DNA of 33,864 nt, from IMG/VR virus record IMGVR_UViG_3300003702_000593, positions 1 to 33,864 of that record; one strand, 5' to 3'. Shown here piece after piece: positions 1 to 33,864 of this stretch; position 1 is the first letter of the stretch; each line of letters starts with the position of its first letter. The notes below the pieces were generated by a model. That model saw nothing but the letters and a program-made list of their open reading frames with translations, was not told the DNA's origin and made no database searches. Source of the DNA: a virus. Position numbers and translations under genes: made by a program.

Positions 1-17
1 TCCCGAAAGGGCAGTAA

Positions 18-452
18 ATGGAGAAAAGAATGGTTGGATTAAGAACCTTCGGCGGATTAGCCGACTTTGAAAACTTCTGGCTAGGATATGACCGATTTAA
101 TCGTCAATTTACTAGAGAAGTTTTACCGTATGCGGAGGTAAATTACCCCCGCTATAACATAGTCAAGGATAAAGATAGCTACGATATAGAGATCGGACTC
201 CCTGGCTGGAATAAGAATGACCTCGAGGTCTCTCTTAAAGAAAGCATCCTCACGATCGAGGGTAAAAAACAAGACACTAGTGCTGAATACATACACAGAG
301 GTGTTAGTGGAAAAGCTTTCAAAAGAACGTTCACTTTGCACGAAGATTTAATAGTGCATAATGTAACTTTCAAGAATGGAATGTTGACAGTAGAAATTGA
401 TATTGTCGTTCCAGACGAAAAGAAACCAAAGACCTTTAGTATTAAGGGTTAA
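18..452 (+). CDS. Hsp20 family small heat-shock chaperone
   Basis: 144 residues, the usual size of IbpA-type small heat-shock proteins, which are ATP-independent holdases that bind unfolding proteins in the cytoplasm. An alpha-crystallin domain runs from about residue 44 to 130, with the pattern YDIEIGLPGWNKNDLEVSL near residues 55-73, LTIEGKK at 78-84 and the closing G-x-L strand NGMLTVEI at 120-127. A short C-terminal tail ends in KPKTFSIKG and lacks a clear I-x-I motif. AAAGGG at 6-11 is a Shine-Dalgarno six bases before this ATG, supporting the start. The gene is followed directly by a hairpin terminator, so it probably ends a transcription unit entering from the left. Small heat-shock proteins are known in marine T4-like phages, where they are thought to aid virion assembly. 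Confidence 0.93.
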   Translation: MEKRMVGLRTFGGLADFENFWLGYDRFNRQFTREVLPYAEVNYPRYNIVKDKDSYDIEIGLPGWNKNDLEVSLKESILTIEGKKQDTSAEYIHRGVSGKAFKRTFTLHEDLIVHNVTFKNGMLTVEIDIVVPDEKKPKTFSIKG

Positions 453-457
453 ATATA

Positions 458-484
458 ATTGGGGAGAGTAATCCTCTCCCCAAT
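458..484 (+). terminator. Hairpin terminator after Hsp20
   Basis: Perfect 11-base-pair inverted repeat: ATTGGGGAGAG at 458-468 and CTCTCCCCAAT at 474-484 around a 5-base loop. It begins six bases after the Hsp20 stop codon. The T tract after it is weak (TTATAATG), so termination may be partial or may need help. Confidence 0.65.
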
Positions 485-504
485 TTATAATGTATGAGAG
501 GAGT

Positions 505-552
505 ATGAACCAAGAAGCATATGAAAGGCGAAGAAAATTCTATAAATTGTAA
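505..552 (+). CDS. Possible 15-residue leader peptide
   Basis: A 15-codon frame (MNQEAYERRRKFYKL) whose stop overlaps the ATG of the next gene (TAATG at 550-554). GAGAGGAG at 496-503 sits only one base before the ATG, which is tight for a Shine-Dalgarno. It is very basic and has no recognisable domain. It is listed because the same TAATG junction links the next three genes, so it may serve to couple translation. It could equally be a chance frame. Confidence 0.25.
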   Translation: MNQEAYERRRKFYKL

Positions 553-719
553 TGAGTCTTTTTATGGGAGGGGGAAAACAACCTAAGTGGAAAGTTTATA
601 ATGATAAACCCACGGAGGAAGAACTGAAAAAATGGAAACAAGAAGATGATATTTATAAGTTATTATTTTGGGTGTTCTTCTTATATGTATTAATTGATAC
701 AGTTTTTTCTTTGTTCTAA
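552..719 (+). CDS. Small single-helix membrane protein, 55 aa
   Basis: Product not recognised. It is 55 residues long: a charged, lysine- and glutamate-rich first half (start MSLFMGGGKQPKWKVYND) and one hydrophobic helix at about residues 36-55 (KLLFWVFFLYVLIDTVFSLF), so it is probably an inner-membrane protein with its N terminus inside. GGGAGG lies inside the frame near codon 6, so an internal start at the second Met is not well supported. Its stop overlaps the start of the ribosomal protein gene (TAATG), and the two are likely co-translated. It lies close to the spanin genes, so a lysis role is possible but unproven. Confidence 0.6.
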   Translation: MSLFMGGGKQPKWKVYNDKPTEEELKKWKQEDDIYKLLFWVFFLYVLIDTVFSLF

Positions 720-889
720 TGGCTAAAAAGAAAACAAGAACGGCAATTAAAATGCAGAGTACAGAATCTCCGCATTATTACACAACAGTAACAAACCCTA
801 GAAATAATAGTGGTAAATTACAGTTGAAAAAGTATGATCCTACTTTAAGAAAAGTAGTGATATATAAACAGGCAAGAAAACTAAAATAA
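719..889 (+). CDS. rpmG: Ribosomal protein bL33, zinc-free type
   Basis: 56 residues, the standard length for bacterial large-subunit protein bL33, which binds 23S rRNA near the E site. Recognisable family landmarks are MAKKKTRTAIKMQST at the start, HYYTTVTNPRN at 19-29, KLQLKKYDP at 33-41 and VVIYKQARK at 46-54. No cysteine is present, so this is the zinc-independent form without the CxxC pairs. It is joined by TAATG junctions to the gene before it and to the i-spanin gene after it. Phage-encoded ribosomal proteins are known from viral surveys and are thought to replace host copies in ribosomes during infection. That role is inference here. The match is clear by eye over the full length. Confidence 0.9.
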   Translation: MAKKKTRTAIKMQSTESPHYYTTVTNPRNNSGKLQLKKYDPTLRKVVIYKQARKLK

Positions 890-1290
890 TGCAATATATT
901 TACATAATGATAGTAATTGGAGGATTAGCAAGTGGTGGTTATGTATGGTACCAAGACACAATGGATAGATACGAAGTACTCGCTGCAGAGAAGGCTGCAC
1001 TTACTCTCAAACATCAACAACAAGAAGCTGCGTTTGAAGCTCTTAGGAAATCTCATGAACAGCAAAGAGTGGCAAATGATGCTCTTACAAGAAGAAATTC
1101 AGAAATCGAAGCAGAAGCAAAATCGTATCTGGAAGTTTTTAAGAAGCATGATCTCACCAAACTGGCACGAGCTAAGCCTGGACTCATTGAAACTAGAGCG
1201 AATAACGCGACGGATAAAATTTTTAAGGTAATAGAAGATGAAACAGAACCTCAAGATTACGAACCTAATACTAATACTAGTACTAATTAG
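889..1290 (+). CDS. i-spanin (Rz-like inner-membrane lysis protein)
   Basis: 133 residues. An N-terminal hydrophobic helix at about 2-20 (start MQYIYIMIVIGGLASGG) anchors it in the inner membrane. It is followed by a long, charged, glutamate/lysine/glutamine-rich helix at about 27-95, as in Rz-type i-spanins, and a polar tail ending in NTNTSTN. The decisive evidence is context: the next gene starts inside its 3' end in another frame and encodes a lipoprotein, the classic overlapping Rz/Rz1 arrangement. Spanins fuse inner and outer membranes in the last step of lysis of Gram-negative hosts, so the host should have an outer membrane. The sequence family itself is too variable to match by eye. 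Confidence 0.75.
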   Translation: MQYIYIMIVIGGLASGGYVWYQDTMDRYEVLAAEKAALTLKHQQQEAAFEALRKSHEQQRVANDALTRRNSEIEAEAKSYLEVFKKHDLTKLARAKPGLIETRANNATDKIFKVIEDETEPQDYEPNTNTSTN

Positions 1291-1681
1291 TAGTTGTTCA
1301 ATGGGTGGACGAAGAGCCACACCAAATCCCGTAGAGATTATTTCTGCACCAATACAAATTGAAATATATCATCCACCTCTGCCAAAAGCTATTCAGTTAG
1401 AAAGACCTGATTGGTATGTTGTAAGTGAAAAGAATATAGATGAGTTTATGGAAAAACTTTCAAAGATACAAGGGTTTGAAGGAGTTCCAACATTTTTTGC
1501 GCTAAGCCCGCAAGGGTATGAAAAAATGAGTGGAAACCTACAAGAAATGAGAAGATATATACTAGAACAAAAAGAAATAATAGTATATTATAAAACAGTT
1601 ACAATGACAGATGAACCTACAAAGGTGGAAAATGCGTCTAATAGACCTTCTATTGGCTTATTTCCAAGAGATAAAGAATGA
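1238..1681 (+). CDS. o-spanin (Rz1-like outer-membrane lipoprotein)
   Basis: 147 residues. It starts 53 bases inside the i-spanin frame, in a different frame. The N terminus is a lipoprotein signal peptide: KQNLK, a hydrophobic stretch at about 8-17, then LISSC with the lipidated cysteine at residue 20. The mature start CSMGG lacks an Asp at +2, as expected for outer-membrane sorting. The mature part is moderately proline-rich just after the anchor (near 28-48) and then unusually long for an Rz1, with a segment at 54-125 (PDWYVVSEKNIDEFMEKL onward) that may be a folded domain. That length is the main oddity. The partner is the overlapping i-spanin. Confidence 0.75.
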   Translation: MKQNLKITNLILILVLISSCSMGGRRATPNPVEIISAPIQIEIYHPPLPKAIQLERPDWYVVSEKNIDEFMEKLSKIQGFEGVPTFFALSPQGYEKMSGNLQEMRRYILEQKEIIVYYKTVTMTDEPTKVENASNRPSIGLFPRDKE

Positions 1682-1908
1682 AATTAAAATTAATAGAAAA
1701 GTTTCATGAATCTTTACACTCAATGAGTATAAGGGGTCATTATATTAAACATATAGACCTACAAAAAAGAGTACAAAAAATCGAAAAGAAACAAGCAGAA
1801 CGATTTCCACATCTTATAGAAAGATTAGAACAGTTAGAAACAGATGTTAAAACACTAAAAATGGAACACGATATTTTATATGCTAATTCTTTAAAGACAG
1901 ATGAATGA
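1678..1908 (+). CDS. Small coiled-coil protein of unknown function
   Basis: 76 residues; not recognised. It is rich in Lys, Glu, Leu and Ile with heptad-like spacing from about residue 26 to 68 (LQKRVQKIEKKQAERF, then LIERLEQLETDVKTLKMEH), so a parallel coiled coil is likely. There is no signal peptide or membrane helix. Its ATG overlaps the o-spanin stop (ATGA), and its own end overlaps the next gene by eight bases. It could be a lysis-timing or scaffold-like accessory, but nothing in the sequence decides this. Confidence 0.6.
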   Translation: MKLKLIEKFHESLHSMSIRGHYIKHIDLQKRVQKIEKKQAERFPHLIERLEQLETDVKTLKMEHDILYANSLKTDE

Positions 1909-2158
1909 ACCAGAGTATAAATTTGATGAAGATAGAAAAATCAAAGAAACTCTAAAGTATATACAGACTACTTACGATAAACATTATTCTCAAGGTAGTA
2001 TACAATCTACAGAATTTATAGTAGATTCTGGTCATATAGAAGGATTTTGTATAGGAAATATTATTAAATATGCTCAAAGATATGGGAAAAAAATGGGCGA
2101 GAGCAAGAGTGATAATCTTAAAAAGATTATACATTATGCGTTAATAGCGATGAAATGA
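1901..2158 (+). CDS. DUF3310-like protein
   Basis: 85 residues. The pattern from about residue 26 to 84 fits the phage family DUF3310 (sometimes labelled nucleotide kinase without proof): a histidine near HYSQ, then GHIEGFCIGNIIKYAQRYGKK at about 44-64 and DNLKKIIHYALIAM at 71-84. In the family these read as F-x-LGNAIKY-x-RxGxK and DLxKAxxYL. The domain is related in sequence style to MazG-like all-alpha proteins, but no function is established. ATGA-type overlaps with both neighbours place it in the same translated chain as the spanins and the Fe-S carrier. Confidence 0.7.
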   Translation: MNEPEYKFDEDRKIKETLKYIQTTYDKHYSQGSIQSTEFIVDSGHIEGFCIGNIIKYAQRYGKKMGESKSDNLKKIIHYALIAMK

Positions 2159-2472
2159 TAAGTATAACAGATAAAGCAGTACAAAAACTAAGAGAGTTTA
2201 TAGAACCTTGGGAGATAGTTAGATTAGCTGTCGAAGGTGGAGGCTGTAATGGCTTTCAATATAGGTTTGGAGTACAATCCGATGAGGAAATTGAACAGGA
2301 CGACCACATTACTGAAGCAGCTGATGGAGTTAGATTATGTGTGGACTTTATTAGTTATCAGTATTTAGAAAACGTAGAAATAGATTTTGAACAGACAACG
2401 TTTAGTTCAAAGTTTAAAATAAACAATCCTGATATATCAAGGACTTGTGGTTGTGGAAGTAGTTTTAGTTAA
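2155..2472 (+). CDS. A-type iron-sulfur carrier (IscA/SufA/ErpA/HesB family)
   Basis: 105 residues, the normal family length. A-type carriers bind and hand over Fe-S clusters in the cytoplasm. All three conserved cysteines are visible: C31 in GGGCNGFQY, and C98 and C100 in RTCGCGSSF. The start MISITDKAVQKLREFI and the central acidic segment also fit. By eye it cannot be assigned to SufA, IscA or ErpA. It overlaps DUF3310 by four bases and lies 20 bases before glutamine synthetase. SufB is encoded 13.5 kb downstream, so the phage carries two parts of an Fe-S assembly route. HesB/IscA-like genes are known in marine phages. Confidence 0.9.
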   Translation: MISITDKAVQKLREFIEPWEIVRLAVEGGGCNGFQYRFGVQSDEEIEQDDHITEAADGVRLCVDFISYQYLENVEIDFEQTTFSSKFKINNPDISRTCGCGSSFS

Positions 2473-2492
2473 TTTTTAAACAAGGAAATATA

Positions 2493-3473
2493 ATGATTTA
2501 TAAATATATTTGGTTAGACGGGTATACTCCCGAACAAAACCTAAGGAGTAAGATTCAAGTTGCAGAGGGATATGGAATACTATCAGAAAATGACGGACCG
2601 CCTATTTGGGCATTTGATGGATCTTCAACACAACAAGCAGATGGCGGGTTATCAGACTGTGTATTAAAACCAGTTTCTAATTATAAAACGAAGACAGATA
2701 CTTTAGTTATGTGTGAAGTACTAAATAGTGATCACACACCACATAAGTCTAATTATCGTACTGATTGTGTAGGTGTAATTGGAGATGAATGGTGGTTTGG
2801 ATTTGAACAAGAGTACTTTTTCTATAAAGATGGAGAACCATTAGGATGGAAAAAAGGTGAAGAACCAGCTCCACAAGGACAGTACTATTGTGGTGTAGGT
2901 AGTGAGAATGTCGCAGGACGAGAAATCTCAGAAAGACATCTTAAAGCCTGTTTAGATGCAGGAATTCAACTTACAGGAACAAATGCAGAAGTTGCACTAG
3001 GTCAATGGGAATATCAATGCTTAGGTAAAGGAGTTAAAGCTGGAGACGACCTATGGGTTAGTCGTTATCTTTTATATGAAATTGCAGAAGAATTTGGTGT
3101 TAACGTAGTTTTACATCCAAAACCAAAATTAGGAGATTGGAATGGTTCAGGTATGCATACTAACTTCTCAAATGAAGAAATGAGAACTACTGGTAGTCAG
3201 TCATTAATGAATGAATTGTGTGAAAAATTAGGTTTATACCATGATGAAGCTATTGAAGAGTATGGATCTGATAATGATATGAGGCTAACAGGACTTCATG
3301 AAACTCAAAGCATTGATCAATTTTCATACGCAAAGTACGATCGTGGTGCAAGTATTCGTATTCCAATTTATACTATCGAACACGATTGGAATGGGTATTT
3401 AGAAGATAGACGACCCGCAGCAAATGCCAACCCTTATAGAATAATGGCACATATTGTAGGAGCCGTACGATGA
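2493..3473 (+). CDS. glnII: Glutamine synthetase, type II (GSII)
   Basis: 326 residues, close to full length for the eukaryote/rhizobial type II enzyme, which joins ammonia to glutamate using ATP. Family motifs occur in order: FDGSSTQQADGGLSD at 41-55, WWFGFEQEYFF at 100-110, YYCGVGSE at 131-138, TNAEVALGQWEYQ at 163-175, GDWNGSGMHTNFS at 214-226, NDMRLTGLHET at 261-271, DRGASIRIP at 283-291 and LEDRRPAANANPYR at 303-316. The metal- and ATP-binding acidic residues in these motifs appear intact, so activity is plausible. Type II enzymes lack the adenylylation control of type I. AAGGA before the ATG supports the start. Its tail overlaps the next gene by four bases. It may raise glutamine for nucleotide synthesis during infection (inference). 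Confidence 0.95.
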   Translation: MIYKYIWLDGYTPEQNLRSKIQVAEGYGILSENDGPPIWAFDGSSTQQADGGLSDCVLKPVSNYKTKTDTLVMCEVLNSDHTPHKSNYRTDCVGVIGDEWWFGFEQEYFFYKDGEPLGWKKGEEPAPQGQYYCGVGSENVAGREISERHLKACLDAGIQLTGTNAEVALGQWEYQCLGKGVKAGDDLWVSRYLLYEIAEEFGVNVVLHPKPKLGDWNGSGMHTNFSNEEMRTTGSQSLMNELCEKLGLYHDEAIEEYGSDNDMRLTGLHETQSIDQFSYAKYDRGASIRIPIYTIEHDWNGYLEDRRPAANANPYRIMAHIVGAVR

Positions 3474-3685
3474 CAACACAGTTTTACAAAATTGAATTAA
3501 CAGTTGAAATAGAAGCTGTTGATAAAATAAAATTTAAACATGTAAGAAGATTATCTGAAAGTCAGGTTTACGCTATTGATGTAACGCCTTTAGATATAGA
3601 AGATGATCAATTTATTTGGTTAAAAGACATGCAAAGTCAAAGAGTTCAAAAACGAATGAATAGAGCTAGACTTTGGATTAAATAG
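3470..3685 (+). CDS. Hypothetical protein, 71 aa
   Basis: Not recognised. It is 71 residues and predicted soluble, with alternating hydrophobic positions at 4-20 (QFYKIELTVEIEAVD) suggesting beta strands and a basic C-terminal helix (QRVQKRMNRARLWIK). It overlaps the glutamine synthetase stop (ATGA), so the two are probably translated together. Whether it serves that enzyme cannot be told. Two tiny hairpins follow its stop: ACCC/GGGT at 3687-3699 and GCTC/GAGC at 3703-3713. They lie in the leader of the next gene. Confidence 0.6.
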   Translation: MTTQFYKIELTVEIEAVDKIKFKHVRRLSESQVYAIDVTPLDIEDDQFIWLKDMQSQRVQKRMNRARLWIK

Positions 3686-3727
3686 AACCCTTAATGGGTC
3701 AAGCTCAATGAGCAACGGGAGCAAAAT

Positions 3728-3907
3728 ATGGAACTAGTAAACAAGTGCGTAGCTTGGGTAAAAGCTAGAGTTTCAGAAAGAACCTCTTGGGATGGAGTAA
3801 GTGTGATAGCAATTAGTATTGCAGTCTTAGTAGCTTCTCCCATAGCAAAGTGGTTAGCCTATGCAGGAATTCTGTATGGACTGTATACTTTTGTAAAGGA
3901 ACAGTAA
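3728..3907 (+). CDS. Small two-helix membrane protein, 59 aa
   Basis: 59 residues. A charged N-terminal part (MELVNKCVAWVKARVSERTS) is followed by hydrophobic segments at about 23-39 and 42-55 (KWLAYAGILYGLYTF), so it probably crosses or lies in the inner membrane. GGGAG at 3717-3721 is a Shine-Dalgarno six bases before the ATG. Its stop is one base before the next start, also a membrane protein. I recall similar small proteins in marine T4-like phages, but no function is known. A holin or antiholin role is possible because the next gene looks holin-like. Confidence 0.65.
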   Translation: MELVNKCVAWVKARVSERTSWDGVSVIAISIAVLVASPIAKWLAYAGILYGLYTFVKEQ

Positions 3908-3908
3908 A

Positions 3909-4289
3909 ATGGCACAACCTAGTGAACAATTCGCAGGTGACATGAGCCGCAACGAAGTAGAAATAGATTTAAATAAGTTTATGGCTATGGTTTCAGAAAT
4001 AGGGGAACTAAAAGCAAAAATCATGGAGATGGAAATGGCTGCAGAGCCCGATAACCCATGGCAGAGATGGATATGGTTTTCTAATATGATAGACGCTTAT
4101 AGGATATTTCCAAGAGCATTTTTAAGTATCTATATGTTTTTATTGTACTATTGTACAATATGGTTTATGGAATTACCAGAACCAACTTTAGAACAGTCTG
4201 GCTTAGTTAGTATCATAGTAGGTGCAGGAGCAGCATGGTTTGGTTTATATGCTGGCACTGCTAAAGATAAAATCAACAGCAAAGGATAA
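3909..4289 (+). CDS. Membrane protein, holin-like candidate
   Basis: 126 residues. A soluble, charged N-terminal half (about 1-55, with a Met/Glu-rich helix at 23-45) is followed by two membrane segments at about 67-88 and 97-117, the second reading GLVSIIVGAGAAWFGLYAG. The ending GAAWFGLYxG followed by a short charged tail resembles phage proteins annotated as holins of three-helix type. Together with the spanins 2 kb upstream and the small membrane protein just before it, this suggests a lysis role, but no endolysin is in the window. It could instead be an unrelated membrane protein. Confidence 0.5.
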   Translation: MAQPSEQFAGDMSRNEVEIDLNKFMAMVSEIGELKAKIMEMEMAAEPDNPWQRWIWFSNMIDAYRIFPRAFLSIYMFLLYYCTIWFMELPEPTLEQSGLVSIIVGAGAAWFGLYAGTAKDKINSKG

Positions 4290-4293
4290 AACA

Positions 4294-4533
4294 ATGAATG
4301 TAGAGCAAAATTTATTCGGAATAATAGGAAAACAATTAGGAATAGGGACTGATGAAATTAGTTATAAATCTAACTTTATGAAAGATTTAGGCGCTGATTC
4401 ATTAGATACTATTGAAATAGTTATGTCTATTGAAGAAGAATTTAATATTGAAATACCAGACCATGAAGTAGAACAAATGGAAACAGTAGGATCTGTATTA
4501 AATTATTTAACTGCAAACCTTTCCAATGGGTAA
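4294..4533 (+). CDS. acpP: Acyl carrier protein
   Basis: 79 residues, the normal size of AcpP. The carrier motif DLGADSLDTIE at 31-41 holds Ser36, the residue that takes the 4'-phosphopantetheine arm from the host ACP synthase. The acidic helix II (IEIVMSIEEEFNIEIPDHE) and helix III region (VEQMETVGSVLNYL) are intact. The frame is open further upstream, but the ATG at 4294 gives a family-length protein and has AAAGGA at 4281-4286 as a Shine-Dalgarno, so I choose it. It overlaps the next gene by eight bases. ACPs supply acyl chains for lipids; ACP also binds cysteine desulfurase complexes in some organisms. The role in this phage is unknown. Confidence 0.92.
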   Translation: MNVEQNLFGIIGKQLGIGTDEISYKSNFMKDLGADSLDTIEIVMSIEEEFNIEIPDHEVEQMETVGSVLNYLTANLSNG

Positions 4534-4593
4534 AGGTTCAAAACGAAGACCCATATCTGTCCCATTAGCCAAATTTAAGGCTAATTGGGACAG
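4516..4593 (+). other. Two consecutive RNA hairpins at a gene start
   Basis: Hairpin one: AACCTTT at 4516-4522 pairs with AAAGGTT at 4532-4538, and the ATG at 4526 sits in its 9-base loop. Hairpin two: CTGTCCCATTAGCC at 4557-4570 pairs with GGCTAATTGGGACAG at 4579-4593, a 14-base-pair stem broken only by one bulged base, with an AT-rich 8-base loop. There is no T tract after it, so it is not a typical intrinsic terminator. A role in translation control, RNA processing or mRNA stability between acpP and the following gene is inference. Confidence 0.55.
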
Positions 4594-4921
4594 GATATTT
4601 AAACAAATAATAAAGGATAAAGAGATGTTAGTATTATATACAGAAAAACAACTAGAAAGAGCATATAAAATATTCTTAGCAGACTATGAGGGAACAATAG
4701 TTCCAGATCTAGAAGCTTTCAGAATACTATTTGAAGCTAGTGAAGAACTGCAAGAATTGGCAGGACAAGACCGTAGAGTAAAAAACTGGAAACAGGAACA
4801 ACACGAAAAGAAAATATTTGGCAACGATGAAATGGATTTTAGCGGTGCTTTTGAGACAGATATAGAAAGCTGTAGAAGAACTCCTACAGGTTTTATACCA
4901 AAAGACACGAGTATTCATTAA
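4526..4921 (+). CDS. Hypothetical phage protein, 131 aa
   Basis: Not assigned to a function. The basic N terminus MGKGSKRRP followed by FKANWDRIF at 17-25 resembles a short motif seen at the start of many small uncharacterised phage proteins. The middle (about 28-90) is a charged, probably helical region (KQLERAYKIFLADYEG; EASEELQELAGQDRRVK). The tail is acidic and ends with TPTGFIPKDTSIH. There is no membrane helix. It overlaps the ACP gene by eight bases and the next start by one base. The long inverted repeat at 4557-4593 lies within codons 11-23, so part of the sequence constraint may be on RNA rather than protein. Confidence 0.65.
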   Translation: MGKGSKRRPISVPLAKFKANWDRIFKQIIKDKEMLVLYTEKQLERAYKIFLADYEGTIVPDLEAFRILFEASEELQELAGQDRRVKNWKQEQHEKKIFGNDEMDFSGAFETDIESCRRTPTGFIPKDTSIH

Positions 4922-5613
4922 TGGTAGTCAAGAAAAAGGCTCACGAAAAGTTAGACAATAAAAATATTCAAAGAGTTATAAACGCTCTTAATGGAGAAAG
5001 TCCAATAACTAAGAAAGAAGCTTGTGAGATGCTTCATATAAATTACAACACCCCCAGACTATCCAAAATTATAAAAAATTATAGAGAAGAAATAGCCTAT
5101 AGACAAAAAAGAATGGATAGAAACAGGGGAAAACCCGCAACTGATATTGAAAAGAAAGAAATAATTTTACAGTATCTAACAGGTATGTCGGTTACTGATA
5201 TTGCTAAAGGAATGTATCGTTCTACTTCATTTATAAAATCATTTATTGATAATACTGGAGTTCCCACAAGAGTGGCAGAGGGCGAAGAATTTATAGTGCC
5301 AGATGAATGTGTAAAAGAAGAGTTTAAAATCGGAGAATGGGTATGGTTTAATAAAAACCACCCAGATACAAAAGGTGGAAAAGCAGGAAAGATAGTAGAA
5401 GATCTAACTTCCACAGCTAGAATAGCGCACAAACAAGAGTGTAAAGCTTACAGAATTCATTATTGGACTCCTATAGAGTGGCAAGAAGGAATGTGGGCAT
5501 CATGGTGGTCTGGTCATAAAAGATTTGTAGGTTGGACAACAGCATTATCTTACGAGATAGGATCAATTCAACATCTTATAGATGAGTATAAATTGAATGA
5601 GGAAAGTTTATAG
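4921..5613 (+). CDS. Helix-turn-helix DNA-binding protein, putative regulator
   Basis: 230 residues. Two helix-turn-helix-like segments are visible: about 16-52 (SPITKKEACEMLHINYNTPR) and about 76-116 (ILQYLTGMSVTDIAKGMYRS). The first 70 residues are very basic. The C-terminal half (about 128-215) looks like a separate beta-rich domain with FKIGEWVWFNKNHP and GGKAGKIVEDL, reminiscent of an SH3/KOW-like fold, followed by tryptophan-rich sequence (WQEGMWASWWSGHKRF). It is probably a phage transcription regulator or genome-binding protein, but no named family is certain. It starts on the stop codon of the gene before it (TAATG). Confidence 0.65.
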   Translation: MVVKKKAHEKLDNKNIQRVINALNGESPITKKEACEMLHINYNTPRLSKIIKNYREEIAYRQKRMDRNRGKPATDIEKKEIILQYLTGMSVTDIAKGMYRSTSFIKSFIDNTGVPTRVAEGEEFIVPDECVKEEFKIGEWVWFNKNHPDTKGGKAGKIVEDLTSTARIAHKQECKAYRIHYWTPIEWQEGMWASWWSGHKRFVGWTTALSYEIGSIQHLIDEYKLNEESL

Positions 5614-5614
5614 T

Positions 5615-5854
5615 ATGAAAATGAAAAAGTTTTTTAAATGGATAGTATCTTTATTTCGAAGATACAGAAGTCTCAGCGTTCATTATAATAAGTATAATAA
5701 AGAAGGCGAGATTATTGATGTGTTAGTAAGAAAATTTGAAGTAAAGAAGTTTTATAAAAAGACACCTAAGTATATGAAATTTAAAACACTAGATAATAAA
5801 AAAGTAGAGATTAAAACTAATAGTCCTATGGATTATATAATAGAGGATTTATAG
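5615..5854 (+). CDS. Small basic protein, 79 aa, unknown
   Basis: Not recognised. I place the start at the ATG at 5615 because GAGGAAAG at 5600-5607 is a Shine-Dalgarno seven bases upstream. An in-frame ATG at 5597 would add six residues but lies before that site. The product has a basic amphipathic N terminus (MKMKKFFKWIVSLFRRYRS) that could bind membrane or nucleic acid, then a beta-like segment (IIDVLVRKFEVKKFYKK) and an acidic end. It overlaps the next start by one base. Confidence 0.55.
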   Translation: MKMKKFFKWIVSLFRRYRSLSVHYNKYNKEGEIIDVLVRKFEVKKFYKKTPKYMKFKTLDNKKVEIKTNSPMDYIIEDL

Positions 5855-6114
5855 TGGATTTCTTATATTATTATGCTTCTTTTGCAACAGCAGGTGGAGT
5901 AGTATCTACATGGTCACTTTGGCGACCAGCTATGAATTGGATAAAAGAAAATAAACCTGAGAGTATGATTAATCGTTATAAGTGGGTAAATGGTATAATA
6001 TTTTTTAGTTTATCTACTATATTTGCTCCATTAATGATAGCTTGTTTAGCTTATGAGGAACGATTTATAGAAAGTTTTATAAAGAGCTTATTAAAAAAAG
6101 ATGACGAAAAATAA
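5854..6114 (+). CDS. Two-helix membrane protein, 86 aa
   Basis: Not recognised. It starts with GTG, overlapping the preceding TAG (TAGTG), with GAGG at 5843-5846 as the Shine-Dalgarno. Hydrophobic segments lie at about 3-24 and 47-68 (IIFFSLSTIFAPLMIACLAY), separated by a charged loop with WIKENKPES, and a lysine-rich tail follows. It is probably an inner-membrane hairpin protein. It is the last gene before the first sigma70-like promoter, so it closes the left-hand transcription unit. Confidence 0.6.
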   Translation: MDFLYYYASFATAGGVVSTWSLWRPAMNWIKENKPESMINRYKWVNGIIFFSLSTIFAPLMIACLAYEERFIESFIKSLLKKDDEK

Positions 6115-6117
6115 TTC

Positions 6118-6146
6118 TTGACATTATTCTCAAATTTTGATACTAT
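6118..6146 (+). promoter_or_regulatory. Sigma70-like promoter
   Basis: TTGACA at 6118-6123, a 17-base spacer, and TACTAT at 6141-6146. It lies just after a stop codon and about 40 bases before the next start. It belongs to a set of four similar sites (7515, 8588, 19382) that share TTCTTGAC or ACTTGAC, so host RNA polymerase probably reads these genes early. Confidence 0.75.
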
Positions 6147-6186
6147 AGAATAATAAAACTAAAAAAGAAAAAAATTAAGGATACAA

Positions 6187-6348
6187 ATGGAAACATATGA
6201 TACATTAAAAGCATGGGGAATAAGTAAAGAGGACTTAATGCCCAAAAAAGTTCATGAACAGCAAGTTAGAGATCTAAATGAACAACTCTATAGTGCTTAT
6301 GGACGAATTGCTAAATTAACTAGAAAAATCGCCAAACTAGAAAATTAG
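6187..6348 (+). CDS. Small helical protein, 53 aa
   Basis: Not recognised. It is 53 residues, highly charged and probably one long helix in its second half (QQVRDLNEQLYSAYGRIAK, with LTRKIAKLE at the end). It starts with METYDTLKAWGISKEDLM. AAGGA at 6177-6181 is a Shine-Dalgarno at good spacing, and the gene is the first one after the promoter at 6118, so it is likely expressed early. Its stop TAG overlaps an in-frame GTG that could extend the next frame upstream. Confidence 0.6.
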   Translation: METYDTLKAWGISKEDLMPKKVHEQQVRDLNEQLYSAYGRIAKLTRKIAKLEN

Positions 6349-6425
6349 TGGGAGATCGATTTTATTTAGAACAGCGAGCTAAGACTGGCTCGTGCATTGG
6401 TTATCAATCTTTTAGGAGAAAAAGA

Positions 6426-6773
6426 ATGGCTTGGGAAGAAGATAAAAAGCAACAAGCAATAGAAATGTATACTGATGAAGAACCTACTCCTGAAACGAGT
6501 ATGGAAATCGTCAAACTCATAGCCGAAGAATTAAATGAATCACCAAATGGTGTAAGAATGATTCTTACTAGGGCTGGAGTATATATCAAAAAGAACCCTT
6601 CTGCAGGAAATAGTTCAGGCAAAACGGGTGGAGGCAGAGTAAGTAAAGCTGAATGTCATCAAATGTTATTTGATGTAGTTGGCTCTCTCGGCGGCTCTCT
6701 TGATATGGATATTATCAGTAAAATTTCTGGCAAAGCTGCAAAGCATATCGCAGAACAAATAGTAAGTAATTAA
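6426..6773 (+). CDS. Small HTH/SANT-like DNA-binding protein
   Basis: 115 residues from the ATG at 6426, chosen because AGGAG at 6415-6419 lies seven bases upstream. A GTG at 6348 would add 26 residues without support. Residues 1-55 read WEEDKKQQAIEMYTDEE, a helix, then LIAEELNESPNGVRMILTR, which is the same module as in the four-repeat protein at 9412 (for example VSDIADEIGKTQRGVKTMLTRRG there). A glycine/serine/lysine linker follows at 57-72, then a second helical part with ISKISGKAAKHIAEQI. It is probably a DNA-binding or regulatory protein, and a strong terminator follows it. A short inverted repeat (CGAGC 6375-6379, GCTCG 6388-6392) lies in its leader. Confidence 0.7.
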   Translation: MAWEEDKKQQAIEMYTDEEPTPETSMEIVKLIAEELNESPNGVRMILTRAGVYIKKNPSAGNSSGKTGGGRVSKAECHQMLFDVVGSLGGSLDMDIISKISGKAAKHIAEQIVSN

Positions 6774-6781
6774 CTTATTTA

Positions 6782-6808
6782 GCGTGGACTTTTTGTCCAC
6801 GCCTTTTT
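6782..6808 (+). terminator. Strong rho-independent terminator
   Basis: Perfect stem GCGTGGAC at 6782-6789 and GTCCACGC at 6795-6802 with a TTTTT loop, followed by CTTTTT. It begins eight bases after the stop codon of the small DNA-binding protein gene. Together with the promoter at 6118 it bounds a two-gene transcription unit. Confidence 0.92.
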
Positions 6809-6937
6809 GCACCTAAAATTTTGACCTAAAAATTTAAAATTAAAAATAACTGGTTCAACCCTTAAATCCCAGCAAAAATTTAAGAAGGTAAGTTAGCAAC
6901 ACCATAGTTAAAAATTATATTAATTAAAGGTGTTCTT

Positions 6938-7216
6938 ATGGACAAAGAATCTTTTAAGGATAAAGTAAAAGAATGTGAAGACGCTATAATTACTTATCGA
7001 AGTACAAACTCACGAAAGTTAAAGTATAATGTATGCACATTAAATTTCACTACTCCTTATATACAGAAAAAACACAATCGTGCTAAAGAAACGAAAGACA
7101 CGGTTTTATTATTCTGTTGGGATACAGATTCCTACAGACTTTTGCGTCCTGCAAATGTCACAAGCATTGTTCCATTAAACTCAATCTTAAAAAATAAAGG
7201 CGACCATGAATGGTAG
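6938..7216 (+). CDS. Hypothetical protein, 92 aa
   Basis: No function known. The N-terminal half is basic and hydrophilic (KECEDAIITYRSTNSRKLKY), while the C-terminal half is beta-like with KDTVLLFCWDTDSYRLLRP and VTSIVPLNSIL at about 58-85. I recall similar small proteins in marine T4-like phages, without an assigned role. The 163-base leader after the terminator at 6808 is AT-rich. It holds TTGACC at 6821-6826 with only a poor -10 17 bases on (AAATAA), so the promoter of this gene is uncertain. It overlaps the next gene by seven bases. Confidence 0.6.
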   Translation: MDKESFKDKVKECEDAIITYRSTNSRKLKYNVCTLNFTTPYIQKKHNRAKETKDTVLLFCWDTDSYRLLRPANVTSIVPLNSILKNKGDHEW

Positions 7217-7518
7217 ATATATGGCAAGAACCAGAAGTATACTCACGAATAATTCACGAAAATGAAGATGGATTAGAACAAGTTCGTCTAACAATAAACA
7301 CTTTTCGAGAGGTTGAGTATATTCATCTCAGAAAATATTATTTAGATTTCAATGAAGAATGGCAACCTTCATCGAAAGGGATAGCTATGCCTTTAAACCT
7401 ATCAAACTCATACGAATTATTTGCGGCTCTGGTTGAAATACTTTCTCTAGCTGAGAGCAAGGATACGATCATGAAGCATTTTGGTAAAATTTTCAACGAA
7501 GTTTATAATAGTTCTTGA
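7210..7518 (+). CDS. PC4-like ssDNA-binding transcription cofactor
   Basis: 102 residues. The segment at about 26-80 fits the PC4/p15 fold family: beta strands (RLTINTFREVEYIHLRKYY), an acidic turn with a Trp, then KGIAMPLNLSNSYELFAAL leading into a helix, where the family has KGIxLxxxxWxxL. PC4-type proteins bind single-stranded or melted DNA, and I recall a PC4-like protein reported in T5-type phages as an ssDNA-binding early protein. The C-terminal 20 residues form an extra helix. Its stop codon TGA (7516-7518) is part of the next promoter's -35 box. The assignment is by pattern only and a different small beta protein is possible. Confidence 0.6.
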   Translation: MVDIWQEPEVYSRIIHENEDGLEQVRLTINTFREVEYIHLRKYYLDFNEEWQPSSKGIAMPLNLSNSYELFAALVEILSLAESKDTIMKHFGKIFNEVYNSS

Positions 7519-7543
7519 CTTTCCCCTTAAATTCATTTATAAT
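7515..7543 (+). promoter_or_regulatory. Sigma70-like promoter for ligase gene
   Basis: TTGACT at 7515-7520, a 17-base spacer and a perfect TATAAT at 7538-7543. The -35 box overlaps the stop codon of the upstream gene. The GTG of the ligase gene is 31 bases after the -10 box. Confidence 0.85.
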
Positions 7544-7573
7544 AAGTATATAAAATGAAAAAAGGGAGTAAAA

Positions 7574-8584
7574 GTGAGTCTAAAACATCTACTAGAACAA
7601 GCAAGTAAAGCGTATTATGAGGGTACTCCTATAATGCCTGATTATCAATTTGATGAACTATCCAAACTTTATGACTGGAAGAATGTAGGTTATGAAGGAA
7701 AAAACGGTAGAATTAGACATGAGTATAGACTTTATAGCTTACAAAAATTTTTTACAGATAGTGATAAATGGGTTTGGTATTTTGAAACCTTTATGGATCA
7801 TGAAATAGTAGAAACCCCAAAACTAGATGGCGCTTGTATTAGCCTACTTTATAAACAAGGTATTCTAATTCAGGCTCTAACAAGAGGCGATGGAATTGAG
7901 GGTATTGATATCACAGATAAAATTATTTTATCTAAAATGGTACCTCATCAATTAAAACATATGGACTACTCTCAAGGAGAAGTCAATAACGAATCAGACA
8001 TATCACAAGTCACGGGAGAAGTCGTTGCTCCCAAATCTATAACAAATTCACGAAATTACTCAGCAGGCGCTTTAAACCTGAAGGATACTAGTGAATTTAT
8101 CTCCCGTGATCTTACCTTTATAGCATATGATCTGCAACCCGCAGAACATTGTTATACATGGAGTATGGATTATTTAAGATATTCTGGATTTAAGACAGTA
8201 ACAGATCAAGTTTTAGCCCTTGAAATACCCCAAGAGTGGGAACAGTTTCCACACGATGGTCGAGTATTTAGGATTAATGACACAAAAGAATTTGAAAAAT
8301 GGGGTTATACTTCCCATCATCCTCGTGGAGCATATGCCTTAAAAGAACAAAAAGAAATTCAACAAACAATTTTGAAGGACGTAGTATGGCAAGTTGGTAA
8401 AAGTGGTCAAGTATCACCAGTAGCCATCTTAGAGCCAGTCGAAATCGGAGGAGCGATTGTAAAAAGAGCAACCCTACACAATATAGCATATATTGAAGAT
8501 TTAGGTTTAGAAATTGGTTGTGGAGTAGAAGTTATCAGATCAGGAGAAATAATCCCTAGAATTGTAGGAGTTATTGAAAAATAG
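7574..8584 (+). CDS. ligA: NAD+-dependent DNA ligase, N-terminal (adenylation and OB) subunit
   Basis: 336 residues, about half of a cellular LigA. Residues 1-60 carry the NMN-binding Ia-type segment (AYYEGTPIMPDYQFDEL). The nucleotidyltransferase motif I is ETPKLDGACISL with Lys83 as the AMP-accepting lysine; TRGDGIEGIDIT at about 108-119 and GEVVAP near 148 are further adenylation motifs. The OB domain (PVAILEPVEIGGAIVKRATL; GVEVIRSGEIIPRI) ends the protein. Zinc finger, HhH and BRCT parts are missing here and are encoded by the gene at 8643. The GTG start has AAGGGAG at 7561-7567 in front. It should form AMP-ligase and seal nicks together with the second subunit. T5-type phages also split this enzyme. 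Confidence 0.93.
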   Translation: MSLKHLLEQASKAYYEGTPIMPDYQFDELSKLYDWKNVGYEGKNGRIRHEYRLYSLQKFFTDSDKWVWYFETFMDHEIVETPKLDGACISLLYKQGILIQALTRGDGIEGIDITDKIILSKMVPHQLKHMDYSQGEVNNESDISQVTGEVVAPKSITNSRNYSAGALNLKDTSEFISRDLTFIAYDLQPAEHCYTWSMDYLRYSGFKTVTDQVLALEIPQEWEQFPHDGRVFRINDTKEFEKWGYTSHHPRGAYALKEQKEIQQTILKDVVWQVGKSGQVSPVAILEPVEIGGAIVKRATLHNIAYIEDLGLEIGCGVEVIRSGEIIPRIVGVIEK

Positions 8585-8587
8585 TTC

Positions 8588-8616
8588 TTGACAATGGCGG
8601 TTAGATTTGGTATAAT
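8588..8616 (+). promoter_or_regulatory. Perfect sigma70 promoter between ligase halves
   Basis: TTGACA at 8588-8593, a 17-base spacer and TATAAT at 8611-8616, matching the bacterial consensus at every position. It starts three bases after the stop of the first ligase gene, so the two ligase parts can be transcribed independently. Confidence 0.9.
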
Positions 8617-8642
8617 AATAAAATACAAATGAGAGAATAAGT

Positions 8643-9407
8643 TTGATAATGACCAAAACAATAACACCACCAAAAAATTGCCCTAGTTGCAATTCGGTAT
8701 TAGAATGGGTCAAGGATCAGCTTTTTTGTATGAGCGATAGTTGTCCAACTAAAAATTCAAAATTAGTAGAACACTTCGCAAAGTCTCTCAGAATAAAAGG
8801 TCTTGGACCAAAAACAGTAGACAAATTATTACTAGACAATATTAATAAGATTTACGAAATAGATTATAATTACATAGAAGCCTCTCTAAAATCTAAGAAA
8901 TTAGCCGAGAAATTGATTAATGAAATAGAGAAAAGTAAGAAGTCTGATTTACAGACTTTATTACCAGCGTTTTCTATCCCACTTTTTGGAAGGACAGCCT
9001 CTGAAAGATTATGTGGGGAAGTTTCGGAAATAAGCGAAATAAATGCTGACTCATGTAAGAAAGCAGGGTTAGGTCCAAAGGTAACAAATAATATGTTAAA
9101 CTGGCTCAAGAACTTTAATCAGTATCAAACACTCCCTTTTAGTTGGAAAACTAATAAGCAAGTTCAAAGAACAGCTTATATGGAAGTAAAAGGAGTTGTT
9201 TGTATATCTGGAAAACTTAAGTCTTATCCTACAAAAGCTATTGCAAAGAAGTATTTAGAAGCAAAAGGTTATGTAGTGAAAAGTAACTTTACAAAAGATG
9301 TGAACATTTTAGTGAATGAAAGTGGGATAGAATCCGCAAAAACTAAAAAGGCTCATGATAATAATATAAATGTAATTAATGATATTACAACTTTAATCGG
9401 AGGATAG
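8643..9407 (+). CDS. NAD+-dependent DNA ligase, C-terminal (Zn, HhH, BRCT) subunit
   Basis: 254 residues holding the parts missing from the gene at 7574. A four-cysteine zinc finger lies at residues 13-34 (C13, C16, C29, C34). Helix-hairpin-helix repeats follow from about 50 to 165 (LRIKGLGPKTVDKLL; SIPLFGRTASERL; KAGLGPKVTNNML), then a BRCT domain from about 180 to 252 (GVVCISGKLKSYPTKAIAKK; GYVVKSNFTKDVNILV). The start is either TTG at 8643, seven bases after GAGAG, or ATG at 8649; the difference is two residues. These domains bind and encircle nicked DNA in cellular LigA. Here they must act as a separate subunit. It has its own consensus promoter at 8588. Confidence 0.92.
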   Translation: MIMTKTITPPKNCPSCNSVLEWVKDQLFCMSDSCPTKNSKLVEHFAKSLRIKGLGPKTVDKLLLDNINKIYEIDYNYIEASLKSKKLAEKLINEIEKSKKSDLQTLLPAFSIPLFGRTASERLCGEVSEISEINADSCKKAGLGPKVTNNMLNWLKNFNQYQTLPFSWKTNKQVQRTAYMEVKGVVCISGKLKSYPTKAIAKKYLEAKGYVVKSNFTKDVNILVNESGIESAKTKKAHDNNINVINDITTLIGG

Positions 9408-9411
9408 TCAA

Positions 9412-10137
9412 ATGGGTGTACCTAAATGGACAGAAGAGCGAACAGACTCGCTCACCGCATTTGTAGGAGATGAATCTCCTATTTCTCAAGCAACTGTTGC
9501 CGCAGGCGCAGAACACTTGGGAACAAGCCCTCGTTCCGTTTCTTCTAAGCTGAGAAAGATGGGATACGATGTCGAATTGGCATCTAGTGTTTCAACTAAA
9601 ACTTTCTCGGACGACGAAGAAGCAACTCTACGAGCATTCGTAGAGGGTAATTCGGGGCAATATACTTACGCTGAAATAGCCGCTGCTTTTGCAGATGGAA
9701 ATTATGCAGCTAAGTCTATTCAAGGTAAGATCCTTTCTATGGAACTTACCGGACACGTCAAGCCTACCGAAAGACCAGCTAGTGTTAGAACTTATTCACC
9801 AGACGAAGAAACAACCTTTTTAGGTTTAGTTTCTAATGGTGCATTTGTTGAAGACATTGCTGAGGCTCTTGGTAGACCGATCAACTCAATCCGTGGTAAA
9901 GCATTGTCCTTCCTTAGGACTGGTGAAATAAATGCAATCCCTAAACAAAGGGAAAGTAACGCCAAATCCAAGGTGGACGCTTTAACCGAATTGGGCGACA
10001 TATCTGGAATGTCAGTTTCTGACATTGCTGATGAAATCGGTAAAACACAGCGTGGTGTTAAAACTATGTTAACCAGGCGCGGACTTACCGCAGCTGATTA
10101 CGATGGTGCAGCACGAAAAGAAAGAGTAGCTACTTAA
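9412..10137 (+). CDS. Four-module SANT/HTH-like DNA-binding protein
   Basis: 241 residues built of four similar modules at about 6-52, 65-115, 128-172 and 187-232. Each has a Trp/Phe/Tyr-x-(D/E)EE-type opening (WTEERTDSL, FSDDEEATL, YSPDEETTF), an acidic helix, then an HTH-like pair ending in a basic S-(V/I)-(S/R)-(S/G)-K-(L/A) helix (SPRSVSSKLRKMGY; KSIQGKILSMEL; NSIRGKALSFL; RGVKTMLTRRGL). Repeated Myb/SANT-like modules imply multisite DNA binding. The gene has the strongest Shine-Dalgarno in the region (GGAGG at 9399-9403). It also uses visibly more GC-rich codons than its neighbours (GCT, ACC, GGT, CTT), as expected for a highly expressed protein. I recall related proteins as common in marine phages. 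Role unproven. Confidence 0.75.
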   Translation: MGVPKWTEERTDSLTAFVGDESPISQATVAAGAEHLGTSPRSVSSKLRKMGYDVELASSVSTKTFSDDEEATLRAFVEGNSGQYTYAEIAAAFADGNYAAKSIQGKILSMELTGHVKPTERPASVRTYSPDEETTFLGLVSNGAFVEDIAEALGRPINSIRGKALSFLRTGEINAIPKQRESNAKSKVDALTELGDISGMSVSDIADEIGKTQRGVKTMLTRRGLTAADYDGAARKERVAT

Positions 10138-10147
10138 GCTATTTTTT

Positions 10148-10188
10148 CGTAGGGAGCAAGGACTGACGAGTCCTTGACTTTCCTTACG
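10148..10188 (+). other. Two-tier RNA hairpin before helicase gene
   Basis: Inner stem AAGGACT at 10158-10164 pairs with AGTCCTT at 10169-10175 around loop GACG. Outer stem CGTAGGGA at 10148-10155 pairs with TCCTTACG at 10181-10188, with one G-U pair. It is not followed by a T tract, so simple intrinsic termination is doubtful. TTGACT at 10174-10179 looks like a -35 box, but no -10 lies 16-18 bases downstream. It may be an attenuator, an mRNA-processing site or a transcript-end stabiliser for the highly expressed gene upstream. Confidence 0.6.
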
Positions 10189-10207
10189 TTTAAATCTGGG
10201 GGAATGA

Positions 10208-11557
10208 ATGAATATTGCATCGGCACTACTCAATAGAATTATATTGGAACAAGATACTGAAACTTGGGGAAACTTGCAGCTTCATTATTTACCTCCAGAA
10301 TATCAATCTATTCACAGAGCTATCAACAAACATTTTGAGCAGTATCTTGCTCTTCCAACCTTTGATGATTTAAAATTAGAACTCAGGGATCAGTCATTAA
10401 AGGAAAAAATTTATGCCATAGAATCCCTAGAAGTGGACTCAAATCCATATCAATTATTAGAATACCTAAAAAATGAATATACTCAAGTCGAAATTCTCGA
10501 TGAGGTAGACAGCTATATTGAAAAATCTGTTGGGATGGCTACAGCAGAAGAAAATATAGAATCTATAGAAGATATAGTAGTAAAAGTACGAAATAAAGTA
10601 GAGACAGATACTGAATCTATCAGTATGCAAAAAATTGATGCTTTAGAAACGGAAGAAGAAATAGCTAACTATATACCACTAGGATTAAATGATGCCTATG
10701 ACCAGAGAATGAGGTTTACAAAAACAGATTTAATATTATTAGGTGGTCGTAGAGGAATGGGTAAATCTTTTACCTGTGCAAATATTGCAATAAATCAATT
10801 TAATCTAGGTAAAAGTTCTTTATACTTTACAATAGAAATGACCAAAGAACAAACCTTTAGAAGGTTTGCTTCATTAGGAACAAACATTCATCTGGACAGA
10901 CTTAAGGATAGAAATTTAACAGATCAAGAGTTTCAAAGACTTGCAGAGTGGCAATCTGATAGATTTGAAGGAAGTTCTACTTGTCTAATGAATTATTATA
11001 CTCATAAAGATTATGATAAGTTTCAAAGAGAAGTTACAAAACTACCCTTAAGAACAGATAAACAAATGGATATTGTATACGATACTACTTTAACACTACC
11101 AAAAATTAAAGCAGAGATTGAATATAGAATGAACTATTTAGATTTGGGTGTTGTAATAATTGATTATATAAATCAAGTCCGAAGATCGTCTGCTCCAAAT
11201 AATAGAGCCGGACAATATGATTGGACAGAACAAATAGAAGTAAGTAAAACTTTAAAACAATACTCTCAAGATTATGGAGTATTATTCTTTTCTCCTTACC
11301 AAACAGATGCTACAGGTGAAGCTAGATTTGCTAAGGGTATTCTTGATGCCGCTGACGCGGCATTTGCATTAGAAACTTGGGCAACTGGTGATAACTGTAT
11401 CAGTTTCATATGTAAGAAGATGAGAAACGGTCCGATGGAAAGTTTTACTAGTGAAATGGATTGGAACACACTAAAGGTTGGACCTAAAAGTGCTCTAAAT
11501 CCTAAAGAAAAAGCTGAAATGAGAACAAAAATGAACGAGGAGGTACATGAATTATGA
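10208..11557 (+). CDS. Replicative DNA helicase, DnaB/gp41-like
   Basis: 449 residues, RecA-fold hexameric helicase that unwinds DNA at the fork. The N-terminal about 150 residues are helical and would be the primase-interaction domain (LPPEYQSIHRAINKHFEQYL). The motor domain opens with YIPLGLNDAYDQRMRF; Walker A is GGRRGMGKSF at 179-188 and Walker B LGVVIIDYINQV at 313-324. FFSPYQTD at about 364-371 and the arginine-finger region near CKKMRNGP follow. GGGGGAA just upstream supplies the Shine-Dalgarno. The primase gene lies 0.9 kb downstream. It overlaps the next small gene by four bases (ATGA). Confidence 0.92.
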   Translation: MNIASALLNRIILEQDTETWGNLQLHYLPPEYQSIHRAINKHFEQYLALPTFDDLKLELRDQSLKEKIYAIESLEVDSNPYQLLEYLKNEYTQVEILDEVDSYIEKSVGMATAEENIESIEDIVVKVRNKVETDTESISMQKIDALETEEEIANYIPLGLNDAYDQRMRFTKTDLILLGGRRGMGKSFTCANIAINQFNLGKSSLYFTIEMTKEQTFRRFASLGTNIHLDRLKDRNLTDQEFQRLAEWQSDRFEGSSTCLMNYYTHKDYDKFQREVTKLPLRTDKQMDIVYDTTLTLPKIKAEIEYRMNYLDLGVVIIDYINQVRRSSAPNNRAGQYDWTEQIEVSKTLKQYSQDYGVLFFSPYQTDATGEARFAKGILDAADAAFALETWATGDNCISFICKKMRNGPMESFTSEMDWNTLKVGPKSALNPKEKAEMRTKMNEEVHEL

Positions 11558-11655
11558 GCTTTGAACAAATGGGCGCAATATATGCCGTAGCTATATTATC
11601 CGCTGTATGGGGTTTTGCTATGGGATATTGTATGAGAGGAATGGATGATGAGTGA
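11554..11655 (+). CDS. Micro membrane protein, 33 aa
   Basis: 33 residues with one hydrophobic helix at about 7-26 (GAIYAVAILSAVWGFAMGY), then CMRGMDDE. It starts at an ATGA overlap with the helicase stop and ends inside the first codons of the SET-domain gene, which supports it as real and translated. Function unknown. It is one of at least four tiny single-helix proteins inserted between replication and metabolism genes in this block. Confidence 0.55.
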   Translation: MSFEQMGAIYAVAILSAVWGFAMGYCMRGMDDE

Positions 11656-12190
11656 AGGAAAGAGTTGGCCTATGGTTAATACAGGAGCCAAAAATCCAGT
11701 AAAAAAACAAAGTTTTGAAGAACGAATGAGTGATGCTACAGAATTTTGGCAAGCTCTAAGAGATTACAATAAAGAAAGAGAATATTTTTTAGAACAAGCT
11801 AAAGAAGTATCTGGTAAACTTGAAATTAGATTAATCAAACAAGGTATGAGAGGTCTTTTTGCAAATAGAATATTTAATAAAGGTGAAATAGTTTTAATAT
11901 TAAAAGGAAACTATTTTCCTAAACCCAGTAGAACTTCAATACAGGTGGGAAAAGATAAACACGTAGAAAGTTATGAAGGTGGATTAATTAATCATCATTG
12001 TAATCCAAATACTAATATAGTAATAATTCCTGATGTAGAACCAGCACTTGTAGTTGCAAATAAAATTATTTTTAAAAGGGAAGAAATTACTTTTGATTAT
12101 GAAACTACAGAAGTAGAAATGGCGAAACCATTTAAGTGTGAATGTCATGGAAATTGGATTCAAGGAAAAAACTATAGGTTTCAAGAATGA
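11645..12190 (+). CDS. SET-domain protein (putative lysine methyltransferase)
   Basis: 181 residues. After a 55-residue helical N terminus, the SET fold runs from about 58 to 175: [20 protein letters not shown] at 67-86, the S-adenosylmethionine pocket motif NHHCNPNT at 116-123 (family NHxCxPN), [20 protein letters not shown] at 134-153 with the catalytic-type Tyr152, and a post-SET-like CEC at 165-167 with no third cysteine nearby. SET enzymes methylate protein lysines. The target here is unknown and could be a host or phage protein. Two adjacent ATGs (11645, 11648) are possible starts; AGAGGA at 11635-11640 better fits the second. SET genes are rare in phages, though I recall them in some cyanophages. 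Confidence 0.85.
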
Positions 12191-12351
12191 AAAGTTATCA
12201 ATGTATAATGTGTTCCTTTATATATCACGAAGCATTGGGGTGGCCCGAAGACGGTATTGCTGCAGAGACGAAATGGGAAGACATACCTGATGATTGGGAG
12301 TGTCCAGATTGTGGTGCTATGAAAGAAGATTTTTATATGGTGGAGATGTAG
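12187..12351 (+). CDS. Rubredoxin
   Basis: 54 residues, exactly rubredoxin size. A single iron is bound by two CxxC knuckles: C6-x-x-C9 ([10 protein letters not shown]) and C39-x-x-C42 ([13 protein letters not shown]). The family landmarks [10 protein letters not shown] at 15-24 and WEDIPDDW at 30-37 are all present. Rubredoxins carry single electrons in the cytoplasm, for example to oxygen-protection or alkane-oxidation enzymes; the partner here is unknown. The gene overlaps the SET-domain stop (ATGA) and is followed one base later by a micro membrane protein. It is too short for routine ORF calling and is easily missed. Confidence 0.93.
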
Positions 12352-12352
12352 T

Positions 12353-12457
12353 ATGAGATTTTTAGAAAAATTTTTTGAAGCATTAACGTTTTGGATATTC
12401 TTTTTTATATTCATGTTTGTATTTTTATTTATATATAGAGTACTAATGGAAGGATGA
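12353..12457 (+). CDS. Micro membrane protein, 34 aa
   Basis: 34 residues, almost entirely hydrophobic after residue 9 (LTFWIFFFIFMFVFLFIY), ending RVLMEG. It starts one base after the rubredoxin stop and its own stop overlaps the primase start (ATGA). It might anchor rubredoxin or another neighbour at the membrane, but nothing shows that. Function unknown. Confidence 0.5.
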   Translation: MRFLEKFFEALTFWIFFFIFMFVFLFIYRVLMEG

Positions 12458-13314
12458 ACGTAGAAGAATTAATACAGAAAAAGAAAATAATGTACCGACA
12501 ACAAGGTGCAGACTTTGTAGTACATTGTTTAAATCCAGAACATGATGACAGTAATCCTTCTATGAGAATTGATAAAATTACTGGAATATTTCATTGTTTT
12601 TCTTGTGGATATAAAGGAAGTATATTTAAGTATTTTGATACACCAGTATCATTTCTAGAGCAAAAAAGAGCAAGATTAAAAAGAAAAATTGAAGACAGAA
12701 GAACAGAGAGTGTAGGACTAACAATGCCTAAAGATTTGATGGCTTATGCAGGGAACTTTAGAAATATAAAACCAGAAACTTATACAAAGTATGAAGCATT
12801 TACCCACCATGAATCACAGTATGTAGGTAGAGTAGTATTTCCAATTAAAGATATTACAGGAAGGGTATCGGCTTTTATAGGTAGACATATGGATAGTACA
12901 GTTGTTCCTAAATATATGATTTTTCCACCAAAAGCTAAAATGCCCTTATTCCCATCTCATGCTAATCCAATTCTTGGCAGAGTGATTTTAGTTGAGGGAA
13001 TTTTTGATGCACTCAATTTATTAGATAAAGGATTATCCAATGCAATGTGTTGCTTCGGAACTAGAAATATGGATATTTATAAGTTGTCCGTATTAAAAGT
13101 TCAAGGAGTCATTGGATTAGATATTCTTTTTGATGGAGATACAGCAGGAAGAGAAGCAGCAGAGAGTATAGTAGAACTCTGCGATAAAGTAGAATTATTA
13201 TCTCAGGTAGTACAAATGCCAGAAGGATTAGATCCTGGCGCACTACCTGCGGATAGAGTAGAAAATTTAAAGGAGTGGTTATATGACGAACCAGAAGAAC
13301 ATAGCATTAATTGA
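12454..13314 (+). CDS. DnaG-type DNA primase
   Basis: 286 residues, shorter than bacterial DnaG. It makes RNA primers for the lagging strand. A CHC2 zinc-binding domain lies at the N terminus: C25 and H30 (HCLNPEHDDSNPSMRI) with C48 and C51 (FHCFSCGYKGS). The Toprim catalytic domain shows VILVEGIFDALNLL at 177-190 with Glu181, and DILFDGDTAGREAA at 223-236 with Asp228 and Asp230. The usual C-terminal helicase-binding domain is absent or very short. The end overlaps the polymerase gene by 32 bases in another frame. Confidence 0.92.
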   Translation: MNVEELIQKKKIMYRQQGADFVVHCLNPEHDDSNPSMRIDKITGIFHCFSCGYKGSIFKYFDTPVSFLEQKRARLKRKIEDRRTESVGLTMPKDLMAYAGNFRNIKPETYTKYEAFTHHESQYVGRVVFPIKDITGRVSAFIGRHMDSTVVPKYMIFPPKAKMPLFPSHANPILGRVILVEGIFDALNLLDKGLSNAMCCFGTRNMDIYKLSVLKVQGVIGLDILFDGDTAGREAAESIVELCDKVELLSQVVQMPEGLDPGALPADRVENLKEWLYDEPEEHSIN

Positions 13315-15565
13315 TAAAGCACCAAATAGAACAAATTATCATAATCATTTTAAAGATTCATTTGAGTTTGATCATTATCATCTCTGTTCAGAATTTAAAA
13401 AGAAAGTATTAAAACGAGATGTAGATATAGAAATAGATTTAGATTTATATGATTGGATTATTCTAGTAGGGTCAGAAGCCTTACAATTTTTTACAAGAGA
13501 ACGATCAATTACTGAGCATAGTGGGCGTCTGATAGACGACAAATTTCTCCCAGTTATTAACCCCGCTATGCTCTCTTTTAAACCAGAGGCAAGAAGAATA
13601 TGGGATGACTCCTTAAGGAATATTATTGGATATATAGACGGAAGTTTAAAACCGATAGAATATTCTACTGAAAAGTTCAAGGGAATAGAAAATAAAGAAG
13701 AGGCATTAGAGTATATAAATAATGCAATTAATTCAGATTCAGAGTATATATCTTGTGACACAGAAACAACAGGTTTATTTCCCAGAGATGGTTATATTCT
13801 TGGTATCAGTCTAGCTTATGAGGAAGATTCAGGAGTATATATTCTAACAGATATTATAGATGAAGAAGTTGAAGAACAACTTCAAAAATTGTTTTGGAAT
13901 AAAAAAGTAATATTTCATAATGCAAAATTTGACTTATCAATGTTAGAGTATCATTTCAATTTTGAATTTCCTAGAGTGGAAGATACTATGTTATTACATT
14001 ATCTTTTAAACGAAAATCCGGGAACTCACGGATTAAAACAATTAGCTATGAAGCATACAAAATATGGAGACTATGAAAAACCTTTAACAGAATATATTGA
14101 ACAATATTGTAGGAGAAACAGAGTACTAAAATCACAATTTAATTGGGGAATGATACCCTTTGATATTATGCAAGTTTATTCTGCGATGGACGCTGTAGTA
14201 ACATTTATACTATTTCATGTGTTTAAAGAAGCAATCGCTAAAAATCCTAAATTAGAAAAGGTATATGATGATATACTAATTCCAGGTGTATTCTTCTTAA
14301 AAGATATGCAAGATATTGGAGTTCCTTTTGATAGAAAAAGATTAGAGTTAGCACAGAATTTAATGACAGAAAATATTGAAGAAGCAATTGATAGTCTTTA
14401 CGACTTTCCAGAAGTTAAAATATTTGAAAAAGGTCAAGGAAAAGAATTTAATCCAAATAGTACAGTTCAATTAAGAAGTTTATTATTTGATTATATTGGT
14501 TTAAAACCTACTGGTAAAAAGACAGGAACAGGAGCTAATAGTACTGATGCTGAGGTTTTACAAAAACTAGGGATGCAACATGAAATACCAAAACTTATAC
14601 TTAACATTAGACAAAAATCTAAAATTAAAAATACTTATTTAGATAAAATCATACCACAACTCGATAGAGATAGTAGACTGCGTACTAATTTTAATCTACA
14701 TACTACAACTAGTGGTAGACTATCTAGTTCTGGTAAGTTAAATATGCAACAAATACCTAGAGATAATCCAATTATTAAAGGGTGTATAAAAGCAAAAGAT
14801 GATAATAAAATAGTTGCTATGGACTTAACAACTGCAGAAGTGTATGTTGCAGCCGCCCTTTCAGACGATAAAAATTTACAACAGATATTTAGAACAGGAG
14901 GAAACTTTCATAATTCTATTGCTAAACTAGTATTTAAACTACCTTGTAAAATCAATGATGTAACAAAGTATTATCCTGTAGAGAGACAAGCAGCTAAAGC
15001 TGTTACTTTTGGGATAATGTATGGGGCAGGAGCCCATAAAATATCTGATCAAGTAACAAAAGATAGTGGTACATATTTTTCAATACAAGAAGCACAAGAA
15101 GTTATTAATGATTATTTTTATCAGTTCAAAGATCTTAAGAAATGGTTGGAACTTTGTAGAGAATTTATAGAAGCAAATGCTTTTATATATTCTACTTTTG
15201 GAAGAAAGAGAAGATTATTAAATGTAAGATCATCGGATAAAGGCATAGCTAGTCATGAAATAAGATCTGGAATTAATTTTTTGGTACAATCTGTAGCAAG
15301 TGATATTAACTTATCTGGGGCTATAGATATGCATAACTATATTAAAAGACACAACCTTAAGAGTAAAATTTTTGCTCTAGTACATGACTCAGTATTAGCA
15401 GAAGTTCCAGAGCACGAGATAGATCATTATTGTAAAAAGTTAAAAGAATTTATGCAAAAGGATAGAGGAGTTTATATTTCAGGTTGTCCAATAACTTGTG
15501 AGTTTGAAATAGCGGAGGATTATTCAAATGGAAAATTCGAAAAAAACTATTCACAATTACTCTAA
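13283..15565 (+). CDS. polA: Family A DNA polymerase with 3'-5' exonuclease and UDG-like N terminus
   Basis: 760 residues. Residues about 50-115 resemble the second half of a uracil-DNA glycosylase fold (WIILVGSEALQFF; HSGRLI; INPAMLSFKPEARRIWDDSL), with Asn where the family has catalytic His, so it is probably inactive. SPO1-type polymerases have a comparable domain. The exonuclease site is intact: D159/E161 (CDTETTG), NAKFD at 213-217, and Y299/D303. Polymerase motif A is MDLTTAEVYVAA with D514; motif B RQAAKAVTFGIMYG at 568-581 has Phe576 at the E. coli Phe762 position. Motif C is FALVHDSVLAEV with HDS instead of the usual HDE. AAGGAG precedes the ATG. It replicates the phage genome with the helicase and primase next door. 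Confidence 0.93.
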   Translation: MTNQKNIALIDKAPNRTNYHNHFKDSFEFDHYHLCSEFKKKVLKRDVDIEIDLDLYDWIILVGSEALQFFTRERSITEHSGRLIDDKFLPVINPAMLSFKPEARRIWDDSLRNIIGYIDGSLKPIEYSTEKFKGIENKEEALEYINNAINSDSEYISCDTETTGLFPRDGYILGISLAYEEDSGVYILTDIIDEEVEEQLQKLFWNKKVIFHNAKFDLSMLEYHFNFEFPRVEDTMLLHYLLNENPGTHGLKQLAMKHTKYGDYEKPLTEYIEQYCRRNRVLKSQFNWGMIPFDIMQVYSAMDAVVTFILFHVFKEAIAKNPKLEKVYDDILIPGVFFLKDMQDIGVPFDRKRLELAQNLMTENIEEAIDSLYDFPEVKIFEKGQGKEFNPNSTVQLRSLLFDYIGLKPTGKKTGTGANSTDAEVLQKLGMQHEIPKLILNIRQKSKIKNTYLDKIIPQLDRDSRLRTNFNLHTTTSGRLSSSGKLNMQQIPRDNPIIKGCIKAKDDNKIVAMDLTTAEVYVAAALSDDKNLQQIFRTGGNFHNSIAKLVFKLPCKINDVTKYYPVERQAAKAVTFGIMYGAGAHKISDQVTKDSGTYFSIQEAQEVINDYFYQFKDLKKWLELCREFIEANAFIYSTFGRKRRLLNVRSSDKGIASHEIRSGINFLVQSVASDINLSGAIDMHNYIKRHNLKSKIFALVHDSVLAEVPEHEIDHYCKKLKEFMQKDRGVYISGCPITCEFEIAEDYSNGKFEKNYSQLL

Positions 15566-15857
15566 ACAAGAACTCTATGATGAGTTACATGAGAGAACGA
15601 GTAAAGTAATTAAATCTGTTACTCCCAAATATGATATTACTTGGTGGGTAAAATGGGTTAGTAGTATTATAATTATTTGCGCTATAATATTGAGATCATT
15701 AGGACTATATCATGAAGTAGACGTTCTATTATCCTTTATTGGATGTCTAGGTTGGTTATTTGTTGCAATTCGTTGGCAGGACAGATCACTAATTATATTA
15801 AATACAATAGCTGTCACGGTATTATTATTAGGAATGATTAAGGAGATGATGATATGA
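15528..15857 (+). CDS. Three-helix membrane protein, 109 aa
   Basis: Not assigned. The first 35 residues are charged and helical (SKQELYDELHERTSKVIK), then WWVKWVSSIIIICAIILRSLG (about 39-58), a second helix near 66-82 (VLLSFIGCLGWLFVAI) and a third near 88-106. It is thus an inner-membrane protein with a cytosolic N terminus. It starts 38 bases inside the polymerase gene in another frame and ends at an ATGA overlap with a micro protein. Its role is unknown. A membrane anchor for replication is one idea, without evidence. Confidence 0.65.
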   Translation: MENSKKTIHNYSKQELYDELHERTSKVIKSVTPKYDITWWVKWVSSIIIICAIILRSLGLYHEVDVLLSFIGCLGWLFVAIRWQDRSLIILNTIAVTVLLLGMIKEMMI

Positions 15858-15937
15858 TTAAAATAGATCCAGTCTGGGTAGTATTATTATTATTTCTTGC
15901 AATAGTAATAATTAAACAATGGATTAATTTACTATGA
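15854..15937 (+). CDS. Micro membrane protein, 27 aa
   Basis: 27 residues with a single hydrophobic helix ([18 protein letters not shown]). ATGA overlaps link it to the membrane protein before it and to sufB after it, which favours real translation. Function unknown. Confidence 0.45.
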
Positions 15938-17373
15938 AAAAAAGTAACCCTAAAATTGAAAAATACATTGATAAAAGTTATGAGTATGGCTTTGTTACTG
16001 ATATAGAATCAGAAACAATATTACCAGGACTTAGTGAAGATGTAATTCGATTGATTTCGTTCAAAAAGAATGAACCAGAGTTTTTACTTAAATGGAGACT
16101 TAAAGCTTTTAAACATTGGCAAAAAATGAAACAACCAACGTGGGGTCATTTAAGAATTAAAGATATTGATTTTCAGTCTATTTCATATTTTTCACAACCC
16201 AAACAAAAACTTAAATCTCTAGATGAAGTTGATCCAGAACTATTACTCACTTACGAAAAATTAGGGATTCCACTTCATGAAAGAGCTAAACTTGCAGGAG
16301 TTGCTGTTGATGCAGTTTTTGACAGTATCTCAGTAGTAACAACTTTTAAAGAAAAATTGGCAGAAGTGGGAATCATTTTTTGTTCTTTTTCAGATGCAGT
16401 ACAAAATCACCCAGATTTAATTAAAAAATATTTAGGAAAGGTTGTTCCTTTCAGAGATAATTTCTACGCTGCTCTAAATGCAGCAGTCTTTAGTGACGGC
16501 TCATTTGTATATATTCCTAAGGGTGTTCGTTGTCCGATGGAACTATCAACATATTTTAGAATCAATGAAGAAAATACAGGACAGTTTGAGAGAACATTAA
16601 TTATAGCAGATGAAGGTAGTCATGTTAGTTATCTTGAAGGATGTACTGCACCAATGAGAGATGAAACTCAATTACATGCTGCAGTTGTTGAACTAATCGC
16701 ACTTGATGATGCTGAAATTAAGTATTCTACAGTTCAAAACTGGTATCCCGGAGATGAAGAAGGTAAAGGTGGTATATATAACTTTGTTACTAAACGAGGG
16801 GACTGTAGAGGTAAAAACTCAAAAATATCTTGGACACAAATTGAAACAGGTTCTGCAATAACATGGAAATATCCAAGTTGTATTTTAAGGGGAGATAATT
16901 CAATTGGTGAATTTCACTCAATAGCATTAACAAATAATTATCAACAAGCAGACACAGGAACAAAAATGATACACTTAGGTAAAAATACTAAAAGTAGAGT
17001 TATTAGTAAAGGTATTTCTGCTGGTCATGGTCAAAATAGTTATAGAGGTCTTGTCTCTGTTTCAAAAAATGCAAAAGATTCTCGTAATTATACTCAATGT
17101 GATTCTTTATTAATTGGTAGTGATTGTGGAGCCCATACTTTTCCAACTATAGAAAGTCGTAATTCATCGGCCATAATAGAACATGAAGCTACAACTTCTA
17201 AAGTGGGAGATGAACAACTTTTTTATTGTAGACAAAGAGGTATTTCAGAAGAAGATGCAATCGGTCTCATAGTTGGTGGTTTCTGTAAAGAAGTTTTAAG
17301 AGAACTTCCAATGGAATTTGCTGTAGAAGCTCGAGCCTTATTACAAGTTAGTTTAGAGGGAGCTGTTGGATGA
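15934..17373 (+). CDS. sufB: SufB, iron-sulfur cluster scaffold
   Basis: 479 residues, full length for SufB, the scaffold of the SUF (SufBC2D) system that builds Fe-S clusters under stress or iron limitation. Conserved regions include [20 protein letters not shown] near 174-193, [18 protein letters not shown] near 194-211, SYLEGCTAP with C237, [17 protein letters not shown], and [15 protein letters not shown] with C398, the position of the essential E. coli Cys405. [14 protein letters not shown] follows, with His417 matching E. coli His433. No cysteine or motif loss is seen, so it is probably functional. SufC and SufD are not in the window and would have to come from the host or elsewhere in the genome. 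A zinc-ribbon gene overlaps its stop. Confidence 0.96.
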
Positions 17374-17546
17374 AATATAGTAAAGAAATTTTATATCATT
17401 TCAGTTGTGATATCTGTTATAATTGGTGGACTTATCCAGCTGGAATGCACGAGATAGATTTTGACACTAAGACATGGTTTTGTCCACATTGTCTACACGA
17501 ACATAAACCTCCACATAAGAATGTATTTCTACAATCAGACAAATGA
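17370..17546 (+). CDS. Rubredoxin-like or zinc-ribbon protein, 58 aa
   Basis: 58 residues with two CxxC knuckles: C13-x-x-C16 ([10 protein letters not shown]) and C38-x-x-C41 ([11 protein letters not shown]). The WFCPHC ending resembles the second rubredoxin knuckle, but the central YxxALGxPExG part is missing, so a structural zinc ribbon is as likely as an iron-binding rubredoxin. The tail is His- and Lys-rich (HEHKPPHKN). It overlaps the sufB stop (ATGA) and the next gene by four bases. Its place directly behind sufB suggests a link to Fe-S chemistry, but this is inference. Confidence 0.65.
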
Positions 17547-18022
17547 GTTTAGATGATATAAAATTTCCAATCTATGTGATTGGTACTGAAGATGTGGAAA
17601 CTGTAGATAATGTAGTATTTGCAGAGGGTAGAGTAGTTGATGATAAAAATATGAGTGGAAAAACGATAGGAAAAAGAAGACTAGAAACTGATCTTCCTAA
17701 CCTATATCCACTAAGATATATGATAAAGTCGAAAGTAGGATTAGTAAAACACAGAGGATATATTTATATTGATTCAGAAGGAAAACTTTTTTCATATAAA
17801 AAACATAAATTTTTTCCATTAAAATATCATAAAATAAGAAGAGTTGATATGAAAGATGTGGCATCATTACTATGGCTTGAAAATATTAATTTTCCAATAG
17901 AAATAGAAAGACCCCCTGCTGAAGAATATACTTGGGCAGGAATAATTTATAAAGGAACAATTCCATGGTTTTTCTATGAGTATTCAACTGAGTGGAAAAA
18001 GGAAACAAAAAGAAAAGTATGA
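17543..18022 (+). CDS. Hypothetical protein, 159 aa
   Basis: Not recognised. It is soluble and probably beta-rich. Its first part reads KFPIYVIGTEDVETVDNVVF and GRVVDDKNMSGKTIGKRRLE, and it contains a positively charged middle (YIDSEGKLFSYKKHKFFPLK) and an aromatic C-terminal segment (YTWAGIIYKGTIPWFFYEYS). There are no conserved cysteines despite its position behind sufB. ATGA overlaps link it to both neighbours. I have an impression of similar proteins in marine myoviruses, but no function is known. Confidence 0.6.
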   Translation: MSLDDIKFPIYVIGTEDVETVDNVVFAEGRVVDDKNMSGKTIGKRRLETDLPNLYPLRYMIKSKVGLVKHRGYIYIDSEGKLFSYKKHKFFPLKYHKIRRVDMKDVASLLWLENINFPIEIERPPAEEYTWAGIIYKGTIPWFFYEYSTEWKKETKRKV

Positions 18023-18093
18023 ATAACTTAATTTACATGGGTGGGCTATTAGGATTGTGTATAGTGGTTTTTATAATAGCGTATAAAGAATGA
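18019..18093 (+). CDS. Micro membrane protein, 24 aa
   Basis: 24 residues: MNNLIYMGGLLGLCIVVFII and AYKE. It is a single hydrophobic helix. Both ends are ATGA overlaps with neighbouring genes, the main reason to accept it. Function unknown. Confidence 0.4.
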   Translation: MNNLIYMGGLLGLCIVVFIIAYKE

Positions 18094-19370
18094 AAGCAGT
18101 ACTAAGTAATAGAATTTATATGACAGTAAATGATCACCTTGAGTCTATAATTGATAAACAATTAACATATAAAATACCATCATATAAACCTATGGACCCG
18201 CCTCAGATTATTAAAAATATGGGGTTTATTAGACGAGGGTTTATAACTATGCCAATAGGTAGAGATGACCTCATTCCCACAAACTATGAGATAGTAGACA
18301 AACGACTGAAAGTTCCTATGGAGTTCCCAGAATTTAAGTTTGAATTACGAGAAAGCCAACAGAAAGTTTATAACGAAGTACAAGATAATTGTATAATAAA
18401 CGCTTGGGTAAGTTGGGGAAAGACATTTACTGCGTTAGCAATTGCAGGTAAACTTAAACAAAAAACATTAGTTGTAGTACATACTTTAGCTCTACGATCG
18501 CAGTGGGAAAGAGAGGTAAAAAAGGTTTTTGATATTAAAGCTGGAATTATAGGTAGTGGAAAGTTTGATATTGATAGTCCGATAGTAATTGGCAATGTTC
18601 AATCTTTATACCGAAGGATTCCTGATATAATAAATGAATTCGGATTATTAATTTTAGATGAGATGCATCATGTTAGTAGTCCAACTTTTTCAAGAGTTGT
18701 AGATAAAAGTCGAGCAAGATATAAGATTGGATTATCTGGAACTATAGAAAGAAAAGATAAGAAACATGTAGTTTTTAGAGATTATTTTGGCAGTAATATT
18801 CTAACTCCCCCAAAAGAAAACTACATGACTCCATCTATAGATATAATACATACAGATATTAGATTCTTAGACGGAGCTGCCATACCGTGGGCTAGAAAGA
18901 TTAATCAACTATCCTACAATGAGGAATATCGACATTCAATTGCAATGATAGCTAGTGCTTATTCTAGTAGAGGTTATAAACTTTTGGTAGTATCAGATAG
19001 AGTTGAACTACTAAAAAAGTGTGCTGAATTGAGTGGAGAAAAGGCTATAGTAATTACTGGAGAAGTCCCTCATACAGAAAGACCTAAAATGATGGAACAA
19101 CTATATAAGGATAAAGATATTCTTTATGGAACACAATCTATTTTCTCAGAGGGTATTTCTTTAAACTGCTTAAGCTGTTTACTTTTAGCTACTCCCGTTA
19201 ATAATGACCCTTTGTTAACACAACTAATCGGGAGAATAATAAGACAAGAAGAAGGTAAGAAGAAACCAGTCGTAATTGATATTAACTTGATAGGTAAAAC
19301 AGCCCGTAGACAAGCGAATAATCGGTTGGGATACTACATGAAACAGGGGTATGTCATTAATCACCTTTGA
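18090..19370 (+). CDS. SF2 DNA helicase, UvsW/T5 D10-like
   Basis: 426 residues, two-lobed superfamily 2 helicase as used for recombination, branch migration or repair. A Q-like entry FELRESQQKVYNEV lies at 84-97. Walker A is INAWVSWGKTFTAL at 103-116, with the usual GxG loop altered to VSW. The DExH box is LLILDEMHHV at 186-195, motif III is GLSGTIE at 214-220 and motif VI is QLIGRIIRQ at 378-386. The N-terminal about 80 residues form a separate small domain. The order after the polymerase recalls D10 in T5. No further gene overlaps its stop; a new promoter follows 11 bases later. Confidence 0.9.
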   Translation: MKAVLSNRIYMTVNDHLESIIDKQLTYKIPSYKPMDPPQIIKNMGFIRRGFITMPIGRDDLIPTNYEIVDKRLKVPMEFPEFKFELRESQQKVYNEVQDNCIINAWVSWGKTFTALAIAGKLKQKTLVVVHTLALRSQWEREVKKVFDIKAGIIGSGKFDIDSPIVIGNVQSLYRRIPDIINEFGLLILDEMHHVSSPTFSRVVDKSRARYKIGLSGTIERKDKKHVVFRDYFGSNILTPPKENYMTPSIDIIHTDIRFLDGAAIPWARKINQLSYNEEYRHSIAMIASAYSSRGYKLLVVSDRVELLKKCAELSGEKAIVITGEVPHTERPKMMEQLYKDKDILYGTQSIFSEGISLNCLSCLLLATPVNNDPLLTQLIGRIIRQEEGKKKPVVIDINLIGKTARRQANNRLGYYMKQGYVINHL

Positions 19371-19381
19371 AAATTTAGTAC

Positions 19382-19410
19382 TTGACACCGAGTTAATTTT
19401 TTGGTATAAT
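19382..19410 (+). promoter_or_regulatory. Perfect sigma70 promoter
   Basis: TTGACA at 19382-19387, a 17-base spacer and TATAAT at 19405-19410. Transcription should start near 19417, downstream of the ATG at 19413, so that ATG cannot be the start used from this promoter. Confidence 0.9.
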
Positions 19411-19445
19411 AGATGGTAAGATATAATTGGAAAAAGATATTAAAA

Positions 19446-19799
19446 GTGACTAAAGGCAGTATAGTTGATATATTGTTAATAGTACATACACTTACTTATA
19501 GTCTTACACCCAAAAACTATCGCGATCCATTATATAAATATTGGAATAAAGACTGGTCTGGAAACAGTTTCTTAATAACTCCCGAAGCTATTTTCGAAAA
19601 AAGACCACAATTTTCTGATCGAGAATGGGCAGAATATATAGCTGTAGCAAGCTATAGAAATTTGAACTCCTACAACGAAAACAGAAAAACAACACTAGAT
19701 CTTTTGCACAATCCTGTGCCTGAGATCATAATAAAAAACAACAGGCTACTCAAAATTGAAGATGGAGTTATACACTTTAGATTTGAGAAGTCCCCCTAA
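19446..19799 (+). CDS. Hypothetical protein, 117 aa
   Basis: Not recognised. The frame is open from ATG 19413, but that codon lies three bases after the -10 box and would be outside the transcript. I therefore prefer the GTG at 19446 (MTKGSIVDILLIVHTLTYS), although its Shine-Dalgarno (GGAAAAAG at 19430-19437) is weak. The product is soluble, with WNKDWSGNSFLITPEAIFEK in the middle and a beta-like C-terminal end (IIIKNNRLLKIEDGVIHFRF). It is the first gene of the SSB-recombination operon. The start choice is uncertain. Confidence 0.55.
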   Translation: MTKGSIVDILLIVHTLTYSLTPKNYRDPLYKYWNKDWSGNSFLITPEAIFEKRPQFSDREWAEYIAVASYRNLNSYNENRKTTLDLLHNPVPEIIIKNNRLLKIEDGVIHFRFEKSP

Positions 19800-19814
19800 A
19801 AAAGGAGAAAATAA

Positions 19815-20468
19815 ATGGCTATACAATTTGCCAAGCTAGAAGGTAAAGCGAAAAAATCAAGCATAGTACAATTTCAATACCGAGATGGTGATAACATTGT
19901 ACGTATGGTAGGTGATATTCTTCCCCGATATGTCTATTGGATAAAAGGAGAAAACAACAAAAATATACCTATGGAATGTTTGTCGTTCAACCGCGATACT
20001 GAAACCTTCGATAATAAAGAAAAAGACTGGGTAAGAACATACTACCCAGAAATGAAATGCGGTTGGTCTTATGCAATACAATGCATAGATCCTGCTGATA
20101 AGCAGGTAAAAGTCCTAAATCTAAAGAAAAAATTGCTAGAACAAATAATGCTAGCAGCAGAAGATTTAGGCGATCCTACAGATCCAGAAACTGGTTGGGA
20201 TATACACTTTAAAAGAGTTAAAACCGGACCAATGGCGTTTAATGTGGAGTATCAATTACAAGTTCTAAGATGTAAAACTAGAACTTTGGATGAAGAAGAA
20301 CAGGCAGCATGTGCTGAACTCAAATCAATGGATGATGTTCTTCCTCGACCAAGCACAGAAGCGCAAAAAGAATTACTGGATCGTTTACGTTCTTTAGGAA
20401 GTAACACTCCTGAAGAAGTTGCAAAGGAATTTAATGGTAATGGTAACGGCAAAAAACAACCGTGGTAA
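19815..20468 (+). CDS. Single-stranded DNA-binding protein, gp32-like
   Basis: 217 residues. The core resembles marine-phage SSBs of gp32 type: NIVRMVGDILPRYVYWIKG at about 27-45, MECLSFNRDTETF, YYPEMKCGWSYAIQCID at 76-92, LNLKKKLLEQIMLAAEDLGD at 101-120, TGWDIHFKRVKTGP at about 126-139 and VEYQLQVLRCK. The aromatic and basic residues fit an OB-fold ssDNA binder. The C-terminal tail is flexible with NGNGNGKKQPW and is less acidic than in classic SSBs, although EEVAKEF precedes it. AAGGAG at 19801-19806 gives a good start. The position just before SbcD/SbcC supports a replication-recombination role. Another ssDNA- or junction-binding function is possible. Confidence 0.75.
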   Translation: MAIQFAKLEGKAKKSSIVQFQYRDGDNIVRMVGDILPRYVYWIKGENNKNIPMECLSFNRDTETFDNKEKDWVRTYYPEMKCGWSYAIQCIDPADKQVKVLNLKKKLLEQIMLAAEDLGDPTDPETGWDIHFKRVKTGPMAFNVEYQLQVLRCKTRTLDEEEQAACAELKSMDDVLPRPSTEAQKELLDRLRSLGSNTPEEVAKEFNGNGNGKKQPW

Positions 20469-21424
20469 ACACCATACTATTCACAGCAGACTGGCACTTG
20501 AAGCTGGGACAGAAAAATGTCCCAGTTACTTGGGCACGTAATAGGTTTAAACTGTTTATAAAGCAGTTAAAAGAGTTAGAAAACAAAGCAGATTTACATA
20601 TAATTGGAGGCGATTTATTTGATAGAGTGCCTTCAATGGTAGAATTGGAATTATATTTTAAGTTTATAAGTGGAGTTGGTATTCCAACATTAATATTTGA
20701 TGGAAACCACGAAGCAACAAGAAAGGGAAAAACATTTTTCACGCAGTTAAAAAGTGCCACAACGGAATTAAATTCGTTGGTAGAGATAATTGACGAAAAA
20801 TACATGACGGACCAATTTGGTATCCTTCCCTATTGTGAGCTACATAGGAAGTGGCACAGTAAACAATATAATATAAGGCAACCGCTATTTACTCACGTTA
20901 GGGGAGCGATACCTCCACACGTAAATCCTGAAGTCGATTTAAGAAGGTTTGCACCTTTTCCAATCGTATTTGCAGGAGATTTACATAGCCATGCCAATAC
21001 ACAATTAAACATTGTATATCCCGGCAGTCCTATGGCTACACAATTTCATAGAACAAAAATACAAACAGGCTACTTGCTAATTGACACAAGCTCGTGGAAT
21101 TGGAAGTGGAACGCTTTCAAACTTCCACAATTAGTGAGAAAGACAATAACTGATCCAAAGGATATGATTCCCACGGATTACGACCATACGATTTATGAAA
21201 TTGAGGGTAATGTATCAGACTTAGCGGGAGTAAAAAATACCGAACTATTGGATAAGAAGATAGTAAGACGCAAAACTGAAGCTGCTTTGATTCTAACAAA
21301 GGATATGACTATCGAAGATGAATTGGTAGAATATCTTAGCTATATTTTGGAATTAGAAGATGGACAAGTTAAGGAGATTTTAGGAGTATACCATGATTAC
21401 TCTCGGGACATTGCGGTGGGATGA
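20462..21424 (+). CDS. sbcD: SbcD/gp47-like Mre11 nuclease subunit
   Basis: 320 residues, calcineurin-like metallophosphoesterase of the Mre11/SbcD/T4 gp47 family, the nuclease half of the complex that processes DNA ends and hairpins. Metal-binding motifs are TADWHLK (D10, H12), IIGGDLFDR (D51), FDGNHEA (N82, H83), H145 in THVRG, and AGDLHSHAN (H175, H177). The start is GTG at 20462, overlapping the SSB stop by seven bases. No strong Shine-Dalgarno is visible, so coupling to SSB translation is likely. The end overlaps the sbcC-like gene by 32 bases. A perfect hairpin lies in its early codons at 20504-20525. Confidence 0.92.
   Translation: MVNTILFTADWHLKLGQKNVPVTWARNRFKLFIKQLKELENKADLHIIGGDLFDRVPSMVELELYFKFISGVGIPTLIFDGNHEATRKGKTFFTQLKSATTELNSLVEIIDEKYMTDQFGILPYCELHRKWHSKQYNIRQPLFTHVRGAIPPHVNPEVDLRRFAPFPIVFAGDLHSHANTQLNIVYPGSPMATQFHRTKIQTGYLLIDTSSWNWKWNAFKLPQLVRKTITDPKDMIPTDYDHTIYEIEGNVSDLAGVKNTELLDKKIVRRKTEAALILTKDMTIEDELVEYLSYILELEDGQVKEILGVYHDYSRDIAVG
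20504..20525 (+). other. Hairpin in early codons of sbcD-like gene
   Basis: CTGGGACA at 20504-20511 pairs perfectly with TGTCCCAG at 20518-20525 around loop GAAAAA; two more pairs (one G-U) extend the base. It sits about 42 bases after the GTG. No T tract follows. It may tune translation or mRNA stability; otherwise it is chance. Confidence 0.45.
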
Positions 21425-23192
21425 CTGCTTTAGTTATAGTAAAAACAATAGTTTAGATTTGACTAGTAGTAATTTGACACAACTTATCGGTACTAACGGT
21501 GTTGGTAAGTCGAGTATACCTTTGATACTTGAGGAGGTCTTGTACAACAAGAACTCAAAAGGAATCAAGAAAGCGGATATACAGAACCGATATTATAATC
21601 GAGGTTATAATATTTCCCTTAACTTTGCAGTTGAAGATGTACAGTACAAAATTGATGCTCGTAGAAGTCGTGGTGTAATTAAGGTAAAGTTGTTGAAAAA
21701 TGGCAAGAACATATCTTCTCATACCGCGACTAATACATACAAAACTGTTGAGGGCATTTTAGGTTTAGATTTTAAAACGTTCTCACAGTTAGTTTACCAG
21801 AACACCAATGCTAGTTTACAATTTTTGACTGCCACAGACGCGACAAGAAAGAAGTTTCTCATAGACCTATTTGCTCTTGAAAGATATTTGGACTTTCATG
21901 AGATATTCAAGAAAGGAGCAAAAGTAATAAACCACTCCGTTTTGATTGCGAGAGGCAAAGTACAATCAATAGAAAATTGGTTGCATAATAACAAACTCGA
22001 TAATAGTAACATACTTCCGATGAAAAAATTGGAAATTTCGTCGGACGCAGACGAAGAAGCATTACGTTCATTGTTAGTAGAATTTGAAAATATCTTATCT
22101 ACGAATAGAAAAATCTCAGAAAACCAGATGAAAAAGAAACTAATGGGACAGATCAAAATTCGGGATATCACAAATATAGTAAGACCCGATAGGATGAAGT
22201 GGGATGATCTTAGCAGAAAAATTGGGGAATACGACTTTGCAATACGACAATGTGAAGCCACAATCGACTCAATTAGTGGAATTGGCGCAGAGTGTCCGAC
22301 TTGTTCCCAACCTATATCTCCTGGATTTGTGGATCAGATGATAGAAGGAGCAGATAATAGTGCCCGCAAAATGACACAAAGCAGAGATAGTACAAGAAAA
22401 GAAATTGCACAAATTAAGGAAAGTGTGAGAAGGTATGAAGAAGCTATCGCCAAAAGGGACGAGTGGGGAAATTTACAACGCAGTATAGATAAAACTTTAT
22501 CCGATGAACCGATTGACGCGATTAGGCTTCAGGAAGATATTAAAGTTTTACAAGCTAAGATAAAGAAAGCAAGAAGTATGATACAAGAGATAATGCACGA
22601 AAATGAGAGACGTGCAACACAGAACACAAGGATACAAGTGATACAAGAACAGACACAAGAGTTTGAAACAGAACTGAATTCAATCGAAACAGAGCTTGGA
22701 AAAAATTCGGCAAAACTTGCAAATTTAGATATACTTAAACGCGCATTTAGTACAAGCGGACTTATAGCTTATAAGATTGAGAACCTTGTGAAAGATTTAG
22801 AAGACATGACTAATGATTACCTAGCAGAACTTAGTGATGGTCGTTTCAGTATAAACTTTGTTGTGAATAATGACAAATTGAATGTTGAAATAACAGATAA
22901 CGGAAAGACAGTTGCAATTACTGCCCTTTCTAGTGGTGAGTTGACGCGTGTGAATACTGCGACACTAATTGCAATTCGGAAACTAATGAGTAGTATTTCG
23001 AAGAGTCGCATCAATGTATTGTTTTTAGATGAAGTCATTAATGTATTAGACGAAGCGGGTAGGGAGAAGCTCGTTGAGATTTTACTTAAAGAAGAAGATT
23101 TAAATACATATGTAGTTTCACATGGTTGGACTCACCCTCTGCTAGAGAAAATTGAAGTAATTAAAGAGAATAACATATCGAGGTTAGAATGA
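21393..23192 (+). CDS. sbcC: SbcC/gp46-like Rad50 ATPase subunit
   Basis: 599 residues, partner of the SbcD-like nuclease. Walker A is LIGTNGVGKSS at 31-41. A long coiled coil is interrupted by a zinc hook with C301 and C304 (CPTCSQPISP), through which two subunits dimerise. The ABC signature is ALSSGELTRVN at 511-521 and Walker B NVLFLDEVINVLDE at 541-554, followed by a His switch (VVSHGWTH). All ATPase elements appear intact. GGAG and ATG at 21393 give a start inside the preceding gene's end. In T4 the gp46/gp47 complex resects ends for recombination-dependent replication and degrades host DNA. Confidence 0.92.
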   Translation: MITLGTLRWDDCFSYSKNNSLDLTSSNLTQLIGTNGVGKSSIPLILEEVLYNKNSKGIKKADIQNRYYNRGYNISLNFAVEDVQYKIDARRSRGVIKVKLLKNGKNISSHTATNTYKTVEGILGLDFKTFSQLVYQNTNASLQFLTATDATRKKFLIDLFALERYLDFHEIFKKGAKVINHSVLIARGKVQSIENWLHNNKLDNSNILPMKKLEISSDADEEALRSLLVEFENILSTNRKISENQMKKKLMGQIKIRDITNIVRPDRMKWDDLSRKIGEYDFAIRQCEATIDSISGIGAECPTCSQPISPGFVDQMIEGADNSARKMTQSRDSTRKEIAQIKESVRRYEEAIAKRDEWGNLQRSIDKTLSDEPIDAIRLQEDIKVLQAKIKKARSMIQEIMHENERRATQNTRIQVIQEQTQEFETELNSIETELGKNSAKLANLDILKRAFSTSGLIAYKIENLVKDLEDMTNDYLAELSDGRFSINFVVNNDKLNVEITDNGKTVAITALSSGELTRVNTATLIAIRKLMSSISKSRINVLFLDEVINVLDEAGREKLVEILLKEEDLNTYVVSHGWTHPLLEKIEVIKENNISRLE

Positions 23193-23422
23193 AAGATTTA
23201 GACGAAAATGATTTAAAACTGTGGAAAGAAGATGAGAAGAAGCTTTTCTCTAAACATTATCATACAAAACTATCCCACACACATGATCACGATGATCAGC
23301 ATCACGCACACAAACATGATAAACTAAATCATCCTCATGATCACGAACATGAGCATATCATTAAAATGTGGGGTGACGAAAGAGGTTATACAATAATAGG
23401 AGAAGAAGATGATGTTTGTTAA
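23189..23422 (+). CDS. Histidine-rich putative metal-binding protein, 77 aa
   Basis: 77 residues with 18 histidines, packed between residues 23 and 56 as alternating His-Asp/Glu runs (HYHTKLSHTHDHDDQHHAHK; HPHDHEHEH). Such stretches bind Ni, Co, Zn or Cu in UreE, HypB, CobW-type and zinc-transporter proteins. There is no signal peptide, so it should stay in the cytoplasm. The acidic N terminus (MKDLDENDLKLWKEDEKK) and end (GEEDDVC) complete it. ATGA overlap with the sbcC stop, and overlap with the next gene, show it is in the operon. The metal and function are unknown; a cobalamin-dependent enzyme is encoded 1.8 kb downstream. Confidence 0.65.
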   Translation: MKDLDENDLKLWKEDEKKLFSKHYHTKLSHTHDHDDQHHAHKHDKLNHPHDHEHEHIIKMWGDERGYTIIGEEDDVC

Positions 23423-23594
23423 TCCATTAAAATATTGGCAGGATAGAATAAAGTTCCAAGTTATGGTTAAGTCAATTCCATTAAAAGTTTGGTGGGATAA
23501 AGTTTTACATAAGAAGTTCCATATAGGATGGGTCTTTCTTGTATTAACTATAGGAATGATAACGTGTATAATAATACTATCTAAATTAGTATGA
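23409..23594 (+). CDS. Small membrane protein, 61 aa
   Basis: Not recognised. A basic, tryptophan-containing N-terminal half (NPLKYWQDRIKF; LKVWWDKVLHKKFH) is followed by one hydrophobic helix at about 40-60 (WVFLVLTIGMITCIIILSKL). Two adjacent ATGs (23409, 23412) can start it. It overlaps the His-rich gene by 14 bases and the co-chaperonin gene by four. It could anchor the His-rich protein at the membrane, which would fit metal handling, but this is speculation. Confidence 0.55.
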   Translation: MMFVNPLKYWQDRIKFQVMVKSIPLKVWWDKVLHKKFHIGWVFLVLTIGMITCIIILSKLV

Positions 23595-23911
23595 GTGGAG
23601 TTGTCAAAATAAATTCTCTTCCAAAGCCATATGGAAAACACATATTGGTTAAACGAGAAGAACCAGAAGAAGAAGCAAGAGATAGTGGTATAATTATACC
23701 ATACGGACATAGAAAACTATCACAGCTTGGAGACATTATAGCTTTAGGTAGTCATAGTAGAACAACTAAGAAAGGTAAAAGAATACCTTTTGATGTTGAA
23801 GTAGGGGATCAAATTTTATTTAAGTGGCATGCAGCTACGACAGTATTAGAGTTTGATAATATTCAATATCTTCTATTAAAAGAAGATGATATAATAGTGG
23901 TGATCGATTAA
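23591..23911 (+). CDS. groES: GroES-like co-chaperonin (gp31-type)
   Basis: 106 residues, slightly longer than bacterial GroES. The pattern fits throughout: LPKPYGKHILVKREEPEEEA at 9-28, a mobile-loop region with DSGIIIPYGHRKLS at 31-44, GDIIALG at 47-53, FDVEVGDQILFKWH at 67-80 and YLLLKEDDIIVVID at 93-106. Phage co-chaperonins such as T4 gp31 replace host GroES on GroEL so that capsid or other phage proteins fold. The mobile loop, which contacts GroEL, ends in hydrophobic III as expected. ATGA overlap upstream and TAATG overlap downstream. Confidence 0.9.
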   Translation: MSGVVKINSLPKPYGKHILVKREEPEEEARDSGIIIPYGHRKLSQLGDIIALGSHSRTTKKGKRIPFDVEVGDQILFKWHAATTVLEFDNIQYLLLKEDDIIVVID

Positions 23912-24351
23912 TGGTAGATTCAAGAGCAAAGGGAGCAGCAGGGGAAAGACAAGTAAGAGATATATTAAGAAAATATACAGAGTTAGAATGGCAAAGAGTG
24001 CCTCATTCAGGTGCATTAAGTTTTATGAAAGGAGATGTATTCGTTCCAAATATACATAATAATTATTGTGTAGAAGTAAAGTTTTATAAACACAGTCATT
24101 TTAACGATAAGGTACTAACAAATAGTACAAATCCATTTATTAGTTGGTGGGATCAAACAACAAAACAAGCTAAATTAGCTGGAGCAAAACCCATACTATT
24201 TTTTAAATATAATAGAAGTAAGATTTTTGTGGCTACAAGAGATAAACCAGAAGTAATAAAAAAATATATGTATGTTAGTCATTTAGATTGTTATGTAATG
24301 GAATCAACTAGCTGGCTTACGTATGAAGAACCGAGATTTATAAATGGCTAA
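23911..24351 (+). CDS. PD-(D/E)xK nuclease, Hjc/RecB-like, putative junction resolvase
   Basis: 146 residues. The N terminus SRAKGAAGERQVRDILRKY (with Glu12) is the typical first helix of archaeal Hjc and phage resolvase-like nucleases. The catalytic core is KGDVFVP with Asp42 and CVEVKFYKH with Glu55 and Lys57, forming E-(x)n-D-(x)n-ExK. The later segment WWDQTTKQAKLAGAKPILFF is also typical. It should cut branched DNA or Holliday junctions during genome processing. Its neighbours (SbcC/D and FEN exonuclease) agree. A general restriction-like nuclease is the alternative. It overlaps the exonuclease gene by eight bases. Confidence 0.82.
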   Translation: MVDSRAKGAAGERQVRDILRKYTELEWQRVPHSGALSFMKGDVFVPNIHNNYCVEVKFYKHSHFNDKVLTNSTNPFISWWDQTTKQAKLAGAKPILFFKYNRSKIFVATRDKPEVIKKYMYVSHLDCYVMESTSWLTYEEPRFING

Positions 24352-25186
24352 AACATTTACACAGTTAGGTGCAAAAGCACCAAGAAATAGAGTACTAGTA
24401 ATAGATGCTTTAAATTTAGGTTTTAGATGGAAACACCAAGGAAGAACGGATTTTCGAGAAGATTATATAAGTACAGTAAAATCCTTTGCTAGATCGTATA
24501 ATTGTGGAACAATAATTATTACAGCGGACAAGGGAAGTAGTGAGTATAGAAAAGAAATATATCCTGAGTATAAATTAAATCGTAAAGAAAAATACGCAAA
24601 ACAAACCGAAGAAGAGAAACAAGCATTTTTAGATTTCTTCAAAGAACTAGAAGCAACACTAAAATTGATGAATAAACAATGGTTAGTTTTACAATACGGG
24701 GGAGTTGAAGCAGATGATTTAGCTGCTTATATAGTGCGAAATCTAGAGAAATATGACATGTCTCACATCTGGTTAATAAGTACTGATAGAGATTGGGATT
24801 TATTAATTAGTGAAAAAGTGTCAAGATTTTCATATATAAATAGAAAAGAAACAACTTTTTCAAATTGGAAAGAAACACATAATTATAATGTAGAAGATTA
24901 TATTACAATTAAATGTTTAATGGGAGATTCAGGAGATAATATTAAAGGTATTACAGGGATCGGACCAAAAAGAGCGGAGATATTAGCTAATGAATATGGT
25001 ACAGCATTTGACATATATGATGCATGTCCTATTGATAGTAAATATAAATATGTCCAAACTTTAAATGAAAATGCTGATGTGCTACTGCGCAATTATGAGA
25101 TAATGGATTTATTATCATTTTGTGAAGAAGCAATAGGAACTGACAATGTAGTTAGTATCGATAATTTATTATCAAGCCATACTTAA
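24344..25186 (+). CDS. 5'-3' exonuclease / flap endonuclease (FEN, T4 RNase H type)
   Basis: 280 residues, the size of phage FENs that remove RNA primers and 5' flaps. Metal-binding acidic residues are in place: VLVIDALNLGFR (D21), IIITADKG (D62), GVEADDLAAYI (E122, D124, D125), LISTDRDWDLL (D147? region 146-153) and MGDSGDNIKG (D195, D198). The helix-three-turn-helix DNA-binding part is GITGIGPKRAEILANEYG at 202-219. Arg/Lys-rich YRKEIYPEYKLNRKEK at 68-83 is the helical arch. AAGGAG of the next gene sits at its stop. It matches T5 D15 in role and in its place near SbcC/D. Confidence 0.92.
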   Translation: MAKTFTQLGAKAPRNRVLVIDALNLGFRWKHQGRTDFREDYISTVKSFARSYNCGTIIITADKGSSEYRKEIYPEYKLNRKEKYAKQTEEEKQAFLDFFKELEATLKLMNKQWLVLQYGGVEADDLAAYIVRNLEKYDMSHIWLISTDRDWDLLISEKVSRFSYINRKETTFSNWKETHNYNVEDYITIKCLMGDSGDNIKGITGIGPKRAEILANEYGTAFDIYDACPIDSKYKYVQTLNENADVLLRNYEIMDLLSFCEEAIGTDNVVSIDNLLSSHT

Positions 25187-25196
25187 GGAGTAGAAG

Positions 25197-27161
25197 ATGG
25201 CAAGTACAAGAGCGCAAGTAGTTACTAGACGTACCTACAATAGACCATTAAATATAGAAGGAACATTATTTGAAACATGGGAACAAACCATTGGTAGAGT
25301 AATAGCTCATCAAAAATGGTTATGGGAAAGAGCAAAAGGAGAAACTCGCCTTAATAGTGAAGAATGGAATGAGTTAGTAGAGTTACAAGGATTATTAGTA
25401 TCAAGAAAAGCCTTAATGGCAGGTAGAACTTTATGGTTAGGAGATACAGAAATATCTCGTAGACGAGAAAGTTCTATGTTTAATTGTTCTTTTACAATAG
25501 TAGAAACAGTATATGACTTAGTAGATGTTCTATGGCTTTTATTACAAGGTTGTGGAGTAGGGTTTAAACCTATTACTGGAACACTTAATGGTTTTTATAA
25601 GCCAATAGAAGATATACAAGTGATTCATACTCAACGAACAGGAAAGGGTGGTATAGAAGATAATGTAGAAACATGGAATCCTGATACTAAAATATGGACT
25701 CTGACTGTTGGAGATTCTGCGGAAGCATGGGCAAAAAGTGTTGGAAAACTATTAGCTGGAAAATATCCTGCAAAGAGATTAATACTTAACTTTTCTGAAA
25801 TAAGACCTGCAGGAGAAAGATTAAGAGGATACGGTTGGATTTCTTCTGGAAGCAAAGCAATAGGTAAAGCCTATTTTCAAATAGCTAAGATATTGAATCT
25901 AAGGAGTGGAAATCTTTTAAGAAAGATGGATATTCTAGATATAGTAAATTGGTTAGGAACTGTATTATCTTCACGAAGAAGTGCAGAACTTGCTTTATTT
26001 GATTATGGAGAACCTGAGTGGGAAGATTTTGCAGTAGCTAAAAAAGACTGGTGGACTAATGGTAATGAACAAAGACAGCAAAGTAACAATTCTTTATTAT
26101 TTAGGTACAAACCAAAGAAAGAAGAATTGGGACATATCTTTGAATTAATGGCAGATTCTGGTGGTTCTGAGCCAGGTTTTATAAACGGTGTAGCTGCACT
26201 AGAACGAGCCCCATGGTTTAAAGGAGTTAATCCTTGTGCTGAAATCTTACTAGGAAATAAAACATTCTGTAATCTAACAGAGGTTGACTTAGGAAAATTT
26301 GCAGGAGACCATGCTGGATTAATTAGAGCTTTGAAACTGATTGCGAGAGCAAACTATCGTCAAACTTGTGTAGATCTTCGTGATGGAGTTCTACAAGAAG
26401 CTTGGCATCTTAATAACCAATTCCTACATTTATGTGGGGTAGGGCTAACTGGAATAGCTAGAAGGAGGAACTTAGGAGCTTATGATTACAAACAAATGCA
26501 AAGAGTCACAACCTCAGCCGCATATCGTATGGCTGATGAACTGGATCTTCCCAGACCAAAAAATGTTACAACTGTCAAACCATCGGGAACTCTTAGTAAG
26601 ATTATGGACACAACTGAAGGTGTGCATAAGCCTCTTGGTAAATATATCTTCAATAACATTAATTTTTCTAAGCACGATCCTCTTATTGGTATTTTGCGTA
26701 GTGCTAATTATAATGTATTCGATCACCCTACTGATCCAGAAGGGATATTGGCTACTTTTCCAATTGCTTACGAAGATGTTGAGTTTGATAGGAGAGGTAA
26801 GAAAGAAGTTAACATGGAATCGGCAATAAGCCAATTAGAAAGATATAAACTATTACAGAATAATTGGTGTCAACAAAATGTTAGTGCAACAATTAGTTAT
26901 AGTCCAGATGAAGTCTCTGGTATAATAGATTGGTTATATCATAATTGGGATCAATATGTTGGAGTAAGTTTTATTTATCGGAATGATCCAACTAAAACGG
27001 CAAAAGACTTAGGTTACTTATATCTACCACAGGAAGTAGTAACTAAAAAAGAATACGATAAGTATGTGGAAAGGCTTCTCCCTATTGATTTGGAAAGTGC
27101 AAATACTTTTGAAGAAATAAAGGATGAAGAATGTATAACGGGCGCTTGCCCAATAAAGTAG
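25197..27161 (+). CDS. nrdJ: Ribonucleotide reductase class II, adenosylcobalamin-dependent (monomeric type)
   Basis: 654 residues. Class II enzymes make deoxyribonucleotides with coenzyme B12 and need neither oxygen nor a separate radical subunit. Visible elements are the redox cysteine C97 (MFNCSF), GCGVGFKP at 118-125, the RPAGERLRGYGWISSGSKAI region at 203-222 typical of the monomeric Lactobacillus-type triphosphate reductase, the catalytic loop NPCAEILLG at 345-353 with C347 and E349, C358 (FCNLTEVD), the VKPSGTLSK loop, and the C-terminal shuttle cysteines C646 and C651 (CITGAC). No R2 or NrdI gene is nearby, in line with class II. AAGGAG precedes the ATG. It depends on B12 from the host or environment. 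Confidence 0.94.
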   Translation: MASTRAQVVTRRTYNRPLNIEGTLFETWEQTIGRVIAHQKWLWERAKGETRLNSEEWNELVELQGLLVSRKALMAGRTLWLGDTEISRRRESSMFNCSFTIVETVYDLVDVLWLLLQGCGVGFKPITGTLNGFYKPIEDIQVIHTQRTGKGGIEDNVETWNPDTKIWTLTVGDSAEAWAKSVGKLLAGKYPAKRLILNFSEIRPAGERLRGYGWISSGSKAIGKAYFQIAKILNLRSGNLLRKMDILDIVNWLGTVLSSRRSAELALFDYGEPEWEDFAVAKKDWWTNGNEQRQQSNNSLLFRYKPKKEELGHIFELMADSGGSEPGFINGVAALERAPWFKGVNPCAEILLGNKTFCNLTEVDLGKFAGDHAGLIRALKLIARANYRQTCVDLRDGVLQEAWHLNNQFLHLCGVGLTGIARRRNLGAYDYKQMQRVTTSAAYRMADELDLPRPKNVTTVKPSGTLSKIMDTTEGVHKPLGKYIFNNINFSKHDPLIGILRSANYNVFDHPTDPEGILATFPIAYEDVEFDRRGKKEVNMESAISQLERYKLLQNNWCQQNVSATISYSPDEVSGIIDWLYHNWDQYVGVSFIYRNDPTKTAKDLGYLYLPQEVVTKKEYDKYVERLLPIDLESANTFEEIKDEECITGACPIK

Positions 27162-27170
27162 GAGATTAAA

Positions 27171-27413
27171 ATGGTTACAGAAGTCACAGACCAAGAACCC
27201 GTATTAGTACTCAACGACAAAAAATATATAATTAGTGATCTTAGTGATGAAGCTAAGTATTGTGTTGCTCAATTACAGAGTGTACAAACTCAAATAGGCA
27301 ATGCCCAAGCTTCATTAGATGTCCTTCAAATGGCTTCAGTAGGATTTACTGATAGATTGACTGAATTTGTCGAAAGTAAAGATACAGAACCAGAAGAAGA
27401 AACGGTTAATTAA
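27171..27413 (+). CDS. Small phage protein, DUF6447-like
   Basis: 80 residues. LVLNDKKYIISDLSDEAKYC at 12-31 followed by a helix with QLQSVQTQIGNAQASLDVLQ at 34-53 fits a small family common in marine phages (I recall DUF6447), in which a short beta hairpin leads into a coiled coil. No function is known. An acidic tail ends the protein (KDTEPEEETVN). GGAGA at 27162-27166 is the Shine-Dalgarno. It is the last gene of the rightward operon and is followed at once by a terminator. Confidence 0.65.
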   Translation: MVTEVTDQEPVLVLNDKKYIISDLSDEAKYCVAQLQSVQTQIGNAQASLDVLQMASVGFTDRLTEFVESKDTEPEEETVN

Positions 27414-27415
27414 AG

Positions 27416-27441
27416 AAAAACCCGCTTAATGCGGGTTTTTT
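27416..27441. terminator. Bidirectional terminator between convergent operons
   Basis: CCCGC at 27421-27425 and GCGGG at 27431-27435 form a stem around TTAAT, with AAAAA before and TTTTTT after it, so it can end transcription from both directions. It lies between the rightward replication operon and the leftward tail-fibre genes. Confidence 0.9.
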
Positions 27442-27462
27442 ATAATATAAAAACTATATTTA

Positions 27463-30400
27463 TTATCCTTCTAGAACAGCTATTCTAGCTTCTAGTTCTT
27501 GTATTGCTTTAACTGCGTGAGTTAAAATTGCCATTGCTTTAACTCCTTTCCTTCCTTCTACTCCTGATACAGCTTCTTCAAAAACAGTTTCTACTTCTTG
27601 TGCTACAAATCCTGCTTGTCCAGTTCCTACTCCACCTACGTCTCCTCCCGTTTTCCAATCAAAAATTCTTGGTCGTAATGCTTTAATCACAGTTGTTCCA
27701 TCAGATAAGTCTAGTATATTTTCTTTTAGTGCTATATCTGAAGTATCATTCATAACACCATAAATACCACCAGTCTGTAATGACAATTTAGTAGAACTAT
27801 TATCAACTAATTTCCAATTTATTACTTGACCAGATGATGTACTGGTCGCCTCTAATTCAATAGATGACTGAATATAACCACCACCTGTGGGTCCGTTTGG
27901 TCCTGAAGCAAATTTAATTCCAACATTATCTGCGTGATCACTACAATCAGCACCAATCAAAATATGATTAGGAGTATCATTTGAAACTGTCTGAAAAGAA
28001 GTGTAAGTATCAGGATTCATTGCATCTGTAGTACTGCCTATCATAACGCGTCCAGAAGAATCAATACGCATTTTTTCTGCAGCAGCAGCAGCACCAGCAC
28101 CTGTATAAAAGGTAAGAGCTGTTTGTGATGAGGTGCCTTCTATTACGGACAGAATTTTGGTTCTTACAGTATCTGCACCAGAAAATGCAGAATCTTCGTT
28201 AATAGACCATTCAATACCACCTACAACATCACCAGCAACAGCTGCACCACTTGAATCATATTGCTCAAATCTAATTTTCGGAGCTGCATCTCTCTCATAA
28301 ATATGTAGAAGCTCATCAGGAACTGCATCTCCTCCAATTACAACTTTACCTGTTTGACATTTAAGAGTGACATTACTAGAACTTCCTGAATCCCAAATAC
28401 CCATATATGTACTTCCTGAATGCTCATATCCAAACATTCCTCTAAACGAAGAACCATTTTCAGTAAATATGATACGCATATCATTATCACCTTGAATATG
28501 CATAACAGAAGAAGCAATTGATGCTGCAACTGAACTAGTGCTAAATCCACCCGAATCATCATGGACTTCAAATTTGGCGGTTGGACTCGCAGTTCCTATA
28601 CCAATTTTTCCGTCATGCTTAATTACCATATGGCTTGGACAAGATGAACCGCCATCAGTAGATGTTCTAAATGATAGCAAACCACCAGAAGTGTCATCAT
28701 CCCAACCACCAGTTATAAAAGATAGTGGATATGTACCGCTATGACCACCAACAGCTGAAAACCCAATTCCTAAAGCTAGTGTTTCTCCAAGACCTAATGC
28801 ATTATTCATTAGTCTTATTACAGCTTTACTTGATGTATCAACTCTCATACCTAGTTGACTTGTTCCATAAACTTCTAATTGGGCTCCTGGGCTCGCAGTT
28901 CCTATACCAATTCGTTGAGTTTCATCAATCGTCATTGCAGTAACTAAAGCTGGTCCACTAGCGATACCTGTTTGAAAGTGCATAGCACCTGTATGTGTTG
29001 CACCAGGCTCAGTTGTAAAAATTCTTGCTGTCGCTGCAGCACTTCTAGCAAAGCTTAAAGCTGCTTGATCATGGGCAGAGTTTGAAATAGTTATTCCACC
29101 AATAGCACCACTTGATCTTACTTCTAACCAATCTTGAGGAGCTGTATCACCTATACCAACTTTTCCATTTTTTGTAATGGTCATGTGGGTTGTTAAGGTA
29201 CCATCTTTCTGAGTAGCAAACTTCATCATTGAAGAGGTTGTAGCATTACTATTCCATGAATTTTCTCCTGATACGGTTATCTCGGCTGCATTTAACAAAC
29301 CAGCGTCTGTTCTTTTACTTCTCCAAACTATTCCACTACCGTAACCACCATTTTGATTATTAGTTAATGTAAGTCCGACGGTTTGGTCTGTAGATGTTCT
29401 ATAAACTTCTAATTTATCTACTGGAGCTGCAATTCCTATACCAAGATTGCCCGCATTGGTAAGTCTCATTTTTTCAGTCCAAGTACTATTACTTGTTGTA
29501 AATGTTCCAAACTGAATACTCTCTGTGCTATCACAAGCTAATCCTAATGAATCAGCATCAAACATATCTTCACCAATATAGGAATAACCACCAAGTTTGA
29601 TAATGTCATCTACTGAAATACCCGTTGTAGTTGTAGCTAGTTTTGCAGAGCCATTATGATAAAGTCTTGCTTCACCATCTTGTGTTGCCCATATCATATT
29701 TTCATCCCCTGCAGCATTGAGTACATTAAAAATAGCTGCTCGGAACCTTAAATCACCTGTTCCAGATTGATGAATATATGAATGGGAGCCATCATGTTTA
29801 ATTGTTAAATCATTAGAGTTTCCCCATTTGACAGGTATATTATCTCCCATACTTAAACCACTAGTTAAAGAATTATCAAGAGTCATTGATACAGTAGTAA
29901 AATGCATTTTTTTAGTACCTGCAACGGTAAAAGCTAATTCATTAGTAGCAGATTGATACATTCCTGTATCTGCATCGCCACCAACTTGAAAACATGGAGC
30001 CGAAGCTGATCCATCAGTAGTAACTCTTATTGTACTAGCTACTCCTAATGTTCCTGCCATTGTAATATTAGTAGAATTAGCAAGAACTGCCATAGCCACG
30101 GTTCCTGCCCTATTGACTAGACTTATATCATTAGTACCACCATAACCATAAATCTGTGCACCCCATGAAGCATGTCCTCCTAATCTGGCTTCTCCACTAA
30201 TAGGAGTACTAGCTCCTCCTCGGATACGTATATTTGCAGATGCAATTGTATCTCCTGTAATATCTAAAGCACCCGCCAAAGTCACCTTTTGTGCGTTGTC
30301 AATAGTAACTGATGTCGTGCTTGCTTCTTTAATAAACAACGAACGTCCGTCTGGATAAACTATATTTAAGTCATTACTAGCTGCAGTTGTAAGACTTCCA

Positions 30401-31296
30401 CCTGCTTCTAAAGTTAAAACTCCTGCATTAGTTATACTTGTACCACCACCAAATGTTGAAGTTCCTGTAACTCCTAATGTTCCACTGATTGTTTGATTTC
30501 CTGTAAGTGCTAAAAGAGAACCTGAGAGTGTCATTACATCGGTGGCAGCTGCATTCCATAAATAAGAACTAGTGCTGTGACTGTAATAAAATTTGGCTGC
30601 TTCAACTGCTTCAGGATCTCCAAACCAAAATCCTGCAACTTTATTGTTTGGAGTTAAAAATTGAATTCCCGTATGGTTATCATTTTCAATAGTTAATTCA
30701 GTATTGTTTGATGCAGCTGATTGACCGCTCGCTGCATTTTTAATATGTACTTTAGCATTACCTGTAGGACTCGTAGTTCCTACTCCTAATGTTCCTGCTA
30801 CTGATACATTACCTGTAAAGGCAGGAGCTTCTTCTACTTGAGAAGCTGCCCAAGCTATATCTGTTCCATCACTAGTAAGTACATAATTGTTTGAACCTAG
30901 TGCTAATGCTACTGGGTTTCCTGCTGAATTTCCAGCAATTATTTGACCTCTTGCAAGATCTGCCATTTTACCTACGGTTATTGCATTATCAGAAATATGT
31001 ACGGTATCTATTGATCCGTCAACATAATGTTCTGAGTCTATTGCATTATCACCTATTTTAGCGTTTGTTACTGCATCTGCTCCTAGTTCTGTAGTGGTAA
31101 CACTACCTGCAACTATTGAAGCTGTTACAACTGCATTAGTTGCTAACTTAGCCGCAGTAATAGCATCATCAGCTATGTCTGCTACTGCTATAGTACCTGC
31201 AGCGAGTTTAGCTGTAGTAATAGCGTCGTCGGCTATATCTGCAGTCGCTATCGTTGCGTCTAGTATTAAATTTGTTCCTATTCTACTTATTGCCAT
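27463..31296 (-). CDS. Tail-fibre protein with S74 intramolecular chaperone domain
   Basis: 1277 residues. The N terminus (MAISRIGTNLILDATIATAD) and the next 110 residues are a run of (D/N)(D/N)AI-(T/V)-x-x-K-(L/I/M) repeats, as in trimeric fibre shafts. The long middle contains at least six copies of a (K/R)-(V/I/L)-(G/M)-IG-x-x-x-P-x-x-x-(L/F)-E-V motif (for example RIGIGTASPGAQLEVYG), typical of phage beta-structured fibres. The last about 93 residues are an endosialidase-type chaperone (peptidase S74): SDIALK at 1186-1191 holds the Ser/Lys pair needed for self-cleavage, then LRPRIFDW, GFVAQEV and a final coiled coil IQELEARIAVLEG. Its ATG follows the stop of the upstream fibre gene directly. 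It probably binds the host surface. Confidence 0.9.
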   Translation of the reverse strand: MAISRIGTNLILDATIATADIADDAITTAKLAAGTIAVADIADDAITAAKLATNAVVTASIVAGSVTTTELGADAVTNAKIGDNAIDSEHYVDGSIDTVHISDNAITVGKMADLARGQIIAGNSAGNPVALALGSNNYVLTSDGTDIAWAASQVEEAPAFTGNVSVAGTLGVGTTSPTGNAKVHIKNAASGQSAASNNTELTIENDNHTGIQFLTPNNKVAGFWFGDPEAVEAAKFYYSHSTSSYLWNAAATDVMTLSGSLLALTGNQTISGTLGVTGTSTFGGGTSITNAGVLTLEAGGSLTTAASNDLNIVYPDGRSLFIKEASTTSVTIDNAQKVTLAGALDITGDTIASANIRIRGGASTPISGEARLGGHASWGAQIYGYGGTNDISLVNRAGTVAMAVLANSTNITMAGTLGVASTIRVTTDGSASAPCFQVGGDADTGMYQSATNELAFTVAGTKKMHFTTVSMTLDNSLTSGLSMGDNIPVKWGNSNDLTIKHDGSHSYIHQSGTGDLRFRAAIFNVLNAAGDENMIWATQDGEARLYHNGSAKLATTTTGISVDDIIKLGGYSYIGEDMFDADSLGLACDSTESIQFGTFTTSNSTWTEKMRLTNAGNLGIGIAAPVDKLEVYRTSTDQTVGLTLTNNQNGGYGSGIVWRSKRTDAGLLNAAEITVSGENSWNSNATTSSMMKFATQKDGTLTTHMTITKNGKVGIGDTAPQDWLEVRSSGAIGGITISNSAHDQAALSFARSAAATARIFTTEPGATHTGAMHFQTGIASGPALVTAMTIDETQRIGIGTASPGAQLEVYGTSQLGMRVDTSSKAVIRLMNNALGLGETLALGIGFSAVGGHSGTYPLSFITGGWDDDTSGGLLSFRTSTDGGSSCPSHMVIKHDGKIGIGTASPTAKFEVHDDSGGFSTSSVAASIASSVMHIQGDNDMRIIFTENGSSFRGMFGYEHSGSTYMGIWDSGSSSNVTLKCQTGKVVIGGDAVPDELLHIYERDAAPKIRFEQYDSSGAAVAGDVVGGIEWSINEDSAFSGADTVRTKILSVIEGTSSQTALTFYTGAGAAAAAEKMRIDSSGRVMIGSTTDAMNPDTYTSFQTVSNDTPNHILIGADCSDHADNVGIKFASGPNGPTGGGYIQSSIELEATSTSSGQVINWKLVDNSSTKLSLQTGGIYGVMNDTSDIALKENILDLSDGTTVIKALRPRIFDWKTGGDVGGVGTGQAGFVAQEVETVFEEAVSGVEGRKGVKAMAILTHAVKAIQELEARIAVLEG

Positions 31297-33864
31297 TTAT
31301 TTTTCCTGTTTTAGTTTCTCAACTTCTGCCGAGAGTTCTTGGATTGATTTTACAAGCATAGGTATTAGTGCACTTTCACCAACTCTTTGCCTATCATTTA
31401 CTTCATCTACTCGCCATAGACCAAAGCCTTCTTTAATTTCTGGATACTTATCTATTACTTCTTTAACTTCTTGAGCCACAAATCCATGATTATATTTACC
31501 ATTCATGGTTCTTTCTTCAGAGTCTTCTACATAGGCTGTATGATCTTTAGGTAAGTCTTTTTCTTTTTTCCAAAGGAAAGTAACAGGTCTTAATTCGTTT
31601 ATAAAATTTAATCCAACTACTTCGTCTTGTATATCTTCTTTGTACCTAATGTCCGAAGGAGCTGACCAAGTAGTTCCACCAAATGAACAAGTAGTATCTA
31701 CTGTGCCATCTCCAAATGTAAAAGTTGAGTCACCAGAACCTGCTATATTATATCCAAAAACATGTTGTTTTTGAGAATCAGTAGCAGAGGTATGTGTATA
31801 ATTACCCATCATAATATTTCTAATACCTGTTTGAAGTAATACACCATAAGCACCTGTTGCTTCACCTATACCAACATTATAAGAACCTGAAGTAAGTGCT
31901 CCTAAAGCACTTGAACCTACAGCAACTGTTCCAGAAGCCCCTAGTATAGCATCTGAAGCAGTAGCACCAATCGCTACATTAGCATTACCACTAGTCATTA
32001 TTTTACCAGCATCTTTACCTATAATTACATTACCTGCAGCTGCAACAGCTTTACCTGCATCTTTACCTATAATTACATTATTATCGCCGTTACATATTAA
32101 TCCTGCACGAGCACCTATTACAGTATTTCCAGCAGAATTACTATTTGTTTGCATAGCTTGATAGCCAATAGCTATATTATCTGCACCAGAAGTGTTATAA
32201 TATAAAGCACGCCAACCTATTCCTATATTATAATATCCACCTTCATTATATCGCATTGCTTGAAAACCTATACCCATATTAGAATTACCAGTATTTTGAT
32301 TTAAAGCCAAAGATCCAAAGGCAATATTTTGAACACCATTAATATTAGTTGTTAAAGCACCTGCTCCAACCGCAGTATTTTCATAACCCGCAACATTTAA
32401 TTTTAACGCTTCATAGCCTACAGATGTATTATATCCACCAGTAGTATTCATCTGACTATATAAACCAATAGCTACTTGTTGTGCTGAAATTGCTTTACCT
32501 GCTGCTGATCCTATAGCAATATTACCTGTTCCTGTATTTGTATAACCAGCTTCATGTCCGATCATTACTTGATTTGATCTATTTCCACTAGTTCCTGCAA
32601 CATTACCAATATGTACATTTTGTATACCTGTAGAAGTACCAGCACCTGCAGCATACCCTACAGCAGTATTATTATTACCTGAAGTATTTACTGTTAATGC
32701 ATTATAACCGACCGCTACATTATTATTACCTGTAACAGCAGCATCTAAAGCATAAGCACCAATACCTACATTTTCTGAACCTGAGGTATTTCCTTGCATA
32801 GCTGCACGACCCATTGCAGTATTATTATTAGCTAAGTTTCCATTTAGTGCATCTTGTCCAAAAGCACAGTTACTTGTACCAGTTAGATTTTCATACAAAG
32901 CAGCATATCCAAAAGCGGAATTATAATTTGCTGTAGTATTTTTTCTTAAAGCACTATATCCAAAAGCGTTATTATTACCACCAGTAGTATTATCTCTAAG
33001 TGCTTCTCTACCAACAGCAGTATTAAAAGTTCCTTCAGTATTAGTAACAAGGGCACTTGTACCAACTGCAGTATTATGAGCACCACCATCATTTGCTGCT
33101 AAAGCATAATAACCAACAGCTACATTTGCAGCTCCATCCGTATTTGAAGATAATGAATTTCTACCTACAGCTACGTTCTGTGTACCTGTAATATTTGCAT
33201 ATAAAGCAGAGCGACCAAAAGCATCATTACTACCTCCTGTAGTATTTGCTTGTAAAGCACCTTTACCAACAGCTGTATTAGCATCACCAGTTGTATTTGC
33301 TTTTAAAGCATCAATACCAACAGCAACATTATTAGATGCTGTGGTGTTTGCTGCTAAAGCACTTGAACCAAGGGCTGTGTTTGATGCTCCTGTGGTGTTT
33401 ACTTCTAAAGATTTAAAACCAACTGCTGTGTTACTTGCGCCTGTGGTGTTTGCTCCTAAAGCACCTTTACCCACTGCTGTACCATAAGAGCCTGTGGTGT
33501 TTGCATCTAAAGCTGTAGCACCCACTGCTACATTATCAAGACCTGTAGTATTTACTAGTAATGAGTTAGCACCAACTGCTGTATTATTAGCACCTGTGGT
33601 GGTTGCTCCTAAAGCACTAGAGCCAACGGCTGTGTTACTACCTGCTGTTGTATTAGCATCTAGTGCTTGATAACCAACTGCAACATTAGTTGTACCTGTG
33701 GTGTTTGCTCCTAAAGAAGCGTAACCAACTGCTACATTATTTGCCGCTGTTGTATTGGCATCGAGAGCATAAGAACCAACGGCTACATTACCTGCACCTG
33801 TGGTGCTTACATATAGTGCATTACGACCTATGGCAACATTATTTGCCCCAGTTGTGTTTTCTTG
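31297..33864 (-). CDS. YadA-head-like repeat fibre/adhesin with S74 chaperone domain, 5' end cut
   Basis: At least 855 residues; the frame is open to the window edge, so the N terminus is missing and the GTG at 33525 is only an internal codon. About 40 tandem 17-residue units of the form N-(T/V)-A-(V/I/F)-G-x-x-A-L-x-x-N-T-T-G-x-x fill most of the visible part. This is the pattern of trimeric YadA-type head beta-rolls. The end is a second S74 chaperone: PSDIRYKEDI with the Ser/Lys pair, LRPVTFLW, HGFVAQEV and a coiled coil SIQELSAEVEKLKQ. It is probably a receptor-binding fibre or tip adhesin that trimerises and then sheds its chaperone. It is adjacent to and probably co-transcribed with the other fibre gene. 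Confidence 0.88.
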   Translation of the reverse strand, partial: QENTTGANNVAIGRNALYVSTTGAGNVAVGSYALDANTTAANNVAVGYASLGANTTGTTNVAVGYQALDANTTAGSNTAVGSSALGATTTGANNTAVGANSLLVNTTGLDNVAVGATALDANTTGSYGTAVGKGALGANTTGASNTAVGFKSLEVNTTGASNTALGSSALAANTTASNNVAVGIDALKANTTGDANTAVGKGALQANTTGGSNDAFGRSALYANITGTQNVAVGRNSLSSNTDGAANVAVGYYALAANDGGAHNTAVGTSALVTNTEGTFNTAVGREALRDNTTGGNNNAFGYSALRKNTTANYNSAFGYAALYENLTGTSNCAFGQDALNGNLANNNTAMGRAAMQGNTSGSENVGIGAYALDAAVTGNNNVAVGYNALTVNTSGNNNTAVGYAAGAGTSTGIQNVHIGNVAGTSGNRSNQVMIGHEAGYTNTGTGNIAIGSAAGKAISAQQVAIGLYSQMNTTGGYNTSVGYEALKLNVAGYENTAVGAGALTTNINGVQNIAFGSLALNQNTGNSNMGIGFQAMRYNEGGYYNIGIGWRALYYNTSGADNIAIGYQAMQTNSNSAGNTVIGARAGLICNGDNNVIIGKDAGKAVAAAGNVIIGKDAGKIMTSGNANVAIGATASDAILGASGTVAVGSSALGALTSGSYNVGIGEATGAYGVLLQTGIRNIMMGNYTHTSATDSQKQHVFGYNIAGSGDSTFTFGDGTVDTTCSFGGTTWSAPSDIRYKEDIQDEVVGLNFINELRPVTFLWKKEKDLPKDHTAYVEDSEERTMNGKYNHGFVAQEVKEVIDKYPEIKEGFGLWRVDEVNDRQRVGESALIPMLVKSIQELSAEVEKLKQEK
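31830..33864 (-). repeat. About 40 degenerate 51-bp coding repeats
   Basis: Tandem units of about 51 bases encode the 17-residue YadA-head-like repeats of the fibre gene. Units nearest 33864 are most alike at DNA level (repeated CCTGTGGTGTTTGC and CCAACTGC), while those toward 31830 are more divergent. This suggests recent expansion at the N-terminal side. The array runs off the window. Confidence 0.8.

Follow-up and report, generated by a model that had tools for sequence, protein, structure and literature searches.

A bL33 gene among the lysis genes of a clade of uncultured T5-like phages

We find that an open reading frame at positions 719-889 of a 33,864-base viral contig (IMGVR_UViG_3300003702_000593; the whole stretch is called the window below) encodes a genuine, working-looking bL33. 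Judging from the contigs compared here, one small phage clade keeps this gene fixed at a lysis-operon locus. Phage bL33 as such has already been published; set against the main text of the 2019 article of Mizuno et al. (PMC6375957), the new details are the fixed place in the lysis operon, the bS21 partner and three shared substitutions. Scattered reports of viral bL33 thereby become a traceable case, with one clade, one lysis-operon locus, bS21 alongside bL33 in the genomes and three residues open to testing. This provides a simple experimental opening on the exchange of ribosomal parts by phages and on the changes that count.

We propose that a captured bL33, fixed in one T5-like clade and made late with the lysis proteins, replaces host bL33 in the 50S subunit, a reading that we consider probable. 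It builds on the observed identity and fold of the protein, its conserved place, purifying selection and the presence of bS21 in the relatives; we infer the late expression, the incorporation and the effect on translation. After capture from a bacterium, the gene would have become fixed in a single clade of uncultured marine phages of the T5-like kind. Its translation would proceed by stop-start coupling from one late message, together with a membrane protein and a spanin pair. Late in infection the phage bL33 may then take the place of the host protein in 50S subunits, close to the E-site tRNA. New or damaged ribosomes would thus be kept complete, or ribosomes slightly tuned for phage late proteins, with bL33 probably acting beside the phage's own bS21.

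Such a replacement could occur because host bL33 is loosely held and exchangeable. The article of Mizuno et al. places bL33 among the loosely bound, exchangeable ribosomal proteins, describes its contact with E-site tRNA, reports the entry of phage-encoded bS21 and bL12 into E. coli ribosomes, and calls the function of bL33 obscure (PMC6375957). In vitro, 50S subunits without L33 incorporate the protein when it is supplied (PMC9307594), and in other phages bS21 expression accompanies that of the late genes (PMC9723584).

Identity, fold and shared substitutions

The reading frame runs on the plus strand from ATG to TAA and encodes a complete protein of 56 residues. It matches Pfam PF00471 (Ribosomal_L33; E 1.8e-12, 47.8 bits against a cut-off of 25), NCBIfam TIGR01023 (rpmG_bact; 4e-16, 59.1 bits against a cut-off of 23.95) and PRK00595 (54.8 against a cut-off of 50), and a PF00471 search of the whole virus record (33,864 bases) returned exactly one bL33 (E 1.7e-13). 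There is no cysteine in the window protein or anywhere in the six-row phage alignment, and hence no CxxC zinc ligands. The original prediction of a complete, cysteine-free bL33 of 56 residues thus holds.

The structure was modelled with AlphaFold from a 28-sequence alignment (pLDDT 83, pTM 0.62); an earlier model from the six phage rows alone was too poor and was set aside. The top Foldseek matches of the model were all bL33 chains of solved ribosomes, from E. coli, Vibrio and Pseudomonas (TM 0.75-0.8, probability 1.00, best E 1.3e-3 for this short protein). Best matches by family and by fold therefore both fall within bL33. E. coli RpmG, a cysteine-free bacterial bL33, shares the family and the predicted fold and is 44% identical in the alignment. 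Relative to proteobacterial bL33, the first loop of the window protein is one residue shorter.

Comparison of the six phage copies, from the window and five relatives described below, indicates a preserved core of S14, Y21, T23, N26, K38, D40, P41 and V47, together with three changes common to all six. None of the three was seen in the bacterial copies sampled. These are K25T, H46V and E51Q, where a small sample of 30 cellular bL33 sequences, biased because most were found by shared peptides (8-mers), has K in 29/30, H in 26/30 with no V, and E in 30/30. With K25, H46 and E51 altered in every copy, normal bL33 function is not certain. At this sample size, we treat the three substitutions as a lead rather than proof of altered function.

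The changes might alter contacts with the E site or the 23S, giving a specialised or inhibitory bL33 that does more than replace the host protein: the modified ribosomes would favour late phage messages or translate host ones more slowly. Their fixation in the clade would fit this, as would the retention of K, H and E in a second phage group, and ribosomes carrying phage bS21 were reported to be largely inactive in E. coli (PMC6375957). However, the remaining conserved core is kept, the substitutions may be neutral or host-specific, the bL33 of the true host might share them, and the cellular sample is the small and biased one above. We consider such a specialised bL33 rather unlikely. A bolder version, in which a matched pair remodels both subunits late, with bS21 on the 30S platform and the charge-altered bL33 at the 50S E site yielding specialised ribosomes that favour phage late messages, is a somewhat longer shot.

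The lysis operon and its conservation

The genes and elements around bL33 in the window are as follows.

18-452, plus strand: small heat-shock protein Hsp20, with which the conserved stretch opens (PF00011 5e-14; phrog_432 9e-35)
459-484, plus strand: hairpin 3' of hsp20, with strong hairpins at the same place in all six phages
552-719, plus strand: 55-residue protein with one C-terminal hydrophobic segment, with a counterpart in all five relatives
719-889, plus strand: bL33, cysteine-free, 56 residues (profile and Foldseek matches given above)
889-1290, plus strand: Rz-like i-spanin (phrog_739 8.4e-14)
1238-1681, plus strand: Rz1-like o-spanin (phrog_812 1.5e-13; lipobox LISSC), out of frame with the i-spanin
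1901-2158, plus strand: DUF3310 protein, in the downstream part of the conserved stretch (PF11753 6e-13)
2155-2472, plus strand: A-type iron-sulphur carrier, ErpA-like (PF01521 2e-17; TIGR00049 6.5e-28)
2493-3473, plus strand: glutamine synthetase-like protein, 326 residues (PF00120 1.9e-17)

A 76-residue protein lies between the o-spanin and the DUF3310 protein, and all of these genes follow one another on the plus strand in the order listed. The stop codon of the 55-residue gene (TAA, 717-719) overlaps the bL33 start at 719, and the bL33 stop (TAA, 887-889) overlaps the i-spanin start at 889. The TAATG joins to a membrane protein and to the i-spanin gene, as first described for this DNA, are thus both present. 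The 55-residue protein had no family match in Pfam, PHROG or further searches. The inner spanin has an N-terminal transmembrane segment, the outer one is a lipoprotein, and the two genes overlap by 53 bases in different frames; on these features they qualify as an Rz/Rz1 spanin pair. This pair, directly 3' of bL33, bears out the view that the gene sits among lysis genes. Spanins point to a host that has an outer membrane, and Gcw_chp, an outer-membrane-type protein found in one relative, fits such a host.

The hairpin at 459-484 is likely the transcript boundary ahead of the bL33-spanin operon. Its stems differ widely among the six bL33 phages (GGGGAGAG, GGGGACTAC, GGGTGAAAG and GGGGAG) and occupy the same place, which suggests that structure rather than sequence is kept; only L005 of the six has a T-run after the hairpin. 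A promoter scan gave no more matches than chance, and an Rfam scan of the window found no RNA family. In the relatives, a short membrane peptide (MNQ...FYKRGFWLCFTYFLID; for example L005 3205-3310) precedes the 55-residue membrane protein and shares with it the motif FW..F.Y.L.D, and the window version (505-552) is shortened to about 15 residues. Two small paralogous membrane peptides beside the spanins could be holin-like.

The five relatives were obtained by scanning IMG/VR with bL33, the i-spanin and Hsp20, which gave contigs G001-G005 (loci L002, L003, L004, L005 and L060) alongside the window (G000). The gene is thus not confined to one phage: bL33 stands directly 5' of the i-spanin in 6/6 phages, with a TAATG junction in five, including the window, and TAA-ATG in L002. 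The DNA polymerase of the close relatives is 82-83% identical to that of the window, in the contigs that include it, and their bL33 copies are 73-80% identical to the window copy. Three pairs with unsaturated dS gave dN/dS of 0.038, 0.085 and 0.189; window pairs gave 0.06-0.16, with dS saturated. Synonymous changes therefore dominate (dN/dS 0.04-0.19), which points to purifying selection on the bL33 protein in this clade.

Beyond the clade, a polymerase search yielded 80 loci, and bL33 was found in 0/27 of the larger records of that set that were tested. The i-spanin is present in ten more distant records, and these spanin-spanning relatives are without bL33. Nine of the ten (G006, G009, G012, G014, G017, G019, G020, G026 and G036) have a lysozyme-type endolysin upstream of the i-spanin, on its strand and zero to two genes away; G022, the tenth, has it on the downstream side. 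Within the bL33 clade, G001, G002, G003 and G005 have their endolysin next to bS21 on the opposite strand, and a search of G004 yielded none. The simplest account of these gene orders would be a gain of bL33 by the clade's ancestor, accompanied by a move of the endolysin.

All five close relatives carry bS21, as do eight more distant ones. In the relatives its gene sits upstream of Hsp20 and is read from the other strand, a place that corresponds to DNA beyond the left edge of the window; the window phage therefore probably has bS21 as well. At L004 6165-6520 (minus strand) a small basic protein of the DUF7230 type accompanies bS21, and the pair is kept in four relatives. By eye we suspected an ArfA-like rescue factor in the DUF7230 protein, which hhalign did not support (probability 1.2%).

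The TAATG coupling, and the location of bL33 where other relatives have an endolysin upstream of the i-spanin, would also fit a gene whose chief use is to the lysis operon, where translational coupling would set i-spanin output and the protein itself would count for little. Any short reading frame would do for coupling, however, and the protein is under purifying selection and has a well-kept fold, so we find this improbable.

It had also been suggested that a zinc-free bL33 would keep ribosomes working under zinc shortage and would fit the metal-related genes nearby. The protein does lack cysteine, but so does the ordinary form: the CxxC zinc pair occurs in 0/30 of the cellular sequences. The metal genes are those of iron or iron-sulphur proteins (the ErpA-like carrier, SufB and rubredoxin), and no zinc uptake or Zur-like gene was seen among the window genes scanned. 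Both parts of the suggestion fall away, and we give a zinc-sparing role very little credence.

Other phage bL33 genes and the origin of the clade

The least credible reading of all, a bacterial rpmG brought onto the phage contig by misassembly or by contaminating host DNA, has a precedent in cultured-phage records with apparent bacterial DNA but is opposed by the same context in six independent contigs, by phage genes on both sides with no rpmB neighbour, and by the distinct, monophyletic phage sequences. Since five other contigs have bL33 at the same place, the window gene is explained by neither contamination nor chance. The IMG/VR record, the spanins, the T5-like replication genes and the shared context place it on a true viral genome.

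A second T5-like group (L077, L183, L184 and L185) has a different bL33. The polymerase in the L183 record shares 55% identity with that of the window, and the L077 terminase is 50% identical to that of T5-like phiR2-01. This group resembles the window clade in having an ErpA-like gene near bL33 and a TAATG junction after a membrane protein, and differs in that bL33 adjoins DUF1289 rather than spanins. Its other neighbours are a lipase, IscU and a glutamine synthetase 58% identical to that of the window. No bS21 was found on the four contigs. At L183 2743-5705, bL33 adjoins genes for a FecR-domain protein and for secreted proteins that contain curlin-like repeats.

A tree of bL33, on about 56 columns and with a cellular set biased by shared 8-mers, placed the window clade outside proteobacterial bL33 and the second group, which keeps K, H and E, among proteobacterial bL33. 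On so short a protein the AU tests reject nothing (all phage bL33 held together, p-AU 0.40), so neither the number of captures nor the host can be read from the tree, and a phylogeny that had been expected to point to the host did not do so. One or two captures of bL33 by these T5-like phages are both possible.

The notion that bL33 is uncommon in phages stood only in part. It is indeed a phage ribosomal protein, but the 2019 article already reported it from aquatic viral contigs, more than 10 of them (PMC6375957), and the Microcystis jumbo phage PhiMa05 encodes one (PMC13157829, 2026). The genes of the 2019 article resemble ours in that they include bL33 of uncultured aquatic phages, are under purifying selection and encode a loosely bound, exchangeable protein. 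PhiMa05 differs, as a jumbo cyanophage with six ribosomal proteins. A tblastn search of its record with the window bL33 gave no match at E up to 0.01, so the two proteins are not closely related. With the window protein as query, no genuine bL33 was found in cultured phage records, and the matches there were judged to be bacterial DNA inside phage records. Several public records named as Salmonella, Campylobacter, Enterococcus and Acinetobacter phages hold such bacterial-type rpmG.

The T5-like genome

The window phage and its relatives are uncultured, marine-type, T5-like phages. For the window this assignment rests on the replication module, the fragment being 33.9 kb and without capsid or terminase genes. 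The module comprises a split NAD ligase, a D5-like regulator, a DnaB-like helicase, primase and PolA, together with SbcCD, RusA and a 5'-3' exonuclease. The ligase is divided over two genes (7574-8584 and 8643-9407), a T5-like trait. The closest cultured DNA polymerase, 44% identical, is that of the T5-like Escherichia phage Lindwurm, and the first 12 kb of the window had no nucleotide match to cultured phages. T5-like phages (Demerecviridae) such as Lindwurm are alike in polymerase, split NAD ligase, D5-like regulator, SbcCD and RusA, whereas the window phage is unlike them in carrying Hsp20, iron-sulphur and glutamine synthetase genes.

Further window genes encode SufB, rubredoxin and a SET protein. 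SufB (15934-17373) shares 67% identity with its counterpart in Microcystis phage PhiMa05/MaAM05, a phage that encodes SufBCDS; among the window genes scanned, no neighbouring SufC or SufD was recognised. Nitrogen genes alternate at one place, with glutamine synthetase in the window (2493-3473) and the ammonium transporter AmtB in L002-L004 (L002 11179-12336). The window glutamine synthetase is 45-51% identical to those of uncultured phages of 0.6-0.7 Mb. At the right end, a long minus-strand reading frame (31297-33864) with many imperfect 51-base (17-residue) repeats adjoins a 1277-residue protein with a terminal Peptidase_S74 chaperone, and the two are probably tail fibre genes.
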